Assembly (NCBI GenBank): GCA_024628785.1
Contig: CP102405.1
Span: forward strand, 868,001 to 932,000
Reading direction: 5' to 3'
DNA from: Fusobacteria bacterium ZRK30
GTDB taxonomy: Bacteria; Fusobacteriota; Fusobacteriia; Fusobacteriales; Fusobacteriaceae
DNA length: 64,000 bases
Below are positions 1 through 64,000 of this stretch, piece after piece. A model generated the notes under the pieces. That model searched no databases. It was given only the letters and a program-made list of their open reading frames with translations, and was not told where the DNA came from. The first letter of the stretch is position 1. The number at the start of each line of letters is the position of its first letter. The position numbers and the translations under genes were made by a program.

Positions 1-1304
1 TTGACGTATCTATCTTAGAGATCGGAGACGGTGTAGTAGAAGTATTATCAACATCTGGAAACAACCATTTAGGTGGAGATAACTTTGATAAAGCAGTAAT
101 TAACTGGTTAGAATCAGAATTCAAAAAAGAAACTGGATTAGACCTTTCTAACGATAAGATGGCAGTACAAAGATTAAAAGATGCAGCTGAAAAAGCGAAG
201 AAAGAATTATCAACAATGATGGAAACTCCTATATCATTACCATTTATCACAATGGATGCTACAGGACCAAAACATTTAGAGATGAAACTTACTCGTGCTA
301 AATTCAATGAATTAACAGCTGACTTAGTAGAAGCTACAAAAGAACCAGTAAGAATAGCTCTTAAAGATGCAGGATTAACTCCTTCAGATATCGATGAGAT
401 CTTATTAGTAGGTGGATCTACAAGAATACCGGCAGTACAAGAATGGGTAGAATCATTCTTAGCTAAATCTCCTAACAAAGGAATCAATCCTGATGAAGTA
501 GTAGCAGCAGGAGCAGCAATCCAAGGTGGAGTATTAATGGGAGACGTTAAAGACGTATTATTATTAGACGTAACTCCATTATCACTAGGAATCGAAACTT
601 TAGGTGGAGTATTTACTAAGATGATAGAAAAGAACACAACTATACCTGTAAAGAAATCACAAGTTTACTCTACAGCTGTAGACAATCAACCGGCAGTATC
701 AATCAACGTATTCCAAGGGGAAAGATCAAAGGCTGCAGATAACCATAAATTAGGAGACTTCAACTTAGAAGGAATCCCAGCAGCACCAAGAGGAGTACCT
801 CAAATCGAAGTAACATTTGATATTGATGCAAACGGTATCGTACATGTAACTGCAAAAGATTTAGGAACTGGAAAAGAAAACAAGGTAACTATCACAGGAT
901 CTACAAACCTTTCAGAGGAAGAGATCGAAAGAATGAAAAAAGATGCTGAAGCTCATGAAGCTGAAGATAAGAAATTCAAAGATCTAGTAGAAGCTAGAAA
1001 CAAAGCTGATATGATCATCTCATCTACTGAGAAATCTATAGAAGAGCATGGAGATAAAGTAACAGAAGAGGAAAAAACTGCTATTAAAGAAGCGGTAGAA
1101 GGATTAAAAGCTGTTAAAGACGGAGAAGATAAAGAAGCTATCGATACAGCAATGAAGACTTTAGAAGAAAAAGCTCATAAATTAGCTGAAGAGATATATA
1201 AAGAAGCTCAAGCAAAAGCTCAAGCTGAACAAGGTGGAGCTGCTCAAGGCGGAACTGAAAATAAAGCCGATGAAGATGTAGCAGAGGCAGAAGTAGTAGA
1301 CTAA
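1..1304 (+). CDS. dnaK: Chaperone protein DnaK (Hsp70), 3' part
   Basis: This is the carboxy-terminal two thirds of the Hsp70 chaperone, which uses ATP to bind and release unfolded proteins together with DnaJ and GrpE. The reading frame is open from the left edge, so the start lies outside the window. The fragment opens inside the nucleotide-binding domain ([10 protein letters not shown]), continues through [13 protein letters not shown], and reaches the substrate-binding domain at [14 protein letters not shown]. It ends in a helical lid and a glutamine/alanine-rich acidic tail (EAEVVD). Codon choice is strongly biased, as in highly expressed genes. A terminator follows directly, so dnaJ 1.6 kb downstream is probably not on the same main transcript. 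Confidence 0.98.
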
Positions 1305-1330
1305 GAATAAGAGTGGGTTTGAAAAAAATA

Positions 1331-1370
1331 AGAGGGGGCTAAGCTTATAGGGTTTAGCCTCTCTTCTTGT
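1331..1370 (+). terminator. Intrinsic terminator after dnaK
   Basis: A GC-containing inverted repeat (AGAGGGGGCTAA paired with TTAGCCTCTCT) is followed by a T-rich run 27 bases after the dnaK stop codon. Confidence 0.75.
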
Positions 1371-1410
1371 ATGGTATGGAAATCTATATTTTTCATATAC
1401 ATGAATTGGT

Positions 1411-1422
1411 GTCCGAAAGGAC
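1411..1422 (+). other. Small GNRA-tetraloop hairpin in the acetyltransferase leader
   Basis: GTCC-GAAA-GGAC forms a 4-bp stem closed by a GAAA loop, 43 bases before the GNAT start codon. It is too short to assign to a riboswitch class, and no wider conserved fold was recognised. Confidence 0.3.
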
Positions 1423-1464
1423 GGATGAAGCTAAAAAATGACATGAAATAGGGGGATACAATAG

Positions 1465-1917
1465 ATGTTAAAATTAGAGAGAATGTCAGAATCGGACTTT
1501 AATATGGTAAAGGGAAAGATGATTGCTGATTACGCTAAAGACAAAGTAAAGGTTGGACACTGGTCGGATAGAGATGCTTTAGAGTTATCTAAGGAAGCGT
1601 TGGATAAGATTTTAAGTGAGGGAATAGCTACTCCTAACCACTATTTGTTAAATGCCTATGAAGATGAAGTTAAGGTAGGATTTGTTTGGATGAATGAATT
1701 TAACAATGAGATGTTTGTAAATAACACTTGTATCTTTGAAGAGTTTCAGGAAAAAGAATATGAGTTGCAGTTCATTGAGTTAATTGAAGAAAAGGCCAAT
1801 GAGTTGGATATAAAAAAAATAAATGTCCATTCATATGGATATAATGAAAAAAATATAGCAGTATACAAGAAAATGGGATATGATATAACTGATATATATT
1901 TAAACAAAGGAATATAA
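1465..1917 (+). CDS. GNAT-family N-acetyltransferase
   Basis: A 150-residue protein of the size and pattern of single-domain GNAT acetyltransferases, which move an acetyl group from acetyl-CoA to an amine. The C-terminal half carries the usual signature: a strand and helix with many Glu (about residues 90-112), then INVHSYGYNEKNIAVYKKMGY, where the aromatic/NxxA(I)xxYxKxGF-type motif closes the acetyl-CoA site. The substrate cannot be read from the sequence. The start is chosen from the AGGGGG purine run 9 bases upstream of the ATG. It sits between dnaK and dnaJ with no link to chaperone function that I can see. A small GNRA-loop hairpin precedes it (1411-1422). Confidence 0.85.
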   Translation: MLKLERMSESDFNMVKGKMIADYAKDKVKVGHWSDRDALELSKEALDKILSEGIATPNHYLLNAYEDEVKVGFVWMNEFNNEMFVNNTCIFEEFQEKEYELQFIELIEEKANELDIKKINVHSYGYNEKNIAVYKKMGYDITDIYLNKGI

Positions 1918-1952
1918 CTATAAAAGTTGGACTTTGAATGAGGAGAATAACT

Positions 1953-2831
1953 ATGGGATATAAGATAACCGATGGAATCGCAGAGGCTGTTATAGATAGT
2001 CATGGTGCAGAGTTAAAAAGTTTAAAACTTTTAAAAAATAATGAAGAATTTATGTGGAATGCTGATCCTGAATTTTGGGGACGAACTTCACCTGTATTGT
2101 TTCCTATTGTAGGGGGATTAAAAGATGGGAGATATAGTTACCATGGAACAACCTATGAGATGGGACAGCATGGATTTGCAAGGGACAATAAATTTAAGGT
2201 TATTTCCCACGGGGAAACTAAGATAGTTTTTTTATTTGAGTCAAATGAGGAAACATTACAAAATTATCCATTTGAGTTTAAATTTTATATGGAGTACAGT
2301 CTGGAAAATGGGTGTCTATCCATTGAATATAAGGTGGAAAATTTATCTTCTGAAGAGATGTATTTTTCAATAGGAGCACATCCTGCCTTTAGTACTCCTG
2401 TAGATCAGGATATTCAAATTTCAGATTATTATCTGGAATTTGAAAAAAATGAAACAGCTTCAATACTTCCTTTAGAGGGGAGAAATATATCTAGAAATAC
2501 CATGAAATTTTTAGAAGACAGTAAAAAAATAGAGTTAAGCAAAGATCTGTTTAAAAATGATGCCCTTATATTTAAAGGTTTGGATTCTAAAAATGTATCT
2601 TTAAAGTGTAAAAAAAATACCAGAGTTGTAACTATGGACTATAGTAACTTTGAATATATTGCATTCTGGAATAAGGTAGGAGCAGAATTTATATGTCTGG
2701 AGCCCTGGAATGGAATAGCAGATTTTATCGATGCAAGTGGCAGATTAGAGGAAAAAGATGGGATTCTTAAATTAGAGGGTCAGGGAAAATATAAAGCTAG
2801 TCTAAAGATAAAGGTTGAAGGTCAGAAATAA
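1953..2831 (+). CDS. Aldose 1-epimerase family protein (LacX-like)
   Basis: A 292-residue beta-sandwich protein of the galactose mutarotase superfamily, LacX-like branch. Members interconvert anomers of aldoses or bind sugar phosphates in the cytoplasm. Recognisable blocks are HGAELKSL near the N terminus, FWGRTSPVLFPIVG at about residue 43, GQHGFARD at about residue 71 with the family histidine, and FSIGAHPAF at about residue 147 with the second histidine. The invariant acidic residue probably lies in FICLEPWNG. The ATG at 1953 is preferred because AGGAG lies 7 bases before it. An ATG 15 bases upstream in frame overlaps that ribosome site. The substrate is unknown, and the position between dnaK and dnaJ gives no functional hint. 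Confidence 0.85.
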   Translation: MGYKITDGIAEAVIDSHGAELKSLKLLKNNEEFMWNADPEFWGRTSPVLFPIVGGLKDGRYSYHGTTYEMGQHGFARDNKFKVISHGETKIVFLFESNEETLQNYPFEFKFYMEYSLENGCLSIEYKVENLSSEEMYFSIGAHPAFSTPVDQDIQISDYYLEFEKNETASILPLEGRNISRNTMKFLEDSKKIELSKDLFKNDALIFKGLDSKNVSLKCKKNTRVVTMDYSNFEYIAFWNKVGAEFICLEPWNGIADFIDASGRLEEKDGILKLEGQGKYKASLKIKVEGQK

Positions 2832-2925
2832 CTGATAATTAAGATCTATATTTAAAAAATAGAAATTGAATCACTAAACAACTGTAAATTGGCGGCAAAA
2901 AGAAGAAGAAAAAAAGGAGAAAAAA

Positions 2926-4068
2926 ATGTCTAAAAAAGATTTTTATGAAACGCTGGGAATACCTAAAGGAGCCAGTGAAAGTGAGATAAAAAAAGCCTAT
3001 AGAAAAAAAGCTATGAAATATCACCCGGATAAATATAGTAATGCAAGTGCAAAGGAAAAAGACGATGCAGAGCATAAATTTAAAGAGGTAAATGATGCAT
3101 ATCAAGTTCTTTCAGATGGAGAGAAAAGATCTAAATATGACAGGTTTGGTCATGATGCATTCTCCCAAGGAGGAGGCGGAGCTGGAGGCTTTGGCGGATT
3201 CGGAGGATTCGGAGGAGCCGGAGGTTTTGAAGATATTTTTGGTTCATTCTTTGGAGGCGGAGGTTCCCGTGGTCCCCGTGTAGAACCTGGGGCAGATCTT
3301 AGATATACTGTAGAAATTACCCTTGAAGAAGCTGCGAAGGGGACAGAAAAAGAGGTTAAATACTTCAGGAAAGGTGAATGTCATACTTGTCACGGAAGTG
3401 GAGCCAAGCCGGGAACAAGTAAGAAAACCTGCCCAAAATGTAACGGTAATGGAAGGATAAAAGAGATCCAGAGAACTATGTTTGGAAACTTTGAAAATGT
3501 AGTCGAATGTGATAACTGTCATGGTCAGGGAGAGGTTCCTACAGAAAAATGTCCTACTTGTCATGGAACAGGGGTAGAGAAGGAAAAAGTAGAAAAACAT
3601 GTGAAGATTCCGGCTGGAATAGATGATGGTCAAAGACTTAGATTAGGCGGGCTGGGAGAAGCCAGTGAAAATGGCGGACCAAATGGAGACTTGTATCTAT
3701 TTATAAGGGTAAAAGAACATGCTATATTTGAAAGGCACGGATCGGATATAGTTTGTGAAGTACCAATCTCTTATACTAAGGCTGTTTTAGGAGGAGATAT
3801 ACAAATTCCTACCCTGGATGAAGCGATAAAGATAAAAATTCCAGAGGGAACTCAAACTGGAAAGGTATTCAGACTTCGTGGAAAGGGAATGCCTAGTACA
3901 AGAGGTGGAAGAGTAGGAGATGAATTGGTAAAAGTTGTAGTTGAAACTCCTACAAAACTAAATTCAAAACAAAAAGAATTATTAAAAGCCTTTGAAGATA
4001 GTTTAAAGGATAAAAACACAGGTATGAAAGAAGGATTTTTTGATAAATTAAAAGATCTATTTAAATAG
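2926..4068 (+). CDS. dnaJ: Chaperone protein DnaJ (Hsp40)
   Basis: A type I J-domain co-chaperone of 380 residues that stimulates the DnaK ATPase and delivers substrates. The J domain (residues 1-70) carries the essential HPD motif at 33-35. A Gly/Phe-rich linker with repeated GGFGGFGG spans about 78-115. All four CxxCxGxG zinc-binding repeats are intact (CHTCHGSG, CPKCNGNG, CDNCHGQG, CPTCHGTG), followed by the substrate-binding beta domains and the C-terminal dimerisation segment. The ATG follows AAAGGAG at good spacing. No promoter is obvious in the 94 bases upstream, so the gene may be read from upstream of the epimerase. A terminator follows. Confidence 0.98.
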   Translation: MSKKDFYETLGIPKGASESEIKKAYRKKAMKYHPDKYSNASAKEKDDAEHKFKEVNDAYQVLSDGEKRSKYDRFGHDAFSQGGGGAGGFGGFGGFGGAGGFEDIFGSFFGGGGSRGPRVEPGADLRYTVEITLEEAAKGTEKEVKYFRKGECHTCHGSGAKPGTSKKTCPKCNGNGRIKEIQRTMFGNFENVVECDNCHGQGEVPTEKCPTCHGTGVEKEKVEKHVKIPAGIDDGQRLRLGGLGEASENGGPNGDLYLFIRVKEHAIFERHGSDIVCEVPISYTKAVLGGDIQIPTLDEAIKIKIPEGTQTGKVFRLRGKGMPSTRGGRVGDELVKVVVETPTKLNSKQKELLKAFEDSLKDKNTGMKEGFFDKLKDLFK

Positions 4069-4080
4069 AGATAAAAAAAT

Positions 4081-4112
4081 AAAAAAGGGGAAGGAAATCT
4101 TCTCCTTTTTTT
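4081..4112 (+). terminator. Intrinsic terminator after dnaJ
   Basis: AAAAAAGGGGAAG pairs with CTTCTCCTTTTTTT with one G-T wobble, and a T run follows. Confidence 0.8.
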
Positions 4113-4213
4113 ATATATCTTAATATAGGTATGAAAAAAATAAGGTTGAGAATTTAAAGTTTAATTGTGCAGGGGTTTAATGAAGGATTATTCTTGGTTT
4201 TAACAAAAAAAAT

Positions 4214-4242
4214 TTTAAAAATGTGAAAGATAGTGCTATACT
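4214..4242 (+). promoter_or_regulatory. Possible sigma-70 promoter for yajC
   Basis: TATACT (4237-4242) lies 35 bases before the yajC start codon, with TTTAAA 17 bases upstream as a weak -35. The -35 match is poor. Confidence 0.4.
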
Positions 4243-4276
4243 TTAGATAATAAAACTTAACAAAAAGGAGTACGAT

Positions 4277-4579
4277 ATGTTTAGTAATTTTTTAGCTTTT
4301 GGAGCGGAACAAGCAGGACAAACATCTGGTTACACAGGGATGGCAGTAACACTTATTATATGGGGGGCAATTTTTTATTTGTTTTTAATCAGACCGAATA
4401 AAAAGAAGCAAAAAAAACATGCTGACATGATAGATGCCTTACAGCCTGGAAAAGATGTTATAACTGCCGGGGGAATCAAAGGCGAAGTTGTATCTGTAAG
4501 CGATCAATATATTGTGATCAGAGTAGATAAAGGAGTTAGACTTACTTTTTCAAAAGACTCTATAAGAAAAGTATTATAG
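4277..4579 (+). CDS. yajC: Preprotein translocase subunit YajC
   Basis: A 100-residue single-span inner membrane protein that associates with SecDF and the SecYEG translocon. After a short periplasmic N terminus there is one hydrophobic helix (about residues 21-40, MAVTLIIWGAIFYLFLI). The hallmark RPNKKKQKKHADMI basic stretch follows, then the cytoplasmic beta domain (AGGIKGEVVSVSDQYIVIRV). AAAGGAG precedes the ATG. secD and secF, often next to yajC, are not here; the following gene is a lipoprotein instead. secA is 50 kb further on. Confidence 0.95.
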   Translation: MFSNFLAFGAEQAGQTSGYTGMAVTLIIWGAIFYLFLIRPNKKKQKKHADMIDALQPGKDVITAGGIKGEVVSVSDQYIVIRVDKGVRLTFSKDSIRKVL

Positions 4580-4614
4580 TGATCAGAAGTAATTCTAATA
4601 ATAGGAGGTTAATC

Positions 4615-5115
4615 ATGAAGAAGATAATGTTAATTTTAGCTATAACAGGAGTATTGATAAGCTGTTCTAGCAAAGATGAGACTGTAAAAAAAGAAACAAC
4701 AGTTGAAGTGGTGGCACCTCAAGAAGAGGTTGTTGCTCCGGTAGAGACAACAGAAGTAGAAGCTACTGAAGTAGTTACAGTAGAGGTAGAAAAACCAGCT
4801 TTAACCGATGAGGACTATAAGTCGGTATCGGAACCGGCAAAAAAAACGGTGAAAAAGCCAGTGAAACAAACTAAACCTGCTCCTAAACCTGTAGAGAAAG
4901 AAGAGACAGCACCAGTAGAAGCAGTTATGGAAACTTCTGTAGATGACACTGTAGATTCAGATGTGGACAAGCAGATAGCAAAGACAGAAACTGAGACTAA
5001 AGCTGTAGAAGTAGAAACTCCAGTTGAAGAAAGTAGCAGCAATAAAACTCTTTTTGGAATTTTAGGAGCTATATTAGTAGCAGCAGCAGCAGTATTTGTA
5101 TTTAAAAAGAAATAA
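4615..5115 (+). CDS. Val/Glu/Pro/Lys-rich lipoprotein with a C-terminal membrane anchor
   Basis: A 166-residue protein of unknown function. It starts with a lipoprotein signal peptide (lipobox LISC, lipidated Cys17). A low-complexity central region of Glu, Val, Thr, Pro and Lys follows, including a KKTVKKPVKQTKPAPKPV segment at about residues 78-95. The C terminus has a hydrophobic helix (LFGILGAILVAAAAVFVF) and a final KKK. It can therefore be anchored at both ends, with a disordered spacer between, resembling a periplasm-spanning tether or a protein with a sorting-type tail. The ATG at 4615 is chosen because TAGGAGG precedes it; an in-frame ATG at 4579 overlaps the yajC stop and lacks a ribosome site. 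Probably co-transcribed with yajC. Confidence 0.7.
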   Translation: MKKIMLILAITGVLISCSSKDETVKKETTVEVVAPQEEVVAPVETTEVEATEVVTVEVEKPALTDEDYKSVSEPAKKTVKKPVKQTKPAPKPVEKEETAPVEAVMETSVDDTVDSDVDKQIAKTETETKAVEVETPVEESSSNKTLFGILGAILVAAAAVFVFKKK

Positions 5116-5140
5116 AAAACCACCTTTTAGGTGGTTTTTT
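5114..5140 (+). terminator. Intrinsic terminator after the yajC unit
   Basis: AAAAAACCACC pairs perfectly with GGTGGTTTTTT across a 5-base loop, starting at the stop codon. Confidence 0.9.
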
Positions 5141-5243
5141 ATTTTAAAATGGACTTTTGTAATAAAAAATTCTGTTTGTAGCCCCGGAATTGTATAAAAT
5201 GTGAAAAAAATAACCACTTTACATTATAAAACGAACAATTTTC

Positions 5244-5272
5244 TTGACTTTTGAGTATTTTTGTCATATTCT
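5244..5272 (+). promoter_or_regulatory. Sigma-70 promoter of the glpQ-TRAP operon
   Basis: TTGACT and TATTCT are separated by 17 bases. This places transcription start near 5279 and leaves a leader of about 250 bases before glpQ. Confidence 0.7.
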
Positions 5273-5280
5273 TAATATAA

Positions 5281-5408
5281 GACAAAAATAAATACACCTA
5301 GAGTAAATAGAGTTGGGTTATTATAAATTGTATGGTTGCATACAATATTTTTATAATAACTTTTTTTGTTGTCTTTACGAAGAATTTACTCAAAAAATAC
5401 GAAGAATT
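5281..5408 (+). promoter_or_regulatory. Structured leader RNA with a terminator-like hairpin (candidate attenuator or riboswitch)
   Basis: Immediately after the predicted transcription start, a long hairpin (5317-5360) pairs GTTATTATAAA with TTATAATAAC and TTGTATG with CATACAA around a GTTG loop. Seven T follow (5361-5367). GAGTAAAT (5301-5308) and ATTTACTC (5384-5391) are perfectly complementary and flank this hairpin, so they can form an enclosing stem. The decamer ACGAAGAATT occurs twice, at 5377 and 5399, and GACGTT is repeated near 5431-5446. The whole 390-base gap between the yajC-unit terminator and glpQ holds no gene. I do not recognise a known riboswitch family. Confidence 0.55.
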
Positions 5409-5497
5409 CACATGAAAGTGTTAAAATATCAGACGTTAGAGACGTTTAGGAAGAAAAAGGTTAAAAAAAGTCAGATTATATTTATCTAGTGGAAAAG

Positions 5498-5512
5498 ACG
5501 ATATTTTATCGT
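5498..5512 (+). promoter_or_regulatory. Hairpin just before the glpQ ribosome site
   Basis: ACGATA-TTT-TATCGT is a perfect 6-bp inverted repeat ending 12 bases before the AAGGGGGG ribosome site of glpQ. It could influence access to that site. Confidence 0.45.
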
Positions 5513-5531
5513 AAATAAAAAAGGGGGGAAG

Positions 5532-6608
5532 ATGAAAAAAATAATTGGTTTATTGTTGATGTTAGCATTTGTAGGATGCACTAGCACAGGTGTTGTAGGG
5601 GATAAAAAAGCAGAAACAAAAAAGATCGTAGTAGCTCACAGAGGAGCCAGCGGTTATCTGCCAGAGCATAGTATGGCAGCAAAATCTATGGCATATGCAA
5701 TGGGAGCAGATTATATTGAACAGGATGTAGTTATGACTAAGGATAATGAATTGGTTGTATTGCATGATCACTATTTAGACAGAGTAACCAATGTAGCTGA
5801 AGTTTATCCATATAGAAAGAGGGAAGACGGCAGATATTATGCTATCGACTTTACATTAAAGGAAATAAAAGGTCTTAAGATGACTGAAGGGTTTAATGTT
5901 AAAGATGGAAAGACAGTAGCAGGGTTTCCTGAAAGGTTCCCGATTTGGAAATCAGATTTTAAAGTTCATACTTTAGCTGAGGAGATCGAATTAATCCAGG
6001 GATTAAATAAAAGTACAGGTAAAAACATTGGAATTTATCCAGAGATTAAGGCACCTTGGTTCCATAGACACGAAGGGAAAGACATCAGTGTAGCAGTATT
6101 GAAAGTTCTTAAAAAGTATGGATATACTGAAAAAAGTGATTTAGTTTATTTACAATGTTTTGACCCTAATGAAGTTATACGTTTGAAAAAAGAGTTATTA
6201 CCAGAATTTGGAATGGATATAAAATTAGTACAGTTAATAGCAGAGACCAGCTGGGATGAAACAATGGTATATGAAGATGGAAAAGCAGTTCCTTATAACT
6301 ACGACTGGATGTTTGAAGATGAAGGAATGAAAAAAATATCTCAATACGCTGACGGGATAGGGCCTTGGAAGCCAATGCTTGTAACAGATGAATCTACAAA
6401 GGATAATCTGGTTATTACAGATATGGTGAAAGATGCTCATAGATATGGAATGGAGGTACATCCTTATACATTCAGATTAGATGAGGGGAGAATACCTGCA
6501 TATGCATCGGATTTTGAAGATATGCTGGATATCTTTTATAATAAGGTTGGAGTAGACGGGGTATTTACAGATTTCCCTGATCGTGCTGTAAACTTTATAA
6601 ATAAGTAA
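5532..6608 (+). CDS. glpQ: Glycerophosphodiester phosphodiesterase lipoprotein (GlpQ-type)
   Basis: Hydrolyses glycerophosphodiesters (deacylated phospholipids) to sn-glycerol-3-phosphate and an alcohol. It is 358 residues long and exported: the signal peptide ends in the lipobox FVGC, lipidated Cys16. The TIM-barrel catalytic motifs are present: AHRGASGYLPEHS (catalytic His and Glu), IEQDVVMTKD (metal ligand region), VVLHD, and YPEIKAPWFH. The C terminus holds VHPYTFRLDE and DGVFTDFPD, also typical of GlpQ. A strong purine run precedes the ATG. It is first in an operon with a TRAP transporter and a HAD phosphatase, behind a long leader. No terminator separates it from dctP. The G3P product could feed the dehydrogenase-like triplet at 11462. 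Confidence 0.95.
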   Translation: MKKIIGLLLMLAFVGCTSTGVVGDKKAETKKIVVAHRGASGYLPEHSMAAKSMAYAMGADYIEQDVVMTKDNELVVLHDHYLDRVTNVAEVYPYRKREDGRYYAIDFTLKEIKGLKMTEGFNVKDGKTVAGFPERFPIWKSDFKVHTLAEEIELIQGLNKSTGKNIGIYPEIKAPWFHRHEGKDISVAVLKVLKKYGYTEKSDLVYLQCFDPNEVIRLKKELLPEFGMDIKLVQLIAETSWDETMVYEDGKAVPYNYDWMFEDEGMKKISQYADGIGPWKPMLVTDESTKDNLVITDMVKDAHRYGMEVHPYTFRLDEGRIPAYASDFEDMLDIFYNKVGVDGVFTDFPDRAVNFINK

Positions 6609-6675
6609 ATAAATAAAAAAGTTATTAATAAGAACTGTTTATTAAAATAAAAAATTAAATAATAGGGGGAAAAAA

Positions 6676-7695
6676 ATGAGGAAAGTTTTTAAGATGTTAA
6701 CATTGTTAATAGCAGCTACTATGTTATTTGTTAGTTGTGGGAAAAAAGAAGAAGCAGTAACAGAAAATGGTGAAAAAAAGGTAGTTATTAAATTAAGTAC
6801 TAAGTTTGTAGAAGACGAGCAGACAGCTAAGTCATTAAAAAGAGTAGCTGAAAAGATCAAAGAAAGATCTAATGGAAATGTTGAAATTCAAGTATACGCC
6901 GGTGGACAATTACCAATCGGTAAGGACAGTATGGAGCAAGTAGCCAATGGTGCAAACTGGATATCAGTAGACGGACTTAACTTCATTGGGGACTATGTAC
7001 CTGATTTTAACGCTATCAACGGACCTATGTTATATAAGAACTTTGATGAGTATTTAGCAATGACTCAATCAGATTTAGTAAAAAAATTAAAAGGTGAAGC
7101 AGATAAAAAAGGAATCAAAGTATTATCTTTAGATTACTTATTTGGATTCAGAAGTATGTTAACTGATAAAGTAGTAAAAACTCCTGCAGATCTTAAAGGG
7201 TTAAAAATAAGAGTACCAAACAGTCAATTATATATGTATACATTAGAGGCAATGGGAGCTAATCCTACTCCATTACCATTTACAGAGGTATACAGTGGAA
7301 TTCAACAAGGAGTAGTAGATGGTTTAGAAGGTTCTCTTATGACTATCTATGGAACTAAAATATATGAAGTTAGAAAAAATGTTTCTTTAACTAATCATTT
7401 ATTAGGTGTATCAGCAGTATCTATCTCTAAAACAGTATGGGAAGGATTATCTGAAAACCAAAGAACTATTATCCAAGAGGAATTTGATGCAGGAGCTAAA
7501 TATAACAATGACGTTACTGTTGAATTACAAAAAGAATACAAAGTTAAGTTAGAAGAATTAGGAGTTAAATTCAATGAGGTAGACCTACCTTCATTCAATG
7601 TAGAAACTGCTAAAGTATTCTCTAAGTTCCCTAAGTGGACTCCTGGAATCTACGAAGAAATTGAAAAAGAATTAAAAGTAATTAGAGCTAAATAA
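6676..7695 (+). CDS. dctP: TRAP transporter substrate-binding protein (DctP family)
   Basis: Solute receptor of a tripartite ATP-independent periplasmic transporter, 339 residues. It has a lipoprotein signal (FVSC, Cys21), so it is tethered rather than free. The fold is recognised from KLSTKFVEDEQTAKSLKRVA, the GGQLPIGKDSMEQVANGA segment, and LKGLKIRVPNSQ. The Arg in that last motif normally contacts the substrate carboxylate. PTPLPFTEVYSGIQQGVVDGLEG is the second family signature. The ligand cannot be read from sequence. The conserved Arg argues for an organic acid, yet the operon partners GlpQ and a HAD phosphatase suggest a phosphoester-derived compound. A stable intercistronic hairpin follows. 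Confidence 0.95.
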   Translation: MRKVFKMLTLLIAATMLFVSCGKKEEAVTENGEKKVVIKLSTKFVEDEQTAKSLKRVAEKIKERSNGNVEIQVYAGGQLPIGKDSMEQVANGANWISVDGLNFIGDYVPDFNAINGPMLYKNFDEYLAMTQSDLVKKLKGEADKKGIKVLSLDYLFGFRSMLTDKVVKTPADLKGLKIRVPNSQLYMYTLEAMGANPTPLPFTEVYSGIQQGVVDGLEGSLMTIYGTKIYEVRKNVSLTNHLLGVSAVSISKTVWEGLSENQRTIIQEEFDAGAKYNNDVTVELQKEYKVKLEELGVKFNEVDLPSFNVETAKVFSKFPKWTPGIYEEIEKELKVIRAK

Positions 7696-7729
7696 TAAGA
7701 AAAAATTAAAAATTTTAAAGGTATAATTC

Positions 7730-7782
7730 GATAATCGTGACTAGTTGTGGTAGGAGTTTATCACTGACTGTTCACGATTATC
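7730..7782 (+). promoter_or_regulatory. Intercistronic hairpin between dctP and dctQ
   Basis: GATAATCGTGA and TCACGATTATC form a perfect 11-bp stem around a 31-base loop that contains a smaller stem (GTGGT with ATCAC). There is no T run, so it more likely protects the dctP 3' end or reduces dctQM expression than terminates fully. Confidence 0.7.
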
Positions 7783-7819
7783 CTTTATACATTAAAGATA
7801 ACTGAATATGGGGTGGAAT

Positions 7820-8302
7820 ATGAAAAATTTCTTTAGAAATATAGAAGTAATTCTGGGGAGTATAACGATAAGTGTAACAGTATTATCTGTAATAACCAAT
7901 GTTATTTTAAGATATGGTTTTGGAATTCAATTCGCTTGGATTGAAGAGGTATCGGTAGGATGTTTCATATGGACTGTATTTTTAGGAGCTACAGCAGCTT
8001 ATAAAGACAAAGCATTGATAGGGGTAGAAGTTTTAACACAGGCACTACCATATAAAGGAAGAAGGTTTTTAGAATTAATAATATATAGTTTCTTATTTGT
8101 TCTAACTGCAACCCTCTTTTATTTGAGTTACAACTATACAGTGGGGTCGGATAAGATTACTTCAGCATTAGAAGTATCCTATGTATATATAAACTCATCT
8201 ATAGTAGTTTCATTCGGATTGATGACCTTTTATTCATTGGAATTTTTGGTTAAGGATATAATCTTATTTATGGATGAACAAAGAAAAGTAGAAAAAAATT
8301 AA
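7820..8302 (+). CDS. dctQ: TRAP transporter small permease subunit (DctQ family)
   Basis: The small membrane subunit of the TRAP transporter, 160 residues with four predicted transmembrane helices (about residues 13-35, 45-66, 84-108, 122-146). The motif IEEVSVGCFIWTVFLGATAAYKDKALIGV is the family signature around the second helix. The ATG at 7820 is preferred over one 12 bases upstream because GGGGTGG lies just before it. It works with the receptor and large permease on either side; together they import solute with sodium ions. Confidence 0.92.
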   Translation: MKNFFRNIEVILGSITISVTVLSVITNVILRYGFGIQFAWIEEVSVGCFIWTVFLGATAAYKDKALIGVEVLTQALPYKGRRFLELIIYSFLFVLTATLFYLSYNYTVGSDKITSALEVSYVYINSSIVVSFGLMTFYSLEFLVKDIILFMDEQRKVEKN

Positions 8303-8326
8303 TTTAGTCGAAAAGGAAGTGAGAAA

Positions 8327-9613
8327 GTGGAAGGTTTTTATCCAATAATAATTTTATTTATATTGTTTTTCTTAAATATACCAATAGCCTTTGCATTAAT
8401 GGGTGCATCGATGTATTATTTTATCTTCGTAGATAATATTATGTCAATGAACATGATCATGCAAAGATTTGTAACCTCTATTGAGTCATTTCCATATTTA
8501 GCGGTACCGTTTTTTATAATGGTAGGATCGGTAATGAACTATTCTGGAATCAGTAATAGTTTGATGGCAATGGCAGAGGTATTAGCTGGTCATATGGCCG
8601 GAGGATTAGCTCAGGTAAATGTAGTTTTAAGTATGATGATGGGTGGTATTTCAGGGTCTGCCAATGCAGATGCTGCTATGCAGTCCAAAATATTAGTACC
8701 AGAGATGAGAAAAAGAGGGTTTAGTGCACCCTTTTCAGCAGCAGTAACGGCAGCTTCATCTTCTGTCAGTCCGGTAATACCACCGGGAACAAACTTGATT
8801 ATCTATGCATTGATAGCCAATGTATCTGTATCAAAGATGTTTTTGGCAGGATATACACCGGGAATATTGATGACATTGGCACTTATGATAACTGTTCATG
8901 TGATCTCTAAAAAAAGAGGATACCTGCCTTCGAGAGATAAGATTGCAAGTCCTAAAGAGATAGCTATTCAGTTTAAAGATTCTATCTGGGCATTACTCAT
9001 TCCGTTTGGAATTATATTAGGAATGCGTTTTGGACTCTTCACTCCTACAGAAGCAGGGGGAATGGCAGTATTATTTTGTGTAGTAATAGGAACCTTTGTA
9101 TATAAAAAATTAAAGTTAAGGCATATCCCGATTATCTTAAGGGATACAGTATATGGTACAGGATCGGTTATGTTTCTTATCATAGGAGCTAAAGTATTTG
9201 GTTACTATCTGACTTTAGAAAGAATACCTCAGACAATCACAACATTCCTGATGGACTTTACAGACAGTAAGTTTGTATTACTAATAATAATCAACTTGTT
9301 ATTATTATTTATCGGGATGTTTATAGAGGGTGGAGCAGCACTTATTATATTGGCACCATTATTAGTACCGGCAGTAACCAGTATGGGAATAGACCCTATT
9401 CACTTTGGGGTGATCCTGATAGTTAATATTATGATCGGTGGAATAACTCCTCCATTCGGATCTATGATGTTTACGACCTGTACCATAGTCGGCGTCAAAT
9501 TAGATGATTTCGTAAAAGAGATAATACCATTTATAGTGGCTCTGATGATAGTATTGATAGTTCTTACTTATTCAGCACCTGTAGCTATGTTTATACCTAA
9601 CTTACTGGGGTAG
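8327..9613 (+). CDS. dctM: TRAP transporter large permease subunit (DctM family)
   Basis: The transporting subunit of the TRAP system, 428 residues and largely membrane-embedded with about 12 helices. Family features include the N-terminal FFLNIPIAFALMGAS, the SGSANADAAMQSKILVPEM loop with sodium-site type residues, SPVIPPGTNLIIYA at about residue 148, FTPTEAGGMAVL, and GGITPPFGSMMFT near the C terminus. Translation starts at a GTG placed 7 bases after AGGAAGTGA; no better ATG exists. The gene follows dctQ by 24 bases and precedes the HAD phosphatase by 7, so the three are translated from one message. Confidence 0.95.
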   Translation: MEGFYPIIILFILFFLNIPIAFALMGASMYYFIFVDNIMSMNMIMQRFVTSIESFPYLAVPFFIMVGSVMNYSGISNSLMAMAEVLAGHMAGGLAQVNVVLSMMMGGISGSANADAAMQSKILVPEMRKRGFSAPFSAAVTAASSSVSPVIPPGTNLIIYALIANVSVSKMFLAGYTPGILMTLALMITVHVISKKRGYLPSRDKIASPKEIAIQFKDSIWALLIPFGIILGMRFGLFTPTEAGGMAVLFCVVIGTFVYKKLKLRHIPIILRDTVYGTGSVMFLIIGAKVFGYYLTLERIPQTITTFLMDFTDSKFVLLIIINLLLLFIGMFIEGGAALIILAPLLVPAVTSMGIDPIHFGVILIVNIMIGGITPPFGSMMFTTCTIVGVKLDDFVKEIIPFIVALMIVLIVLTYSAPVAMFIPNLLG

Positions 9614-9620
9614 ATGAATT

Positions 9621-10415
9621 ATGAGTGAATTAAAAAATAAAAAATGTTTTATATTTGATATGGACGGAACCATCTATTTAGGAGATCATTTTATAGATGG
9701 GGCTGTGGACCTCTTAAAACATATAGAAAAAATAGGAAAGAACTTTGTATTTTTAACCAATAATTCCTCCAAAAACAGCGGAGTTTATTGTGAAAAATTA
9801 AAGAAAATGGGATTTGAAGTAAAAGAGGATAAGATATTTACCTCAGGAGAAGCAACCAGGATCTATATAAATAAGTTTAAACCAGGAGCCAAAATTTATT
9901 TGCTGGGAAATGAATATTTAGAGGCAGAGTTTGAAGAGAATGGATTCATCCTAGTTAAAGACAGAAATTCCAATCCAGACTATGTGGTCTTAGGATTTGA
10001 TACTACTTTAACCTATGAAAAAATATGGACAGCTTGTGATTATATAAAGGATGGAGTGGAGTTTTTAGCTACCCATCCGGATTATGTGTGTCCTCTACCT
10101 ATGGGTAAGAGTATGCCTGATACAGGTGCTATGATAAAGATGTTTGAGGCAGCTGCAGGTGTATCTCCAAAGATAATAGGTAAACCAAATAAGCTGATAA
10201 TAGAGTCTATCTTAGATAAATATCAGCTGAAACCGGAAGATGTGGTTATGGTAGGAGACAGGTTGTATACAGATATGAAATTAGGAGAAAATGCCGGGAT
10301 AGATTCTATCTTGGTGCTTACAGGTGAGGCTACAGAGGAAGATGTGAAAACCTCTAATATCCTGCCCACCTATATATTTGAATCTGTAAAGACAATATAT
10401 ATAAATTTGAAATAA
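9621..10415 (+). CDS. HAD-superfamily subfamily IIA phosphatase (NagD/PGP-like)
   Basis: A 264-residue cytoplasmic phosphatase of the HAD IIA branch, which includes NagD, AraL, and p-nitrophenyl-, phosphoglycolate- and glycerol-phosphate phosphatases. Motif I is FDMDGTIYLGD (nucleophile Asp and acid/base Asp), motif II is FLTNNSSK, the motif III Lys lies in GKPNKLI, and motif IV is MVGDRLYTDM. The C2-type cap lies between II and III. It ends the glpQ-dctPQM operon and is followed by a terminator. Given its company it may dephosphorylate a compound derived from glycerophosphodiesters, but the substrate is an inference and the family is broad. Confidence 0.9.
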   Translation: MSELKNKKCFIFDMDGTIYLGDHFIDGAVDLLKHIEKIGKNFVFLTNNSSKNSGVYCEKLKKMGFEVKEDKIFTSGEATRIYINKFKPGAKIYLLGNEYLEAEFEENGFILVKDRNSNPDYVVLGFDTTLTYEKIWTACDYIKDGVEFLATHPDYVCPLPMGKSMPDTGAMIKMFEAAAGVSPKIIGKPNKLIIESILDKYQLKPEDVVMVGDRLYTDMKLGENAGIDSILVLTGEATEEDVKTSNILPTYIFESVKTIYINLK

Positions 10416-10421
10416 AAAAAT

Positions 10422-10466
10422 AAAAAGGAAGTTTTGTACATTTAAGGTATACAAAGCTTCTTTTTT
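10422..10466 (+). terminator. Intrinsic terminator of the glpQ-TRAP-HAD operon
   Basis: AAAAAGGAAG followed by TTTTGTA pairs with TACAAAG followed by CTTCTTTTTT, an A-to-T flanked stem of about 16 bp with one mismatch. Confidence 0.85.
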
Positions 10467-10537
10467 GGAATATATTAGATGGTATCTGTTAAGGATAGAT
10501 TAGGGCCAGGGTAGCCCGTGCAGGGAGTGGATAAATT

Positions 10538-11257
10538 ATGGAAATGATAATGACGCTTTATGGAATGAGTTTATATGAATTTATGCTCCGGGTATTGATA
10601 GCCTGTATAGTTGGGGCATTGTTCGGATTAGAGAGAAAAAGCCGGGGGAAACCTGCAGGGATGAAGACAAATATGCTGGCTTGTGCAGGAGCCGCAATAG
10701 TATCGGTAATTCAGCTTATGATATCTAATAAAACAGCCGAAGCAGGGCTGGATATAGGAAATATAAAAGCTGATCCCACAAGGTTAACAGCTCAGGTTAT
10801 TTCAGGACTTGGTTTTTTAGGTGCCGGGGTAATTATGACTGGGGGAGATAAGGTCAGGGGTCTAACCACTGCAGCAACCCTTTGGCTGGTAGCAATATTA
10901 GGAATAGGAATAGGATATGGATTTTATCCCTTTATACTCCCGGCTTCTGCTATGATATTATTCTTATCGTATCTGATGAAGAAGATTGAAACAACATTTA
11001 TTGAAAAGAGGAAGATAAAGAAAATCATCTTAGAATACGAACAAAGTGAAGACTTAGAGAGTATAATTAAGGAGATTGCCAAGGAAAAGGATATAAAGAT
11101 AGTTGTGGATAAAAAAATAAGCGAGATAGATGACGGAGAACACATCCTTATAAAGAAAGTGATGCATTTTTCACTGCCTAAATATGTAAGCTCAAAATAT
11201 TTTTTCAATATAATAAGGAAATTTGAAGAGGTCATAAGTGTGACACGGATCAATTAA
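10538..11257 (+). CDS. MgtC/SapB-family membrane protein
   Basis: A 239-residue inner membrane protein of the MgtC/SapB/DUF4956-like family, associated with magnesium homeostasis and acid or intracellular stress. The N-terminal half has four to five helices with the family blocks ALFGLERKSRGKPAGMKTNMLACAGAA, where Arg and Lys follow the conserved Glu, and QVISGLGFLGAGVIMTGG, followed by GLTTAATLWLVAILGIGIG. The C-terminal 80 residues are soluble and charged (EYEQSEDLESIIKEIAKEKDIKIV), consistent with the ACT-like regulatory tail of longer members. GGGAGTGG precedes the ATG. No partner gene is next to it. Confidence 0.9.
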   Translation: MEMIMTLYGMSLYEFMLRVLIACIVGALFGLERKSRGKPAGMKTNMLACAGAAIVSVIQLMISNKTAEAGLDIGNIKADPTRLTAQVISGLGFLGAGVIMTGGDKVRGLTTAATLWLVAILGIGIGYGFYPFILPASAMILFLSYLMKKIETTFIEKRKIKKIILEYEQSEDLESIIKEIAKEKDIKIVVDKKISEIDDGEHILIKKVMHFSLPKYVSSKYFFNIIRKFEEVISVTRIN

Positions 11258-11303
11258 GAAAAAGAGCTCAAATAAGGGTGAATACACTTTTTAAATAAAA
11301 AAA

Positions 11304-11332
11304 TTGTAAAAATAAGGGTTATAGTGTATAAT
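11304..11332 (+). promoter_or_regulatory. Sigma-70 promoter of the GlpA-like triplet
   Basis: TTGTAA and a consensus TATAAT are 17 bases apart. Transcription would start near 11339, about 120 bases before the first gene. Confidence 0.8.
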
Positions 11333-11368
11333 TACGGTATAAATTGAATAGAAGCTAGAGATGAAGAG

Positions 11369-11421
11369 AGCTGGACAAAACAGAGTATACGTATTCTGTT
11401 TTGTTCAGCTATTTTTGTTTT
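11369..11421 (+). terminator. Leader terminator / attenuator upstream of the GlpA-like gene
   Basis: AGCTGGACAAAACAGA pairs with TCTGTTTTGTTCAGCT (one wobble position) and is followed by ATTTTTGTTTT. It lies between the promoter at 11304-11332 and the first gene at 11462, so read-through must be controlled. In Bacillus subtilis the glpD leader has the same layout and is governed by the antiterminator GlpP; whether a GlpP homologue acts here is not shown. Confidence 0.75.
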
Positions 11422-11461
11422 CAAATAAAAATTAGATTTAGTTATTTTTAAGGAGGTAGCA

Positions 11462-12895
11462 ATGCAAGATATTTTAATAGTAGGGGCAGGAGTAATAGGG
11501 GGGTCTATAGCAAGGGAACTTTCGAAATATAGTCTGAATGTGGTGGTATTAGACAAGGAAACAGATGTAGCCAATGGAACAACTAAGGCGAATTCAGCCA
11601 TTGTACATGCAGGATACGATGCTACAGAGGGAACTTTGATGGCTAAATATAATGCCTTGGGAAATACAATGTTCGATAAATTAAGTGAGGAATTAGACTT
11701 TCCATTCAAAAGAATAGGATCATTGGTAGTTGCAAACAGTGAAGAGGAAAGAAAACATATAGATGAATTATTACAAAGGGGAATAGAAAATAAGATTCCA
11801 GGTGTAAGAATAATTGAAAAAGATGAATTAAAAAAAGTTGAACCAAAGATAAATGAAGATGCCGTTGCGGCACTATTAGCTCCTACAGGAGGAGTAGTAG
11901 GACCATGGGAGATGACTATAGCGCTTATGGAAAATGCTGTAGATAACGGTGTAAAATTAGACTTAAATACAGAGGTTTTGGATATAGAAAAAATAGAGGG
12001 CGGATACAGAGTAATCACAAACCAAAGAGATTATGAAACTAGATGTATCATAAATGCTTCTGGAGTATATGCAGATAAGATCCATGGAATGGTAGCAGAG
12101 GAGACATTTAAAATAACTCCTAGAAGGGGACAATATTTCGTCTTAGATAAAACACAGGGAGAATTAGTTAACCATGTTATATTCCAATGTCCAACTAAAT
12201 TAGGAAAGGGTGTTTTGGTAACTCCTACAGTTCATGGAAATGTATTGGCAGGACCAGATGCTGAGGATCTAAGTGACAGAGCTAACTTAGCGACTACAGC
12301 AGACAGATTGGATTTCGTAAGGGAGCATGCACTGAAATCTATAAAGGAGTTAAACTTCAGAGAGGGGATTAGAAACTTTGCAGGACTCAGAGCACAGCCG
12401 AGCACAAACGACTTTATAATTGAAGAGGTAGAGGGAGCTAAAGGATTTATAGATGTAGCAGGAATAAAATCACCGGGATTATCATCTGCTCCAGCTATTG
12501 CAGTAGACGTGGTAGAGATAGCTAAAAAGATCTTAGGAGATGTAGCATTAAACAAGGAATTCAAGCCTAACAGAAAAAAACATTACGAATTTATAACTGA
12601 AACTGCTGAAAAAAAAGCAGAATTAATAAACCAGGACAGAAGATATGGAAACATGATATGCAGATGTGAAAATATCACGGAGGGTGAAATAGTAGATTCT
12701 ATCCATAGAAATGTAGGAGCAACTACAGTAGATGGTGTGAAAAAAAGGTGCAGACCGGGAATGGGAAGATGCCAGGGTGGATTCTGCGGACCTAGAATAC
12801 AAGAGATCTTAGCCCGTGAATTAGGAAAAAGCTTGGAAGAGATTGTATTAGATAAGGCAGATTCATACATACTGACTGGAGAAACTAAAAAATAA
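11462..12895 (+). CDS. glpA: GlpA-like FAD-dependent glycerol-3-phosphate dehydrogenase with BFD [2Fe-2S] domain
   Basis: A 477-residue flavoprotein of the GlpA / L-2-hydroxyglutarate oxidase family, expected to oxidise sn-glycerol-3-phosphate or a related alpha-hydroxy compound. The Rossmann motif ILIVGAGVIGGSIARELSK starts at residue 4, followed by the DAO-fold block ANSAIVHAGYDATEGTLMAKYN. Residues about 400-460 form a BFD-like [2Fe-2S] domain with Cys in CRCEN, KRC, GRC and GFC. That domain passes electrons to the next subunit. AGGAGG gives a clear start. It leads a three-gene unit (GlpA-like, FAD oxidoreductase, DUF1667) common in Clostridia and Fusobacteria. The substrate assignment rests on family and context. 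Confidence 0.88.
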   Translation: MQDILIVGAGVIGGSIARELSKYSLNVVVLDKETDVANGTTKANSAIVHAGYDATEGTLMAKYNALGNTMFDKLSEELDFPFKRIGSLVVANSEEERKHIDELLQRGIENKIPGVRIIEKDELKKVEPKINEDAVAALLAPTGGVVGPWEMTIALMENAVDNGVKLDLNTEVLDIEKIEGGYRVITNQRDYETRCIINASGVYADKIHGMVAEETFKITPRRGQYFVLDKTQGELVNHVIFQCPTKLGKGVLVTPTVHGNVLAGPDAEDLSDRANLATTADRLDFVREHALKSIKELNFREGIRNFAGLRAQPSTNDFIIEEVEGAKGFIDVAGIKSPGLSSAPAIAVDVVEIAKKILGDVALNKEFKPNRKKHYEFITETAEKKAELINQDRRYGNMICRCENITEGEIVDSIHRNVGATTVDGVKKRCRPGMGRCQGGFCGPRIQEILARELGKSLEEIVLDKADSYILTGETKK

Positions 12896-12898
12896 GAC

Positions 12899-12948
12899 TG
12901 TCTTTTAGATATCCCTTTCTAATATAGGCAAGGAATATCTAAAAGACA
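12899..12948 (+). promoter_or_regulatory. Intercistronic hairpin after the GlpA-like gene
   Basis: TGTCTTTTAGATAT pairs perfectly with ATATCTAAAAGACA across a 22-base loop. No T run follows, and the next gene starts 37 bases later with its own AGGAGG. This suggests an mRNA processing or stability element, not a full terminator. Confidence 0.7.
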
Positions 12949-12984
12949 AGATAGAAAATCAAATTATAATTCTGGAGGAAATAG

Positions 12985-14238
12985 ATGAAATATGAAGTGG
13001 TAGTATTAGGTGGTGGGCCGGCAGGACTGGCTGCAGCAATAGAAGCTAAAAAAAATGGAATTAAAGAGATACTTATCATTGAAAGAGATAATGAGTTAGG
13101 AGGGATCTTACAGCAGTGTATCCATAATGGATTTGGATTACATGAGTTCAAAGAGGAGCTTACAGGACCTGAATATGCCCAAAGATTTATAAATCAAATG
13201 GCTGAAGAGGGAATAGAATATAAATTAGATACAATGGTACTGGATGTAAGTGAAGATAAGAAGATACAGGCTATCAACTCTGTAGACGGATATATGGAGA
13301 TAGAAGCAAAAGCGATAATTTTAGCAATGGGATGCAGAGAAAGAACAAGGGGAGCTATAGCTATACCAGGAGACAGACCAGCAGGAATATTTACAGCAGG
13401 AACAGCTCAAAGATTTGTAAATATGGAAGGATATATGGTAGGAAAAAAAGTAGTTATCTTAGGATCCGGAGATATCGGACTTATCATGGCTAGAAGGATG
13501 ACATTAGAGGGAGCAAAAGTAGAAGCTGTAGTGGAACTTATGCCTTATTCAGGTGGACTTACACGTAATATAGTACAGTGTTTAGAAGATTATGATATAC
13601 CATTGTTACTCAGCCATACTGTTACAAATGTAAAAGGTGACGGCAGATTAGAGAGAGTAACAGTAGCAAAGGTTGACGAGAACAGAAAACCTATTCCGGG
13701 AACTGAGATCAACTATGATGTAGATACTTTATTACTATCTGTAGGATTAATCCCGGAAAATGATCTTTCCAGAAATGCAGGAATTGTACTGGACAGAAGA
13801 ACATCAGGGCCTATTGTAAATGAATCTATGGAAACATCTATCGAAGGGATATTTGCATGTGGAAATGTAGTTCATGTACATGATTTGGTAGATTTCGTAA
13901 GTGCTGAATCTAGAAGAGCAGGAATAAATGCTGCTAAATATATAAAAAATGAGATTAAAAGAGATGAAGAGTTTGTAGAGATAGATGGAACGAACGGTGT
14001 CAGTTATACAGTCCCTCAAAAATTCAGAAAAGAAAACGTAGACAAAGGTTTAGAAGTATTCATGAGGGTTAGAGAAGTATTTAAAGATGTAAAATTAGAG
14101 GTGAGATGCGGGGATGAAACAATAATGAGTTTGAAAAAATCTCATATGGCCCCTGGAGAGATGGAAAAAATAATGATTCCAAAAGTGTTTATGGATAAGA
14201 TCAAAACAAATAAGATCGAAGTTACAATAAAGAGATAG
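12985..14238 (+). CDS. FAD/NAD(P)-dependent oxidoreductase of the GlpA-like complex
   Basis: A 417-residue two-dinucleotide-domain flavoprotein. The FAD site is VVVLGGGPAGLAAAIEAKK (residues 5-23), the NAD(P) site is KVVILGSGDIGLIMARRM (about 155-172), and the C-terminal FAD-binding block is GIFACGNVVHVHDLVDFVS. The segment GGILQQCIHNGFGLHEF near residue 50 includes a cysteine that could be redox active. It likely transfers electrons between NAD(H) and the preceding GlpA-like subunit, replacing the GlpB role of the enterobacterial enzyme. The gene ends 11 bases before the DUF1667 gene, so the products probably form one complex. Annotated examples are also called HcnB- or NoxA-like. Confidence 0.85.
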   Translation: MKYEVVVLGGGPAGLAAAIEAKKNGIKEILIIERDNELGGILQQCIHNGFGLHEFKEELTGPEYAQRFINQMAEEGIEYKLDTMVLDVSEDKKIQAINSVDGYMEIEAKAIILAMGCRERTRGAIAIPGDRPAGIFTAGTAQRFVNMEGYMVGKKVVILGSGDIGLIMARRMTLEGAKVEAVVELMPYSGGLTRNIVQCLEDYDIPLLLSHTVTNVKGDGRLERVTVAKVDENRKPIPGTEINYDVDTLLLSVGLIPENDLSRNAGIVLDRRTSGPIVNESMETSIEGIFACGNVVHVHDLVDFVSAESRRAGINAAKYIKNEIKRDEEFVEIDGTNGVSYTVPQKFRKENVDKGLEVFMRVREVFKDVKLEVRCGDETIMSLKKSHMAPGEMEKIMIPKVFMDKIKTNKIEVTIKR

Positions 14239-14249
14239 GAGGAGAATAG

Positions 14250-14594
14250 ATGAAAAAACTAATATGTATAGTTTGTCCAATGGGATGTCATATAGAGGTA
14301 GATGAACAAAATGACTACAAAACAACAGGAAATCAATGTCCTAGAGGAGCTGTATACGGTAAAAAAGAATTGACTGCTCCTACCCGTGTGGTAACTTCTA
14401 CCATCAAAATATCAGGTGGAATTCATAACAGGGTTCCTGTAAAAACAGCAGGAGATATCCCTAAAGAGTTAAATTTTAAATGTATGGATTTGATAAATAC
14501 CTTAGAGGTAAAATCTCCGGTAAAGATGGGAGATGTTGTCAGTGAAAATATTTTTGATACAGGGGTAAACATAGTAATAACGAGAGATATGTAA
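14250..14594 (+). CDS. DUF1667 iron-sulfur subunit of the GlpA-like complex
   Basis: A 114-residue protein matching DUF1667. Four cysteines near the N terminus (residues 6, 9, 13 and 30, in CIVCPMGCHIEV and NQCPRG) have the spacing of a [4Fe-4S] ligand set like that of molybdopterin oxidoreductases. The rest is a small beta domain (TRVVTSTIKISGG, VPVKTAGDIPKE) ending in NIVITRDM. The domain has no established catalytic role. Its constant position after GlpA-like and FAD oxidoreductase genes makes it a likely electron-transfer subunit. AGGAGG precedes the ATG. Confidence 0.85.
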   Translation: MKKLICIVCPMGCHIEVDEQNDYKTTGNQCPRGAVYGKKELTAPTRVVTSTIKISGGIHNRVPVKTAGDIPKELNFKCMDLINTLEVKSPVKMGDVVSENIFDTGVNIVITRDM

Positions 14595-14597
14595 ATT

Positions 14598-14640
14598 AAA
14601 AAGATAGAGTTTTCAACTGAGAAAACTCTATCTTTTTTAG
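14598..14640 (+). terminator. Intrinsic terminator of the GlpA-like triplet
   Basis: AAAAAGATAGAGTTTTC pairs perfectly with GAAAACTCTATCTTTTT across a 6-base loop. Confidence 0.92.
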
Positions 14641-14664
14641 TTTTAGGAAAACTAATCACAAGAA

Positions 14665-14750
14665 GTGTTCTAAAAGTATCTACTAGCGAGAAGCATTGCA
14701 AAGAGACTAATAGTTTATTACATAGATATAGAAATTTGAGATAAAATTTA
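14665..14750. repeat. Dispersed non-coding repeat, copy A
   Basis: The 86-base segment aligns with 46468-46556. Conserved blocks are GTGTTCT/GTGTATCT, AAGTATYTACTRGCGAG, GTTTATTACATA and TTTGAGATARAA, about 75 percent identical by eye. Both copies lie just downstream of an operon terminator, in the same orientation. Nothing in it looks coding or transposase-like. Confidence 0.6.
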
Positions 14751-14797
14751 TGGAATAAATAAAAGAATATAAAGATATAGACTGTGCCTGTCTGGGT

Positions 14798-14818
14798 GCA
14801 GCGTTACGTTGCTTTTTT
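14798..14818 (+). terminator. Small terminator-like hairpin upstream of ptsI
   Basis: GCAGCG-TTA-CGTTGC with one wobble is followed by six T. What it terminates is unclear: it is 160 bases after the triplet terminator and before the ptsI promoter, so it may end a short RNA. Confidence 0.5.
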
Positions 14819-14899
14819 GTCTTTAAAAAATAAATTAGGAGATGAATTATTACTTATAATATTTAGTCTCATATATTCTTACGATAATTGTAGAACTCC

Positions 14900-14928
14900 T
14901 TGAAAAAACTACGAAAATGGAATATAAT
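14900..14928 (+). promoter_or_regulatory. Sigma-70 promoter of ptsI-ptsH-ispH-rpsA
   Basis: TTGAAA and TATAAT are 17 bases apart. The -10 ends 33 bases before the ptsI start codon. Confidence 0.8.
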
Positions 14929-14961
14929 TATAAGAGATAATAAATTAAAAGGGGTAAGTAT

Positions 14962-16737
14962 ATGGAAAAGATAATGGGAAAGGCTATTTTTGAAGGTATA
15001 GTAATAGGGGAACCATATCTAAGAGGAAAAAAACAGGCAGCATTGGAGGAGTACAAGATAGAGCCGCATATGCTGGAAGATGAGATAAAGAGGTTTGAGG
15101 CGGCAATAAGAGATGCTAAGCAGGAGCTTAAATTTTTAAAATCATCGTTAAAGGGAAAAGTAAAAAGCAATGATTTAAAGATCCTAAATGTACATCTTAT
15201 GATATTAGATGACCCGGTATTATTATCAGAGATAGGTAAGAGGTTAAAAAAAGAATTAGTTAATATTGAAAAAATTGTAGCAGATGTAGTGGAATTTTAT
15301 GTGGATATGTTTAAAGACATGAAAGATCCGGTCTATAGACAAAGAGCGGTAGACATACAAGACGTCGGTGAAAAGATAATAGGGCAGTTGATGGTGGAAA
15401 ACTGTGAATTGCATGAATTGGATAATAAGATCCTGGTAACCAAGGAGATCCTTCCTTCGGAACTATTTAAGATGCACCATGATAAGATAAATTTATTGGG
15501 GATAGTCACTGAGTACAGCGGGGCAACCTCCCATGTAGCTATCTTGGCTAAGACCTTTGGGATACCTACCCTTATGGGGGTAAAAAATGTATCTCGAATG
15601 GAATGGAAAAATAAGATAATATTAGACACCAGAAAAGGTGAACCCTGTGTAATCAAAGATCCTACAGATGAGCAAATTATAGAATATAAGAAAGAAAAAG
15701 CAAAATTACAGGCTATAAGGGAAGAAAATAAAAAATTAAAGGGACTGCCCGCTGTAACTAAAGATGGTAAAGAGATAGTTTTGAATGCCAATATCGGTGG
15801 GATAACAGATCTTCTGTCACTAAATAATAGTATGGCAGACGGGGTAGGACTTCTCAGAACAGAATTTTTATATATGGAAAGTAAATTTTTTCCTACAGAG
15901 CAGCAGCAGATAGAGCTATATGAAAGAGCCTATAAAAAGGTGGAAAAATTAGAGGGTGAGAAAGAACTCATCATAAGGACTCTGGATATAGGAGCAGATA
16001 AACAGTTGCCTTACTATGAGATGCCCTTTGAAGGAAATCCATTTTTAGGATTTAGAGGGATCAGATTTACCCTGGCCCATGAAAATATCTTCAGGACCCA
16101 GTTAAGGGCAATATTAAGGGTAGCTAAGGATAGAAAAATCAAGGTTATGTTTCCTATGATATCTAATTTGCAGGAGATAATTCAAATAAAGAAAATACTG
16201 GCTTCAGTAAAAAAAGAGTTGAAAGAAGAAGGGTTAGAGTATGCCGGTTATATAGAAACAGGGGTAATGGTAGAGGTACCTTCTACAGCATTCTTGATAG
16301 ATAAGTTTTCAGAATATGTAGATTTCTTTAGTCTGGGAACTAACGATCTTACTCAGTATGTTATGGCGGCAGACAGGCTCAGTGCAGATGTAGCTTATCT
16401 CAATGATTACTTTGAACCTGCAGTTCTTAGAACTATAAATCATATAGCTGAAGAAGCTATAAAACAAAAGAAGAAAATAAGTGTCTGCGGTGAGATGGCT
16501 AATGATCCAATGGCTATTGCAGCTCTTATGAGTTTTGGGATAGATAGGTTCAGTATGTTATCTACATATATACCTATGGCCAAAAGAACGATTTTAAGGT
16601 TGGACAGAAGGGATCTCCAAAATGAACTAAAACCTAAATTACTAAATTGTAATAATGGAAAGGAAGTCAAAGAGATACTAAAAGAATATATAGAGGTGAT
16701 TACAGTTGAAAACGATAGACGTAGAGATCAAAAATAA
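14962..16737 (+). CDS. ptsI: Phosphoenolpyruvate-protein phosphotransferase (PTS enzyme I)
   Basis: Cytoplasmic enzyme I of the sugar phosphotransferase system, which takes phosphate from PEP onto a histidine and passes it to HPr. It is 591 residues, slightly longer than the usual 570. The phosphorylated histidine is His191 in YSGATSHVAILAKTFGIPTLMG. The PEP-binding barrel shows GVGLLRTEFLYMES, RTLDIGADKQLPYY, FLGFRGIRF, and FSLGTNDLTQYVMAADR, with the active-site cysteine in VCGEMAND. The ribosome site is AGGGG. It leads a four-gene unit in which every junction overlaps. Confidence 0.97.
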   Translation: MEKIMGKAIFEGIVIGEPYLRGKKQAALEEYKIEPHMLEDEIKRFEAAIRDAKQELKFLKSSLKGKVKSNDLKILNVHLMILDDPVLLSEIGKRLKKELVNIEKIVADVVEFYVDMFKDMKDPVYRQRAVDIQDVGEKIIGQLMVENCELHELDNKILVTKEILPSELFKMHHDKINLLGIVTEYSGATSHVAILAKTFGIPTLMGVKNVSRMEWKNKIILDTRKGEPCVIKDPTDEQIIEYKKEKAKLQAIREENKKLKGLPAVTKDGKEIVLNANIGGITDLLSLNNSMADGVGLLRTEFLYMESKFFPTEQQQIELYERAYKKVEKLEGEKELIIRTLDIGADKQLPYYEMPFEGNPFLGFRGIRFTLAHENIFRTQLRAILRVAKDRKIKVMFPMISNLQEIIQIKKILASVKKELKEEGLEYAGYIETGVMVEVPSTAFLIDKFSEYVDFFSLGTNDLTQYVMAADRLSADVAYLNDYFEPAVLRTINHIAEEAIKQKKKISVCGEMANDPMAIAALMSFGIDRFSMLSTYIPMAKRTILRLDRRDLQNELKPKLLNCNNGKEVKEILKEYIEVITVENDRRRDQK

Positions 16738-16975
16738 AGCGGGACTACATGCAAGACCATCTTCATTGTTTGTACAGATAGCTACTGAATATGATTCAGA
16801 GATAATGGTTATTTGTGACGATGAGGAGATCAATGGTAAAAGTATCATGGGTCTTATGCTTCTTGCTGCAGAGCAGGGGAGAACACTAACTATTACAGCA
16901 GATGGTGAAGATGAGGGTGCAGCACTGGAAGCACTAAAAAAATTAGTAGAAGTAGACACCTTTAATGAAGAATAA
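16706..16975 (+). CDS. ptsH: Phosphocarrier protein HPr
   Basis: The small PTS phosphocarrier, 89 residues, which accepts phosphate from enzyme I at His15 (KNKAGLHARPSS) and gives it to sugar-specific EIIA proteins. Ser46 in NGKSIMGLMLL matches the site phosphorylated by HPr kinase in Firmicutes, so regulatory phosphorylation is possible here; no kinase gene is in the window. Translation starts at a TTG that overlaps the ptsI end by 32 bases, with AGAGGTGAT before it. The C terminus (TFNEE) overlaps the start of ispH. Order and overlap imply coupled translation with enzyme I. Confidence 0.95.
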   Translation: MKTIDVEIKNKAGLHARPSSLFVQIATEYDSEIMVICDDEEINGKSIMGLMLLAAEQGRTLTITADGEDEGAALEALKKLVEVDTFNEE

Positions 16976-17840
16976 TTATATATTAAAAAGAGCAGAGAAG
17001 ATGGGGTTTTGTTTTGGTGTGAAGGAAGCTGTAGATCTGGCAGAAACCATAAAATCGGATCAAAAAGTATATATGCTGGGGATGTTAGTTCATAATGAAC
17101 AGGTAATAGAGCGTCTAAAGTCCAAGGGAATTATAGTTGTCACAGAGGAAGAAGTCCTAGAGGGAAGAGATGAAATTCGTGAGGGAGATTCTGTAATAAT
17201 TCGTGCCCATGGAACAATAAAAAAAATATATGAGATTTTAAATCAAAAAAATGTTAGAATATATGATGTAGCGTGTATTTTTGTAAAAAGAAGTAGGGAA
17301 GAACTTATAAAACATGAAAAAAATGGATATAAGATCATCTTCATAGGAGATGAATTTCATCCTGAGGTAAGGGGGATCATATCTTTCGGATGTGATGTAA
17401 AAGTAGTAAAAAATTTTGAGGAATTAAAAAAGATGAAATTTGAGGAATCAGAAAAATACTATATATTAGCTCAGACCACTTTAAATAAAAATCTCTATAG
17501 GGAGATAACTGAATACATAGAAAATAAATATGAAAACTGTAAGGTTGGAAATACTATTTGCGGGGCTACTTTTGAAAGGCAGAAAGCAGTAGAAAAATTA
17601 TCTACCGAGGTAGATGTAATGCTCATTATAGGTGGAAAAAATAGTTCAAACACAAAAAAATTATACAATATCTCCAAGGAGATAAACCAAAAGAGCTATC
17701 TGATACAAACTTATAAAGATTTAGACTTTAAATGGTTTGAAAAGGGTAACAAAATAGGTATAACAGCAGGTGCTTCCACACCTGATGAAATAGTTGAAAA
17801 AATAGAAAGTATATTATTAGGAGGACGTTGTAATGGTTGA
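16965..17840 (+). CDS. ispH: 4-hydroxy-3-methylbut-2-enyl diphosphate reductase
   Basis: Last enzyme of the MEP isoprenoid pathway: it reduces HMBPP to isopentenyl and dimethylallyl diphosphate using a [4Fe-4S] cluster. The 291 residues contain the three cluster cysteines: Cys16 (MGFCFGVKEAV), Cys104 (YDVACIFVKRS, a variant of the usual DATCP) and Cys199 (GNTICGATFERQ). Substrate-contact blocks are RAHGT and HPEVRGI. The start overlaps the ptsH end by 11 bases, and the 3' end overlaps the rpsA start by 8. In several Clostridia and Fusobacteria IspH and S1 are one fused polypeptide; here they are separate but overlapping. Confidence 0.95.
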   Translation: MKNNYILKRAEKMGFCFGVKEAVDLAETIKSDQKVYMLGMLVHNEQVIERLKSKGIIVVTEEEVLEGRDEIREGDSVIIRAHGTIKKIYEILNQKNVRIYDVACIFVKRSREELIKHEKNGYKIIFIGDEFHPEVRGIISFGCDVKVVKNFEELKKMKFEESEKYYILAQTTLNKNLYREITEYIENKYENCKVGNTICGATFERQKAVEKLSTEVDVMLIIGGKNSSNTKKLYNISKEINQKSYLIQTYKDLDFKWFEKGNKIGITAGASTPDEIVEKIESILLGGRCNG

Positions 17841-19443
17841 TAACACAGAGAATTTTGAGGAATTAAGCTTTGAGGAAATGTTAAATCAATATGCACCAAA
17901 GCAGGTACAAAGAGGGGAAATAGTAGAAGCTGAAATAATTAGTAAGGAGAGAGATTATTCTTACTTAGATATAAAAGGAGCTACTGAAGGAATCGTTAGA
18001 ACTGAAGAGATTACTGAATTTGAAGTAGGAGATATGATCAGAGTAGCTATCACTGAAGATAGTGATGATGAAGGACATATCAGAGTATCAAGAAGAGCAG
18101 TAGTACAAGAGGAAGCTGTAGTTAAATTAGAAGCTGCCCTTGAAAATAAAGAAGTAGTAACTGGTAAAATTGTAAGAAAAGTAAATGGTGGATATATAGT
18201 AGAGGTAATGGCTCACTCAGCATTCATGCCTAACTCTTTATCTCAAATAAGAAAAGATTCTACAGAAAACGTAATTGGTTTAGAAGTAGATGTTATAGTT
18301 AAAGATATCAAAACAGAAAGAAACAGAAAGAAAGTATTAGTTTCTAGAAGAGATGTAGTAGCTATGGTAGAAGCAGAAGCATTTGCTAAATTAAGCGAAA
18401 ATCAAATCGTTGAAGTAGAAGTTAAGAGTGTATTAAAGTTTGGATTATCTGTAAGAGTAGAAAATGTATTAGGATTCATCCATATCTCTGAAATTTCATG
18501 GGGTAAGGTAGACGACTTAAATACTTTATATAAAGCAGGAGATAAAATCAATGCTCAAATCATCACATTAGATGCTGAGAAGAAGAGTCTTAAATTATCT
18601 ATCAAACAATTATCACAAGATCCTTGGGCAACAGCAGCAGAGAAGTACTCTGTAGATACTACTGTTGAAGGAGAAGTTACTAAAATTGTTAAGTTCGGAG
18701 CTTTCGTTAAATTAGAAGACGGAATCGAAGGATTAGTTCATATCTCTGATTTCTCTTGGAACAACAAGAAGATCAACTTAGGTGAATTCATTTCAGCTGG
18801 AGATAAAGTACAAGTTAGAATCTTAGATTTAAACTCTGAAGACAAGAAATTAAAATTAGGGATCAAGCAATTAAGCGTAGACCCTTGGGCTATCATCGAT
18901 GAGAAATTCAAAGAGGGAGATAAAGCAACTGGAACAATAGTTGATACTAAACCTTACGGAGTTTTCGTTGAAGTTGAAGAGGGAATCGATGCATTTATCC
19001 ATACATCTGACTTCGCTTGGGCTAAATTAGAGAACAAATTAGCTGTAGGAGATAAGGTGGAATTCCAAATCTTAGCTATCGATAAAGAAAACAAGAAGAT
19101 CAAAGGTGGAATCAAGCAATTAACTAAGAGTCCTTGGGAAATCTTATCTGAAGAAGTATCAGTAGGAAGCGTAGTTACTAAGAAAATATCTAGTATCGCT
19201 GATTTCGGAATCTTCATCGACATGGGACATGGTTTAGACGGTATGATCCATATCTCTCAAGTTTCAAAAGATTTCGTTAAAGATTTAAAAGAAAAATTTG
19301 AAATTGGTCAAGAAGTAACTGCTGAAGTTATTGAAATCTCAGCTGCTGATCAAAAAGTAAAATTATCTATCAAGAAGATAGAATTAGATGCTGACAGAGA
19401 TGAAGATGCAGAATTATTAAAGAAATATGGAATGACTGAATAA
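17833..19443 (+). CDS. rpsA: 30S ribosomal protein S1
   Basis: RNA-binding ribosomal protein that helps mRNA bind the 30S subunit. The 536 residues hold six S1 (OB-fold) repeats, starting at about residues 22, 107, 192, 277, 364 and 449. Repeats 3 to 6 are the most canonical (FGLSVRVENVLGFIHISEIS, FGAFVKLEDGIEGLVHISDF, YGVFVEVEEGIDAFIHTSDF, FGIFIDMGHGLDGMIHISQV). The start ATG lies inside the end of ispH, preceded by TAGGAGG. Codon choice becomes strongly biased within this gene, unlike ispH just upstream, as expected for a highly expressed ribosomal protein. Confidence 0.96.
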   Translation: MVDNTENFEELSFEEMLNQYAPKQVQRGEIVEAEIISKERDYSYLDIKGATEGIVRTEEITEFEVGDMIRVAITEDSDDEGHIRVSRRAVVQEEAVVKLEAALENKEVVTGKIVRKVNGGYIVEVMAHSAFMPNSLSQIRKDSTENVIGLEVDVIVKDIKTERNRKKVLVSRRDVVAMVEAEAFAKLSENQIVEVEVKSVLKFGLSVRVENVLGFIHISEISWGKVDDLNTLYKAGDKINAQIITLDAEKKSLKLSIKQLSQDPWATAAEKYSVDTTVEGEVTKIVKFGAFVKLEDGIEGLVHISDFSWNNKKINLGEFISAGDKVQVRILDLNSEDKKLKLGIKQLSVDPWAIIDEKFKEGDKATGTIVDTKPYGVFVEVEEGIDAFIHTSDFAWAKLENKLAVGDKVEFQILAIDKENKKIKGGIKQLTKSPWEILSEEVSVGSVVTKKISSIADFGIFIDMGHGLDGMIHISQVSKDFVKDLKEKFEIGQEVTAEVIEISAADQKVKLSIKKIELDADRDEDAELLKKYGMTE

Positions 19444-19468
19444 TTGTAAAATTATAAGTTATATTATT

Positions 19469-19496
19469 AGGAGATGACCTAGGTCATCTCCTTTTT
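19469..19496 (+). terminator. Intrinsic terminator after rpsA (repeat family copy 1)
   Basis: AGGAGATGACCTAGGTCATC is the core of a perfect palindrome completed by TCC and a T run. Near-identical hairpins occur at 21655 and 23489. Confidence 0.9.
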
Positions 19497-19562
19497 GTTA
19501 TATCTATAAAAGGAAAGTAAAAAATATTTTGTATATAGAAAAAAGTGTAAGAAAATTATAAA

Positions 19563-19607
19563 TTCCATATAACGGAAAAAATGTGGAGAACTATAAGATA
19601 CTATAAT
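19563..19607 (+). promoter_or_regulatory. Crp/Fnr-type operator and promoter, copy 1 (upstream of the regulator)
   Basis: The 15-mer TTCCATATAACGGAA (19563-19577) is an inverted repeat of the form TTCC-N7-GGAA. A -10 candidate TACTAT starts 29 bases after its centre, overlapped by a consensus TATAAT three bases further on. The same motif and distance recur before the next two genes. Confidence 0.6.
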
Positions 19608-19675
19608 ACTATAGAAAAATAAAATGCCAAAATTATTATGATAAACTGATCAGTAACTAAAGAATGTTGATATAA

Positions 19676-19740
19676 AACTCGGAGTAACAAAAAGAATGTA
19701 GAGAAAAAATCTATAAATTTTTGTTACCTCTGAGTTTTTG
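19676..19740 (+). terminator. Terminator hairpin in the leader of the Crp/Fnr-family gene
   Basis: AACTCGGAGTAACAAAAA pairs with TTTTTGTTACCTCTGAGTT (one mismatch and one bulge) and runs into TTTTTGTTTT. It ends about 10 bases before the ribosome site of the regulator. It would either attenuate the gene or end a roughly 130-base small RNA started at the promoter near 19600. Confidence 0.8.
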
Positions 19741-19761
19741 TTTTAAAAAGGTGGTGGCAAA

Positions 19762-20388
19762 TTGAATAAAGAAGATTTTTTTAAGACAGCTAAAAATGAT
19801 GAATATCAAATAAAAACTTTTAAAAAAGGGGAATTTATCTATACTTCAGGTTGGGATAGAAAGGTTGGGTATATTTTAAATGGAGAAGTATTAGTTTCTA
19901 AACATCTTTCCGAAAGGATAATACTTTATCCAATTGGATTTAAGTCAGGTGAATTTATGGGGATTAATTTATATTTCTTTGATTCCAACAATGATAATGT
20001 TTTTGATTGTTTAGCTAAATACGATGATACGAAAATAGCGTTTTTAGAAAAAAAATTATTTGAAAAATTGTTAGAGAGAGCTGATTTTTTGAAGATGTTA
20101 ATCTATGACAACGAGAAAATAATATTGAATGCAATAGGATTAACGATGTTTTTAGCTCACGGTCCTTTGGGATATTTTGCCTATATCTTGGATATAACGG
20201 CTATAGAGGATAAGGTTTTTTATGAAAGATTTTTAGATTATTGTGACTATTTAAATATTAATAAAACAAGACTTTATGAGATAACCAATGAATTGATTGA
20301 GGAGCAGGTTATTGTCAAAGAAAGAAAATATATAGAAATAATAGATAGAGATAGGTTAAGGGAATATTTTGAAGGGAATAAAAACTAA
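19762..20388 (+). CDS. Crp/Fnr-family transcriptional regulator
   Basis: A 208-residue DNA-binding regulator. Residues about 15-110 form a cyclic-nucleotide-binding-type beta barrel (FKKGEFIYTSGWDRKVGYILNGEV, then FKSGEFMGINLYF). There is no cysteine cluster of the FNR type, so oxygen sensing by Fe-S is unlikely. A long helix follows, then a C-terminal winged helix with recognition helix INKTRLYEITNELIEEQVI. Translation starts at TTG after AAGGTGGTGG. It is closest to YeiL-like members of unknown ligand. Its promoter and those of the next two genes share a palindrome, so it probably controls all three. Confidence 0.85.
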   Translation: MNKEDFFKTAKNDEYQIKTFKKGEFIYTSGWDRKVGYILNGEVLVSKHLSERIILYPIGFKSGEFMGINLYFFDSNNDNVFDCLAKYDDTKIAFLEKKLFEKLLERADFLKMLIYDNEKIILNAIGLTMFLAHGPLGYFAYILDITAIEDKVFYERFLDYCDYLNINKTRLYEITNELIEEQVIVKERKYIEIIDRDRLREYFEGNKN

Positions 20389-20391
20389 AAA

Positions 20392-20433
20392 ATCCGTTTT
20401 TCGGAATTTCAGATTCCATTTATAAGTTATAAT
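20392..20433 (+). promoter_or_regulatory. Crp/Fnr-type operator and promoter, copy 2
   Basis: ATCCGTTTTTCGGAA (20392-20406) is followed by TATAAT (20428-20433) exactly 29 bases from the palindrome centre. This puts the operator near -41 and over the -35 position, the geometry of class II activation by Crp/Fnr proteins. The -35 itself is poor, which also fits activator dependence. Confidence 0.7.
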
Positions 20434-20470
20434 CATCCTGTAAAAATAATATAATTTATGGAGGGATGAA

Positions 20471-20959
20471 GTGAAAAAAATAGTATTAATATTAATGTTG
20501 GTAATAGGTTCTATTTCTATGGCAAATGGTATAGATGAGAAAAATACAGGTGCAAGATTAAATGTTTTATTCTGGACAGCAGGTGGAACTTTAGACGGTG
20601 AAGTAGAGATGGGAGAAGGGAATAAAACAAGAGACTACAACGGATTAGATTTAAATTTATTATCATTATCTAAATCAAAAGATTTTACCGGATATCAGTT
20701 CTCAATTTTTGGAATGAATAAAGTTGATGGAGACTTTACTGGTTTAGGTCAAGGAGCAATTAACTACCATAAAGGGAAAAGTGAGGGAGTACAGGTTGGG
20801 ACAATCAATGTAGCTCAAAATATTAAAGGAGCCCAGTGGGGATTGATCAATACAACAAAAAAATTAGATGGGTTTCAAATAGGTCTAGTAAATTATTCGC
20901 CTGATGGATTTTTACCGATCTTTCCATTTTTTAACATTTCAAAATCAATGATTGATTAG
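20471..20959 (+). CDS. Exported protein with GxQxGxxN repeats
   Basis: A 162-residue protein of unknown function with a signal peptide (MKKIVLILMLVIGSISMANG). The C-terminal half repeats a turn of the form GxQxGxxN: EGVQVGTINVAQN, KGAQWGLINTTKK, DGFQIGLVNYSPDG, ending LPIFPFFNIS. Such repeats suggest a beta-roll or beta-solenoid. Similar proteins occur in Fusobacteria and other Gram-negatives, sometimes labelled PHA synthase without support. The GTG start is set by GGAGGG 5 bases upstream. It has its own promoter with the palindrome shared with the regulator before it. Confidence 0.7.
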   Translation: MKKIVLILMLVIGSISMANGIDEKNTGARLNVLFWTAGGTLDGEVEMGEGNKTRDYNGLDLNLLSLSKSKDFTGYQFSIFGMNKVDGDFTGLGQGAINYHKGKSEGVQVGTINVAQNIKGAQWGLINTTKKLDGFQIGLVNYSPDGFLPIFPFFNISKSMID

Positions 20960-21022
20960 TATATTTTCAAGAATTAATTCTTTTGGTTAGTATAGAAAAT
21001 TTATTGAGAGGAAAAATTAAAA

Positions 21023-21064
21023 CTCCGTTTTCCGGAAATTTTAAAATTAGTTATATGTTATAAT
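21023..21064 (+). promoter_or_regulatory. Crp/Fnr-type operator and promoter, copy 3
   Basis: CTCCGTTTTCCGGAA (21023-21037) precedes TATAAT (21059-21064), again with 29 bases from palindrome centre to -10 start, identical to copy 2. Confidence 0.7.
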
Positions 21065-21108
21065 TACTCTATAAAAAGAAAGATAACCTAGTCTATGGAG
21101 GGGTAATT

Positions 21109-21654
21109 ATGAAAAAAATTATAACAATATTATTTTTAATGATGGGATTGGCAAGTTATAGTGAGGAAGTAAGATTAGCTATACCGAGAGGAACTTCTGT
21201 AATGATAAAAACTGTCGATACTATAGATGGGAGTAAACACAATGCAGGACATAAATTTGCTGCAATATTAGAAGGAGATATAGTTATAGACAATAAAGTA
21301 GCTATAAAATCTGGAAGCAAAATCTATGGTACGGTTGTGGAATCTGTTCAGGCCGGTAGGTTGGTAGGGTCATCTAAACTAACTATTAAATTAACCCAGG
21401 TAATGGTAGATAACAGGCTGGTACATATATCTACGAACCAACTAAACTACACAGGTGAACAAGGGTCAGGAGCCAACACAGTGGGAAAAACTGCCAGAGC
21501 AGCAGCGATAGGTGGATTGATAGATGGCAGCAGTGGAGCAAAAACAGGAGCCAAAGTAGGATTAGGTGTGTCTGTACTCACAAAGGGAGGAGCCATAGGA
21601 ATTCCTAGAGATACATATCTGGATTTCACCTTTGATCAAGAAGTTTTAATATAA
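21109..21654 (+). CDS. Exported beta-rich protein with Gly-rich C-terminal segment
   Basis: A 181-residue exported protein with a signal peptide of about 18 residues (LFLMMGLASYS). The mature part matches a widespread uncharacterised family with blocks IPRGTSVMIKTVDTIDGSKHNAGHKF, AIKSGSKIYGTVVESVQAGRLVG and SKLTIKLTQV, a fold reminiscent of VirB10/TrbI C-terminal domains. A glycine/alanine-rich hydrophobic stretch (AAAIGGLIDGSSGAKTGAKVG) that could insert in a membrane follows, then IPRDTYLDFTFDQEVL. The function is unknown. It is preceded by GGAGGGG and by the third copy of the shared operator. Confidence 0.7.
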   Translation: MKKIITILFLMMGLASYSEEVRLAIPRGTSVMIKTVDTIDGSKHNAGHKFAAILEGDIVIDNKVAIKSGSKIYGTVVESVQAGRLVGSSKLTIKLTQVMVDNRLVHISTNQLNYTGEQGSGANTVGKTARAAAIGGLIDGSSGAKTGAKVGLGVSVLTKGGAIGIPRDTYLDFTFDQEVLI

Positions 21655-21681
21655 GGAGATGACTTAGGTCGTCTCTTTTTT
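21655..21681 (+). terminator. Intrinsic terminator (repeat family copy 2)
   Basis: GAGATGAC-TTAG-GTCGTCTC followed by a T run, starting directly after the stop codon. It is nearly identical to the hairpins at 19469 and 23489. Confidence 0.85.
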
Positions 21682-21747
21682 ATTTATCTAATAAAAGAAA
21701 TTTTCTACAAAAAGACTAATGATTTTCTAATAATTCTAATAAAAAAC

Positions 21748-21776
21748 TTGAAATAAATAAAGAAGTATATTAAACT
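21748..21776 (+). promoter_or_regulatory. Sigma-70 promoter of the AbgT-family gene
   Basis: TTGAAA and TAAACT are 17 bases apart, 63 bases before the start codon. Confidence 0.55.
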
Positions 21777-21838
21777 AGTACAATAGTTTAAAAAAGGGGG
21801 CTTCTGGATCTGCAAAAAATGAGACAGGAGGCAAAAAA

Positions 21839-23425
21839 ATGCAAGGTAGTAATGTAGTAGGAGTTTCAAAGAAAAAAAGGGTTCAACAATTTTTAAATGT
21901 AGTGGAAAAGGTAGGGAATAAGCTGCCTCATCCGGTAATTATGTTTTTCATGTTTACAGTAGGAGTATATGTATTATCATTTTTATTATCTAAACTAGGA
22001 ATGGAAGTAACGTATAAAAGTGTAAAAGGTGGAGACGTAGTAAACGTAACAACAGGGATAGTAAATTTAATCTCAGTAGAGGGAATAAGAAATTTATTTA
22101 TGATGGTAATACCTAATTTCGTAAATCATCCAGCAATCGGAGCTATCCTTATAGCTATGCTGGGAGTAGGAGTATCAGAAAAGTCAGGTCTTATAAATGC
22201 TATGATAAAGAAGATTGTATTAGGGGTACCTAAATCATTGGTAACACCGGTTGTAGTATTTGCAGGTATCATGTCGAATATGGCAGCAGATGCAGGATAT
22301 GTAGTATTGATTCCATTGGGAGCTATTATATTTATGGGGTTCAAAAGACACCCATTAGCAGGTATGGCAGCGGCCTTTGCAGGAGTATCAGGAGGGTTTT
22401 CAGCTAACTTATTAATTGGAACAGTGGATACAGTTATGGCTAGTATAACTACTCCAGCAGCTCAAATAATAGATTCTGGTTATGCAATAGATCCTATGAG
22501 TAACTGGTATTTCTTAATTGCATCGACAGTTCTTATAACTTTAATAGGATGGGTAGTAACCGATAAAATAGTAGAACCAACACTGGGCAAATATATAAGA
22601 AAAGAAGATACAGAAGATGAAGGGAATGAATTTGAGTTATCTAAGGGTGAGAAAAAAGGACTTAAGATGGCATTATTATCTATAGTTTTATTTATCCTAG
22701 GAATTTATCTATTGACAATGGAAGGGGCTCCATTGGGAACTTATGTAGATGCCAATGGAAAAACTGTTGATCCATTTACAGGAGCTATAATCTTTATCTT
22801 AGGATTATTTTTCTTTATACCTGGAATTGTATTTGGATTTACAAGTGGTAAATTTAAAAATGGTGCACTAGATATAGTTGATGGTCTTGTAGATGCAATG
22901 AAGCAGTGTGCATCTGTAATAGTAATTATATTTATTTCCGCTCAATTTATCTATGCTTTTAATGCTTCTAAGATAGGAACAATAATAGCAGTTAATGGAG
23001 CAAATTTATTAAAATCAACAGGTCTTACAGGAGTTTCATTGATGGTTGCATTTATTTTGTTAACGGCAGTAATCAATGTATTCATGGGTGGACTGACGAG
23101 TAAATGGCTTATGATGTCGCCGGTATTTATACCGTTATTTATGCAGTTGGGATATTCTCCGGAGTATACGATGTTAGCTTATAGAATAGGAGATTCAACG
23201 ACAAATATCATATCCCCGTTGATGACATACTTCCCAATTATAGTAGCCTTTGCGGCTAAGTATAAGAAGGATAGTGATGAGATGGGTGTAGGAACGATAG
23301 TTTCAATGATGGTACCATATTCAGTAGCATTCTTAATTGGGTGGATAGTTTTATTTATTTTATGGTCATATTTAGGGATTCCTATTGGCCCGGGAGCAGC
23401 ATCGACTTATATAATGGGGGCATAA
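21839..23425 (+). CDS. AbgT-family transporter
   Basis: A 528-residue inner membrane protein with about 11 helices, of the AbgT family (p-aminobenzoyl-glutamate importers; MtrF and YdaH members export sulfonamides and p-aminobenzoate). Signatures are EKVGNKLPHPVIMF near residue 26, GVGVSEKSGLINAMI, AADAGYVVLIPLGA, HPLAGMAAAFAGVSGGFSAN, and MSPVFIPLFMQLGYSPE followed by YRIGDSTTNIISPL near the C terminus. Substrate direction cannot be decided from sequence. GACAGGAGG provides the ribosome site. It is a single-gene unit with its own promoter and terminator. Confidence 0.92.
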   Translation: MQGSNVVGVSKKKRVQQFLNVVEKVGNKLPHPVIMFFMFTVGVYVLSFLLSKLGMEVTYKSVKGGDVVNVTTGIVNLISVEGIRNLFMMVIPNFVNHPAIGAILIAMLGVGVSEKSGLINAMIKKIVLGVPKSLVTPVVVFAGIMSNMAADAGYVVLIPLGAIIFMGFKRHPLAGMAAAFAGVSGGFSANLLIGTVDTVMASITTPAAQIIDSGYAIDPMSNWYFLIASTVLITLIGWVVTDKIVEPTLGKYIRKEDTEDEGNEFELSKGEKKGLKMALLSIVLFILGIYLLTMEGAPLGTYVDANGKTVDPFTGAIIFILGLFFFIPGIVFGFTSGKFKNGALDIVDGLVDAMKQCASVIVIIFISAQFIYAFNASKIGTIIAVNGANLLKSTGLTGVSLMVAFILLTAVINVFMGGLTSKWLMMSPVFIPLFMQLGYSPEYTMLAYRIGDSTTNIISPLMTYFPIIVAFAAKYKKDSDEMGVGTIVSMMVPYSVAFLIGWIVLFILWSYLGIPIGPGAASTYIMGA

Positions 23426-23488
23426 AAAAATACGATGTAATAACAGAGCAGACTATAGAAGAGACAAAAGAAGTTAAATATATTTTTA

Positions 23489-23517
23489 GGAGATGACTTA
23501 GGTCGTCTCTTTTTTTA
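23489..23517 (+). terminator. Intrinsic terminator after the AbgT-family gene (repeat family copy 3)
   Basis: GAGATGAC-TTAG-GTCGTCTC followed by seven T. It is identical in core sequence to copy 2 at 21655. Confidence 0.85.
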
Positions 23518-23617
23518 TTATTTTAAATATAAAGAAACTGTGGTGGCGGGAGGAGTAATATAGAATTTTATGGTATACTTTTACTAAATAATTTAAATAT
23601 ATTCAGGGAGGGTGAAG

Positions 23618-24109
23618 ATGTTAAAGATTTTGTTGGAGAGAAGAAGTATCAGAAAATATAAGGAGAAAAAAGTAGAAGAGGAAAAAATAAATCAGATATT
23701 GGCTGCCGGGAAAGTAGCTCCCAGCGGAAAAAATAAAAAGCCATGGGAATTCGTGGTAATAGAGGATAAAGACGTGTTAAAAAAATTATCTATGGTAAAA
23801 CCAAAGGGAGGATTATTTTTGGCAGAATCTCCTACAGCCATAGCTGTAGTAGGAGATGAAGAGATATCTGACACCTGGATAGAGGACTGCAGCACTGCAT
23901 CGACATTTATCCAATTAGAAGCTCGTCATCAGGGGTTGGGATCATGCTGGGTACAGATGAGAAATAGGTTTACTAAAGATGGAGGAGATGCAGAGATTGC
24001 TGCCAAAGAGATCTTGGAAATAGCAACTAATAAAAGACTTCTATGCATAATTTCTATAGGGTATCCAGATCAAGAAAGACCTGCGTATAAAGAGGAGGAT
24101 CTTTTGTAG
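23618..24109 (+). CDS. Nitroreductase-family FMN oxidoreductase
   Basis: A 163-residue FMN-dependent oxidoreductase of the short nitroreductase branch. The FMN-contact motif is at the N terminus (LLERRSIRKYKEKKVE, with the RRSxRxY pattern). APSGKNKKPWEFVVI is the second FMN site, and GLGSCWVQMRNRF and IISIGYPD are typical of the C-terminal half. The physiological substrate is unknown. The ATG at 23618 is chosen because GGGAGG lies 6 bases before it; a GTG two codons upstream abuts that ribosome site. Confidence 0.9.
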   Translation: MLKILLERRSIRKYKEKKVEEEKINQILAAGKVAPSGKNKKPWEFVVIEDKDVLKKLSMVKPKGGLFLAESPTAIAVVGDEEISDTWIEDCSTASTFIQLEARHQGLGSCWVQMRNRFTKDGGDAEIAAKEILEIATNKRLLCIISIGYPDQERPAYKEEDLL

Positions 24110-24111
24110 GG

Positions 24112-24505
24112 AGGAACCTTCTAAAGAGTCCCTCTTTAATACGGCTGTATTTTAAGTATAAATAAATTTAATATTTATGAATCGAAATAGAAAAAAACTT
24201 AAACCTAAGGGCATCACCCTTAACTGACTCCATTTCAGATATGCGGATATTTTATTTTCCTCTAATAACATTAGAAAAAAAATTAAAATCTAAGATAACG
24301 CTCTTAGTAGGATGAGAATTGTTAAAGTGGAATTGTCTTCAAAATTAAAAAAAAGTAAAAAGACTCTGACTTTGTATAGAGTTTTTTAAGCTCGTCTTAG
24401 CGAGAATGTTTAAAAACAATCACAATGAATAATGGAAAGGAATTTGCAGGATTTAAAGAAATAGAAAAAAACTTGAACGTTGATATATGGATAGGAGGAA
24501 TTGAG
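24112..24505. other. Gene-free stretch upstream of the small-peptide locus
   Basis: About 395 AT-rich bases. Visible are small hairpins (AAGGGCATCACCCTT at 24207, CTAATAACATTAG near 24262, CTCG-TCTTAG-CGAG at 24391) and a terminator-like repeat at 24363. An ATG at 24425 in frame with the following gene lacks a ribosome site. I see no clear promoter. Confidence 0.6.
24363..24387 (+). terminator. Weak terminator-like hairpin
   Basis: ACTCT and AGAGT pair across 10 bases and are followed by five T. Confidence 0.45.
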
Positions 24506-24757
24506 ATGAAAGAGTTAAAGAGTGAAGTGTTTGATATTGAAGAATTAGAACTTTTTGATGTGTCGGGGTACTGGAAAGACAGAGAGGATCGGCGTGAGCG
24601 TGATTCTGGTACTGGTTCTGGGTCTACGGATATTTGGTCTAATATTTCATCATCAAAAGTTGAAATTGTAAGTAGTCGAAATACAAATTACGATATTTCT
24701 AAAGGCTCTTCAAGATGGAACAGCGATATTTTATCTCATGACAGAGGACGTGACTGA
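24506..24757 (+). CDS. Small peptide with a RiPP-leader-like N terminus (hypothetical)
   Basis: An 83-residue, cysteine-free peptide of unknown function. The N-terminal 21 residues are acidic and amphipathic and end in ELELFDVSG, which fits the ELxxIxG pattern of peptide-secretion and RiPP leaders, except that Tyr follows the Gly. The remainder is hydrophilic, rich in Ser, Arg, Asp and Asn, with spaced tryptophans (GYWKDR, TDIWSNI, SSRWNSDIL). The start follows AGGAGG by 7 bases. Its TGA overlaps the ATG of the broken TPR lipoprotein gene (TGATG), so the two were translationally coupled. No modification enzyme, peptidase or exporter is adjacent, so a RiPP role is only a suggestion. Confidence 0.55.
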   Translation: MKELKSEVFDIEELELFDVSGYWKDREDRRERDSGTGSGSTDIWSNISSSKVEIVSSRNTNYDISKGSSRWNSDILSHDRGRD

Positions 24758-25395
24758 TGAAACTATCCAAAAAAATTATAGTCATTATGCTAGCTGTTGT
24801 TATAACAATGTTCACAACATGCGGAAAAGAAGAAAAAGTAAAAAAAGTAAAAAAAAGTAGTATGCTCCTGATGATCGTTTTGCTATACGGGATCTAGCAG
24901 GAGGATATTATTATTTTGAACAATACGATGAAGCTCTTAAACTTTACAACCGGCTTTTTAAAGAAAATAAGGCTACAAAACATAGCTACAAATTAGCAGG
25001 ATATTGCTATTACAAAAAAAATGAATTTGAAAAAGCTGAAAAATATATCAAGATTGCTTTAAAAGATATAAAAATAAAAACTGGTCATAATATAAAAAAT
25101 TTTACTTTTTTGGGGATGACATATCTCCAACAAAACAGAAGAAGCTGAGAAGTTATTTAACAAGGTTCACAGACTTTGTCCAGAAAAAATTGAAAACCTT
25201 TATGGGCTAGGTATGGTTTATTTTCAAAAACAAGAATATTCCAAGTCAGAGATGTATTTGAAAAAATTTATAGAACAAAGTAATGATCTAAAAAAAGATT
25301 ATTACAATATAAGGGGAAAGGGGCCAGAAGATATTCTTCTAGAGATCAAGAGAATAAAAGAAGGAAAGAGAGGAGCAACTAATGAAAACAGTTAG
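24757..25395 (+). pseudogene. TPR-repeat lipoprotein gene broken by two frameshifts
   Basis: The 5' part encodes a lipoprotein signal peptide (lipobox FTTC, Cys22) and stops at TAG 24895. From 24861 a second frame continues with typical TPR helices (LAGGYYYFEQYDEALKLYNR and LAGYCYYKKNEFEKAEKY) and stops at TGA 25146. From about 25137 the first frame resumes with further TPR text (TEEAEKLFNKV, YGLGMVYFQKQEYSKSEMYL) and ends at TAG 25393. Joined together it would be a lipoprotein of about 210 residues with four to five TPR helical hairpins. One lost base near 24861 and one extra A in the CAAAACAG run explain the shifts. Recent decay or sequencing errors are both possible. Confidence 0.75.
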
Positions 25396-26251
25396 ATTAA
25401 TATTTATTTTTTTATTTTTGACTTTCAATTTGAATTCATTTTCAGAAATTTACGATGATAATATAAATCAAAAAAATAAAGATCTATGGGCAAAATTTTA
25501 TGAACGTCAAGCATACTATGAAGTATTTGAGGAAGGAATTGAGACCTTAGAAACTTCGGAAAACCTTTCTACTAAAGCTGAGATACATTCTATATTTGGG
25601 GCTATATTCTATAAACGAACTAAATATGATCTGGCTGAGGAGGAGCTCAATAAAGCTTTAAATTTCAATCCAAACTCTAAAAGTGCCCAATGGACAATTT
25701 CATTAGTATATTCAAAAACAGATAGACTGGAAAAAGGAATAAAAAGGTTGGAAAAACTGGCAAAAGAATATCCGAATGACAGTCAATTATTATGGGTATT
25801 AGGAGATCTCTATTTTGAAAACAAAGAATTTGAGAAAGCCATCTATAATTATGAAAAAATAATTGGAGGAGTGGAAGTAAAGAAATATAAAGTTGAAATT
25901 AAAACTCTCCTGGAAAACATGATATATATATACATGTTAAAAAATGATTTAGAAAATGCCCATAAATATATGGATAAATTTTTGGATTATTTTCCAATAG
26001 ACTATAAGGCTTTGTTGTTAGCGTCTGAAATTTTAATGAAACTTGAAAAAAATAGGGAAGCCATAGAAAAATTAGATATAGTCATGGATAACTTTGACCC
26101 TGGAAAGAAATATTATTTTTTCATGGGACAGGCATACTATAATTTAAAGGAATATGATAAGGCAAAGTACTATACAGATGAATCTCTCAAGCTGGATGAA
26201 AATTATGAAAGCGCCTTAAAGTTAAGTTCGGAGTTAAATAAAATTCACTAA
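25382..26251 (+). CDS. Exported TPR-repeat protein
   Basis: A 289-residue protein with a signal peptide (MKTVRLIFIFLFLTFNLNSFS) and no lipobox, so probably periplasmic. Residues about 45-285 are tetratricopeptide repeats, for example AIFYKRTKYDLAEEELNKAL, GDLYFENKEFEKAIYNYEKI, DLENAHKYMDKFLDY, and GQAYYNLKEYDKAKYYTDES. TPR proteins act as protein-binding scaffolds; the partner is unknown. The start overlaps the end of the broken TPR lipoprotein gene by 14 bases, so the two were co-translated. Sequence around the start (GAGGAGC) fits a ribosome site. Confidence 0.85.
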   Translation: MKTVRLIFIFLFLTFNLNSFSEIYDDNINQKNKDLWAKFYERQAYYEVFEEGIETLETSENLSTKAEIHSIFGAIFYKRTKYDLAEEELNKALNFNPNSKSAQWTISLVYSKTDRLEKGIKRLEKLAKEYPNDSQLLWVLGDLYFENKEFEKAIYNYEKIIGGVEVKKYKVEIKTLLENMIYIYMLKNDLENAHKYMDKFLDYFPIDYKALLLASEILMKLEKNREAIEKLDIVMDNFDPGKKYYFFMGQAYYNLKEYDKAKYYTDESLKLDENYESALKLSSELNKIH

Positions 26252-26270
26252 AAAAGCAACGTATGCTTGC

Positions 26271-26298
26271 ATCTAGATATTCAAAATCTAGATTTTTT
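26271..26298 (+). terminator. Intrinsic terminator after the TPR locus
   Basis: ATCTAGAT-ATTCAAA-ATCTAGAT followed by a T run. Confidence 0.85.
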
Positions 26299-26341
26299 AA
26301 TTTTTTATTTATCTCTTGGTTTTTATGATTTCCTATACAAT

Positions 26342-26384
26342 AAAAAAATAGAACCTCTCGAATTTCGAGAGGTTCTATTTTTTT
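26342..26384. terminator. Bidirectional terminator, mainly for the antiporter gene
   Basis: AAAAAAATAGAACCTCTCG pairs perfectly with CGAGAGGTTCTATTTTTTT. A-run and T-run flanks allow it to work in both directions. It overlaps the stop codon of the minus-strand antiporter. Confidence 0.9.
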
Positions 26385-28167
26385 ATCCTACCAATATATT
26401 CCTTAACAAACTATGATTTAATTCCCCTTCAAGACTTAACTCCTTTAAGGTAAGAATTATACTTCTAACAGTCTGGAGATATTCCTGCGGTTTATCCTTA
26501 GGAGTGATAACTAGAAAAACTATGTCTATCGGCTTTCCATCTGGAGAGTTCCACTCTACAGGGTCTTCTAAGAACCCACACACACAGATAGTTTTGCTTA
26601 CGTCATCTGTACGGCAATGGGGAATAGCTACCCCCTTTCCTAAAGCTGTACTGGCTAATTTTTCCCTGGTTAAAATTGCATGGGAAATTTCATGGGTATC
26701 TTTGATCAATGTTTTTTCTTTAAGCAGTTTAGTTAATTTTTCAACTGTATCTTCTTTATTCTGGGCTTTAAATTCCCAAATGTTCCCTACGATATCTTCA
26801 ATGGCGAAATGTTTTTTCTTTTTATGGGATTTATATTTTTCACCCATAAATTTATTCCAGGATATGAGAGTTCTCTCAGATATCCATGCTCCTCCAATCT
26901 CAAAGATAACCAGAGCAGGAATGATAGTATTGAAGATAAGATCTCCTCCGTTATTTTTTAAGACAGTGGCTACCAGGATAGTTTCGACTGCTGCCATTCC
27001 AGCCTGGGGAAGCATCAGTTTCGGTAAACTATTTGTGATCTCTTTTTCCTGACCTGTTATACGACACCCAAGCCATGTTCCTATAAGCTTTGCACTACCC
27101 CTTACCAACAGATACCCTAAAACAAAGACAAATGTTTTGCTAGAGAAAGTTTCTAACTTTACACTGGCTCCGATTAGTGCAAAGAAGAATAAATTTAAGG
27201 CCGGCATAACATTACCTAATTGCAGGGAATGAAAGATAGCGTGATAGTGATAGTTCGATACCAAAGCACCTGCAACTACTGCCATTACTAAGAACGGTAG
27301 GTGAAAATGCAGTGCTACAGCAGAACCTACAGCAATAATACCTGAGATAATAAAGAAAAGTTCTATTGAAGGCATGGGCCCGTAAAAACTTTCAACTTCA
27401 ATTTCAAGTCCCTCTGTCTCGTCTACTTTTTTAGGTTTAACAGTGAATTTTAGGAGGAAAAAGATAACTACTCCTATCAATATAGCAAAGAAAAATTCCT
27501 TTACAACTTCAAAGGCAAGGAATCCAAAAGATAACTCCTCTCCATTCTGCATCATTACGGCTATTCCTAAAAATACAGAAAAGAATATAACTTCGATAAT
27601 ATCATCTAAGACCACTATGTTGGCCAGAATATTTTTTAATTTCCCCTCAACTTTTAATTTATTCATAAGGATAAAAGTAAGAGCCGGTGCTGTAGCTATT
27701 CCGATAGAACCTACAATGGCGGCATTGATAACCGGAAAGTGAAATACTTTATAAAAGATCAGAGTTATAGAAACCCATGCAAGCATTGCCTGAGTAAGAC
27801 ATATGATGGTTGGTTTAACCCCCATCTGTTTTAATCTGTCAAAATGAAGTTCCTCTCCTAAACTAAAGGCTATAAGCCCCAGAAAGAAAAATACAAAAAA
27901 ATGACTTTCTTCTATAACATTCCCATAGGTTGTAAAACCATGGGTATACAGATATTCTAATTTTTGAAAAATAGATGTAGTAACTAAATTTTCCTTTGTA
28001 GAAGCCCAGTCATGTACAAGTGTCCAAAAATGCGGCCCTACAATCATCCCACCTAAAATTTGACCTACAGTTTCCCCTAATTTTATCTTTTTAGCAATTA
28101 CTCCCCCTGTGTACGCTCCAAGTATCAGCATTCCGATAGCTAATATTTGAATTTTCATAAAATCCAT
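26383..28167 (-). CDS. Cation:proton antiporter fused to a PTS EIIA-like domain
   Basis: A 594-residue fusion. Residues about 1-420 are a CPA-type sodium/proton antiporter with about 12 helices (GGVIAKKIKLGETVGQILGGMIVGPHFW, FFLGLIAFSLGEELHF, GIATAPALTFILMNKL, VVLDDIIEVIFFS). The Asp pair in VLDDIIE is the likely cation site. Residues about 450-594 form a PTS EIIA type 2 (fructose/nitrogen) domain, with the phosphorylatable histidine in GVAIPHCRTDD. The domain suggests that phosphate from HPr could tune ion transport. AGGGGG stands 7 bases before the ATG. Confidence 0.92.
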   Translation of the reverse strand: MDFMKIQILAIGMLILGAYTGGVIAKKIKLGETVGQILGGMIVGPHFWTLVHDWASTKENLVTTSIFQKLEYLYTHGFTTYGNVIEESHFFVFFFLGLIAFSLGEELHFDRLKQMGVKPTIICLTQAMLAWVSITLIFYKVFHFPVINAAIVGSIGIATAPALTFILMNKLKVEGKLKNILANIVVLDDIIEVIFFSVFLGIAVMMQNGEELSFGFLAFEVVKEFFFAILIGVVIFFLLKFTVKPKKVDETEGLEIEVESFYGPMPSIELFFIISGIIAVGSAVALHFHLPFLVMAVVAGALVSNYHYHAIFHSLQLGNVMPALNLFFFALIGASVKLETFSSKTFVFVLGYLLVRGSAKLIGTWLGCRITGQEKEITNSLPKLMLPQAGMAAVETILVATVLKNNGGDLIFNTIIPALVIFEIGGAWISERTLISWNKFMGEKYKSHKKKKHFAIEDIVGNIWEFKAQNKEDTVEKLTKLLKEKTLIKDTHEISHAILTREKLASTALGKGVAIPHCRTDDVSKTICVCGFLEDPVEWNSPDGKPIDIVFLVITPKDKPQEYLQTVRSIILTLKELSLEGELNHSLLRNILVG

Positions 28168-28349
28168 GTAAATCCCCCTAATAAATTAATTAGCATTATA
28201 AAATATTGTTCAAAATTTAACAATTATTACACCATTATAAGATATTTTTAATAAATTGTAAAAATGTTATTTGAATTTATGTAATTTAGGAAAGAATGGG
28301 GATTATATGATATAATTTTAAGAAATAGAATAGTTTTAGAGGTGGAATA

Positions 28350-29213
28350 ATGGATTATAAGATAACAGAGGAATACAAAGATACCAGAGTGGATAAGTTT
28401 GTCAGAAAAAAATATGAGGGGGTAAAATTAGGAGAGATATTTAAATATCTTAGAACCAAGAAGATCAAGGTAAACGGGAAAAAAGTAGAGGGAAAATACA
28501 GGCTCCAGGTAGGAGATGTGGTAAATGTATTTTTACGTGAGGGAGCTACTGTGCAAAAATCATTTATAGAGCTGACAGAAAAAGAGATAAAATATCTAAA
28601 AGCCGGAATTGTATATGAAGATGAGAGGGTACTGATATTTGATAAAAAACCAAATATGGTAATGCACAAGGGAAGCGGGCATGACTATGGATTGTCAGAG
28701 ATGCTAAAAGCATATACAAATAACATGAATTTTACATTTGTAAACAGGATAGATAAGGCTACCTCAGGGATGATTATAGGAGCTAAGACCTTACCGGTAG
28801 TAAGAGAACTATCGGAAGAGATCAGAGAGAGAAGGGTAGAGAAAAAATATTATATCCTGGTAGACGGGAAACCAAAAAAAAATAAGTTTACAATAAAGTC
28901 TTATCTGAAGAAGACAGAAACAAAGGTGATAGAATTAGATGAGTATGAAGAGGGAGCTAAGGAGAGTATTAGTTATTTCAAGACAATTAAAAATGGAAAA
29001 GAGAGAACTCTGCTGGAAGGACTATTAGGAACTGGAAGAACTCATCAGTTAAGAGTACAGTTAGCTAATGAGAAGATGCCTATCGTAGGAGATATGAAGT
29101 ATGGGATCAGCAAGGAAAGTATGATGTATCTTTATTCATACTATGTGAATATACCTAAGTATAATATTGAGATAGAGAGGGAGATACCTGAAAATTTTCT
29201 GAAGAAAATTTAA
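28350..29213 (+). CDS. RluA-family RNA pseudouridine synthase
   Basis: Isomerises uridine to pseudouridine in rRNA or tRNA. It has 287 residues. An S4 RNA-binding domain covers about residues 1-60 (YKDTRVDKFVRKKYEGVKLGEIFKYLRTKKIKVNGKKV), followed by the catalytic domain. The catalytic Asp lies in FVNRIDKATSGMIIGAK, where Asn replaces the usual His of HRLD. GTGRTHQLRVQLA and PIVGDMKYG are the other family motifs. AGAGGTGG precedes the ATG. RluC or RluD type cannot be decided. Confidence 0.92.
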   Translation: MDYKITEEYKDTRVDKFVRKKYEGVKLGEIFKYLRTKKIKVNGKKVEGKYRLQVGDVVNVFLREGATVQKSFIELTEKEIKYLKAGIVYEDERVLIFDKKPNMVMHKGSGHDYGLSEMLKAYTNNMNFTFVNRIDKATSGMIIGAKTLPVVRELSEEIRERRVEKKYYILVDGKPKKNKFTIKSYLKKTETKVIELDEYEEGAKESISYFKTIKNGKERTLLEGLLGTGRTHQLRVQLANEKMPIVGDMKYGISKESMMYLYSYYVNIPKYNIEIEREIPENFLKKI

Positions 29214-29359
29214 AGAATAAGGGTTAAAGTAAAATCAAAATAATATTTGGTATCTACAGAATTTAACTACCAAAAATATGAATAATGGATTAGGAATTTA
29301 TATCTATAATAATGAAAAGGAGGGTATGGTAAAAAAACTAATATTTATCATACAGAAAT

Positions 29360-30316
29360 ATGATTTTTTTAAATAGAGTAGCAATTGAAAATATAATTTC
29401 TTTAGAAGAAGTTATGGATAGTGTAGAAGATGCATTTTTAGCTTATGAAGATAATAATTTTGAGATGCCCGATAGGATCCATGTAAATAATAAAGAAAAT
29501 ACACTTCTCTATATGCCTTGTTTTACAAATGAGATTTTTGGGACAAAATCTTTGACTATTTTTCCTAAAAATAGTCAAATAGGTAAGCCGGTTATAGATG
29601 GTTTTATGACTTTAAATGATCCTAATACAGGAGAACCACTAGCAACGATAGATGGTAAAACTCTAACAGAAGTTAGGACTGGAGCAGTGGGGGGAGTAGG
29701 AGCTAAATACCTTTCTGAAATGGACACCTCGACTTTAGGTCTTATAGGAACAGGAGTTCAAGGTTTTCAGCAAATATTGTTTATATCAAAAGTCAGACCT
29801 ATAAAAAAAGTAAAAATCTATGGTTCGAATATTGAAAAATTAAAAGATTTTTCTAATCGTTTAAAAAAGAAGATTGATGTAGAAGTGGTTATTTGCAGTT
29901 CTGTAGAAGAAATTTTAGAGGGGACTGATATTGTGGTTACCGCTACCAGCTCAGATAACCCTGTTTTACCTAATAAAGCTGAGCTTTTAAAAGGTAAAAC
30001 TTTTATTGCAATAGGATCATATAAACCTACTATGAGGGAGCTTCCAAAAGATATATATTCTCTTGTAGATAAAATCTATACAGATACTTATTTTGCAAAA
30101 GAAGAATCGGGAGACCTTTGTTATCCCTTATCAGAAGGTCTTATTAAAGAGGAACAAATCCATACTATAGGTTCTTTTCTCAAGGGTAAAGAAAAAAAAA
30201 TTGATGAAACTGTTTTTTTCAAATCAGTAGGGATGGCTCTTTTAGATCTATATGTTGCAAAAACTATATATGAAAAAGCAGTTCAGTTGAATATAGGGCA
30301 AAAAATAAATATTTAA
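29360..30316 (+). CDS. Ornithine cyclodeaminase / mu-crystallin family protein
   Basis: A 318-residue NAD(P)-dependent protein of the ornithine cyclodeaminase family, which also includes alanine dehydrogenases, ketimine reductases and siderophore-linked synthases. The N terminus (MIFLNRVAIENIISLEEVMDSVEDAFLAY) aligns with the family start. GEPLATIDGKTLTEVRTGAVGGVGAKYL holds the substrate and nicotinamide contacts, and LGLIGTGVQGFQQ is the Rossmann motif. TATSSDNPVLP follows. The start is odd: the only good ribosome site, AAGGAGGG, is 36 bases upstream, where it abuts a different ATG that opens a 16-codon frame ending inside this gene. The substrate is unknown. Confidence 0.88.
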   Translation: MIFLNRVAIENIISLEEVMDSVEDAFLAYEDNNFEMPDRIHVNNKENTLLYMPCFTNEIFGTKSLTIFPKNSQIGKPVIDGFMTLNDPNTGEPLATIDGKTLTEVRTGAVGGVGAKYLSEMDTSTLGLIGTGVQGFQQILFISKVRPIKKVKIYGSNIEKLKDFSNRLKKKIDVEVVICSSVEEILEGTDIVVTATSSDNPVLPNKAELLKGKTFIAIGSYKPTMRELPKDIYSLVDKIYTDTYFAKEESGDLCYPLSEGLIKEEQIHTIGSFLKGKEKKIDETVFFKSVGMALLDLYVAKTIYEKAVQLNIGQKINI

Positions 30317-30402
30317 AATATAAAATCATTATAGATTAAAAGATTTGATACATTTAAAATTAAGTTTGAAACTTTGCTATAGGAGATTATAGGAGGTAAA
30401 AG

Positions 30403-31845
30403 TTGAAAAATATAGAAAAAATATTAAAAAATATTGAATATAAAATATTAAACTCCGGGGAAGAGATGGAGTATACCGGAATGGAGTATGATTCTAGAAA
30501 GATAGTGGGTGGAAATGTATTTGCTGCATTGGATGGAAGTGTAGTAGATGGGCATGATTATATAGAAAAGGCTGTATCTTTAGGAGCAAGGTGTATATTG
30601 GTTTCTAAAGAGGTAGAGATATTAGATAAGGAGATTACATATATCCTGGTGGAAGATTTAAGATTACACCTGGGAATTATAACTTCTAATTTTTATAACT
30701 GGCCCCAGAAAAATCTAAAGGTTATAGGGGTTACAGGAACTAATGGGAAAACAACGATCACCTATATCCTGGATAAAATCCTGAAAAATACCATGAGAAT
30801 AGGGACTGTGGAATATAAGATCGGTGAGGAGATAATACCGGCTCCCAACACAACTCCGGAATCTATGGATCTGGTAAAAATGTGTAAGAAAGCTGTAGAA
30901 AAAAATATAGAATATTTAGTGATGGAGGTCAGTTCCCATGCCCTTGAGATGGGAAGGGTAGAGATGCTGGAGTTTGATGCTGGGATATTTACTAACCTGA
31001 CTCCGGAACATATGGATTATCATAAAACAATTGAAAATTATTATCTGGCTAAGAGAAAACTATTTACTAAATTAAAAGATGGTAAGTGTGGGGTATATAA
31101 TGCAGAAGATGCCCATGGAAAGAGGTTATACGATGAATTCGGTGGTATAGGCTATGGGGAAGAGATCGGGAATCTAAGAGGAAAGATAATAAGTGTAGAT
31201 AACATAGAGCAGGAGATAGAGGTAATCTATGAAGGGAAAAGCTATAGATTAAAGAGTGGCCTTTTAGGAAGGTTTAATCTTATGAATATCTTAGGAGCTA
31301 TCGGAGGAAGTATTCAGTTAGGGCTGGACATCGAAACTATCCTAGAGAGGTTGAAAGGGTTAAAGGGAGTTCCGGGCAGATTTGAAACTGTAGACAGAGG
31401 ACAGAATTTTATGGTCGTTGTGGACTATGCCCATACTGAGGATGCATTAAAAAATATTTTAACTGCTCTAAATGAGATAAAAAGAGGCCGAGTCATAACT
31501 GTATTTGGATGTGGAGGAGACAGGGACACCACCAAAAGACCTAGGATGGCAGCCACAGCAGAGTTACTCAGTGATTTTGTGGTATTGACATCGGATAACC
31601 CGAGAACTGAAGATCCGGAACTAATCTTAAATGATGTGGAAAAAGGGTTTAAAGAAGCTAAAGATTATATAAGGATTGCTGATAGAGAAAGGGCTATAGC
31701 AGATGCTGTATCTATGGCAGATAAAGATGACATCATACTGATTGCAGGTAAGGGACATGAAGATTACCAGATAATAGGCAGGGAAAAGATCCATTTTGAT
31801 GACAGGGAGATAGCGGGAAAATATATTGAAGTAAAGATCAAATAA
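30403..31845 (+). CDS. murE: UDP-N-acetylmuramoyl-tripeptide synthetase (MurE)
   Basis: Peptidoglycan precursor ligase that adds the third, diamino acid residue to UDP-MurNAc-dipeptide in the cytoplasm. It has 480 residues. The ATP site is VIGVTGTNGKTTITYIL (about residue 110); YLVMEVSSHALEMGRV and FTNLTPEHMDYH are Mur-ligase central motifs with the carbamylated-lysine region nearby. TSDNPRTEDP is the substrate-specificity loop, with the DNPR form used for meso-diaminopimelate; Fusobacterium nucleatum puts lanthionine at this position, so the true diamino acid is open. Translation begins at TTG, 6 bases after AGGAGG. Confidence 0.95.
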   Translation: MKNIEKILKNIEYKILNSGEEMEYTGMEYDSRKIVGGNVFAALDGSVVDGHDYIEKAVSLGARCILVSKEVEILDKEITYILVEDLRLHLGIITSNFYNWPQKNLKVIGVTGTNGKTTITYILDKILKNTMRIGTVEYKIGEEIIPAPNTTPESMDLVKMCKKAVEKNIEYLVMEVSSHALEMGRVEMLEFDAGIFTNLTPEHMDYHKTIENYYLAKRKLFTKLKDGKCGVYNAEDAHGKRLYDEFGGIGYGEEIGNLRGKIISVDNIEQEIEVIYEGKSYRLKSGLLGRFNLMNILGAIGGSIQLGLDIETILERLKGLKGVPGRFETVDRGQNFMVVVDYAHTEDALKNILTALNEIKRGRVITVFGCGGDRDTTKRPRMAATAELLSDFVVLTSDNPRTEDPELILNDVEKGFKEAKDYIRIADRERAIADAVSMADKDDIILIAGKGHEDYQIIGREKIHFDDREIAGKYIEVKIK

Positions 31846-31862
31846 TAACTAGTCACAATTTT

Positions 31863-31947
31863 AAAGAGATTGTCACAGAGCAACACAGATAAATAATAAA
31901 AACTCTGGGAATCTCTTTCCCTGACTCTGTGAGTCTCTGTGTCAAAA
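31863..31947. repeat. Palindromic intergenic element after murE
   Basis: AAAGAGATT (31863) is repeated inverted as AATCTCTTT (31910), and CACAGAG blocks near 31874 face CTCTGTG blocks near 31925-31940. The 85-base element can fold into a branched hairpin between murE and the YdcF-like gene, and looks like a degenerate REP-type unit. Confidence 0.5.
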
Positions 31948-31949
31948 AT

Positions 31950-31988
31950 TTATTAGTTATTATTTTCGCTATAGGCGACAGGGAGGGG
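31950..31988 (+). repeat. Hairpin-plus-ribosome-site box, copy 1
   Basis: Contains TTATTAGTT, then TCGC-TATAG-GCGA (a 4-bp hairpin) directly before AGGGAGGGG, the ribosome site of the next gene. The same arrangement, TTATTAGTTCGC-AATAG-GCGATAGGGAGG, occurs at 32835-32863 before kdsA. Confidence 0.55.
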
Positions 31989-31991
31989 AAG

Positions 31992-32765
31992 ATGTTTTTA
32001 TTACAAAAATTTATATCGAATATATTGATATCTCCTGGGATATTTATAATTTTTCTGATTATTGTACTTATGATGAGTTTTCGTAAAAGGTCTGCGACGA
32101 AGGCAAAATTGTTATTGTTGATGACAATAACAGCAATCTATTTATTATCTATTGAACCAGTAAAAGATATGATAGTAGAGCCTTTGGAAAAAAACTATCT
32201 TCCCATAGACAGAGATCAGTTGGAAGAAGTTGATTGTTATGTAATCTTGGGAAGAGGGATCTATGACAATTCTCCTAAAAGCTTATCTTCTTTAACTGGC
32301 AGTCCAAGTAAAGCAGCGTTATTTCGGGTAATTGAGGGAGTGCGTCTGTATAAAGAATTTCCTAAAAAGATAATAGTTACAGGTGGAATAGTATATAACG
32401 AAGAAAAATCAGAGGGAAGCATATATAAGGAATTGATGGTGGATTTAGGAGTGCCTGACAATGACATAATAATTGAAGGCAGGAGCAGAACTACAGAAGA
32501 AAATGCAAAATTAACAAAAGGTATAATGAATAAAAATGGGTATAAAAAAGGAGCCCTTATAACTTCTGCAACACATATGAAAAGATCAAAATATATCTTT
32601 GAAAAATATGGTGCAGAGGTAATACCAGCTCCTACAGGATATATATCCAGGTATAAAGAGAGTTACAGGATGGATAGTTATTTTCCCAATGCCAGTAATT
32701 TTGCAGATATTAGGAGTGCAGTGTGGGAATATGTTGGGTTGATATTTTATAAGATAAAATCTTAG
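31992..32765 (+). CDS. YdcF-family (DUF218) membrane protein
   Basis: A 257-residue protein with two N-terminal helices (ISPGIFIIFLIIVLMMSF and LLLMTITAIYLLSI), then the DUF218/YdcF domain: DCYVILGRGIYDN, RVIEGVRLYKEFPKKIIVTGG, the long RSRTTEENAKLTKGIM block, and ALITSATHMKRSKYIFEKYG. ElyC and SanA relatives act in envelope and peptidoglycan-precursor or polysaccharide metabolism, which fits its place between murE and kdsA, but the reaction is unknown. The ATG at 31992 follows GGGAGGGG. An in-frame ATG at 31929 would translate the repeat box and is rejected. Confidence 0.85.
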   Translation: MFLLQKFISNILISPGIFIIFLIIVLMMSFRKRSATKAKLLLLMTITAIYLLSIEPVKDMIVEPLEKNYLPIDRDQLEEVDCYVILGRGIYDNSPKSLSSLTGSPSKAALFRVIEGVRLYKEFPKKIIVTGGIVYNEEKSEGSIYKELMVDLGVPDNDIIIEGRSRTTEENAKLTKGIMNKNGYKKGALITSATHMKRSKYIFEKYGAEVIPAPTGYISRYKESYRMDSYFPNASNFADIRSAVWEYVGLIFYKIKS

Positions 32766-32808
32766 TTTTGAATAAGTTATTATTGAGAATGAAATTTGAG
32801 TTTATGGA

Positions 32809-32829
32809 GGGGCAATTCATAAGTTGTCC
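32809..32829. repeat. Small hairpin repeat, copy 1
   Basis: GGGGCAAT and GTTGTCC flank TCATA to form a small stem. The 21 bases match 47121-47141 at 18 positions, and both copies sit shortly before a gene start. Confidence 0.55.
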
Positions 32830-32834
32830 TGTAT

Positions 32835-32863
32835 TTATTAGTTCGCAATAGGCGATAGGGAGG
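32835..32863 (+). repeat. Hairpin-plus-ribosome-site box, copy 2
   Basis: TTATTAGTT and TCGC-AATAG-GCGA followed by AGGGAGG, the ribosome site of kdsA. It matches the box at 31950-31988. Confidence 0.55.
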
Positions 32864-32870
32864 AATAAAT

Positions 32871-33710
32871 ATGTTGATGAAAGAGGTAAAATCAGTAAGG
32901 ATAGCAGATAGATTTGAGATAGGTGGGAATAAAGGTAAATTTACCCTTTTAGCAGGGCCTTGTGCAATTGAATCTGAGGAGATGAGTATTAGAGTAGCTG
33001 GTAAGATCAAAGAGATATGTGACAGGTTAGAGATAAATTATGTATTTAAATCATCTTTTGATAAAGCTAATAGATCGTCGATCCACGGGTTTAGAGGAGT
33101 AGGGATAGATGAGGGACTAAGAATCTTACAAAAAGTAAAGGATACCTATGATATACCTGTGATTACAGATGTACATGAGCCTTGGCAGTGTGAAAGGGTA
33201 GCAGAAGTTGTAGATATGATACAGATCCCTGCATTTTTATGCAGACAGACCGATCTGTTGGTAGCAGCGGCTAAAACAGGGTTACCTGTAAATGTTAAAA
33301 AAGGTCAGTTTTTAGCTCCTTGGGATATGAAAAATGTGGTCAACAAGATGCAGGAAGCCGGGAGTGAGAACTTTATGTTGTGTGAAAGGGGAGCAACCTT
33401 TGGATACAATAACTTTGTGGTAGACATGAGATCATTTATGGAGATGAGAGAATTTGGATATCCTGTGATATTTGATGCTACCCATTCGGTACAAATTCCA
33501 GGAGGACAGGGAACGTGTACCGGTGGAAATCGTGAATATGTATTCCCACTTATGAGAGCGGCACTGGCTGTAGGAGTGGATGGAATATTTGCAGAGGTAC
33601 ATGAAGATCCAGATTGTGCTCCTTGTGATGGTCCTAATATGTTAAAATTAGAAGATTTAGAAGAGATATTAAAGGTAGCATTAGAGATAGACGGAATAGT
33701 AAAAAGATAG
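32871..33710 (+). CDS. kdsA: 2-dehydro-3-deoxyphosphooctonate aldolase (Kdo-8-phosphate synthase)
   Basis: Condenses arabinose 5-phosphate with PEP to Kdo-8-phosphate for lipopolysaccharide, marking a Gram-negative envelope. The 279-residue barrel contains [10 protein letters not shown] (PEP site), [43 protein letters not shown], and [14 protein letters not shown]. The [16 protein letters not shown] stretch binds metal in this family; cysteines here (FTLLAGPC and DCAPC) fit a metal-dependent type. The ATG lies after GGGAGG. A terminator follows. Confidence 0.96.
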
Positions 33711-33723
33711 AAAAATTGTAAAT

Positions 33724-33757
33724 AAAAAAACCTCCTAGTTTTTAGGAGGTTTTTTTA
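33724..33757. terminator. Terminator after kdsA
   Basis: AAAAAAACCTCCTA pairs with TAGGAGGTTTTTTT across a short loop. It can serve both kdsA and the converging regulator gene. Confidence 0.92.
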
Positions 33758-33797
33758 GTATCTATATAAGGGGATTAAATTTTTTTCTTATTCAAAC

Positions 33798-34520
33798 TTA
33801 AATATATGTTGTTTCCTTAATTTTTTTGACCTTTTCTATAAGGGCTTCTATATGATCGGCCATGGCTTTTTCTGCACCTTCAGGATCTTTTTTTATTATA
33901 GCCATAGCTATAATTTTATGTTCCTCAATAGTTTTTGTTCCCAAACTTTTTTCTATTTTTTTTAAGGCTGGGGTAAATCTGGTATCATCCATAACCATTT
34001 GAAGCATAAGTTCCAATATTTTATTTCCTGCAAGGGTTGCTACATACTTGTGGAAGGGAATATTATATTCATATTCAGTGAGATTCTTTATCACTTTTTC
34101 GTGACTTTCTATAATTACCTTAAAATCTTTTTCAGTTTGAATATTAGAATTTGCAGCGGCAAATTTAGCCATTTGGCTCTCAACTACTTTTCTGGCTTCT
34201 AAAGCTTCTAAAAGTCTGTCGATCTCCTGTATATCCAGAACATTTAAAAATAATTCTCCCTTTTTTCTTCTATCTTTTTTCCTTTGAATATTTTTTAAGT
34301 AAAGTTTTCCCTTATCGGTTATAACCCTGCCCCTATATCCATCTTTTATAGTTAAGCCAATATTATCCAGATTAAAAAGAACCCTCCCAATAGTTGCTTC
34401 ACTGATGTTTATCTTTAAATTTTTAAGTTCCCTCTTTATTAGGGAAGCTCCTGTAGGTTTTTGATGCTTTTCAAGGAGTTTTAATATAGAGTAATCGTAA
34501 TTTATCTCATCATTGTTCAC
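33798..34520 (-). CDS. FCD-domain transcriptional regulator (GntR/FadR-like)
   Basis: A 240-residue regulator. The N-terminal 75 residues form a winged helix of the NrpR / RNase-R type (YSILKLLEKHQKPTGASLIKREL, ISEATIGRVLFNLDNIGL), not a classic GntR one. Residues about 95-235 are a helical FCD ligand-binding domain (DRLLEALEARKVVESQMAKFAA, NIPFHKYVATLAGNKILELMLQ, EEHKIIAMAIIKKDPEGAEKAMADHI), with His residues that usually bind a metal-linked acid. The GTG at 34520 is chosen because GAGGTG precedes it by 6 bases. It diverges from the amine-dehydrogenase operon and is its likely controller. Confidence 0.82.
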   Translation of the reverse strand: MNNDEINYDYSILKLLEKHQKPTGASLIKRELKNLKINISEATIGRVLFNLDNIGLTIKDGYRGRVITDKGKLYLKNIQRKKDRRKKGELFLNVLDIQEIDRLLEALEARKVVESQMAKFAAANSNIQTEKDFKVIIESHEKVIKNLTEYEYNIPFHKYVATLAGNKILELMLQMVMDDTRFTPALKKIEKSLGTKTIEEHKIIAMAIIKKDPEGAEKAMADHIEALIEKVKKIKETTYI

Positions 34521-34725
34521 TTTTTTCACCTCAATTTATTTGATTCTATTTTAATTATACTTCCATTTTATCTAAAAACAAAATTTTGGCTACTCATCTG
34601 TGAGGGGTGTTTTGAATCTGCAGAACAAAAACTTTAGCTTTTAAACACTTTAGCTGTCTGCCCTGGAAATAAAGGGATCAAAAAAAACTAACAAAAAAGA
34701 CTTTTTTTTAGAATAAAAATAAATA

Positions 34726-34772
34726 TTGTTTTATGGTTGCTTTCACTGATAATCTCAGCCATATACTTATCA
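34726..34772 (+). promoter_or_regulatory. Promoter and operator candidate of the amine-dehydrogenase operon
   Basis: TTGTTT and GATAAT are 16 bases apart. An inverted repeat TGATAA (34747) / TTATCA (34767) overlaps the -10 and start region, where a repressor such as the divergent FCD regulator could bind. The rest of this 294-base gap holds no gene. Confidence 0.4.
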
Positions 34773-34814
34773 TGTAATCATTTTATTAGTTAGATAAAAA
34801 AAGGAGGTTATAAA

Positions 34815-35126
34815 ATGAGGGTAGTTAATCATCCTATACTAGGTGAGGAAGAAAGAAAAGAATATGTCACTATTTATTACAATGGAAAGCCATTAAATGC
34901 TATGGCAGGTGAGACAATAGCGGCGACTCTTATGAGTGCAGGAATAAGAAAATTTAGAAAAACTCCTAAATACAAGAGGGATAGAGGTGTATATTGTGGA
35001 ATAGGCAGATGTACAGACTGTGTCATGGTAGTGAATGGAAAACCCAATGTCAGAACTTGTGTAACTCCTGTAGAGGAAGGAATGAGTGTAGAAACACAGA
35101 TCGGATATGGAAAGGGGGAGGAGTAA
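34815..35126 (+). CDS. (2Fe-2S)-binding small subunit of an amine dehydrogenase (HcnA/Fer2_4-like)
   Basis: A 103-residue ferredoxin-like subunit with the Fer2_4 fold. The cluster cysteines are in GVYCGIGRCTDCVMVVNG and VRTC. Related subunits occur in hydrogen cyanide synthase HcnA, sarcosine oxidase alpha N termini, and multi-subunit proline or hydroxyproline dehydrogenases, where they carry electrons between flavins. AGGAGG lies before the ATG. The stop codon overlaps the start of the next gene (TAATG), showing tight coupling. Confidence 0.87.
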   Translation: MRVVNHPILGEEERKEYVTIYYNGKPLNAMAGETIAATLMSAGIRKFRKTPKYKRDRGVYCGIGRCTDCVMVVNGKPNVRTCVTPVEEGMSVETQIGYGKGEE

Positions 35127-36226
35127 TGAAAGAAACTCAGGTTGTAATTGTAGGAGGTGGACCTGCAGGTCTTGCTGCAGGAATAGAAATTGCAAAATCC
35201 GGAGGTCAAGTTACTGTTTTAGATGAAAATAAAAAACCCGGAGGACAGCTTTTTAAGCAGATTCATAAGTTCTTTGGTTCAAGGGAGCATCTGGCAGGAA
35301 CCAGGGGATATGAAATAGGAACTAAACTTTTAGAGGAAACGAAGGAATTAGGAGTGGACGTTATACTGGATGCTCCTGTTTACGGAATATTTGAAGGGAA
35401 AACAGTGGTCTATTCAAAAGACGGGAAGCAGCATCAAATAAAAGGAGATAAAATTATCCTTGCAACAGGGGCGACAGAAAATACCCTTGCTTTCCCGGGA
35501 TCAGATCTTCCAGGTGTCATGGGGGCAGGAGCAGCTCAAACGATGATAAATGTAAACAGAGTTTTACCGGGAAAAAAAGTTCTTATGGTTGGATCAGGGA
35601 ATGTAGGATTAATTGTTTCCTATCAGTTGATGCAGGCTGGTGCAGATGTAGTTGGACTGGTAGAAGCGGCTCCAAATGTAAGTGGATATGGTGTTCATGC
35701 TTCTAAAATAAGCCGTGGAGGAGTTCCTATCTATACTTCCCATACTGTAAAAAGAGCTATGGGAGATGGTGAAGTCAGTAAGGTGGAGATATGTGAACTG
35801 GATGAAAGATTTCAAATGATTGAAGGTACAGAGAAGATTTTAGATGTAGATACTATCTGTATTGCTGTAGGGCTTAGTCCCATGTCTGAAATAGCTTGGA
35901 CTATTGGGTGTGATTTTACATTTATTCCGACTTTTGGAGGACATGTGCCAAAACACAATGAGAATATGGAATCTACAATTTCGGGAATATATGTGTCAGG
36001 AGATATTTCGGGAGTAGAAGAAGCCAGCTCTGCCATGGAAGAGGGACGTCTAGCCGGTATAGCAGCTTCAGAATCTTTGGGACTCTATAGTGAAGAGAAA
36101 GCAAAAGAGTTGAAAGGCCAGGTATGGAATAGGTTAAATACTTTGAGAGATGGAGAATTTGGTGAAAAAAGAAAACAATCTAAAAATGTACAGATAAGTA
36201 GATATATGGAGGATGCTAATGAATAA
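35126..36226 (+). CDS. NAD(P)/FAD-dependent oxidoreductase subunit (HcnB-like)
   Basis: A 366-residue flavoprotein with FAD motif VVIVGGGPAGLAAGIEIAK at the N terminus, KPGGQLFKQIHKFFGS next, a second dinucleotide motif VLMVGSGNVGLIVSYQL near residue 155, and a closing FAD block IYVSGDISGVEEASSAMEEG. It matches the alpha-type subunit of HcnABC and proline/hydroxyproline dehydrogenase complexes. It likely relays electrons from the substrate-oxidising subunit (36994) to NAD or another acceptor. The ATG at 35126 follows GGGGGAGGAG. Reading frame upstream of it overlaps the ferredoxin gene and is not translated. It ends inside the start of the next gene. Confidence 0.87.
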   Translation: MKETQVVIVGGGPAGLAAGIEIAKSGGQVTVLDENKKPGGQLFKQIHKFFGSREHLAGTRGYEIGTKLLEETKELGVDVILDAPVYGIFEGKTVVYSKDGKQHQIKGDKIILATGATENTLAFPGSDLPGVMGAGAAQTMINVNRVLPGKKVLMVGSGNVGLIVSYQLMQAGADVVGLVEAAPNVSGYGVHASKISRGGVPIYTSHTVKRAMGDGEVSKVEICELDERFQMIEGTEKILDVDTICIAVGLSPMSEIAWTIGCDFTFIPTFGGHVPKHNENMESTISGIYVSGDISGVEEASSAMEEGRLAGIAASESLGLYSEEKAKELKGQVWNRLNTLRDGEFGEKRKQSKNVQISRYMEDANE

Positions 36227-36719
36227 AGGAGTAAAGTTTACGGGAGTTCCTTCTATGGAGGAGATAAAAGGCTGTCCTGGAACCCCAGGTGAGGAGAGAT
36301 TTGAAAAAGGGCCTGTTGTATCAATAGAGTGTGTTCAAAAAATACCTTGTAATCCCTGTGAGGCAGCTTGTCCATTTGGTGCAATAGAGGTGGGAAGTTC
36401 AATTACAAGCCTTCCAAAATTAGATGAGGAAAAATGTATAGGGTGTGGAGTCTGTATTCCAAAATGTCCTGGGCTGGCGATCTTTAAAATTCATAAAAAT
36501 TATAGTGAAAAAACTTCAATGGTAGAATTTCCATTTGAATATCTCCCCCTCCCTGAAAAAGGAGATCAGGTTCCTTGTGGAGACAGATTTGGAAAATATA
36601 TTGCTGACGGTAAAGTATTAGATGTAAAAAATGATAAAAAAAATGATGGTACAACTCTTATCAGTGTAGAAATTCCAAAGGAATATTTTATGGGAATAAG
36701 AACCATCTATAGGGGGTAA
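36219..36719 (+). CDS. 4Fe-4S ferredoxin-type subunit of the amine dehydrogenase
   Basis: A 166-residue iron-sulfur protein. Two cluster motifs are seen: CVQKIPCNPCEAACPFGAI at about residue 38 and CIGCGVCIPKCPGLAIF at about residue 78, each with four cysteines. The C-terminal third (VPCGDRFGKYIADGKVLDVKND) is a small beta domain. It provides extra electron wiring beyond the usual HcnABC set. The ATG at 36219 is preferred over one two codons upstream that abuts GGAGG. It overlaps the end of the HcnB-like gene. Confidence 0.88.
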   Translation: MNKGVKFTGVPSMEEIKGCPGTPGEERFEKGPVVSIECVQKIPCNPCEAACPFGAIEVGSSITSLPKLDEEKCIGCGVCIPKCPGLAIFKIHKNYSEKTSMVEFPFEYLPLPEKGDQVPCGDRFGKYIADGKVLDVKNDKKNDGTTLISVEIPKEYFMGIRTIYRG

Positions 36720-36724
36720 AAATA

Positions 36725-36988
36725 ATGTGTGATGATAAAGTTTTTGTATGCAGATGTCAGGAAGTAACGGTAGAAGATGTGAAAGAGGCCATAAAAGACG
36801 GGGCTACAACTGTAGCAGGAGTAAAGATAAGAACCCATGCAGGAATGGGTCTCTGTCAGGGAAGAAGTTGCGGTAAGATTATTGCCAGGATGCTTTCAGA
36901 AGTAGAATCTCCTGAAAAAATAACTCCAGGTTCATCCAGACCTCCTGCAAGAGTAGCAAAAATAAGTGAATTTTTGGAGGTGAAATAG
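36725..36988 (+). CDS. BFD-like (2Fe-2S)-binding subunit of the amine dehydrogenase
   Basis: An 87-residue bacterioferritin-associated-ferredoxin-like domain. The four cysteines are in FVCRCQEV, MGLCQGRSC, the same pattern fused to the GlpA-like protein at 11462. Here the domain is a free subunit. It probably sits between the NAD(P)/FAD and substrate flavins. The start lies 5 bases after the previous stop, with AGGGGG as ribosome site. Confidence 0.88.
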   Translation: MCDDKVFVCRCQEVTVEDVKEAIKDGATTVAGVKIRTHAGMGLCQGRSCGKIIARMLSEVESPEKITPGSSRPPARVAKISEFLEVK

Positions 36989-36993
36989 AAACT

Positions 36994-38172
36994 ATGAACA
37001 ATAAAAATATAAATGATACAGATGTAATTGTAATAGGCGGGGGAGTAATCGGAACTTCTATAGCTTATAACCTCTCTAAAAGAGGAAAAAAAGTAACTAT
37101 CTTTGAAAAATATGATCATGCCAGAGGTGCATCAGGTTCTAGTGACCAGCTGGTGTTGATGCAGTCTAAAAAACCAGGTGTGCATTTAGCCTTGGCTCTT
37201 GAAAGCTTAAAGATGTACAAAACTTTAGAAGAAGAGCTGGGAGAACCTATCCACTTTAGGCAAAAAGGCGGAATGATCCTTATTGAAAATGAAAAAGAGA
37301 TGGAGATAATGAAGGGATTTGTAGAAAAACAGAAAAAAACAGGATTGGATGTCGATATTATTTCACTGGATGAGGTAAATAAACTCCAGCCGGGAATCTC
37401 CCAGGATATTATAGGAGCTACTTATAGTCCTATGGATGGAGAAGTTGATCCTATAGCCTTAAATATAGCTCTTGCAAAGGGAGCTAAGGCCAATGGAACC
37501 AAGATAGTTCTGGGAACCGAGGTAAAGGAAATAATTACAGAGGGGAAAAAAGCAATAGGAGTGGAAACTTCAAAAGGGAAGTTTTATGCTCCTACTATAA
37601 TAAATGCAGCCGGTGTATGGGCGCCTCTGCTATGCAAAAAATTGGGGATAGAAGCCCCTATAAAACCAAGAAGAGGGCAGATATGCATAACTGATGAAGT
37701 GGATTATTTTATAGATATGCCTATCCTTTCGGCAAAATATATGATGGCAAAGCATAATCCGGACCTTTTAAAGGATGCTCCTGAAATGATTGCCAAATTA
37801 GGAATAGGACTTGCTCTAAGTCAGTCTCCAAAGGGAAATATCATGTTTGGAGCTACAAGAGAATTTGTAGGTTATGATAAAAATGTTACCTATGAAGGGA
37901 TTGGAGAGGTAATCAGGAATGCAGTCACTTATTTTCCCCAATTAAAAGATATGAGTATAATCAGAACTATGGGAGGATTGAGACCATTTACTCCAGACGG
38001 TCTTCCCCTCATTGGATGGACTGGGATAGAGGGATTTTTCATGGCTGCAGGTCATGAGGGAGACGGAATTGCTCTGGCTCCAGTAACCGGGAAAGTTGTG
38101 GCAGATATTATCATAGATGGAGAAACATTTGTGGACATGTCAGGCTTTGCTCCAAATAGGTTTTCAAAATAA
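36994..38172 (+). CDS. FAD-dependent amino acid/amine oxidoreductase (DadA/SoxB/HcnC-like)
   Basis: The probable substrate-oxidising subunit, 392 residues, DAO fold. FAD motif VIVIGGGVIGTSIAYNLSKRGKKVTIFEK begins at residue 10 (given here in its core VIGGGVIGTSIAYN), followed by RGASGSSDQLV, which holds the flavin-contact Ser-rich loop. PRRGQICITDEV, TMGGLRPFTPDGLPLIGWT and MAAGHEGDGIALAPVTGKVVA are family landmarks. It would oxidise a C-N bond in an amino acid such as a D-amino acid, N-methyl amino acid or proline derivative. Which one is not readable. The ribosome site GGAGGTG is 12 bases from the ATG, slightly long. Confidence 0.87.
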   Translation: MNNKNINDTDVIVIGGGVIGTSIAYNLSKRGKKVTIFEKYDHARGASGSSDQLVLMQSKKPGVHLALALESLKMYKTLEEELGEPIHFRQKGGMILIENEKEMEIMKGFVEKQKKTGLDVDIISLDEVNKLQPGISQDIIGATYSPMDGEVDPIALNIALAKGAKANGTKIVLGTEVKEIITEGKKAIGVETSKGKFYAPTIINAAGVWAPLLCKKLGIEAPIKPRRGQICITDEVDYFIDMPILSAKYMMAKHNPDLLKDAPEMIAKLGIGLALSQSPKGNIMFGATREFVGYDKNVTYEGIGEVIRNAVTYFPQLKDMSIIRTMGGLRPFTPDGLPLIGWTGIEGFFMAAGHEGDGIALAPVTGKVVADIIIDGETFVDMSGFAPNRFSK

Positions 38173-38254
38173 AAAGAACAAAGGCCGTCAAGCCTACTAA
38201 TAATATTGAGCTCATAATGATAGCCTTTTACCCAAATAAAATAGGAGGTATTTT

Positions 38255-39676
38255 ATGAGTTCGGCATTAGTAGTTATAATTTTTTCTGTGATTATTATAG
38301 GGATAGGGTTTTCGATAACCTATGTAATAAGCAGAAAAACTAAGGGAAGTGAAGAGGCTTGGGTTAATGGGGGAAGATCTTTACCATTATATGTAACAAT
38401 AGGTACACAGTTTGCAGCAATAATGGGTGGAGGTTTTGTTGTAGCCCATGTAGGTATCGGATATACCCATGGATGGAGTGTTTTGACCTATGGGATCATA
38501 ATGGCATGTATATTTTTTGTACTATGTTTTATAGCAGATTGGCTGAGAAAAGAAAATTTTAACACCATACCAGATGTTTTGGAAAAACTCTATGGGAAAA
38601 ATAGGGGATTAGCTTTATTTTCTACCATAGCGGCAATAATAGTACCTTTTGGATGGCTCTGTACACAACTGGTAGCTTTTTCCAAATTGTTTTCACCTAT
38701 AATCGGAGTAGATCCTAAATACATGATTGTAGGGTTTGCAACTCTTTGTCTGATATTTGTACTTCCAGCAGGACTTTCATCTGTAGCATGGACAGATTTT
38801 TTCTTTGGCTGTATGATGCTCATAGTAACTGCAGTATCTTTATTTTTCCTCATAAATATGAATGGAAGTGTAGGGGAGATGATTTCCAGAGTACCTAAAG
38901 ATATGACGGAGTTTCCAAAGGGAATGACCCTTATCGGGTGGGGAACAATACTTCTCTGGGTTACCTCTGTAATTCCTGGGGGGATTACAAATCAGATGGC
39001 TATCCAAAGGATATGTGCTATTAAAGATGCCAAAAGCGTCAAGAAAAGCCTGATTATAACAGGAGTAGTAATAATAATAGTTGAAATATGGTCTGTAGTA
39101 ACAGGAATAGGAGTTAGGAGTCTTATGCCAGGAATGGACGGGGAGATGGCTACAGGGTGGCTTTTAGCTCAATTCCCTAAATGGTTTATGGGACTTTTCT
39201 CTGGATTTCTTATGGTGAGTATATTATCTACGGTAAATGGTTCTATCCAGTCGGTGGTAGTAAGTGTGTCGGAGGATTTTTTTAAGAAGGTAATGCCTTT
39301 AAATAATTTTTCCAATAAACTTTTGGTAACGAGGATAGCGGCTGTTATAGTGACTTATTTAGCAGCTTTTCTTGCAATTTTATACCCACAGGCTCTTCAA
39401 TGGCTTATATTATCATATGGACTGTCAGCTGTAGTTTTATTAGGACCTATTTATTTAGGATATATTTTAAAGAAACGAATGGTATTAAACTATAAAGGAG
39501 CTATTTTATCTATGATTATAGGGGTATGTTTCACTGTATATAATCTTTATACAAATTCAGCGATACCATTTACAATAGTTGGAATAGGTTCTTCATGTAT
39601 TGTACTTTACCTTTATCATCTGATTACTGCTGAAAAAATAGTTCCTAAAACTAAAATTGAAATAAAAGGAGAATAA
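38255..39676 (+). CDS. Sodium:solute symporter (SSS family)
   Basis: A 473-residue inner membrane transporter with about 13 helices. The SSS fold is shown by [35 protein letters not shown] at the N terminus (core [17 protein letters not shown]), [29 protein letters not shown], and [24 protein letters not shown] with the Ser/Thr sodium site. It imports a solute with sodium, most likely the substrate of the dehydrogenase encoded just upstream. AGGAGG precedes the ATG. The gap before it holds a small AGGC/GCCT hairpin but no terminator. Confidence 0.93.
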
Positions 39677-39677
39677 T

Positions 39678-40025
39678 ATGAATATTGAACGACATAACAC
39701 TAAAAAAAGGATGAGTCATGCAGTGATTCATAATAATGTAGCTTATTTATGCGGACAGGTTCCCAAGGATGAAACAAAGGGGATGGCAGATCAGACAAAA
39801 ACAACTTTGGAAAAGGTTGATCAGCTTTTGGCTGATATTGGAAGTCATAAGAGTAAGATTCTTTCGGCTACAGTTTACATTAAAGATATGAACCAGTTCA
39901 AGGAGATGAATGAAGTCTGGGACAGATGGGTAGAGGAAGGAACTGCTCCGGCAAGAGCCTGTGTAGAGGCAAATATGGCCAGAGAATCTCTTTTGGTAGA
40001 GGTATCTGTTATAGCAGCTGTATAG
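39678..40025 (+). CDS. ridA: RidA-family reactive enamine/imine deaminase
   Basis: A 115-residue RidA/YER057c/UK114 protein, which hydrolyses reactive enamine or imine intermediates and releases ammonia. Family blocks are [45 protein letters not shown], and [11 protein letters not shown], where the Arg matches the catalytic arginine of RidA. The last gene of the operon, it starts one base after the symporter stop. Its presence supports the view that the dehydrogenase produces an imine from an amino acid. A strong terminator follows. Confidence 0.93.
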
Positions 40026-40040
40026 GTAGATTATAAAAGT

Positions 40041-40073
40041 AAAAACCCCTCCTAATTTGTAGGAGGGGTTTTT
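40041..40073 (+). terminator. Intrinsic terminator of the amine-dehydrogenase operon
   Basis: AAAAACCCCTCCTA pairs perfectly with TAGGAGGGGTTTTT. Confidence 0.93.
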
Positions 40074-40163
40074 AAACTAATACCATAAAAAAGGTATTTA
40101 GTTCTAAAAATAGAGTCTTCTATATTTTTTATGAATAACAATATATATTAATTATATAAAAAA

Positions 40164-40197
40164 AACTAAAAATTAAACTTCGTTTTTAGTTATTTTT
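40164..40197 (+). terminator. Weak terminator-like hairpin
   Basis: AACTAAAAA pairs with TTTTTAGTT and is followed by ATTTTT; the stem is entirely AT-rich. Confidence 0.4.
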
Positions 40198-40383
40198 ATA
40201 TTTTCACTTATGAAAATTTAAAATTTTATAGGGAAAAACAATTAAAAAATAAATTAATTTTTATTCATCTAAAATGTTATGTGAATTATTTTTAAATCTA
40301 CAAATGTAATAAAAAAATACTACAAAAACTGTATTTTGAAACTATAAAGTTATAAAAAATTGTTTTTTATTGGCGAGATTAAT

Positions 40384-40412
40384 TTGGATACTTAGAATTT
40401 ATGTGCTATATT
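40384..40412 (+). promoter_or_regulatory. Sigma-70 promoter of oppBCDFA
   Basis: TTGGAT and TATATT are 17 bases apart, about 65 bases before the oppB start codon. Confidence 0.6.
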
Positions 40413-40478
40413 TATAGTTATATATATCGAGAATGATATGTGTAGGTTAAGCAAAATTTAATAATAAGGGAGGAAGAA

Positions 40479-41399
40479 ATGGGAAAGTTTATTTTTAAAC
40501 GATTAGGTCAAATGTTATTTACACTGTATATAGTTGTTACAGCGACTTTTTTCTTGATGCATGCTATTCCTGGGGGGCCTTTTACAAGGGAAAAGCCATT
40601 GCCACCAGCAGTAATTGCAGCATTAGAGGCTAAATTTAATTTAGATGCACCGTTGCATATACAATATATCGACTATATTAAAGGGGTATTTAGTTTTGAT
40701 TTTGGTCCTTCGTTTCAAAAAGTAGGGGTAGATGTAATTGATCTGGTAAAAGTCGGATTGCCCGTATCTGCAAAGGTAGGAGGAACAGCAGTACTAGTGG
40801 TGCTTATAATAGGTATTCCATTGGGGATAATATCTGCACTGAAGCAAAATAAGTGGGAAGATTATATAGTAACGGTATTAGCTACTTTAGGGGTTACAAT
40901 CCCGAGTTTTGTAATAGCGACTATGATTATATATATATTTAGTGGGAAATTGGGAATACTGCCATCTTTCGGGCTTACTTCTTGGAAACATTATATTGGG
41001 CCGGTAATAGCTCTCTCTGGATTCTCTTTAGCTTTTGTATCTAAGCTGACCAGGTCATCGATGTTAGAGGTGTTACAGCAGGATTATATCAGGACGGCCA
41101 GAGCCAAGGGCTTATCAGAGTTTGTAGTAATTGGTAAACATGCTCTTAAAAATGGATTATTACCAGTGGTTACCTATGTAGGGCCAATGGTAGCAGGAAT
41201 TTTGACTGGGTCATTTGTTATCGAAAAGATCTTTGCTATACCTGGAATGGGAAAATATTTCGTAGAAAGTGTAGGAAATAGAGACTATACAGTTATCATG
41301 GGAGTAACAATCTTTTATGCAGGATTTTATATAATTATGGTATTTTTAGTAGATATCATCTATGTATTAATAGATCCTAGGATTAAATTACATGATTAA
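40479..41399 (+). CDS. oppB: Oligopeptide ABC transporter permease OppB
   Basis: First membrane subunit of an oligopeptide importer, 306 residues with six helices. FKRLGQMLFTLYIVVTATFFLMHAIPGGPF is the typical N-terminal helix (core FFLMHAIPGGPF). The EAA loop that docks to the ATPases reads DYIRTARAKGLSEFVVIGKHALKNGLLPV, with the ARAKGL core. GSFVIEKIFAIPGMGKYFVESV follows. GGGAGG precedes the ATG. The stop overlaps the possible upstream start of oppC. Confidence 0.95.
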   Translation: MGKFIFKRLGQMLFTLYIVVTATFFLMHAIPGGPFTREKPLPPAVIAALEAKFNLDAPLHIQYIDYIKGVFSFDFGPSFQKVGVDVIDLVKVGLPVSAKVGGTAVLVVLIIGIPLGIISALKQNKWEDYIVTVLATLGVTIPSFVIATMIIYIFSGKLGILPSFGLTSWKHYIGPVIALSGFSLAFVSKLTRSSMLEVLQQDYIRTARAKGLSEFVVIGKHALKNGLLPVVTYVGPMVAGILTGSFVIEKIFAIPGMGKYFVESVGNRDYTVIMGVTIFYAGFYIIMVFLVDIIYVLIDPRIKLHD

Positions 41400-41409
41400 G
41401 GGGGAAGGT

Positions 41410-42582
41410 ATGGATAATAGATGGGAAAAAGCATCAGAGGAAATTAAAGGCGAGAAGAAGATAAGACCTAGTCTTACATATTGGCAGGACGCTTGGAGAA
41501 GATTGAAACAAAATAAACTATCTATGATAGGACTAGTGGTGATAATCTTATTATTTATAACAGCAATTTTTGGACCTATGTTTTCTAAATTTAGTTATGA
41601 AGATCAAGATCTTAAATTCGGAAATATAGCTCCTAGGTTTGATATATATGAAGTAGATAAATCCAATTATATATATGTACATCCAGAATATAAAATATTT
41701 ACTGTAACTTCTGACGGGAAATTGTTGGATTCATTGAAACCAGTTAAAAATGATATGATGAATTTACAAAAAATCTATGAAGTAGACGGGAAAAAAGTAG
41801 TATTGGATTATAAAAATGCTAAATTAGCTAAGAAAGATCCAAGTATACAAAAATATAAAATATTGGTAGAGAACAAAGAGACAGAAGTAGCAAAGAGAGT
41901 TTTTAACAAAACTTATTTCTTTGGGACTGACTCCCACGGAAGAGACCTCTTCATAAGGGTACTCTACGGAGCAAGAATATCACTTACAGTAGCAATAGTA
42001 GCTACCCTGGTAAACTTCTTTATTGGGATCTTCTATGGAGGAATAGCCGGTTATTTAGGTGGAAGGGTAGACACAATAATGACAAGAATAATGGATATAA
42101 TAAGTACAATTCCATTACTACTGTATGTAATTTTACTTATGGTAATCATAGCTCCAGGATTAAAAACAATTATAATAGCCATGGGAATTACCTTCTGGGT
42201 AAGGATGGCAAGGATTGTAAGGGGGCAGACTCTCAGTATAAAACAACATGAATATGTTATGGCAGCTAAAACTCTAGGAGCCAAAAACTTTAGGATACTC
42301 AGCAGACATATCATACCAAATGCAATGGGACCTATCATCGTATCACTGACTATGATGATACCAAATGCAATATTTACAGAATCATTTTTAAGTTTTATAG
42401 GACTAGGAGTAAGTGCTCCTCAAGCATCATGGGGAACCTTAGCCAGTGATGCCTTAGCAGGAATAAGAACTTATCCATATCAACTGCTTTTTCCATCAAT
42501 GGCAATAAGTATAACAATGCTTGCATTTAACTTTTTAGGGGATGGACTTAGAGATGCATTAGATCCAAGATTGAGAAAATAG
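41410..42582 (+). CDS. oppC: Oligopeptide ABC transporter permease OppC
   Basis: Second membrane subunit, 390 residues. The OppC N-terminal domain (WQDAWRRLKQNKLSMIGLVVI) is followed by an extended extracytoplasmic insertion of about 100 residues (about 60-165), longer than in the enterobacterial protein. FGTDSHGRDLFIRVLYGARISL and the EAA loop YVMAAKTLGAKNFRILSRHIIPNA are canonical, and FLSFIGLGVSAPQASWGTL ends the core. The ATG at 41410 has GGGGGAAGG before it. An in-frame ATG at 41392 overlapping oppB is possible but has no better site. Confidence 0.94.
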   Translation: MDNRWEKASEEIKGEKKIRPSLTYWQDAWRRLKQNKLSMIGLVVIILLFITAIFGPMFSKFSYEDQDLKFGNIAPRFDIYEVDKSNYIYVHPEYKIFTVTSDGKLLDSLKPVKNDMMNLQKIYEVDGKKVVLDYKNAKLAKKDPSIQKYKILVENKETEVAKRVFNKTYFFGTDSHGRDLFIRVLYGARISLTVAIVATLVNFFIGIFYGGIAGYLGGRVDTIMTRIMDIISTIPLLLYVILLMVIIAPGLKTIIIAMGITFWVRMARIVRGQTLSIKQHEYVMAAKTLGAKNFRILSRHIIPNAMGPIIVSLTMMIPNAIFTESFLSFIGLGVSAPQASWGTLASDALAGIRTYPYQLLFPSMAISITMLAFNFLGDGLRDALDPRLRK

Positions 42583-42590
42583 GGGGGAAC

Positions 42591-43589
42591 ATGGAAAAAT
42601 TAATTGAATTAAAGGACGTAAAAACTTCATTTTTTACCCACCTAGGGGAAGTGCAGGCTGTAAGAGGTGTAAGTTATAGTTTAAATAAAGGGGAGGCCTT
42701 GGGAATTGTAGGGGAATCAGGAAGTGGAAAGAGTATTACCTCGATGTCTATAATGGGACTACTGCAATATCCGGGAGTTGTAAAAAGTGGTGAGATAGTG
42801 TTTAAGGGGGAAGACCTTTTAAAGAAGGATAAGAAAGAGATGAGGAGTGTAAGAGGAAATGAAATAGCAATGATATTTCAAGACCCAATGACCTCATTAA
42901 ATCCTGTATATACTGTAGGGGATCAGATTATGGAAGCTATCAGGAAACATCAAAATGTATCTAAAGCTGAGGCTCTTGAAAAAGCCATTGAGATGTTAAC
43001 ATTAGTAGGAATACCTGATCCGGTGAAAAGGGTAAAATCATATCCCCACGAATTCAGTGGTGGAATGAGACAAAGGGTAATGATTGCCATAGCTCTTTCA
43101 TGTGAACCGGATCTGCTTATTGCTGATGAACCAACTACAGCATTAGACGTTACTATCCAGGCTCAGATATTAGATCTTATGAAAGAACTGAAGGATAAAT
43201 TAAATACATCGATAGTTTTAATAACCCATGACCTGGGTGTAGTGGCCGACGTCTGTTCGAGAGTATTGGTTATGTATGGTGGACTTATTATGGAGGAAGG
43301 GAAGGTAGAAGATATATTCTATAATCCGAAACATCCATATACAGTGGGGCTGTTAAAATCAATACCTAAGATAGAAAACAAGGAAAGACTGGTACCTATC
43401 GATGGAACACCGCCAGATCTATTACACCCTCCAAAGGGGTGCCCTTTTGCAGCAAGATGTGAACATGCTATGAATGTATGTATGGAGGAGCGTCCAGAAT
43501 TCTTTCAATGCGGAGAAGGGCACAAATCTATGTGCTGGTTACTTCATCCTGATGCACCAAAGACAGAGTTAAAGGGAGGGGTCAGATAG
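42591..43589 (+). CDS. oppD: Oligopeptide ABC transporter ATPase OppD
   Basis: One of the two ATPases, 332 residues. Walker A is GESGSGKS, the Q-loop region MIFQDPMTSLNPV, the signature FSGGMRQRV, and Walker B LLIADEPTTALDV, with the switch His in LITHDLG. The C-terminal extension with cysteines (CPFAARCEHAMNVC, CWLLHP) is typical of OppD/DppD and binds an iron-sulfur cluster in some members. It ends exactly where oppF starts. Confidence 0.96.
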   Translation: MEKLIELKDVKTSFFTHLGEVQAVRGVSYSLNKGEALGIVGESGSGKSITSMSIMGLLQYPGVVKSGEIVFKGEDLLKKDKKEMRSVRGNEIAMIFQDPMTSLNPVYTVGDQIMEAIRKHQNVSKAEALEKAIEMLTLVGIPDPVKRVKSYPHEFSGGMRQRVMIAIALSCEPDLLIADEPTTALDVTIQAQILDLMKELKDKLNTSIVLITHDLGVVADVCSRVLVMYGGLIMEEGKVEDIFYNPKHPYTVGLLKSIPKIENKERLVPIDGTPPDLLHPPKGCPFAARCEHAMNVCMEERPEFFQCGEGHKSMCWLLHPDAPKTELKGGVR

Positions 43590-44600
43590 ATGGAGAATAA
43601 AAATGATAACAATCTGATAGAGATAAAAAATCTAAAAAAGTATTTTTCTAAAAATAAAGGTTTTTTTAAAAAGAAGATGCAGCATCTAAAAGCTGTAGAT
43701 GATATTAGTTTTCATATAAAAAAGGGTGAAACTTTTGGACTGGTAGGGGAATCAGGGTGCGGAAAATCTACCACTGGAAGGACTATAATAAGACTCTACG
43801 ATGTAACCGGTGGAGATATAATCTATGATGGTAAAAATATAAGTCATCTGAATGAAAGGGAATTAGAACCCTATAGAAGAAAGATCCAGATGATATTTCA
43901 AGATCCCTATGCGTCATTAAATACAAGGATGACAGTAGGAGATATTATAGGAGAACCACTGGATATCCATAATCTGGCAAAGGGGAAAGAGAGACAAAAA
44001 AGAATCTATGAGCTATTGGATACAGTAGGATTGAGTAAGGAACACGCAAGTAGATATCCCCATGAATTTAGTGGAGGACAAAGACAAAGAATAGGAATAG
44101 CTCGTGCGTTGGCAGTAGAGCCAGAATTTATAATCTGTGATGAACCCATCTCAGCACTAGATGTATCTATCCAGGCTCAGGTCGTAAATATGTTGGATGA
44201 TCTGCAGAAAAAATTGGGATTGACCTATCTGTTTATAGCCCATGACCTGTCTATGGTAAAACATATTTCAGACAGAATAGGAGTATTATATCTTGGTAAG
44301 ATGGTGGAGATAGCAGAATCAGATGCTCTCTACGATAAACCTATTCATCCATATACCAGAGCATTACTCTCATCAATACCTATCCCGGATCCAGAGCTCA
44401 ACGCTAAAGTGGACAGGGAAATATTAAAGGGAGATGTACCCAGCCCGTTAAATCCACCTAGTGGATGCAGGTTTAGAACCAGATGTAAATATGCAGAAGG
44501 AATCTGTAGTGAAAAAGAGCCATTATTAGAAGAGATAGCTCCAGGAAGGATAGTAGCTTGTCATTTTTCCAGGGAGTTTTATGAGGGAACCAAAAAATAG
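43590..44600 (+). CDS. oppF: Oligopeptide ABC transporter ATPase OppF
   Basis: Second ATPase, 336 residues. Walker A GESGCGKST, QMIFQDPYASLNTR, signature FSGGQRQRIGIARAL, Walker B FIICDEPISALDVSIQAQ, and switch His in FIAHDLSMV. The N terminus carries the KKYFSKNKGFFKKKMQHLKAVDDISF insertion usual in OppF (core LKAVDDISF). The C-terminal Cys-containing region (CRFRTRCKYAEGIC) matches OppD. Start ATG follows GGGAGGGG that overlaps the oppD end. Confidence 0.96.
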   Translation: MENKNDNNLIEIKNLKKYFSKNKGFFKKKMQHLKAVDDISFHIKKGETFGLVGESGCGKSTTGRTIIRLYDVTGGDIIYDGKNISHLNERELEPYRRKIQMIFQDPYASLNTRMTVGDIIGEPLDIHNLAKGKERQKRIYELLDTVGLSKEHASRYPHEFSGGQRQRIGIARALAVEPEFIICDEPISALDVSIQAQVVNMLDDLQKKLGLTYLFIAHDLSMVKHISDRIGVLYLGKMVEIAESDALYDKPIHPYTRALLSSIPIPDPELNAKVDREILKGDVPSPLNPPSGCRFRTRCKYAEGICSEKEPLLEEIAPGRIVACHFSREFYEGTKK

Positions 44601-44695
44601 AGGATTCCATAGAAAGAATATGTATAATAACTTATTGCTTTAGTGATTGGTTTTTTTAGTAACAACGTTTATCAATTTATTTGAGGAGGAAATTT

Positions 44696-46360
44696 ATGAA
44701 GAAAATCTTTTATGTAGTGACACTTCTAATGGCAGTATTACTTACTGCTTGTGGAGGGGAAAAAGAACAGCCTAAGGAAACAGACGCAGCAGCAGTGGAA
44801 AAACAGGTAGAACAGGTAATGACATTTAATTTAGGAGCAGATCCTAAATCAGTAGATCCACAGCTGAACTCTGCAACAGACGGAGGAATTGTTGTAAACA
44901 ATACTTTCGAAGGTCTTATGAGGGTAGATGCCAATGGAAAACCACAGCCAGCAGGAGCAGAATCTGTAGATATTTCAGATGATAAGATGACATATACATT
45001 CCATCTTAGACAAGACGCTAAATGGTCTGATGGAAAACCTGTAACAGCAGCAGATTATAAATATGCCTGGTTAAGAGCATTAGACCCGGCAGTAGCTTCG
45101 GAATATTCATTCCAACTTTACTATATCAAAGGCGGGCAGGAGTTCTTTGAAGGGAAGGGAACTAAAGAGGAGGTAGGCTTAGAAGCAGTAGATGACTTTA
45201 CTTTTAAAGTAACTTTAAAAGCTCCTACAGCGTATTTCTTGAACTTAGTAACATTCTATACATTTATGCCGGTTAGAGAAGATGCAGTAGTTCAAAAACC
45301 AGAGGGATGGGCAAAAGATCCTAGCATCACAATTTCAAATGGTCCATTCAAAGTTTCTGAATACCATATGAATGACAAAATTATCTTAACTCCTAACACA
45401 AACTACTGGAATAAAGACAGTGTTAAATTAGAGAAGATAATTCTAACTATGATAGTTGATAATGGAACATCATTAACAGCCTACGATAACAATGAAATAG
45501 ATGTATTAGGTTCTAACCAAGTACCGGTACAAGAAATTCCTAAGAGACAAGTGGAAGATCCAACTTTCCATATAGTTCCATTTTTAGGAACATATTACTA
45601 TATCTTTAATGTAAATAAAGCACCAACTAACGATATCAATGTAAGAAAAGCTCTTGCATTAGCTATCGACAGAGAAGAAATTGTAACTGAAGTAACTAAG
45701 GCCGGACAGCAGCCAGCTACCGGGTTTGTTCCAACTGGATTAGTGGATTCACAAGGGAATGACTTCAGAGCAACAGCAGGAGATTATGGAATTTCAACTA
45801 CTGTTGATGTAGAAAAAGCAAAGGAATATTTAGCTAAGGCCGGATATCCAAATGGTGAAGGAATGGCACCAGTTGAACTTATCTATAACACTAATGAAGG
45901 ACATAAAGCAATTGCAGAAGCTATCCAAGAGATGTGGAAGAAGAACTTAGGGATCGAAGTCAACTTAGTAAATCAAGAGTGGGCTGTATTCCAAGATACC
46001 AGACATGTAGGAAACTTTGAAGTAGCAAGAGCTGGATGGATTGGAGACTATAACGACCCTATGACATTCTTAGATCTATGGACTTCTTACTCAGGAAATA
46101 ATGATGCACAATGGAACTATACTAAAGGCGATTTCCCTGAGAATAAAAAGTTTGATGCATTGATTGAGAACTCAAAAGTAGCTCAAGGTCTAGACAGAGA
46201 TAAAGACCTTTATGGTGCAGAAAAAATCATGATGGATGAATTAATTACTATGCCTATCTATTACTATACAGGTGTAATAATGGTTAAAGATAAGGTTAAA
46301 AACTGGGAAAGAGATATCTTAGGTACTTGGTACTTTGGAAATATCGAAATGACAGAATAA
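44696..46360 (+). CDS. oppA: Oligopeptide-binding lipoprotein OppA
   Basis: Receptor of the importer, SBP family 5, 554 residues. It is a lipoprotein (lipobox LTAC, Cys19). Family blocks include NLGADPKSVDPQLNSATDGG, FEGLMRVDANGKPQPAGAES, YTFHLRQDAKWSDGKPVTAADY, NVRKALALAIDREEIV, and GWIGDYNDPMTFLDLW. The ATG at 44696 is preferred because GAGGAGG, 8 bases upstream, is its ribosome site; a TTG just before would read through that site. The 95-base gap after oppF has no clear terminator, so it may be read with the operon. A strong terminator follows. Confidence 0.95.
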   Translation: MKKIFYVVTLLMAVLLTACGGEKEQPKETDAAAVEKQVEQVMTFNLGADPKSVDPQLNSATDGGIVVNNTFEGLMRVDANGKPQPAGAESVDISDDKMTYTFHLRQDAKWSDGKPVTAADYKYAWLRALDPAVASEYSFQLYYIKGGQEFFEGKGTKEEVGLEAVDDFTFKVTLKAPTAYFLNLVTFYTFMPVREDAVVQKPEGWAKDPSITISNGPFKVSEYHMNDKIILTPNTNYWNKDSVKLEKIILTMIVDNGTSLTAYDNNEIDVLGSNQVPVQEIPKRQVEDPTFHIVPFLGTYYYIFNVNKAPTNDINVRKALALAIDREEIVTEVTKAGQQPATGFVPTGLVDSQGNDFRATAGDYGISTTVDVEKAKEYLAKAGYPNGEGMAPVELIYNTNEGHKAIAEAIQEMWKKNLGIEVNLVNQEWAVFQDTRHVGNFEVARAGWIGDYNDPMTFLDLWTSYSGNNDAQWNYTKGDFPENKKFDALIENSKVAQGLDRDKDLYGAEKIMMDELITMPIYYYTGVIMVKDKVKNWERDILGTWYFGNIEMTE

Positions 46361-46400
46361 AACGTATCTGTCTTACCTATAATTAGAATAAAAATAAGGG

Positions 46401-46440
46401 AAGCCTCCTAAAAGTATTTATACTTTTAGGAGGCTTTTAT
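46401..46440 (+). terminator. Intrinsic terminator after oppA
   Basis: AAGCCTCCTAAAAGTA pairs perfectly with TACTTTTAGGAGGCTT across TTTA, with a short T run. Confidence 0.92.
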
Positions 46441-46467
46441 TATTATTGAGTAAACTATATTCGTAAG

Positions 46468-46556
46468 GTGTATCTCCAAAGTATTTACTGGCGAGTAGCA
46501 CCATCAAAATACTAGTGGTTTATTACATAAACATAGAATTTTGAGATAGAAATTTA
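46468..46556. repeat. Dispersed non-coding repeat, copy B
   Basis: Aligns with 14665-14750 over its full length (AAGTATTTACTGGCGAG, GTTTATTACATA, TTTGAGATAGAA), same orientation, and likewise directly downstream of an operon terminator. Confidence 0.6.
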
Positions 46557-46639
46557 CTATGAAAATTTGAAGTTTATTTTATTTTATAAACATAAATTTT
46601 TGCATAATTGGATGGAACGTCACGTTCCCAAAAAAAAGT

Positions 46640-46670
46640 TTGCCTTAAACCATGGTTTAAGATGTATACT
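46640..46670 (+). promoter_or_regulatory. MerR-type promoter with 19-bp spacer and palindromic operator
   Basis: TTGCCT and TATACT are 19 bases apart. The spacer is filled by the perfect palindrome CTTAAACCATGGTTTAAG (46644-46661). This is the classical arrangement in which a MerR protein bends and underwinds the DNA to activate transcription. The regulator gene lies 28 bases further on, so it is autoregulated. Confidence 0.85.
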
Positions 46671-46698
46671 CAATGTATAAGAACTTAGGAGGTGATTT

Positions 46699-47109
46699 AT
46701 GACTATAGATGAGGTAGCAAAACATTTTCGGATATCTAAATCCAAGCTCAGGTACTATGAGAAAAATGGAGTTATAAAGGAAATTGCCAGAGATAATAAT
46801 GGCAACAGAGTTTATACAGATAATGACTTAGTTTGGATTGATTTTTTTCTCAATCTCAAGGATACAGGAATGTCACTGAAGGAAATAGTGTACTATATAG
46901 GTTTAAAGAAGGGCGGCAAAGAAACCGTTATAGAAAGGAAGGAAATTTTATTAAATCATGTAGATATAATACAGGAAAAGATAGAGGAACTGAATCTGAT
47001 AAAAAAAGAGGTCTTGGAACAGGTAAAAAGGTATGAAAATGAGGAAGGAAACTGTATTATTAAATCTAAGGTCTATGAGGAAGATGGATGCGAAGATAAT
47101 AAAAAATAA
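46699..47109 (+). CDS. MerR-family transcriptional regulator (AdhR/NmlR-like)
   Basis: A 136-residue regulator. The winged helix is MTIDEVAKHFRISKSKLRYYEKNGVI (core FRISKSKLRYYEKNG), then NRVYTDNDLVWIDFFLNLKDTGMSLKEI. A long dimerisation helix follows and a short tail with cysteines (GNCIIKSK, DGCEDNKK). NmlR/AdhR relatives sense aldehydes through cysteine and activate alcohol dehydrogenases, in line with the next gene. AGGAGGTG precedes the ATG. It is transcribed together with the dehydrogenase. Confidence 0.9.
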   Translation: MTIDEVAKHFRISKSKLRYYEKNGVIKEIARDNNGNRVYTDNDLVWIDFFLNLKDTGMSLKEIVYYIGLKKGGKETVIERKEILLNHVDIIQEKIEELNLIKKEVLEQVKRYENEEGNCIIKSKVYEEDGCEDNKK

Positions 47110-47120
47110 TTAATTATGAA

Positions 47121-47141
47121 GGGGCAATCCATGAATTGTCC
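47121..47141. repeat. Small hairpin repeat, copy 2
   Basis: GGGGCAAT / ATTGTCC inverted repeat around CCATGA, matching 32809-32829 at 18 of 21 positions. It ends 6 bases before the ribosome site of the dehydrogenase gene. Confidence 0.55.
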
Positions 47142-47157
47142 GTACAAGGAGGAAAAG

Positions 47158-48324
47158 ATGTTAAATTTTAATTTTTATAACCCTACAGAGATAGTATTTG
47201 GAAAGGGTCAGATGAAAAAGTTAGATGGGTTGGTACCTAAAAATTCCCGTATACTTATTACATATGGTGGTGGATCGGTAAAAAAGTTTGGAACTTTAGA
47301 TAAGGTGATAGATGAGTTAAAGAAATCCAAAAGGGAAATCTTTGAATTTGGAGGGATAGAACCTAATCCTAAATTTGAGACTCTGATGAAAGCTGTTAAA
47401 ATAGTAAGAGAGGAAAAGATCGACTTCATCCTGGCTGTTGGAGGAGGTTCTGTTATGGACGGGACTAAATTTATCGGGATAGCATCGTGTAAGGATAAAT
47501 ATATTGGAAAAGAAGATGAATTATTAACTCAAGGGATGATATCAGTTGATAGAACCATACCATTTGGGACTGTGGTAACTCTGCCAGCTACAGGTTCAGA
47601 GATGAACAATGGAGGAGTAATAAGTAATGGGGAAAATAAATTAGCTATTTTTAGTAAAAAATCGTTTCCTATATTCTCTATACTAGATCCGGAACTCACA
47701 TATACACTGCCTAAAACTCAGGTAGCCAATGGAGTTGTAGATACCTTTGTCCATACTGTGGAACAATATGTTACCTACCCGGTAGATGCTAAGTTTCAAG
47801 ACAGGACTGCTGAGGGTATCCTTCAGACATTGATAGAAGTAGGTGAGGAAACTATAAAAACCCCTACTAATTATGATGCCAGAGCCAATTTAGTGTGGTC
47901 AGCGACAATGGGACTTAATGGACTTATTGGTGCCGGAGTACCTCAGGATTGGTCTATACACATGGTAGGACATGAAGTGACAGCAATATTTGGAATAGAT
48001 CATGCTAAGACTTTGGCTGCAATCTTACCTGCTACCTGGAAGGTTAGAAAAACAGAAAAATTTGAGAAATTAGTACAATATGCAGAGAGAGTATGGGATT
48101 TAAGAGGGGGAACAGATGAAGAGAAGGTAGATTCAGCTATTGAAAAAACTGAGGAGTTTTTCCATAGCTTGGGAATTACAACTAAGTTATCAGATTATGG
48201 GGTGAAAGAGGAAGATATAGATAAGATTATCAACTCTTTAAAATCACATGGAATGGTAAAATTATCTGAAAGAGGAAACCAGACTCTGGAAATAACAAGG
48301 GAAATTATAGAAAAAGCACTGTAG
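47158..48324 (+). CDS. Iron-containing alcohol dehydrogenase (YqhD/BdhA-like)
   Basis: An NAD(P)H-dependent group III alcohol dehydrogenase of 388 residues that reduces aldehydes to alcohols or the reverse. FNFYNPTEIVFGKGQ is the family N terminus. ILAVGGGSVMDGTKFIG forms the nucleotide site, and TLPATGSEMNNGGVI follows. Metal ligands are expected at Asp in NGVVDTFVHTVEQY and His in IHMVGHEVTAIFGIDHAKTLA. The ATG at 47158 follows AAGGAGG. An in-frame ATG at 47116 would translate the hairpin repeat and is rejected. It is controlled with the MerR gene from one promoter. Confidence 0.95.
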   Translation: MLNFNFYNPTEIVFGKGQMKKLDGLVPKNSRILITYGGGSVKKFGTLDKVIDELKKSKREIFEFGGIEPNPKFETLMKAVKIVREEKIDFILAVGGGSVMDGTKFIGIASCKDKYIGKEDELLTQGMISVDRTIPFGTVVTLPATGSEMNNGGVISNGENKLAIFSKKSFPIFSILDPELTYTLPKTQVANGVVDTFVHTVEQYVTYPVDAKFQDRTAEGILQTLIEVGEETIKTPTNYDARANLVWSATMGLNGLIGAGVPQDWSIHMVGHEVTAIFGIDHAKTLAAILPATWKVRKTEKFEKLVQYAERVWDLRGGTDEEKVDSAIEKTEEFFHSLGITTKLSDYGVKEEDIDKIINSLKSHGMVKLSERGNQTLEITREIIEKAL

Positions 48325-48356
48325 ATTAAAATTTTAAAATAAGAATATTATTAAAT

Positions 48357-48393
48357 AAAAAGAGGAGGCAGCCCATGGCTATCTCCTCTTTTT
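48357..48393. terminator. Bidirectional terminator between adh and the pyrophosphatase gene
   Basis: AAAAAGAGGAG pairs with CTCCTCTTTTT, with an inner AGCC-CAT-GGCT stem. Two converging genes end on either side. Confidence 0.92.
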
Positions 48394-48403
48394 ATAATCT
48401 ATC

Positions 48404-50020
48404 TTACATTCCTTGGCTGGCAGCCATAAGGAAAGGAACAATTTGTTTTTTTCTTGAAACTACACCCTCTAACCAGGCAGTCCCAACTTCTAATTCTACA
48501 TTGAATCCTTTTTCTACTAATTCAGTAGAATCACCTAATGCTAGGATCTTAGAACCATTGTTTACTATATCAGTCATAACCAGTACGAATAAATCGTAGT
48601 TATTATCAGCGATCATACCATTCATAGCAGATTCCAGATTTTCTCTATTACTTAGTAATCCGTCAATATCAACTGTGTTGATCTGTGCTACAGCAGTCTG
48701 GAATTTTCCCATAGAAAATTCTTTCATATCCATAGTTATAATCTCATTAGGAGTTTTATCTCCTAGCGAAGTTCCTGCAATTAACATCTCCATCCCATAT
48801 TTTTCATAGTCGATTCCTGCAATTACAGCTAATTCCTTGGCTGCTTCTACATCTTTTTGTGTGCAGGTAGGAGATTTAAATATCAATGTATCCGATAAAA
48901 TAGCACTTAGCATAAGTCCGGCTATAGTTTTATCAGGAGTAAGTCCGTTTTCTTTAAATAATCCATAAACTATTGTAGAAGTACATCCGACAGCTGCTGC
49001 TCTGATCATAAGAGGTTCAGAAGTTTCAAAGTTTCCAAATTTATGATGATCTACTATCTCTAATATCTTAGCAGTTTCAATTCCATCTACCGATTGAGAG
49101 TTTTCATTATGATCTACTAAGATAACTTCATTTTTCCCAAAATTCATAATATGCTTTGATCTGATAGTCGAGAATATAGTTCCGTCTTCATTTACAACTG
49201 GGAAATTAGTCTGAGAAGAATCTTTCATAATATCTTGGATATCTTCTATAAAGTCAGTAGTTTTAAAATGGAAAAAGTTTTTATGTTTTAAGATTGCCTT
49301 TACAGGTACTGATTGTGAGATCATCTTAAATGTTTTAAAAATTCCCTTATTAACTCTAACAAGTGGTATGTTTACATCGTAATCAGGGATCTCATCATTT
49401 TTATCTACACATAAAAATATGATTTTTGCCCCGGCTTTTTCAGCATTTTGGATATGTCCGGAAAAAAGTGTAGTGATTACTACATCTCCCTCAGAAATTT
49501 TAGCTAGTTCAGAAACTCCTCTCAGTCTCCCCTCTATCTTACCAGTAGGATATACTCCATTGATAACAACAGCAGAATCTTTTAAAGTTTCCCAGATATT
49601 TTCAAATGTTGTTTCATAGTCAAAGAATATATCTCTGGTACTCATCTCTAAATATGCATTTGCAATCTCAGATATATGAATCATATTTTCTAATTTATTG
49701 TCTTTATTTACAACAGGTAAACTTGAATAATTTTCAGTAGTCATGATCTCTAATGCTTTTTGAATAGAGTCAGTTTCCTTTATTAATTCTTTTTCAACCT
49801 TAGTCAAATCTTTGACCTGTGGCTTTATAGTAGTAAGTAACGGTGGTGTCGTTACATTAAAATGATTTAAAATAAATTCAGTTTCCTTATTTAGTTCTCC
49901 TAATCTAACAGCCTTTGTATTAAGTCCTAATTGATCCTTAAGGTTAGAATATGCAATAGCTGAACATATAGAGTCTGTGTCTGGATTCTTATGTCCAAAA
50001 ATTAAAACCTTGTCCTTCAT
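48404..50020 (-). CDS. ppaC: Manganese-dependent inorganic pyrophosphatase with CBS and DRTGG domains
   Basis: Family II pyrophosphatase, cytoplasmic, hydrolysing PPi to phosphate. It has 538 residues, much longer than the minimal 310. The DHH domain begins with IFGHKNPDTDSICSAIAY (metal ligands His, Asp, Asp). A CBS pair (about residues 70-125 and 250-305) and a DRTGG domain (about 130-245) are inserted, then the core resumes with ILVDHNENSQ and KILEIVDHHKFGNFET. The C-terminal DHHA2 domain contains the substrate-binding SRKKQ. CBS-type enzymes are inhibited or activated by adenine nucleotides. AGGAGG precedes the ATG. Confidence 0.94.
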   Translation of the reverse strand: MKDKVLIFGHKNPDTDSICSAIAYSNLKDQLGLNTKAVRLGELNKETEFILNHFNVTTPPLLTTIKPQVKDLTKVEKELIKETDSIQKALEIMTTENYSSLPVVNKDNKLENMIHISEIANAYLEMSTRDIFFDYETTFENIWETLKDSAVVINGVYPTGKIEGRLRGVSELAKISEGDVVITTLFSGHIQNAEKAGAKIIFLCVDKNDEIPDYDVNIPLVRVNKGIFKTFKMISQSVPVKAILKHKNFFHFKTTDFIEDIQDIMKDSSQTNFPVVNEDGTIFSTIRSKHIMNFGKNEVILVDHNENSQSVDGIETAKILEIVDHHKFGNFETSEPLMIRAAAVGCTSTIVYGLFKENGLTPDKTIAGLMLSAILSDTLIFKSPTCTQKDVEAAKELAVIAGIDYEKYGMEMLIAGTSLGDKTPNEIITMDMKEFSMGKFQTAVAQINTVDIDGLLSNRENLESAMNGMIADNNYDLFVLVMTDIVNNGSKILALGDSTELVEKGFNVELEVGTAWLEGVVSRKKQIVPFLMAASQGM

Positions 50021-50257
50021 TGTTGACCTCCTAAAATTATAGTAAAATATCAGGAGCCTTACCTATTGCAGATAGAAACTCCTAATTCACTGTGTTTATA
50101 TATTTTTTTAACCTAAATATATTACCATTTAAATCATTAAATAACAAGGGTAAGTTATAACTAAAAAGGAACAAAGAAAGTCCAAAGTTTTCGTCTTTGA
50201 TCCAAGAAAAAGATCCAAAGAAAATCAGTGGCTAATAAAAATATCTATTTAGTAATC

Positions 50258-50322
50258 TAAAAGACTGAAAAAATCGAAACTCGCTATGCTCAGACAATCG
50301 AATATTTTTCAGAATCTTTTAT
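50258..50322. repeat. Long imperfect hairpin, possible repeat unit
   Basis: TAAAAGA-CTGAAAAAATCGA faces TCGAATATTTTTCAG-AATCTTTTA around a loop containing ACTCGCTATGCTCAGAC. It has the look of a dispersed intergenic palindrome, but no second copy is in the window. Confidence 0.4.
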
Positions 50323-50405
50323 TCATACTAAAATTAATGATATTTTTATAATGCCATTAGGAAACTGAAATTGGAATAGAAAGGGATAAAAATCTATGAT
50401 ATCTG

Positions 50406-50434
50406 TTTCAGGGGTTTAAATTTTATGATATAAT
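50406..50434 (+). promoter_or_regulatory. Possible promoter of ligA
   Basis: TATAAT at 50429 is 35 bases before the ligA start codon, with a weak TTTCAG 17 bases upstream. Confidence 0.4.
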
Positions 50435-50469
50435 TTAGTATAAAAAAAGAAATTTTGAGGAGAATAACA

Positions 50470-52503
50470 ATGATGAAAGATAGAGAAACTATAAAAGCAG
50501 AGATAGAGAAAATAAGGGGAGAACTCCATAAACATAACTACTACTACTATGAAAAAAATGAAAGTTTAATCTCAGATGTAGAGTATGATAAGTTATTGAA
50601 AAGATTGGAAAAATTAGAGGCAGAAAACCCTGAATATAAGACAGCAACCTCTCCTACAGTAGTTGTAGGAGGAGGGCTAAAAGATAGTAAATTTACGAAA
50701 GTTACCCATAAAAAACCAATGCTGAGTCTATCCAATACCTATAATTTAGGAGATTTAGAAGATTTTGACGGTAGGGTAAAAAGGATTTTAAATAAGGACA
50801 GTATGGAAAACGATAATACCCAGGTAGACTATGTGCTGGAATTAAAATTAGATGGAATTTCCATAAGTATCCACTATGAGAATGGCCGTTTAATCCAAGC
50901 TGTAACCCGTGGTGATGGAAAAGTAGGAGAAGATGTAACTGAGAATATAATGCAGATAAATTCTATCCCTAAATATTTAAAGGAAAATGTATCGATAGAG
51001 GTCAGAGGAGAGATCGTATTACCTCTGACTGAATTTGAATCAGTGAATAAAAAAAGGTTGGAGTCAGGAGAGGAAGTCTTTGCTAATCCTAGAAATGCAG
51101 CCGGGGGAACCCTTCGTCAAAAAGATGCTGCCATTGTAGGAGAGAGGAATCTGGATGCCTATATATATTATCTGGTGGACAGTGAGGAGTTGGGGTTTGA
51201 AACTCATATTGACAGCATAAAATATTTAGAAGAACTGGGATTTAAAACTACAAAGGTCTATGATCTCTGTGAAACTATAGAATATTTAGGAACCAGAATA
51301 GAATACTGGGAAAACGAAAGGAACTATTTGGACTATGAAACCGACGGACTGGTAATAAAAGTCAATAACTTAAGTTTATACGAAGAATTAGGAGCCACAA
51401 CTAAAGCCCCTAGATGGGCTATATCCTACAAATTCCCTGCTAAACAAGTGACTACAAAATTAAATGATGTAACTTGGCAGGTAGGAAGGACAGGGAAGGT
51501 CACTCCAGTGGCAGAATTGGAAGCAGTAGAAGTATCTGGAAGTATAGTCAGGCGTGCCAGTCTTCATAATTATGATGAGGTACTCAGAAAAGATATAAAA
51601 ATTGGAGATACAGTATTTATTGAAAAAGCTGCTGAGATAATTCCCCAGGTTGTAAAACCAGTAAAAGAACTAAGAGACGGAACAGAAGGGAAAATTATCC
51701 CTCCTACAAATTGTCCTGTATGTGATTCAGAGTTAGAAAAAGAGGAAGGACTAGTAAATTTAAAATGTATGAATCCCCACTGTAGAGCAAAATTACAAGG
51801 GAAGATGGAATATTTTATCTCTCGTGATGCTATGAATATAATTGGCGGATCAAAAATAGTGGAAAAATTTATAGAATTAGGATTTTTAAAGGAAATAAGT
51901 GACTTCTACGAACTTCATCTAAAAAAAGATGAGCTGGAAAAATTAGATAACCTGGGAAGCAAGAGTATAGAAAAACTGCTTACCTCTATCGAGGAGAGTA
52001 AAAAATTAGATTATTCTAAAACCCTCTATGCCCTGGGAATTCCCTTTGTAGGTAAATTTTTAGGAGGATTGCTGTCTAAAGAGAGTAAAAATATAGAAAA
52101 TTTAGCAACGATGGAAGTAGAAGATCTGTTATCCATAGATGGTGTAGGAGGAAAGGTAGCCCAATCTGTATATGGATACTTTAGAGACGAAGACAATATG
52201 AAAATATTAGAAAAATTAAAGGATGCCGGGGTTAATTTTGAGATAGAAGAGGTAGATGAAGGAGCCCACCTAGAGGAGTTTGTAGGAAAAACCTTCCTGG
52301 CTACAGGGAAATTGATTCACTTTAAGAGACAGGAGATCAAAGATATCGTAGAAAAATTAGGCGGGACCAATATGTCTGGTGTATCTAAAAAATTAGACTA
52401 TCTTATAGTCGGAGAAAAACCAGGAAGCAAGCTGAAAAAAGCAGAAGAATTGGGCAGTGTAAAAATTCTTACTGAGGAGGAGTTCTTAGAGCTGACAAAA
52501 TAA
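50470..52503 (+). CDS. ligA: NAD-dependent DNA ligase LigA
   Basis: Seals nicks in DNA during replication and repair, using NAD as cofactor. It has 677 residues. Domain order: Ia (about 1-70, HNYYYYEKNESLISDVEYD), adenylation domain with nucleophile Lys126 in LELKLDGIS, OB fold (VGRTGKVTPVAELEAVEVSG), a four-cysteine zinc finger (CPVC, LKCMNPHC), helix-hairpin-helix repeats (about 480-580), and a C-terminal BRCT domain (FVGKTFLATGKL, KKLDYLIVGEKPGSKLKKA). The start is set by GAGGAG 7 bases before the ATG. A TTG 15 bases upstream overlaps that site. Confidence 0.97.
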   Translation: MMKDRETIKAEIEKIRGELHKHNYYYYEKNESLISDVEYDKLLKRLEKLEAENPEYKTATSPTVVVGGGLKDSKFTKVTHKKPMLSLSNTYNLGDLEDFDGRVKRILNKDSMENDNTQVDYVLELKLDGISISIHYENGRLIQAVTRGDGKVGEDVTENIMQINSIPKYLKENVSIEVRGEIVLPLTEFESVNKKRLESGEEVFANPRNAAGGTLRQKDAAIVGERNLDAYIYYLVDSEELGFETHIDSIKYLEELGFKTTKVYDLCETIEYLGTRIEYWENERNYLDYETDGLVIKVNNLSLYEELGATTKAPRWAISYKFPAKQVTTKLNDVTWQVGRTGKVTPVAELEAVEVSGSIVRRASLHNYDEVLRKDIKIGDTVFIEKAAEIIPQVVKPVKELRDGTEGKIIPPTNCPVCDSELEKEEGLVNLKCMNPHCRAKLQGKMEYFISRDAMNIIGGSKIVEKFIELGFLKEISDFYELHLKKDELEKLDNLGSKSIEKLLTSIEESKKLDYSKTLYALGIPFVGKFLGGLLSKESKNIENLATMEVEDLLSIDGVGGKVAQSVYGYFRDEDNMKILEKLKDAGVNFEIEEVDEGAHLEEFVGKTFLATGKLIHFKRQEIKDIVEKLGGTNMSGVSKKLDYLIVGEKPGSKLKKAEELGSVKILTEEEFLELTK

Positions 52504-52511
52504 GGATCATC

Positions 52512-52541
52512 AAAAAAAGATGCATAATTGCATCTTTTTTT
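52512..52541. terminator. Bidirectional terminator between ligA and the pseudopilin gene
   Basis: AAAAAAAGATGCA pairs perfectly with TGCATCTTTTTTT. Confidence 0.92.
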
Positions 52542-52551
52542 TAATTTTAAA

Positions 52552-53397
52552 TTAATTGACTTTAAATAAATCAATCTCTTTATAAATTAATTTTATATGG
52601 CCAGATTTATCTATATATTCAAATGCTATTTTCAATTTTTTAGAACTATCAGGGGTAACGCCTATATTATGATTTGGAATATTGATTCCTTGGCCACTGT
52701 AGTTTGGAGTTCCTGAACCATTATTTATTAATTTGTCGTCGATAAAAATATGAAAATTACCATTTAGTTTAGCACCATCGATACCTAAATATCCAACACC
52801 TGGATTAATAGAAGTAACATATTTTCCACTTCCCCAAGGGTTCTCGTAATAACCTCCACCACTACCAGTAAAAACAGAATCTGATTCTGTTGAAGGGAGA
52901 CCCATATTCTCCCAATCGTTTTTTTCGGTATCTGGATCTACAGGTTTATTATTGTCCTCTGAACCTAGTTCATCCCATATCTCGTATTTTTTATCTTTTG
53001 TATAGGCTCCATTTGGAAGATTAGCATAAATCTCACCTGTTTCTCTAATGTAGAACCATCCTCCTGTATTATCTCTAGGAGTAACAACTTGGGAAGTTTC
53101 TTTATGACTAATTCCATCTGAATTTGTAAATGCAGGGGTAGGTTCGATGCTGTAAGATTTTAATAAATTCGTTTTATCTATATTTTCATCAAGAAAAAAA
53201 TCTGGAAATTCCTCTGATAAAGTGTCATCTAGGGATAGCCTAGATCTGATTACACCTAAATTATGCTGAACTTCGGCTACTGTTGCCTTTCTTATCTCTT
53301 TTAAAAGTTTTGGAGCTAAAGTTGTGGCTAAAATACCTATTATAGCAATAACTATAAGTAGCTCAATTACTGTAAATCCTTTATTTAGTTTTTTCAA
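52552..53397 (-). CDS. Pseudopilin with type IV prepilin N terminus and a large C-terminal domain
   Basis: A 281-residue protein with a class III (type IV) prepilin signal: KKLNKG before the cleavage site, then FTVIELLIVIAIIGILATTL with Glu at mature position 5. The assembly helix runs to about residue 50. The remaining 230 residues are polar and Gly/Asn/Asp-rich (GGWFYIRETGEIYANLPNGAY, GVGYLGIDGAKLNGNFHIFIDDK), much larger than a minor pilin head. They do not match a family I can name. No prepilin peptidase, ATPase or other pilus gene is near, so it is an orphan in this window. Translation starts at TTG after AGGAGGG. Confidence 0.8.
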   Translation of the reverse strand: MKKLNKGFTVIELLIVIAIIGILATTLAPKLLKEIRKATVAEVQHNLGVIRSRLSLDDTLSEEFPDFFLDENIDKTNLLKSYSIEPTPAFTNSDGISHKETSQVVTPRDNTGGWFYIRETGEIYANLPNGAYTKDKKYEIWDELGSEDNNKPVDPDTEKNDWENMGLPSTESDSVFTGSGGGYYENPWGSGKYVTSINPGVGYLGIDGAKLNGNFHIFIDDKLINNGSGTPNYSGQGINIPNHNIGVTPDSSKKLKIAFEYIDKSGHIKLIYKEIDLFKVN

Positions 53398-53464
53398 ATT
53401 AAACCCTCCTTAAAACAATATTATATCAAAAAAATCATAATTTAGAAAGAAAATTAATTTATAT

Positions 53465-55036
53465 CTAAGTTGATTTAGGTTTTGTTCCTAAATCAAAAAT
53501 TATCGGTTTAAGTTCTTTTTCCCTGGCTTGATTAGTAAGGATGAAAAGGGTGTCACCGCTGAGTATTTTTGTGTTGCCCTTAGGAATGATGTCGTAGCTG
53601 TCTCTTTTTATCTTTATCAAAAGGGAATCATGAGGCCATTTGACCTTACTGACTTCCATATCATCTAACCATGAACCTCCTAAGATAGGGGAACTGAAAA
53701 TTGTAGAATTTTTACTCAGCTCTTTTCGATGAATATTTTTACTTTTCTCTAAATTTTCATATAAAACACTGGTAATTGGACGAATCCCCATTAATTCAGT
53801 AGTGATATAAGAAACCGTGGTAACTAAGATAAGACTAGATAAATAGTCGAAAGAACCGGTCATCTCTAAAAGGAGGATGTTACCTGTAAGAGGGGTCCTC
53901 ATAACAGCTGTAAAAAATGCAGCCATTCCTAAGACCATAAAATACTGTTGTAGATTTTTATTGTCACTTGAAAGTGCTTCTAAGAGTAGACCAAATAAAT
54001 TTCCAGATAGAGCCCCTAAAACCAAACTGGGAAGAAATAAACCTCCGGGGAACCCTGGACCATTACTTAAAATAGTAAATATTAGTTTTCCTAATAATAA
54101 GGCGGCAATGAGTTTAAATGAAAATGTTTCATGTCCAGTTTTTAATATTAATTTATATCCAACTCCTTGAATATCAAGGATAAAGATACCTACCGTAATA
54201 GAAATAGCAAAGATGACTAAAGATTTAAAAAGTGGAGTAAGTTTTAACTGTAAATAAAATTTTTGAAATTTTAGGAGAGAAGTTGTGAATATAACCCCTA
54301 AAATACTAATTAAGATTGCAAATATGAATATAAATATAAAATTTTCAAATTTGTCGAGACTGTTTGGGATGATCCCTTTGAAGTCAAATAATCTATTATC
54401 TCCCAAGATAAATTGGGTAACAACTTCGGCCGAGATACTAGCTAAGGAGATACAGATTAAAAGTACAGGAGTAAGGTATTTATGGATCTCTTCAATGGTA
54501 AAAATAATACCAGCAAGTGGGGAACTAAAAGCTGCTGAAAGGCCGGCACTGATACCACTGCTAATGAGGAACTTTTCATTGACATTAGACCCCTTAAATA
54601 TTTTTCTAACTCCATATGCAATTTGCGACCCCAATTGGATAGACGGCCCTCCCCTTCCAAGAGATAGGCCACTTCCAACACTAAGAATTCCACCTATAAA
54701 TTTATAAATGAGTTCCTTTATCCAATTAAATTCAAATTGCATAAGTAAAACACCTTTTATTTGAGGAATTCCACTTCCTTTTATCATTGGATATTTTGTG
54801 ATGAGTTTATTGAGTAATATGGCAGTAAAGATAAAAGCTATAATAGTTATTCCAAATAAATGATAGTTACCTAGGGTAATTTTAGAAAAAGTTTCTATTC
54901 TAAGGTTGGTAATGAAGGTAAGGGAGGCTCTATAAGCTACGACGACTAGTCCTGTAAAAAGACCAATTAAAATACTTAATAGATAGAGTTTTACATTTTT
55001 ATTTTGAATTAATTCATCGAGGTTATCAAGTTTCAT
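53465..55036 (-). CDS. CLC-family chloride channel/antiporter with RCK-C domain
   Basis: A 523-residue membrane protein of the CLC family. Selectivity-filter motifs are IKGSGIPQIKG (residues 85-95), LGRGGPSIQLGS (126-137), and GGLFLPSLVLGA. The gating glutamate of the GREGP motif is replaced by Gly129, while the inner Glu pair (182-183, TIEEIHKYL) is kept. Loss of the gating Glu uncouples chloride from protons in the E. coli protein, so this one may behave as a channel. A C-terminal RCK-C/TrkA-C-like domain (about 440-520, KIKRDSYDIIPKGNTKILSGDTLFIL) suggests ligand regulation. A weak ribosome site precedes the ATG. Confidence 0.9.
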   Translation of the reverse strand: MKLDNLDELIQNKNVKLYLLSILIGLFTGLVVVAYRASLTFITNLRIETFSKITLGNYHLFGITIIAFIFTAILLNKLITKYPMIKGSGIPQIKGVLLMQFEFNWIKELIYKFIGGILSVGSGLSLGRGGPSIQLGSQIAYGVRKIFKGSNVNEKFLISSGISAGLSAAFSSPLAGIIFTIEEIHKYLTPVLLICISLASISAEVVTQFILGDNRLFDFKGIIPNSLDKFENFIFIFIFAILISILGVIFTTSLLKFQKFYLQLKLTPLFKSLVIFAISITVGIFILDIQGVGYKLILKTGHETFSFKLIAALLLGKLIFTILSNGPGFPGGLFLPSLVLGALSGNLFGLLLEALSSDNKNLQQYFMVLGMAAFFTAVMRTPLTGNILLLEMTGSFDYLSSLILVTTVSYITTELMGIRPITSVLYENLEKSKNIHRKELSKNSTIFSSPILGGSWLDDMEVSKVKWPHDSLLIKIKRDSYDIIPKGNTKILSGDTLFILTNQAREKELKPIIFDLGTKPKST

Positions 55037-55178
55037 TTCATTTCTCCTTTAAAGTTACCAATAATAACTTTATAATACAGGGTAAAGAGAAGGATTAGCA
55101 AATTTTTTTATGAATGTTTTATTTGAGTCCTTACTTAATCCCTAAAGAACTTCGATAATGAAAGAAAGAAGAATAAAG

Positions 55179-55216
55179 AAATTATAAAGTCTTAGAAGGA
55201 AGGATTTATAATTTTT
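55179..55216 (+). terminator. AT-rich terminator-like hairpin
   Basis: AAATTATAAA pairs with TTTATAATTT and is followed by T. Its stem is weak and its transcript is unknown. Confidence 0.4.
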
Positions 55217-55242
55217 TAGTATATTTTTTTTATAGAGATGCG

Positions 55243-55283
55243 GTCTAAGCCTTTATTTTTAAATGGTTTAGACTAGGTTTTTT
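55243..55283 (+). terminator. Terminator-like hairpin upstream of the secA promoter
   Basis: GTCTAAGCC pairs with GGTTTAGAC (one wobble), then TAGG and six T. It lies 14 bases before the secA -35 box and may insulate the promoter or end a small RNA. Confidence 0.55.
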
Positions 55284-55296
55284 ATTTCTGGTTTGA

Positions 55297-55326
55297 TTGA
55301 CGGTCTCTCCTTTTTTATGTTATCAT
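55297..55326 (+). promoter_or_regulatory. Sigma-70 promoter of secA
   Basis: TTGACG and TATCAT are 18 bases apart, about 74 bases before the secA start codon. Confidence 0.55.
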
Positions 55327-55399
55327 TATAAGCGGTGAAGTGTATTGAAATCAAAGTTTCTGACTTTGAGAAATCAAAAATTGAGTGAGGTAATGACAG

Positions 55400-58105
55400 A
55401 TGATCGGTAACTTAGTAAAGAAAATTTTTGGAACAAAAAATGACAGAGAAATAAAAAGGATTTTAGCTATTGTAGATGAGATCAATAACTTAGAACCTGA
55501 GATAAAAAAATTAGGAGATGAAGATCTTAAAGCTAAAACTATAGAGTTTAGAGAGAGATTAGATAAGGGTGAAACTTTAGATGATATCTTAGTAGAAGCT
55601 TTTGCAGTAGTAAGAGAAGGTGCTGTAAGAGTTCTTGGAATGAGACACTACGATGTACAAATGATAGGTGGAGTAGTCCTACACGAAGGAAAAATAACTG
55701 AGATGAAAACAGGAGAGGGAAAAACATTAGTTGCAACTCTGGCTGTATATTTAAATGCGCTGACTGGTAAAGGGGTTCATGTGGTAACAGTAAATGATTA
55801 CCTTGCTACCCGTGACAGAGAATTAATGGGAAGATTATATGACTTTTTAGGATTAACTTCAGATGTGCTATACAATAACATGCCTATGGATAAAAGAGGG
55901 GCAGCCTATAGAGCTGATATTACATATGGAACAAACAGTGAATTCGGTTTTGATTATTTGAGAGACAACATGGTATCTAGAGTGGAAAACAGGGTTCAGA
56001 GAGACCTTCATTTCTGTATTGTAGATGAGGTAGACTCAATTTTAATAGATGAGGCTAGAACACCGCTTATCATATCAGGGGCAGCTGCAGATACTCAAAA
56101 ATGGTATAAAGTATTTGATGGAGTATCTAAAAAATTAGTTAGAAGTTATGAAACGGAAAAAATCAAGGATATAAAGAAGAAAAAAGAGATGAATATCCCG
56201 GATGATGTTTGGAAAGATTATGAGGTAGATGAAAAATCAAGTAATATCACTCTGACAGAAAAAGGAATAGCTAAGATAGAGAAAGAATTAGATATTGAAA
56301 ACTTATACTCTCCTGAAAATGTAGAGTTGACTCACTATATGATGCAGGCTCTAAAAGCTAAGGAATTATTTTATAGAGATAAGGAATATTTAGTTAGAGA
56401 TGGTCAAATCGTAATTATTGATGAGTTCACAGGAAGAGCCATGGAAGGCAGAAGATATTCAGATGGTCTGCACCAGGCTTTAGAGGCTAAAGAGGGATTA
56501 AAAGTAGCTGGAGAAAACCAGACTTTAGCATCCATAACACTACAAAATTACTTTAGAATGTATGAAAAATTATCTGGAATGACAGGTACTGCTGAAACAG
56601 AAGCACCTGAATTTATGCATACATACAAATTAGGAGTAGTAGTTATTCCTACAAACAGACCCATAGTAAGGTTGGATAACCCGGATTTAGTTTATAAAAC
56701 ACACGATGAAAAAATAAATGCCATAATAGAAAGAATTGAAGAACTTTATACCAATGGACAGCCTGCCTTAGTAGGAACAATCTCTATTGAAAGTTCAGAA
56801 GTTTTATCTGAGCGTTTGAAGAAGAGAAAAATACCTCATGAGGTTTTAAATGCTAAATTCCATGAAAAGGAAGCAGATATAGTAGCTCAGGCTGGTAGAT
56901 ATAAATCAATTACTATCGCTACAAACATGGCTGGAAGAGGAACTGACATCATGTTAGGGGGTAACCCGGAATTCTTGACTTTGGATGAAGTTGGAACGAT
57001 TGATGCTCCTAACTATGAGGAAGTATTAGCAAAATATAAATCTCAGTGTGAAAAAGAGAAAGTAAAGGTATTACAAGCTGGTGGATTATTTATCCTGGGT
57101 ACAGAGAGACATGAATCTAGAAGAATAGACAACCAATTAAGAGGTAGATCAGGTAGACAAGGTGACCCGGGAGCAACAGAATTTTATCTTTCATTGGAAG
57201 ATGAGCTTATGAGATTATTTGGGTCGGAAAGAGTAGCTGCTGTAATGGATAAATTAGGGTTGCCGGAAGGGGAGCCTATTGTACACAGTATGATAAGTAA
57301 AGCCATTGAAAATGCACAGAAAAAAGTAGAAGCCAGAAACTTTGGAATCAGAAAAAATCTATTGGAATTTGATGATGTTAACAATAAACAGAGGGAAGCT
57401 ATCTATGAGAGTAGGAATACAGCCTTAGAAAAAGATGATCTTAGTGAAACTGTTTTTGGGATGTTAACTGATACTGTCTCATGTGAAGTTGTTGAAAAAT
57501 TCGTAGGAGAATTTAAAGAAGACTGGGATATAGACGGGTTAGTAGAAAAAATAGAAGAACTGTTTGATTATGTCATAGAGGATAAGGAAGAATATAAAGG
57601 TTTGACTATCGAGGAATATTCTAATTCTTTATCTGAAAAAATAGTAGAAAAATATAAAGCCAAAGAGGAAGAATTTAGTACTGAACTTATGAGAAAGTTG
57701 GAAAAATATATATTATTTGAGATAGTAGACTCTAGATGGAGGGAACATTTAAAGACTTTAGATGCCTTAAGAGAGGGAATCTATCTTAGATCATATGGAC
57801 AAAAAGACCCACTTACAGAATATAAATTAATCTCTGGAGATTTATATGCTAAGATGCTAAAAACTATAAAAGAAGAGACTATTTCTTACCTGTTTAAGGT
57901 ACAGATCAGGGTACCTGAAGAGAGAGAAGTAGAGATAAAGGAAGCAAAAAATAGAAATAAAAATATAAGATATGAGGCTAATGATGATTCGGAAGGGAAC
58001 ACAGATTCAGCTAAAGAATCTAGAGTTTCTGATAAAGTAGGTAGAAATGACTTGTGTCCTTGTGGATCTGGAAAGAAATACAAAAAATGTTGTGGAAGGG
58101 TGTAG
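55400..58105 (+). CDS. secA: Protein translocase ATPase SecA
   Basis: The motor that pushes preproteins through SecYEG, 901 residues. NBD1 has Walker A MKTGEGKT (about residue 102) and the DEAD-like box [21 protein letters not shown] (core [14 protein letters not shown]). The preprotein cross-linking domain follows, then NBD2 with [14 protein letters not shown] and [18 protein letters not shown]. The helical scaffold and wing domains come next. The C-terminal SEC-C zinc motif is intact ([13 protein letters not shown]), which supports SecB or lipid binding. GTGAGGT provides the ribosome site. The next gene starts 4 bases after the stop. Confidence 0.98.
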
Positions 58106-58108
58106 ACT

Positions 58109-58849
58109 ATGAAGAAAATGAATAAAATTTTATTGGCAATAATGGTAGTATTTTTAGGAGCATGTTCATCTCTGGATATAGATACTAGTAAGTATAAGAT
58201 CACTACAGAAACGTTAAAAGAACCATACAAAGTAATGGATGATATACTAATAAGGGAATCTATTTTATCTGACTGGTATAACAATGAAGAACCGGTTCAC
58301 TATTTGACAACTAGACAAGTTATAAAAAAAGATGGTAAGGATGAGGTCTTTTTAAATAGTTTGAAAACTAAAGAAATCACAGATAAAGATATTGAAGAAT
58401 TCAATAAATTAACTAAAAAATATCTGAACAAGTTAGAGAGAAAATATAAGTTAAAAGATGAAAATATCAAAGATACCAAGGAACTTGTAAAGAATTTGGT
58501 AATTGGATATAATGTTGTTTATCCTACTACTTCAAAGCATTTGATGACAGTGGTTGCGACTGAAAAAGAAAGAAATTATATCTTGGAATTAAATAAAAAA
58601 ACTGAAGATGAGATGACGGATAAAGACAGAACGAAGGTAAGAAAATTATTGAATAAATGGTTGGAAAGAAAGGAATTTTTTGATGGAGAATCAATCTATA
58701 GTGCTGAGATATCAAAGGATACAGTGAAACTTGTAGAACTATCTAAGAAGAAAAATTTAACTACTTTAGAATTGAATAACTTAAATGCTAAAGCTATGGA
58801 AATAGCATTCCCGGAATTAATATCTAGTTTATCTAGATGGGGAAAATAA
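58109..58849 (+). CDS. Lipoprotein of unknown function downstream of secA
   Basis: A 246-residue protein with a lipoprotein signal (lipobox LGAC, Cys19). The mature part is charged and mostly helical (LTKKYLNKLERKYKLKDENIKDTKELVKNLV, core KYLNKLERKYKLKDE), with no domain I recognise. A segment resembling TTRQVIKKDGKDEVFLNSLK and a second half about 95 residues later with KDRTKVRKLLNKWLERKEFF suggest two related helical halves. It lies 4 bases after secA and is probably read with it. A terminator follows. Whether it is linked to secretion is unknown. Confidence 0.75.
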   Translation: MKKMNKILLAIMVVFLGACSSLDIDTSKYKITTETLKEPYKVMDDILIRESILSDWYNNEEPVHYLTTRQVIKKDGKDEVFLNSLKTKEITDKDIEEFNKLTKKYLNKLERKYKLKDENIKDTKELVKNLVIGYNVVYPTTSKHLMTVVATEKERNYILELNKKTEDEMTDKDRTKVRKLLNKWLERKEFFDGESIYSAEISKDTVKLVELSKKKNLTTLELNNLNAKAMEIAFPELISSLSRWGK

Positions 58850-58859
58850 ATTAATATTG

Positions 58860-58893
58860 AATTAGGAGATGGGTTGTTCTGTCTCCTAATTTT
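58860..58893 (+). terminator. Intrinsic terminator of the secA unit
   Basis: AATTAGGAGA pairs with TCTCCTAATT across 12 bases and is followed by TTTAA. Confidence 0.75.
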
Positions 58894-58932
58894 AATATTG
58901 AATTATAATAAAATTTAGTCAGGAGGAGAACT

Positions 58933-59130
58933 ATGGATAGAAAAATATGTCCTATTTGCGGGAATGAGAATAATTGTGCTCATGAAAATGGAAAAGACCC
59001 TCATACTTGCTGGTGTATGAATGTAAAGATCCCAAAGGAAGTTTTGGAAAAATTAAAAAAAGCAAAAAAAAATAATACAGGTGGTTGTTTTTGCAGGTCT
59101 TGTGTGGAAAAATTTATGAAAGGTGAGTAG
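58933..59130 (+). CDS. Cysteine-rich CWC family protein
   Basis: A 65-residue protein with seven cysteines matching the cysteine-rich CWC family. CPICGNENNCAHENGKDPHTCWCMNV is the characteristic N-terminal half (core HTCWCM), and GGCFCRSCVEKF closes it. The pattern suggests a small metal-binding, probably zinc, module. No function is established for the family. GGAGGAG precedes the ATG, and the gene stands alone between two terminators. Confidence 0.85.
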   Translation: MDRKICPICGNENNCAHENGKDPHTCWCMNVKIPKEVLEKLKKAKKNNTGGCFCRSCVEKFMKGE

Positions 59131-59172
59131 AGAAAATAGAATTAGAAGCTATAGGGTATTTAAAATTAGTAT

Positions 59173-59212
59173 AAAAAAAAGAGAACTAAATTAATTTAGT
59201 TCTCTTTTTTTT
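59173..59212. terminator. Bidirectional terminator between the CWC and GGDEF genes
   Basis: A perfect 40-base palindrome: AAAAAAAAGAGAACTAAATT followed by its exact inverse complement. It serves both converging genes. Confidence 0.93.
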
Positions 59213-59213
59213 A

Positions 59214-60716
59214 TTATACTTCTATATATTTTCTTTCAGGTAATTTTTTCTTATTTTTCTTATCCTTATACATCTCTATGTCTGCTAGGTTGATATATTC
59301 TTCCAAGGTATCATCTCCAGAACACTCGACCATTCCAACACTTATACTGGTTTTGTATTGTTTTGAATTATTTTTAGTATATTTTTCAAATTGCTTTTCA
59401 ATTTCATTAAATAACTTCCTTACTTCTACTATGTTTAACCTGTCGAATCCCAGGATAAATTCATCTCCTCCAAACCTGAGGAAGATATCTTCCGGCTCTA
59501 GGTTATCTTCTATAATTTTAACAATATTTTTAATTAATTCATCTCCTTCTTCGTGGGAAAATCGATCATTTACATATTTAAGGTCATTTATATCGATAAA
59601 AACAGTTACCAAATTTCCTCTTTTTTTCTTAACAAGTTTAAACTTTTTATCTAATTTTTCCAGTCCGATATGCCTGTTAAGTATTCCTGTCATTACGTCG
59701 TAAGTGGCCAGACTATAGAGTCTTTTTTTCATTATTTCAATATCTTCTAAGAGATTATTTATATTTTTTCCTAAATTTCCAATTTCATCTTTCCCGCTGA
59801 TTTCAAGACGTTTCCCCAGATCTTTATGCTTTATTATCTCTTTAACTGAATGCTCCATATTTCTCAGTCTTTTTACAATAAATCTTTCCATAAAGATATA
59901 GATAACAAAAATCAAAATTAAAAAGTTTATTAACAGCATCACTATATATTTTTTTATATTTTCTTTTCCTAAAAATAATATATTGGCATCTCTTTGATTT
60001 TCCAAGATAATACTCCGACTAGAAAGGGTTGGAATATAGAATTTATTGAGGACTGTATCTTTTTCTATCTTAATTTCATATGGATATTTTGAGTCTTCAG
60101 AAACGCCTAATATATTAAATGGGATTCCTAATTTTTCTTCTAAAGTTTTCAATTTATTTTCATCTAAAAAATAACCCATAACTAAGTTACCTACTGGCTT
60201 TTTCAAATTATTGCTGTCTGTTATTCCTAAGTTGGAAAAAATTAAAATCTTATTATTTTTCCTGGCTATCATCCCTATTTTTTCATTATGAAACTCTATT
60301 TCATTTTTTAGTTTTCTGATATCTTCTAAAGAAAGAGCCTTATCGGAGTCGTTGTCATAACTTGTCTGGTATACTATTTCCCCACGATCATCTAAAAAGA
60401 TAACAAGGTTTAAATCTAAATCATCTAAAAGAGTATCGACTAAGTTACTCCTTGTATAATCTTCTTTTATTTTAGGATCCTCTGAAGCTATGAACTCATA
60501 GCTGTCATCCCATTTAGACCAATCAACATTAAGTCTTTCTAAGTTTGAATATAAACTACGAAACTCATTGTTTATCAATTTGTATATGGATTTAGATATT
60601 CCAATTTCTATTTGCTCGTAATCTTTTTCTACCGATTTTTTTAGATTAAAAAAGATCAAGATAAAGACTACGATACTAGAAATTGTTACTATAAATAAGC
60701 TTTTTGCTCTTAACAT
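59214..60716 (-). CDS. CHASE4-HAMP-GGDEF diguanylate cyclase
   Basis: A membrane-bound diguanylate cyclase of 500 residues that makes the second messenger cyclic di-GMP. The first helix covers about residues 6-25. A periplasmic sensor of the CHASE4 type (about 28-255) shows NVDWSKWDDSYEFI and YTRSNL. A second helix follows (about 256-282, MLLINFLILIFVIYIFM), then a HAMP-like linker and the GGDEF domain (about 340-495). The catalytic signature RFGGDEFILGF is intact, and TYDVMTGILNR is typical of an active enzyme. No RxxD inhibitory site was clearly seen. The ATG at 60716 is preferred over a TTG three codons upstream that abuts GGGAG. Confidence 0.93.
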   Translation of the reverse strand: MLRAKSLFIVTISSIVVFILIFFNLKKSVEKDYEQIEIGISKSIYKLINNEFRSLYSNLERLNVDWSKWDDSYEFIASEDPKIKEDYTRSNLVDTLLDDLDLNLVIFLDDRGEIVYQTSYDNDSDKALSLEDIRKLKNEIEFHNEKIGMIARKNNKILIFSNLGITDSNNLKKPVGNLVMGYFLDENKLKTLEEKLGIPFNILGVSEDSKYPYEIKIEKDTVLNKFYIPTLSSRSIILENQRDANILFLGKENIKKYIVMLLINFLILIFVIYIFMERFIVKRLRNMEHSVKEIIKHKDLGKRLEISGKDEIGNLGKNINNLLEDIEIMKKRLYSLATYDVMTGILNRHIGLEKLDKKFKLVKKKRGNLVTVFIDINDLKYVNDRFSHEEGDELIKNIVKIIEDNLEPEDIFLRFGGDEFILGFDRLNIVEVRKLFNEIEKQFEKYTKNNSKQYKTSISVGMVECSGDDTLEEYINLADIEMYKDKKNKKKLPERKYIEV

Positions 60717-61165
60717 TATGTCCAACTCCCTTTGGGTAATTTATTCAGATTTATTTGTATAAATATACTTATTCTGAAAGAGAAAACCTCTAATTTCTTA
60801 ATAAATTAGAATCATATAGATTATTTTAGAATAAAGTTGTATTAATTACTGTATTATAAACGCATCTCTAGAGAAAATTTGCCGTTATTCTCTATGTAAA
60901 ATAAGAGGCATCTCCATTTTATAGGAAAATTTTACTTATAATTCTACAAGAAAAGATTAGGATAGCAAATGAAATCAAAATATTTCTAGGATGAATATAA
61001 TATATAGTATAACATATACAGGATGAATAAAATGAATTATCTTTTTTTGTGAAGAAGAAGTAGAATATATAGGTGGAAAGAAGATGAATATAGTGAATAT
61101 TTCAATTTATTATATCTGTAGGTTAGGTTAGCATTTTGGTTATACAAAAGGGAAAGGTGATTAAA
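60717..61165. other. Gene-free stretch between the GGDEF and EamA genes
   Basis: AT-rich. It contains an inverted repeat AGAGAAAATTTGCCGTTATTCTCT-like segment near 60874-60897 and a possible 15-codon peptide at 61084-61131 with AGGTGG before it. No larger gene was found. Confidence 0.6.
61084..61131 (+). CDS. Possible 15-residue leader peptide
   Basis: An ATG preceded by AGGTGG at good spacing opens a 15-codon frame rich in Ile and Tyr, ending at TAG 35 bases before the exporter start. Such a peptide could act in translational control of the exporter gene. Chance occurrence in AT-rich DNA is quite possible. Confidence 0.25.
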   Translation: MNIVNISIYYICRLG

Positions 61166-62053
61166 ATGAAAAAAAGTTTAGTAGCAGATGTAACATTATT
61201 ATTGGTATCAATTGTATGGGGGTCAGGCTTTGTAGCCACCAAGATACTATTGGATGCAGGGATATCACCATTTTATATGATGGGATTTAGATTTTTAATA
61301 GCAGGAATATCTCTAGGAGTTATTTTTTTTAATAGGATAAAGAAGATGAAAAAAGAGGATATATTGGGAGGATTTTTAGTAGGGATCTTATTGTATTTGG
61401 CTTTTGGAGCACAGACAGTAGGATTACAGTATACGACACCGTCTAAAAATGCTTTTTTGACAGGGGTAAATGTAGTCGTAGTACCTTTTTTATATTGGGC
61501 TGTAACTCAGAAAAAACCTGATAAATACGTTTTTGCAGCAGTTATTATTTGTTTTTTAGGGACAGCGTTTTTATCTACAGGAAATAATATGAGTTTTGGA
61601 TATGGGGAATTTTTATCTCTAATCTGTGCATTTTTATTTGCAGGACACATAGTTTCTAACGGTTATTATGTGGACAAAACAGGGCCTTTTATCCTTTGTT
61701 TCTTACAGATGATCTTTGCATCGATCTTTGCCTTTGTGACAGCATTTAGTGTAGAAACACTGCCTCCAGTGATATCTACTCATACTTGGGCAGCTATATT
61801 TTATGTGGGATTAGTCACAACAATGCTGGCATTTTTTCTGCAAACCTGGGCACAAGCTCATACAACTTCTACAAAGACAGCGATAATTATATCCACAGAA
61901 GCAGTTTTTGGAACCTTGTTTTCAGTGGTTTTATTGGGAGAGTTATTGACTGTAAATATGATTATTGGAGGATTTGCTATCTTTATAGCAATAATAACCG
62001 CAGAAACAAAATGGAATTTTTTGAAATTTAACAGGAAAACAGTTAAAATATAG
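61166..62053 (+). CDS. EamA/DMT-family transporter
   Basis: A 295-residue inner membrane protein with ten predicted helices arranged as two EamA repeats. The first repeat begins with LLLVSIVWGSGFVATKILLDAGISPFYMMGFRFLIAG (core VWGSGFVATK), and the second with FLSLICAFLFAGHIVSNGYYV. LQTWAQAHTTSTKTAIIISTEAVFGTLFSVVLLGE is the conserved end of the second repeat (core STEAVFGTLFSVV). The family exports amino acids, metabolites or drugs; the substrate is unknown. The ATG at 61166 follows AAAGGTGAT. An ATG ten codons upstream has no ribosome site. Confidence 0.9.
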   Translation: MKKSLVADVTLLLVSIVWGSGFVATKILLDAGISPFYMMGFRFLIAGISLGVIFFNRIKKMKKEDILGGFLVGILLYLAFGAQTVGLQYTTPSKNAFLTGVNVVVVPFLYWAVTQKKPDKYVFAAVIICFLGTAFLSTGNNMSFGYGEFLSLICAFLFAGHIVSNGYYVDKTGPFILCFLQMIFASIFAFVTAFSVETLPPVISTHTWAAIFYVGLVTTMLAFFLQTWAQAHTTSTKTAIIISTEAVFGTLFSVVLLGELLTVNMIIGGFAIFIAIITAETKWNFLKFNRKTVKI

Positions 62054-62058
62054 GAAAG

Positions 62059-62092
62059 ATAAAAAAGAGTAGCTTAAGCTACTCTTTTTTTA
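62059..62092 (+). terminator. Intrinsic terminator after the EamA gene
   Basis: A perfect palindrome of AAAAAAGAGTAGCTT and AAGCTACTCTTTTTT, flanked by GAT and ATC. Confidence 0.92.
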
Positions 62093-62131
62093 TCTTTCTT
62101 GATTAAAAAAAATGAAACAGGGAGGGCTAAG

Positions 62132-64000
62132 ATGTTTAAATTAGTGTCAAATTACACCCCTACAGGAGATCAGCCAAGTGCTATAAAAACTCTGGTAGAG
62201 GGGTTAAATAATAATTATAGGGATCAGACATTATTAGGAGTAACGGGATCAGGGAAAACATTTACCATAGCCAATATAATTAAGGAAACCAATAGACCGG
62301 CTCTTATTATGGCTCCCAATAAAACTCTGGCAGCACAACTATATTCGGAGTATAAAAAGTTTTTCCCTGAGAATGCAGTAGAATATTTTGTATCCTACTA
62401 TGATTACTACCAGCCAGAGGCTTATATTCCCTCTACAGACACGTTTATAGAAAAAGACTCATCTATCAACGATGAGATCGATAAAATGCGACATTCGGCT
62501 ACTGCGGCCCTCTTAACCAGGAAAGATGTTATAATAGTAGCTTCTGTATCGGCCATCTATGGATTAGGATCACCTGAAACATATAAGAAGATGACCCTGG
62601 CTATCGATCTTAAGAGCGGTATGAGCCGAGATGAAGTTATGAAAAAATTAATATATTTAAGGTATGAAAGAAATGATATAGCCTTTGAGAGGGGAAAATT
62701 CAGAGTCAAGGGAGACATTATAGATATCTATCCTGTTTATCAGGAAAGTGGGTACAGGCTGGAATACTGGGGGGATGAACTGGAAAGTATCTCTGAAATA
62801 AACACCCTTACAGGTCAGAGTATAAAAAGAAATATTCAGAGGATAATGATCATGCCAGCTACCCACTACCTGACAGAAGGGGAGAAATTGGAGCAGATCA
62901 TGGAGGAGATAAAAAATGATCTGGAGATCCAGGTGGAAAAATTTGAAAACAAAGGAAAACTTCTGGAAGCCCAGAGGATAAAACAGAGAACTGAGTATGA
63001 CCTGGAGATGATAAAGGAGATCGGTTACTGTAAGGGGATAGAAAACTATTCCAGATATCTGTCGGGTAAAAAAGAGGGAGAGAAACCCCATACACTACTG
63101 GAATACTTTCCCGATAATTTTTTAATCTTTATAGATGAATCCCACATAGGACTGGCCCAGATTGGCGGGATGTACAAGGGAGACAGGTCCAGAAAAACAA
63201 CTTTAGTGGAAAATGGATTTAGGTTACCATCTGCTTTAGACAACAGACCCCTAAAATTTGAAGAATTCAGAGAGGTAGGAGGGCAGATGGTATTTGTTTC
63301 GGCCACCCCTGGAGACTTTGAATTGGAAAATAGTGAGTCTGTAGCAGAACAACTGGTTCGTCCTACAGGGATTGTAGAGCCTAAGATAATAATAAAACCG
63401 ACTAAAAACCAGGTGGATGATCTTCTGGAGGAGATAAGGTTGAGGGTAGAGAAAAAACAATGTGTTTTAGTGACTACCCTGACAAAAAAAATGGCAGAGG
63501 AGCTGACAGAATATTACCTTGATTTAGGAGTGAGGGTGAAATATATGCATTCCGGGGTAGATACTTTGGAAAGAATCGAGATAATTCGGGGATTAAGAAA
63601 AAAGGAATTTGATGTATTAGTAGGAATAAATCTATTGAGGGAAGGATTAGATATTCCAGAGGTATCCTTGGTGGCTATATTAGAGGCAGATAAGGAAGGG
63701 TTTTTAAGGAGCAGGAGATCACTGATACAGACCATGGGAAGAGCAGCCAGAAATATAGAGGGAGAAGCTATCCTGTATGCAGATGTTATTACAAAATCTA
63801 TGGCAGAAGCTATCTCAGAAACAGACAGAAGAAGGGAAAAACAGCTAGAATATAATATAAATAATAATATAGATCCAAGATCCACTATAAATGAGATATC
63901 GGAAGATCTTTTAAATCTCGATTATGGTTTAGATATAGATGAGATAAATGAAGAGGTAATGGTATATAGTTCTAAAAAGGATATAGTAGAGCAGATAGAA
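62132..64000 (+). CDS. uvrB: Excinuclease ABC subunit UvrB, 5' part
   Basis: Damage-verifying helicase-like subunit of nucleotide excision repair, acting with UvrA and UvrC. The frame is open from the ATG to the right edge (623 codons), so about 35-40 residues are missing from the usual 660. Helicase motif I is GVTGSGKT (about residue 40), and [15 protein letters not shown] follows. The DNA-clamping beta hairpin is [20 protein letters not shown]. The DEAD-like motif II appears as [11 protein letters not shown], and motif VI as QTMGRAARN. The last visible residues ([11 protein letters not shown]) open the C-terminal UVR domain that binds UvrC. GGGAGGG precedes the ATG. Confidence 0.98.

What the first reader, a model, noticed from the sequence alone, without database searches (positions are those of the whole stretch)
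5244..5531. Long structured leader of the glpQ-TRAP operon with a terminator-like hairpin and an enclosing alternative stem
A consensus promoter is followed by a roughly 250-base leader. A long hairpin (5317-5360) ends in seven T, like a terminator. GAGTAAAT (5301) and ATTTACTC (5384), one on each side, are perfectly complementary and could form a closing stem once transcription passes the T run. Two ACGAAGAATT direct repeats and a hairpin next to the ribosome site add further structure. This is the architecture of an attenuator or riboswitch, and I cannot match it to a known class.
Basis: partly seen in the sequence, partly recalled or inferred. Interest (0 to 1): 0.65.

Follow-up and report, generated by a model that had tools for sequence, protein, structure and literature searches.

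The report
GlpP-controlled antiterminator leader before glpQ
The RNA leader in front of this glycerophosphodiester-uptake operon looks like an on/off switch worked by the known protein GlpP, which senses glycerol-3-phosphate; the same kind of switch sits in front of the cell's other glycerol-phosphate operons and in Bacillus.

Summary
A promoter (5244-5272) is followed by a leader of about 250 bases with a terminator hairpin (5316-5361, seven T) and an enclosing complement.

It is very likely the leader of a GlpP-type antitermination system, as studied for glpD, glpFK and glpTQ of Bacillus subtilis. The genome encodes one GlpP. The box AGAGTAAATAGAG (5300-5312) fits a motif, RGAG-N3-5-RGAG, just 5' of a terminator. 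This motif also precedes the genome's G3P-oxidase operon (window 11353-11416) and glpF, glp genes in eleven other genera of the order, and glpF, glpD and glpT of Bacillus spizizenii. The box is the loop of a small hairpin whose 3' strand is also the terminator's 5' arm, so the two exclude each other. This hairpin covaries (34 non-redundant fusobacterial leaders: mean score 10.7, against 6.25 +/- 0.58 with flanks swapped; 0 of 5000 as high). The operon's TRAP binding protein resembles a solved Fusobacterium protein holding glycerol phosphate.

So it is an attenuator, not a riboswitch: a new member of a known kind, with no report in Fusobacteriota found in my searches. The repeats are not conserved. 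The enclosing stem is mostly conserved in the genus and unexplained. Nothing was tested at the bench.

The parts
5231..5240 (+). ACGAACAATT just upstream of -35; GAACAATT kept in all seven genus members; role unknown
5244..5272 (+). sigma-70-type promoter TTGACT-17-TATTCT
5291..5299 (+). 5' strand of the antiterminator hairpin (AAUA, bulged C, ACCU)
5300..5312 (+). GlpP box AGAGUAAAUAGAG (RGAG-N5-RGAG), loop of the antiterminator hairpin
5315..5322 (+). 3' strand of the antiterminator hairpin (GGGU + UAUU), shared with the terminator 5' arm
5316..5361 (+). intrinsic terminator stem-loop
5361..5367 (+). U run of the terminator
5301..5308 (+). GAGUAAAU, 5' half of the enclosing stem (overlaps the box)
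5384..5391 (+). AUUUACUC, 3' half of the enclosing stem
5532..6608 (+). glpQ-type glycerophosphodiester phosphodiesterase (lipoprotein-like start), first gene behind the leader
6676..7695 (+). TRAP solute-binding protein, best PDB match 4pfb (FN1258, glycerol phosphate bound)
7808..8302 (+). TRAP small permease
8327..9613 (+). TRAP large permease
9621..10415 (+). HAD-IIA phosphatase at the end of the gene run
11353..11372 (+). antiterminator hairpin of the second GlpP-type leader: AGCU[AGAGAUGAAGAG]AGCU
11369..11416 (+). terminator and U run of the second leader
11462..12895 (+). glycerol-3-phosphate oxidase type (GlpA-like), behind the second leader

Best explanation
The leader is a GlpP-dependent transcription antitermination switch. 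RNA polymerase starts near 5279. The nascent RNA can first fold a weak hairpin (5291-5299 with 5315-5322) that shows the loop AGAGUAAAUAGAG. Without glycerol-3-phosphate (G3P) the terminator (5316-5361 plus T run) takes over, because it uses the same bases, and transcription stops near 5367. When G3P is present, GlpP with bound G3P holds the loop hairpin, the terminator cannot form, and glpQ, the TRAP transporter and the phosphatase gene are expressed. GlpQ releases G3P from glycerophosphodiesters outside the cell, TRAP imports it, and G3P itself is the signal. The same GlpP is predicted to switch the glpF leader and the G3P-oxidase leader at 11353. Shown here: the sequence elements, the exclusion of the two hairpins, their covariation, GlpP in the genome, and the shared gene context. 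Inferred: binding by GlpP, the G3P signal, and premature termination.
For: One GlpP gene, PF04309 1.2e-64. The same box plus terminator lies before glpQ, before the G3P-oxidase operon and before glpF behind glpP. A leader with the box is found in the fetched glp stretches of 32 of 51 GlpP-positive genomes (compiled by hand). Swapping flanks: 34 non-redundant fusobacterial leaders, mean helix score 10.71 against 6.25 (sd 0.58), 0 of 5000 as high; 31 of 34 have 4 or more pairs; 29 of 34 overlap the terminator 5' arm by 3 or more bases. Example: in G006 AGCU/AGCU becomes GGCU/AGCC and the terminator 3' arm changes too. B. subtilis-group glpF and glpD leaders carry the same kind of box and exclusive hairpins. 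A model of Bacilli leaders finds glpF, glpD and, not in its training set, glpT as its top three hits in B. spizizenii. 30 of 32 genomes with the TRAP binding protein encode GlpP. The closest solved relative is FN1258 with glycerol phosphate. In one genus glpP sits directly before TRAP, phosphatase and G3P-oxidase genes, in another directly before the TRAP gene with the leader between them.
Against: The Bacilli-trained model does not reach the fusobacterial leaders: the stems differ in sequence, so the link rests on loop, architecture and context. The motif alone is not specific: 9 pattern matches in the genome against 7 for the reversed pattern. For 13 of 51 GlpP-positive genomes I recognised no glp leader in what I fetched. 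Four GlpP-negative assemblies have leaders (G003, G004, G051, G055); all are from genera with GlpP and may be incomplete. The window's own antiterminator has only 4 pairs plus 4 past a bulge (-3.8 kcal/mol, z -0.1). Sequences are related and the motif was settled after seeing examples, so the permutation count is not a probability. No experiment.
Confidence: 0.93

Rival explanations
1. A metabolite riboswitch of an undescribed class that binds G3P or a related ligand directly, without a protein.
For: Conserved leader with mutually exclusive structures before a metabolic operon.
Against: No Rfam match at gathering score; below it, nothing credible inside the leader. The only conserved unpaired part is about 13 bases, and the hairpin around it varies freely. 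The motif follows glp genes and the glpP locus in two phyla.
Confidence: 0.03
2. A plain attenuator or partial terminator with fixed read-through, the box being kept for another reason.
For: The terminator is AU-rich and could be leaky; the antiterminator of this copy is weak.
Against: Covariation of the 5' flank with the terminator 5' arm across genera, and the same kind of box at three loci of one genome.
Confidence: 0.03
3. A leader-peptide attenuator (ribosome stalling).
For: A short ATG frame exists from about 5333 (by eye).
Against: The T run within that frame differs by one or two bases in 2 of 7 species, breaking the frame. No ribosome site was seen by eye, and the box lies outside the frame.
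Confidence: 0.01

Closest known systems
Bacillus subtilis glpD / glpFK / glpTQ leaders controlled by GlpP
   Same: Promoter, RGAG-N4-5-RGAG box, directly following terminator, hairpin that excludes it, glycerol/G3P genes, GlpP in the genome (B. subtilis group and B. spizizenii; mechanism from passages of PMC9604022 and PMC7430163)
   Different: AU-rich stem of unrelated sequence, AGAG words instead of mostly GGAG, leader of about 250 bases, an extra enclosing stem, a TRAP transporter instead of GlpT, Fusobacteriota instead of Bacillota
LicT/SacY (BglG family) antiterminator RNAs
   Same: Protein-held hairpin that overlaps the 5' arm of a terminator
   Different: Different protein family and RNA (recalled; that LicT contacts two bulges is in a PMC7430163 passage); here a hairpin loop with two RGAG words
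HutP leader of the hut operon
   Same: Ligand-activated protein, repeated short NAG-type words
   [quoted passage not shown] different protein

Membership tests
GlpP-dependent antitermination leader | GlpP (PF04309) encoded in the same genome | tested here: met
   E 1.2e-64, one copy; followed by glpF
GlpP-dependent antitermination leader | Intrinsic terminator between promoter and first gene | tested here: met
   (sequence and folding only; termination itself not measured)
GlpP-dependent antitermination leader | Downstream genes handle glycerol, G3P or glycerophosphodiesters | tested here: met
GlpP-dependent antitermination leader | Box and exclusive hairpin shared with the Bacillus glp leaders | tested here: met
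GlpP-dependent antitermination leader | Whole element found by a covariance model of Bacilli leaders (close sequence kinship; not required for the mechanism) | tested here: not met
   the best window match, E 0.17, is an unrelated terminator at 5110-5137
GlpP-dependent antitermination leader | GlpP-G3P binds the leader RNA and raises read-through | not testable with these tools
   needs purified protein or a strain
Known riboswitch class | Match to an Rfam family at gathering score | tested here: not met
   0 matches in 64 kb
Leader-peptide attenuator | Conserved short reading frame across the hairpin | tested here: not met
   T-run length differs in G004 and G006, shifting the frame

The most novel reading that the evidence does not exclude
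GlpP works across phyla through one defined RNA element, not held in Rfam: a small hairpin with loop RGAG-N3-5-RGAG, one RGAG perhaps per GlpP subunit, whose stem is free to vary because it must copy the 5' arm of whichever terminator it replaces. In this genus the glpQ leader carries a third state: once polymerase has passed, AUUUACUC pairs with the box itself, pulling it out of the loop and freeing GlpP or protecting the read-through message.
Probability: 0.3. Interest if true: 0.6.

Novelty: new member of a known kind. Interest (0 to 1): 0.45.

Why it matters
It turns an unassigned leader into a testable G3P-sensing switch, extends GlpP antitermination to Fusobacteriota, and gives a structural description of the GlpP target with covariation, from which an RNA family could be built. 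It also ties a TRAP transporter to G3P uptake through its regulator, and predicts a regulon (glpQ-TRAP, glpF, G3P oxidase) in Fusobacterium-like bacteria.

Tried and rejected
Rfam at gathering score (0 matches) and at E up to 10 (39 weak hits, nearly all to the 5110-5145 terminator of the preceding gene). MAFFT of three leader classes together misaligned the stems, so scoring was done per sequence. The Bacilli covariance model did not find the fusobacterial leaders. A cross-phylum alignment of the hairpin alone was too ragged in register for a model; none was built. The two ACGAAGAATT repeats were dropped as not conserved. Leader peptide dropped. Pattern-only searches of the genome were not specific; six other hits that I examined are not before recognisable glp genes. 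The first version of the permutation chose among overlapping loops by helix score and kept non-glp hits; the rerun took the first loop by position and, for Fusobacteriota, glp context only (112 of 137 hits, 34 after removing redundancy); neither gave a permutation as high as observed. In one search one of the 34 leaders (L084) scored zero because the first loop by position was used.

Paper searches. (GlpP with antiterminator, or 'glycerol-3-phosphate responsive antiterminator', together with Fusobacteri-) found 0 papers; that is the only basis for 'no report found'. Of PMC9604022, PMC7430163, PMC3997798 and PMC11668362 I saw passages only. The original GlpP papers (Glatz 1996, 1998; Holmberg; Darbon) were seen only as reference entries, so whether the antiterminator hairpin was already drawn there I cannot say.

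Full report
What is there. Window 5244-5272 holds a promoter of the sigma-70 type and the gene glpQ starts at 5532. Between them the leader has a box AGAGTAAATAGAG at 5300-5312, a terminator stem-loop at 5316-5361 and seven T at 5361-5367. The stretch 5280-5370 folds at -19.5 kcal/mol, z -3.1. The complement GAGTAAAT / ATTTACTC is real and unlikely by chance (0.16% of shuffles). The ACGAAGAATT repeats are real but found in only 1 of 6 relatives.

Conservation. A DNA search of 100 relatives found long matches in seven genus members, the window's own genome included. Promoter, box and terminator are the most conserved parts. In four of the seven species a 241-247-residue glycerophosphodiesterase gene of another type stands between leader and glpQ; the leader is kept whether or not this gene is there, so it is a unit of its own.

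Same element elsewhere in the genome. A second leader of the same design, AGCU[AGAGAUGAAGAG]AGCU followed by a strong terminator (-31.2 kcal/mol, z -7.3), lies at 11353-11416 before a G3P-oxidase-type gene. A third, AAUCUU[AGAGACCGAGAG]AAGAUU plus terminator, lies between glpP and glpF. The genome's single GlpP matches PF04309 at 1.2e-64.

The switch. In these leaders the box is the loop of a hairpin whose 3' strand is also the 5' arm of the terminator, so the two exclude one another. This was tested on leaders chosen by loop and terminator only, in glp context, non-redundant at 82%: 34 fusobacterial leaders score 10.71 on average for their own 5' flank, 5.5 for a flank taken 17 bases further up, and 6.25 (sd 0.58) for flanks swapped between leaders, 0 of 5000 as high; 33 of 34 have a helix of three or more pairs, 31 of 34 one of at least four, and 29 of 34 overlap the terminator arm by three or more bases. 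For 46 Bacilli leaders (not filtered by gene context) the means are 9.54, 3.92 and 7.67 (sd 0.41), 0 of 5000. Loop motif and thresholds were settled after looking at examples, and sequences are related, so these counts are support, not probabilities. A clear case: in G006 the G3P-oxidase leader changes AGCU/AGCU to GGCU/AGCC, and the terminator 3' arm follows. In the glpQ leaders of the seven species all four core pairs are kept, with exchanges between G-U and A-U. The nascent RNA 5290-5326 folds this hairpin alone at only -3.8 kcal/mol, as expected of a structure that needs a protein.

Link to the studied system. GlpP of B. subtilis acts on glpD, glpT and glpFK, whose promoters share a GlpP site and a terminator in the untranslated region (PMC9604022, passages), and G3P-bound GlpP binds the antiterminator (PMC7430163, passage). 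B. spizizenii and its relatives carry the same kind of box at glpF and glpD. In 2.57 Mb (80 Bacilli loci, both strands) the full descriptor gave 71 hits on the strand of glpP and 2 on the other. A covariance model from 41 Bacilli leaders (two of 43 candidates inside genes were dropped) has as its three best hits in the B. spizizenii genome glpF, glpD and glpT, the last not in the training set. Against this, the model does not find the fusobacterial leaders: the stems share no sequence.

Spread in Fusobacteriota. GlpP exceeds the family cut-off in 51 of 100 genomes, own included. The strict scanner found a glp leader in fetched stretches of 32 of these 51, in the window's genus and eleven others (compiled by hand); one more, G021, appears; five more (G030, G041, G054, G056, G058) show the hairpin with small loop variants (by eye). 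In the other 13 I recognised none before a glp gene (for G059 no stretch was fetched; in G079 two hits stand near glpP before other genes). Of 11 GlpP-negative genomes examined (and the genus loci), four have leaders (G003, G004, G051, G055; all from genera with GlpP, assemblies 62-94% complete and in many contigs) and seven have none that is convincing (one weak hit in G087). The TRAP binding protein occurs in 32 of 100 genomes, 30 of them with GlpP. In several genera the leader stands directly before the TRAP binding protein gene (L198-L201, L207, L211, L213, L215), and in one of them glpP is its neighbour (L079, L084). In another genus glpP is followed by TRAP, HAD phosphatase and G3P-oxidase genes in a row (L279, L327, gene identities by eye).

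Substrate. The window's TRAP binding protein best matches 4pfb in the PDB (E 1.8e-125), which is FN1258 of F. nucleatum with glycerol phosphate bound (PMC11668362, passages). Ligand, regulator and enzymes agree on G3P.

Enclosing stem. 51 of 56 pair cells form over seven species; one pair changes on both sides (T-A to A-T in G006) and G003 loses two pairs; column shuffles reach this in 75 of 500, and slid controls pair at 23-64%. It overlaps the box, so it could act after read-through. I noticed no counterpart in the other leaders but did not search for one systematically. Open.

Verdict. GlpP-type antitermination leader, confidence 0.93; new member of a known kind. The phylum is inferred from gene similarity (FN1258) and no call named the organism or its genus.

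Noticed in passing
window 5231-5240: GAACAATT upstream of the -35 box is kept in all seven genus members; it may be a DNA-binding site of a second regulator.
   Followed up: no
L005, L006, L007, L009: In 4 of 7 genus members a second glycerophosphodiesterase gene (241-247 aa) sits between leader and glpQ; in the window's species and two others it is missing.
   Followed up: partly
L276 (G079) 3424 and 6522, minus strand: Two strong box-plus-terminator-plus-hairpin hits near glpP, before a 516-residue and a 426-residue protein that are not obvious glp genes; possible further GlpP targets.
   Followed up: no
L100, L103, L105, L158 near 7900: In Paenibacillus and Cohnella a leader of this type stands before glpP itself, suggesting autoregulation.
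   Followed up: no
L130 3808, L143 3876, L147 5548: Leader of this type before a 700-706-residue protein in Paenibacillaceae, a candidate further GlpP target.
   Followed up: no
relatives of family f4: Nearly all genomes of one family of the same order lack GlpP; G079 is the only one over the cut-off.
   Followed up: no
window 5110-5145: Strong hairpin with T on both sides, a two-way terminator of the preceding gene; source of most weak Rfam hits.
   Followed up: no

What the first reader, a model, noticed from the sequence alone, without database searches (positions are those of the whole stretch)
19563..21064. Three promoters share one 15-bp palindrome at a fixed distance from the -10 box
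TTCCATATAACGGAA (19563), ATCCGTTTTTCGGAA (20392) and CTCCGTTTTCCGGAA (21023) share the pattern NTCC-N7-GGAA. In copies 2 and 3 the palindrome centre is exactly 29 bases from the start of TATAAT; in copy 1 a TACTAT lies at the same distance. The first precedes a Crp/Fnr-family gene; the others precede two exported proteins of unknown function. A site centred near -41 with no good -35 is the class II activation layout of Crp/Fnr proteins. This looks like a small self-contained regulon in which an uncharacterised Crp/Fnr relative without Fe-S cysteines controls envelope proteins.
Basis: partly seen in the sequence, partly recalled or inferred. Interest (0 to 1): 0.75.

Follow-up and report, generated by a model that had tools for sequence, protein, structure and literature searches.

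The report
Local Crp-family switch for envelope genes
A small gene regulator in a marine Fusobacteria relative (Psychrilyobacter) most likely controls only its own neighbouring surface-protein genes, through a 15-letter DNA mark kept at exactly the same distance from each promoter in several species; this is a convincing but fairly ordinary kind of local switch with a newly recognised DNA target.

Summary
Confirmed. The three palindromes are where stated, each centred 29 bases before a -10-type hexamer (copies 2 and 3 TATAAT, copy 1 TACTAT). Genome-wide, TCC-N7-GGA at that distance from TATAAT occurs four times, two of them here. The layout is conserved: a close Psychrilyobacter relative has all three sites, two others have one or two, and Propionigenium maris (regulator 42-46% identical, DNA-reading helix invariant) has one, before an exported-protein operon beside its regulator. 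Between the two closest species the palindromes differ at 2 of 45 positions, the adjoining spacers at 16 of 39. A paralogous regulator shows the same layout with a changed outer base (GTCC-N7-GGAC) before an adjacent outer-membrane protein. A strictly local Crp/Fnr regulon with class II geometry is well supported; activation, binding and signal are inferred. Correction: copy 1 is not simply the regulator's promoter. In the relative it serves a DUF1254/DUF1214 lipoprotein gene that is deleted here, and a strong hairpin separates copy 1 from the regulator gene. Fusobacterial promoters generally have weak -35 boxes, so the missing -35 is weak evidence. New member of a known kind.

The parts
19563..19577 (+). 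Operator copy 1, TTCCATATAACGGAA; centre 19570 (-41 from a predicted start at 19611)
   Evidence: identical in G055 (0 of 15 differences), where it precedes a DUF1254/DUF1214 lipoprotein gene
19599..19607 (+). -10 region of copy 1: TACTAT at 19599-19604 (29 bases) or TATAAT at 19602-19607 (32 bases)
19645..19653 (+). Deletion junction: about 1.1 kb with the DUF1254/DUF1214 gene present in G055 is missing here
   Evidence: blastn window vs G055, two collinear blocks ending at 19644 and starting at 19654; no homologue elsewhere in G000
19674..19738 (+). Strong hairpin with U-rich end between copy 1 and the regulator gene; terminator or attenuator
   Evidence: -35.1 kcal/mol for the 151-nt stretch, z -5.9; also in G055, z -6.1, after the lipoprotein gene
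19762..20388 (+). Crp/Fnr-family regulator, 208 aa, TTG start
   Evidence: weak Pfam cNMP_binding and HTH_Crp_2; PDB profile hits NtcA, CRP; model pLDDT 87 matching CprK, NtcA, PrfA, Cmr
20392..20406 (+). Operator copy 2, ATCCGTTTTTCGGAA; starts 4 nt after the regulator stop codon
20428..20433 (+). -10 TATAAT of copy 2
20471..20959 (+). Exported protein, 162 aa, LA_2272-type surface repeats, VC2662-like
   Evidence: NCBIfam LA_2272_repeat 46.6 bits (cut-off 25); VC2662_fam 84 bits, below cut-off 140
21023..21037 (+). Operator copy 3, CTCCGTTTTCCGGAA
21059..21064 (+). -10 TATAAT of copy 3, preceded by TGT (extended -10)
21109..21654 (+). Exported protein, 181 aa, no Pfam or NCBIfam family
   Evidence: homologues only in the 5 of 98 Fusobacteriota genomes that carry the regulator orthologue

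Best explanation
The Crp/Fnr-family protein at 19762-20388 is a local transcription activator. As a dimer it binds TTCC(G)-N5-(C)GGAA operators centred at -41 and recruits RNA polymerase in the class II manner at the promoters of the envelope genes beside it: in this genome the VC2662/LA_2272-like protein and the 181-aa exported protein, and in relatives a DUF1254/DUF1214 lipoprotein, a further 141-aa exported protein, and in P. maris an operon of exported, partly chaperone/pilus-like proteins. In the window the lipoprotein gene was lost by a 1.1-kb deletion, leaving its promoter (copy 1) pointing, through a hairpin, at the regulator gene. Shown by sequence: sites, fixed spacing, conservation, predicted fold, local restriction. 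Inferred: that this protein is the one that binds, that it activates, and that an unknown signal (not an FNR-type Fe-S cluster) controls it.
For: Layout far above chance and confined to this locus. The same block (palindrome, 21 bases, -10) occurs at ten sites in four Psychrilyobacter genomes and P. maris with no length change. Between G000 and G055 the palindromes differ at 2 of 45 positions, spacers at 16 of 39 (Fisher 4e-5). Helix-turn-helix residues LN-x-NKTRLYEIT are invariant in all five orthologues although overall identity falls to 42%, matching the constant operator. Genomes without the orthologue (e.g. G058, 98% complete) have no TTCCG-N5-CGGAA site at this spacing. A paralogue, 25-29% identical, has GTCC-N7-GGAC centred 29 bases from TATTAT before an adjacent outer-membrane protein in three species. 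The fold is Crp/Fnr. In E. coli 19 of 23 FNR-activated promoters with known start have the site at -41.5 +/-4 (PMC3688515).
Against: No binding, transcript start or expression data. A site at -41 could also block RNA polymerase. Weak -35 boxes are normal in fusobacteria (PMC11005410), so their absence says little. Copy 1 fits less well (-10 ambiguous, operator TTCCA..CGGAA). The 181-aa homologues in P. maris carry no such site.
Confidence: 0.7

Rival explanations
1. The same regulator and operators, but acting as a local repressor: bound at -41 it blocks sigma region 4, and the signal releases it.
For: Site overlaps the -35 region; copy 3 has an extended -10 (TGTTATAAT) that could work without an activator; fusobacterial promoters often lack a good -35 (PMC11005410).
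Against: Exact centring at -41 in all ten sites is what contact with RNA polymerase needs; a repressor tolerates more varied positions. In E. coli most FNR sites near -41.5 activate (PMC3688515).
Confidence: 0.17
2. The palindromes are operators for a different regulator encoded elsewhere; the Crp/Fnr gene is merely a neighbour or target.
For: No direct binding evidence; the genome encodes several Crp/Fnr relatives.
Against: Sites occur only beside this gene, are missing where its orthologue is missing, and follow it into P. maris with another neighbourhood. A paralogue's site differs in the outer base.
Confidence: 0.08
3. Copies 2 and 3 look alike only because one promoter was duplicated recently; the palindrome has no role.
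For: Copies 2 and 3 also share the stretch around and after the -10; in G056 one site stands between regulator and 181-aa gene, as if copies 2 and 3 had recombined.
Against: Spacers have diverged while palindromes have not; G059 and P. maris keep the layout in otherwise poorly alignable DNA.
Confidence: 0.04
4. The palindromes act as RNA hairpins or weak terminators.
For: Copy 2 lies 4 nt after a stop codon; a terminator-like match was reported on the minus strand at copy 3.
Against: Only 4-5 bp arms; inner pair broken in copy 1, G059 and P. maris; arms conserved in sequence rather than by covariation; fixed distance to the -10 unexplained.
Confidence: 0.01

Closest known systems
FNR of E. coli (class II activated promoters)
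   Same: Crp/Fnr fold; palindromic operator centred at about -41.5 (PMC3688515)
   Different: No FNR-type cysteine set; operator TTCCG-N5-CGGAA (15 bp) instead of TTGAT-N4-ATCAA (FNR consensus from memory); local, not global, regulon
CprK, NtcA, PrfA, Cmr (other non-Fe-S Crp/Fnr regulators)
   Same: Best fold matches, E about 1e-9, TM 0.54-0.69; CprK is likewise a local regulator (from memory)
   Different: Only 12-18% sequence identity; different operators and ligands; signal here unknown
YeiL (PRK10402)
   Same: Only NCBIfam hit, over nearly the full length
   Different: 16.6 bits against a cut-off of 180; not a member
Psychrilyobacter paralogue at G000:C2:975783 (L038) with divergent beta-barrel protein
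   Same: Related regulator, operator with TCC-N7-GGA core, centre 29 bases before TATTAT, next to an outer-membrane protein gene
   Different: Operator outer base G..C instead of T..A; 25-29% identical; recognition helix G(R/K)SMLYKLT instead of NKTRLYEIT; divergent arrangement

Membership tests
Crp/Fnr superfamily | N-terminal cNMP-binding-like barrel, long dimer helix, C-terminal winged helix-turn-helix | tested here: met
   Profile hits to NtcA and CRP at E 7e-9 to 1e-5; model pLDDT 87 with helix 107-146 and HTH 159-180, fold matches are Crp/Fnr proteins. Pfam hits are below curated cut-offs.
FNR (Fe-S oxygen sensors) | Four cluster-ligating cysteines, three of them N-terminal | tested here: not met
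   No N-terminal cysteines; only two cysteines in the protein
CRP (cAMP receptors) | Phosphate-binding Arg-Ser of the cAMP pocket | tested here: inconclusive
   No Arg-Ser visible in the aligned loop 63-84, but no residue alignment to CRP itself was printed
YeiL | NCBIfam PRK10402 score at or above cut-off | tested here: not met
   16.6 bits vs 180
Class II Crp/Fnr-dependent promoter | Operator centred at about -41.5 from the mapped start | tested here: inconclusive
   Geometry met relative to the -10 hexamer; start sites not mapped
Class II Crp/Fnr-dependent promoter | Transcription depends on the bound regulator contacting RNA polymerase | not testable with these tools
   Needs mutant and in vitro transcription
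LA_2272 surface repeat proteins (target 20471-20959) | Repeat model above cut-off | tested here: met
   46.6 bits vs 25

The most novel reading that the evidence does not exclude
A distinct Crp/Fnr subfamily in Psychrilyobacter and Propionigenium has multiplied into paralogues that each keep one private TCC-N7-GGA-type operator at -41 and control one adjacent, fast-changing set of surface proteins. They would work as interchangeable one-regulator, one-surface-module switches, with specificity set by a few recognition-helix residues and the outermost operator base.
Probability: 0.35. Interest if true: 0.6.

Novelty: new member of a known kind. Interest (0 to 1): 0.45.

Why it matters
It gives a testable operator and regulon for a Crp/Fnr group with no known signal, in a phylum with few characterised transcription factors. 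The paralogue pair (TTCC-N7-GGAA and GTCC-N7-GGAC) offers a ready test of how recognition-helix residues set specificity. The locus also shows targets being gained and lost under a fixed operator, including a promoter that outlived its gene.

Tried and rejected
First genome-contig scan with the single protein found no relatives; the second, with an alignment, found only Psychrilyobacter sp. SW_4_5 and P. maris. A first genome pattern with spacing one base too long gave hits of no value. CTCCACCATGTGGAG-TATAAT, shared by G000 and G055, lies inside glycine dehydrogenase coding sequence and was dropped. G056:C2:80359 is coding. P. maris homologues of the 181-aa protein carry no operator, so co-occurrence of regulator and 181-aa gene in five genomes is partly shared ancestry. 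The glycyl-radical-locus paralogue has a different palindrome near its own -10 in G000, imperfect in G055 and absent in G042 and G058: not used as support. Papers: no report found of a TTCCG-N5-CGGAA Crp/Fnr operator or a Fusobacteriota Crp/Fnr envelope regulon, in an open-access library only.

Full report
What is there. The three palindromes and their spacing are as described. If the first T of the -10 is at -12, all three centres fall at -41, with starts near 19611, 20440 and 21071. Copy 1 is the weakest: TACTAT sits at the right distance, a better TATAAT 3 bases further on, and the operator is TTCCA..CGGAA.

More than chance. TCC-N7-GGA-N22-TATAAT occurs twice in the window against 0.02 expected, and four times in the 3.6-Mb genome with none in the reversed control. 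Of the other two, one is inside a glycine dehydrogenase gene; the other (C2:967680) recurs almost unchanged in G058 and G060, which have no close orthologue of the regulator, so it is probably coding (not read). Allowing three mismatches over palindrome and -10, the counts are not far above the control's, and the local sites are the only real palindromes among the best matches in this genome. Other exact TCCG-N5-CGGAA and TTCCG-N6-GGAA places in the genome are nearly all inside open frames and have no -10 at the required distance. The regulon is therefore local.

Relatives. Orthologues of the regulator exist in G055 (92%), G056 (89%), G059 (61%) and P. maris (42-46%). G055 has all three sites, G056 one (regulator to 181-aa gene), G059 one there and a second, perfect TTCCGTTTTACGGAA on another contig before a 141-aa exported protein. 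P. maris has TTCCGCTCAGAGGAA 29 bases from TATAAT before a run of exported genes (one chaperone-like by weak PapD_N match, one DUF4402-like) that ends beside its regulator gene; its first start codon is some 250 bases downstream. All ten blocks have identical length. G000 and G055 differ at 2 of 45 palindrome positions and 16 of 39 in the adjoining 13-base spacers (Fisher 4e-5).

The regulator. Sequence and model put it in the Crp/Fnr superfamily, without FNR cysteines and outside YeiL. The DNA-reading segment LN-x-NKTRLYEIT is invariant in the five orthologues, in line with the constant operator.

An independent repeat of the layout. A second Psychrilyobacter regulator (25-29% identical) stands back to back with a beta-barrel protein gene (OMP_b-brl). 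Between them, in three species, is GTCCACC(A/C)ATTGGAC centred exactly 29 bases from TATTAT, again without a -35. The core TCC-N7-GGA is shared and the outermost pair changed. I read this as the strongest support for a family rule, but it remains an inference.

A correction. In G055, copy 1 is the promoter of a 355-aa DUF1254/DUF1214 lipoprotein gene lying between copy 1 and the regulator. In the window that gene is cleanly missing; flanks align up to 19644 and from 19654, and no homologue is left in the genome. The hairpin that follows the gene in G055 is still present at 19674-19738, 23 bases before the regulator's start codon. So copy 1 may now give a short terminated RNA, or feed the regulator by read-through; G056 has no copy 1. 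'The palindrome autoregulates crp' should not be asserted.

Mechanism. Most likely class II activation. For: the strict -41 position and E. coli FNR precedent (19 of 23 sites of activated promoters with known start at -41.5 +/-4, PMC3688515). Against using -35 quality: no site has a good -35, but F. nucleatum promoters generally show a weak -35 (PMC11005410). Repression is the main rival. The signal is unknown.

Verdict. Observation confirmed; interpretation largely right with the copy-1 correction; a new member of a known kind with a newly recognised operator.

Noticed in passing
window 19470-19490, 21655-21675, 23489-23509: The same terminator stem, GGAGATGAC(C/T)TAGGTC(A/G)TCTC, ends three different transcripts within 4 kb (none expected in shuffles); possibly a dispersed terminator repeat.
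   Followed up: partly
window 19611-19738: The orphan copy-1 promoter followed by a strong hairpin could produce a short RNA of about 125 nt left over from a deleted lipoprotein gene.
   Followed up: partly
L040 (G000:C5) about 6319: Another Crp/Fnr paralogue beside glycyl-radical-enzyme genes has GCGGTAATAAATGTTACCGA 29.5 bases before TATAAT upstream of itself; imperfect in G055, absent in G042 and G058.
   Followed up: partly
L052 (P. maris) minus strand about 5628: GTCTAGTGGGTAGAC lies just after another Crp/Fnr paralogue, 30 bases before TATTAT, with an exported protein gene about 600 bases further on.
   Followed up: partly
L048 (G000:C1:779000-793000), L049: At least three Crp/Fnr paralogues lie within about 5 kb of each other; the group has clearly multiplied in this genus.
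   Followed up: no
L032 (G056), reverse complement 311-4819: In G056 a 1502-aa autotransporter-like protein gene takes the place upstream of the regulator where other species have the S1 protein and lipoprotein genes; no operator seen before it.
   Followed up: no
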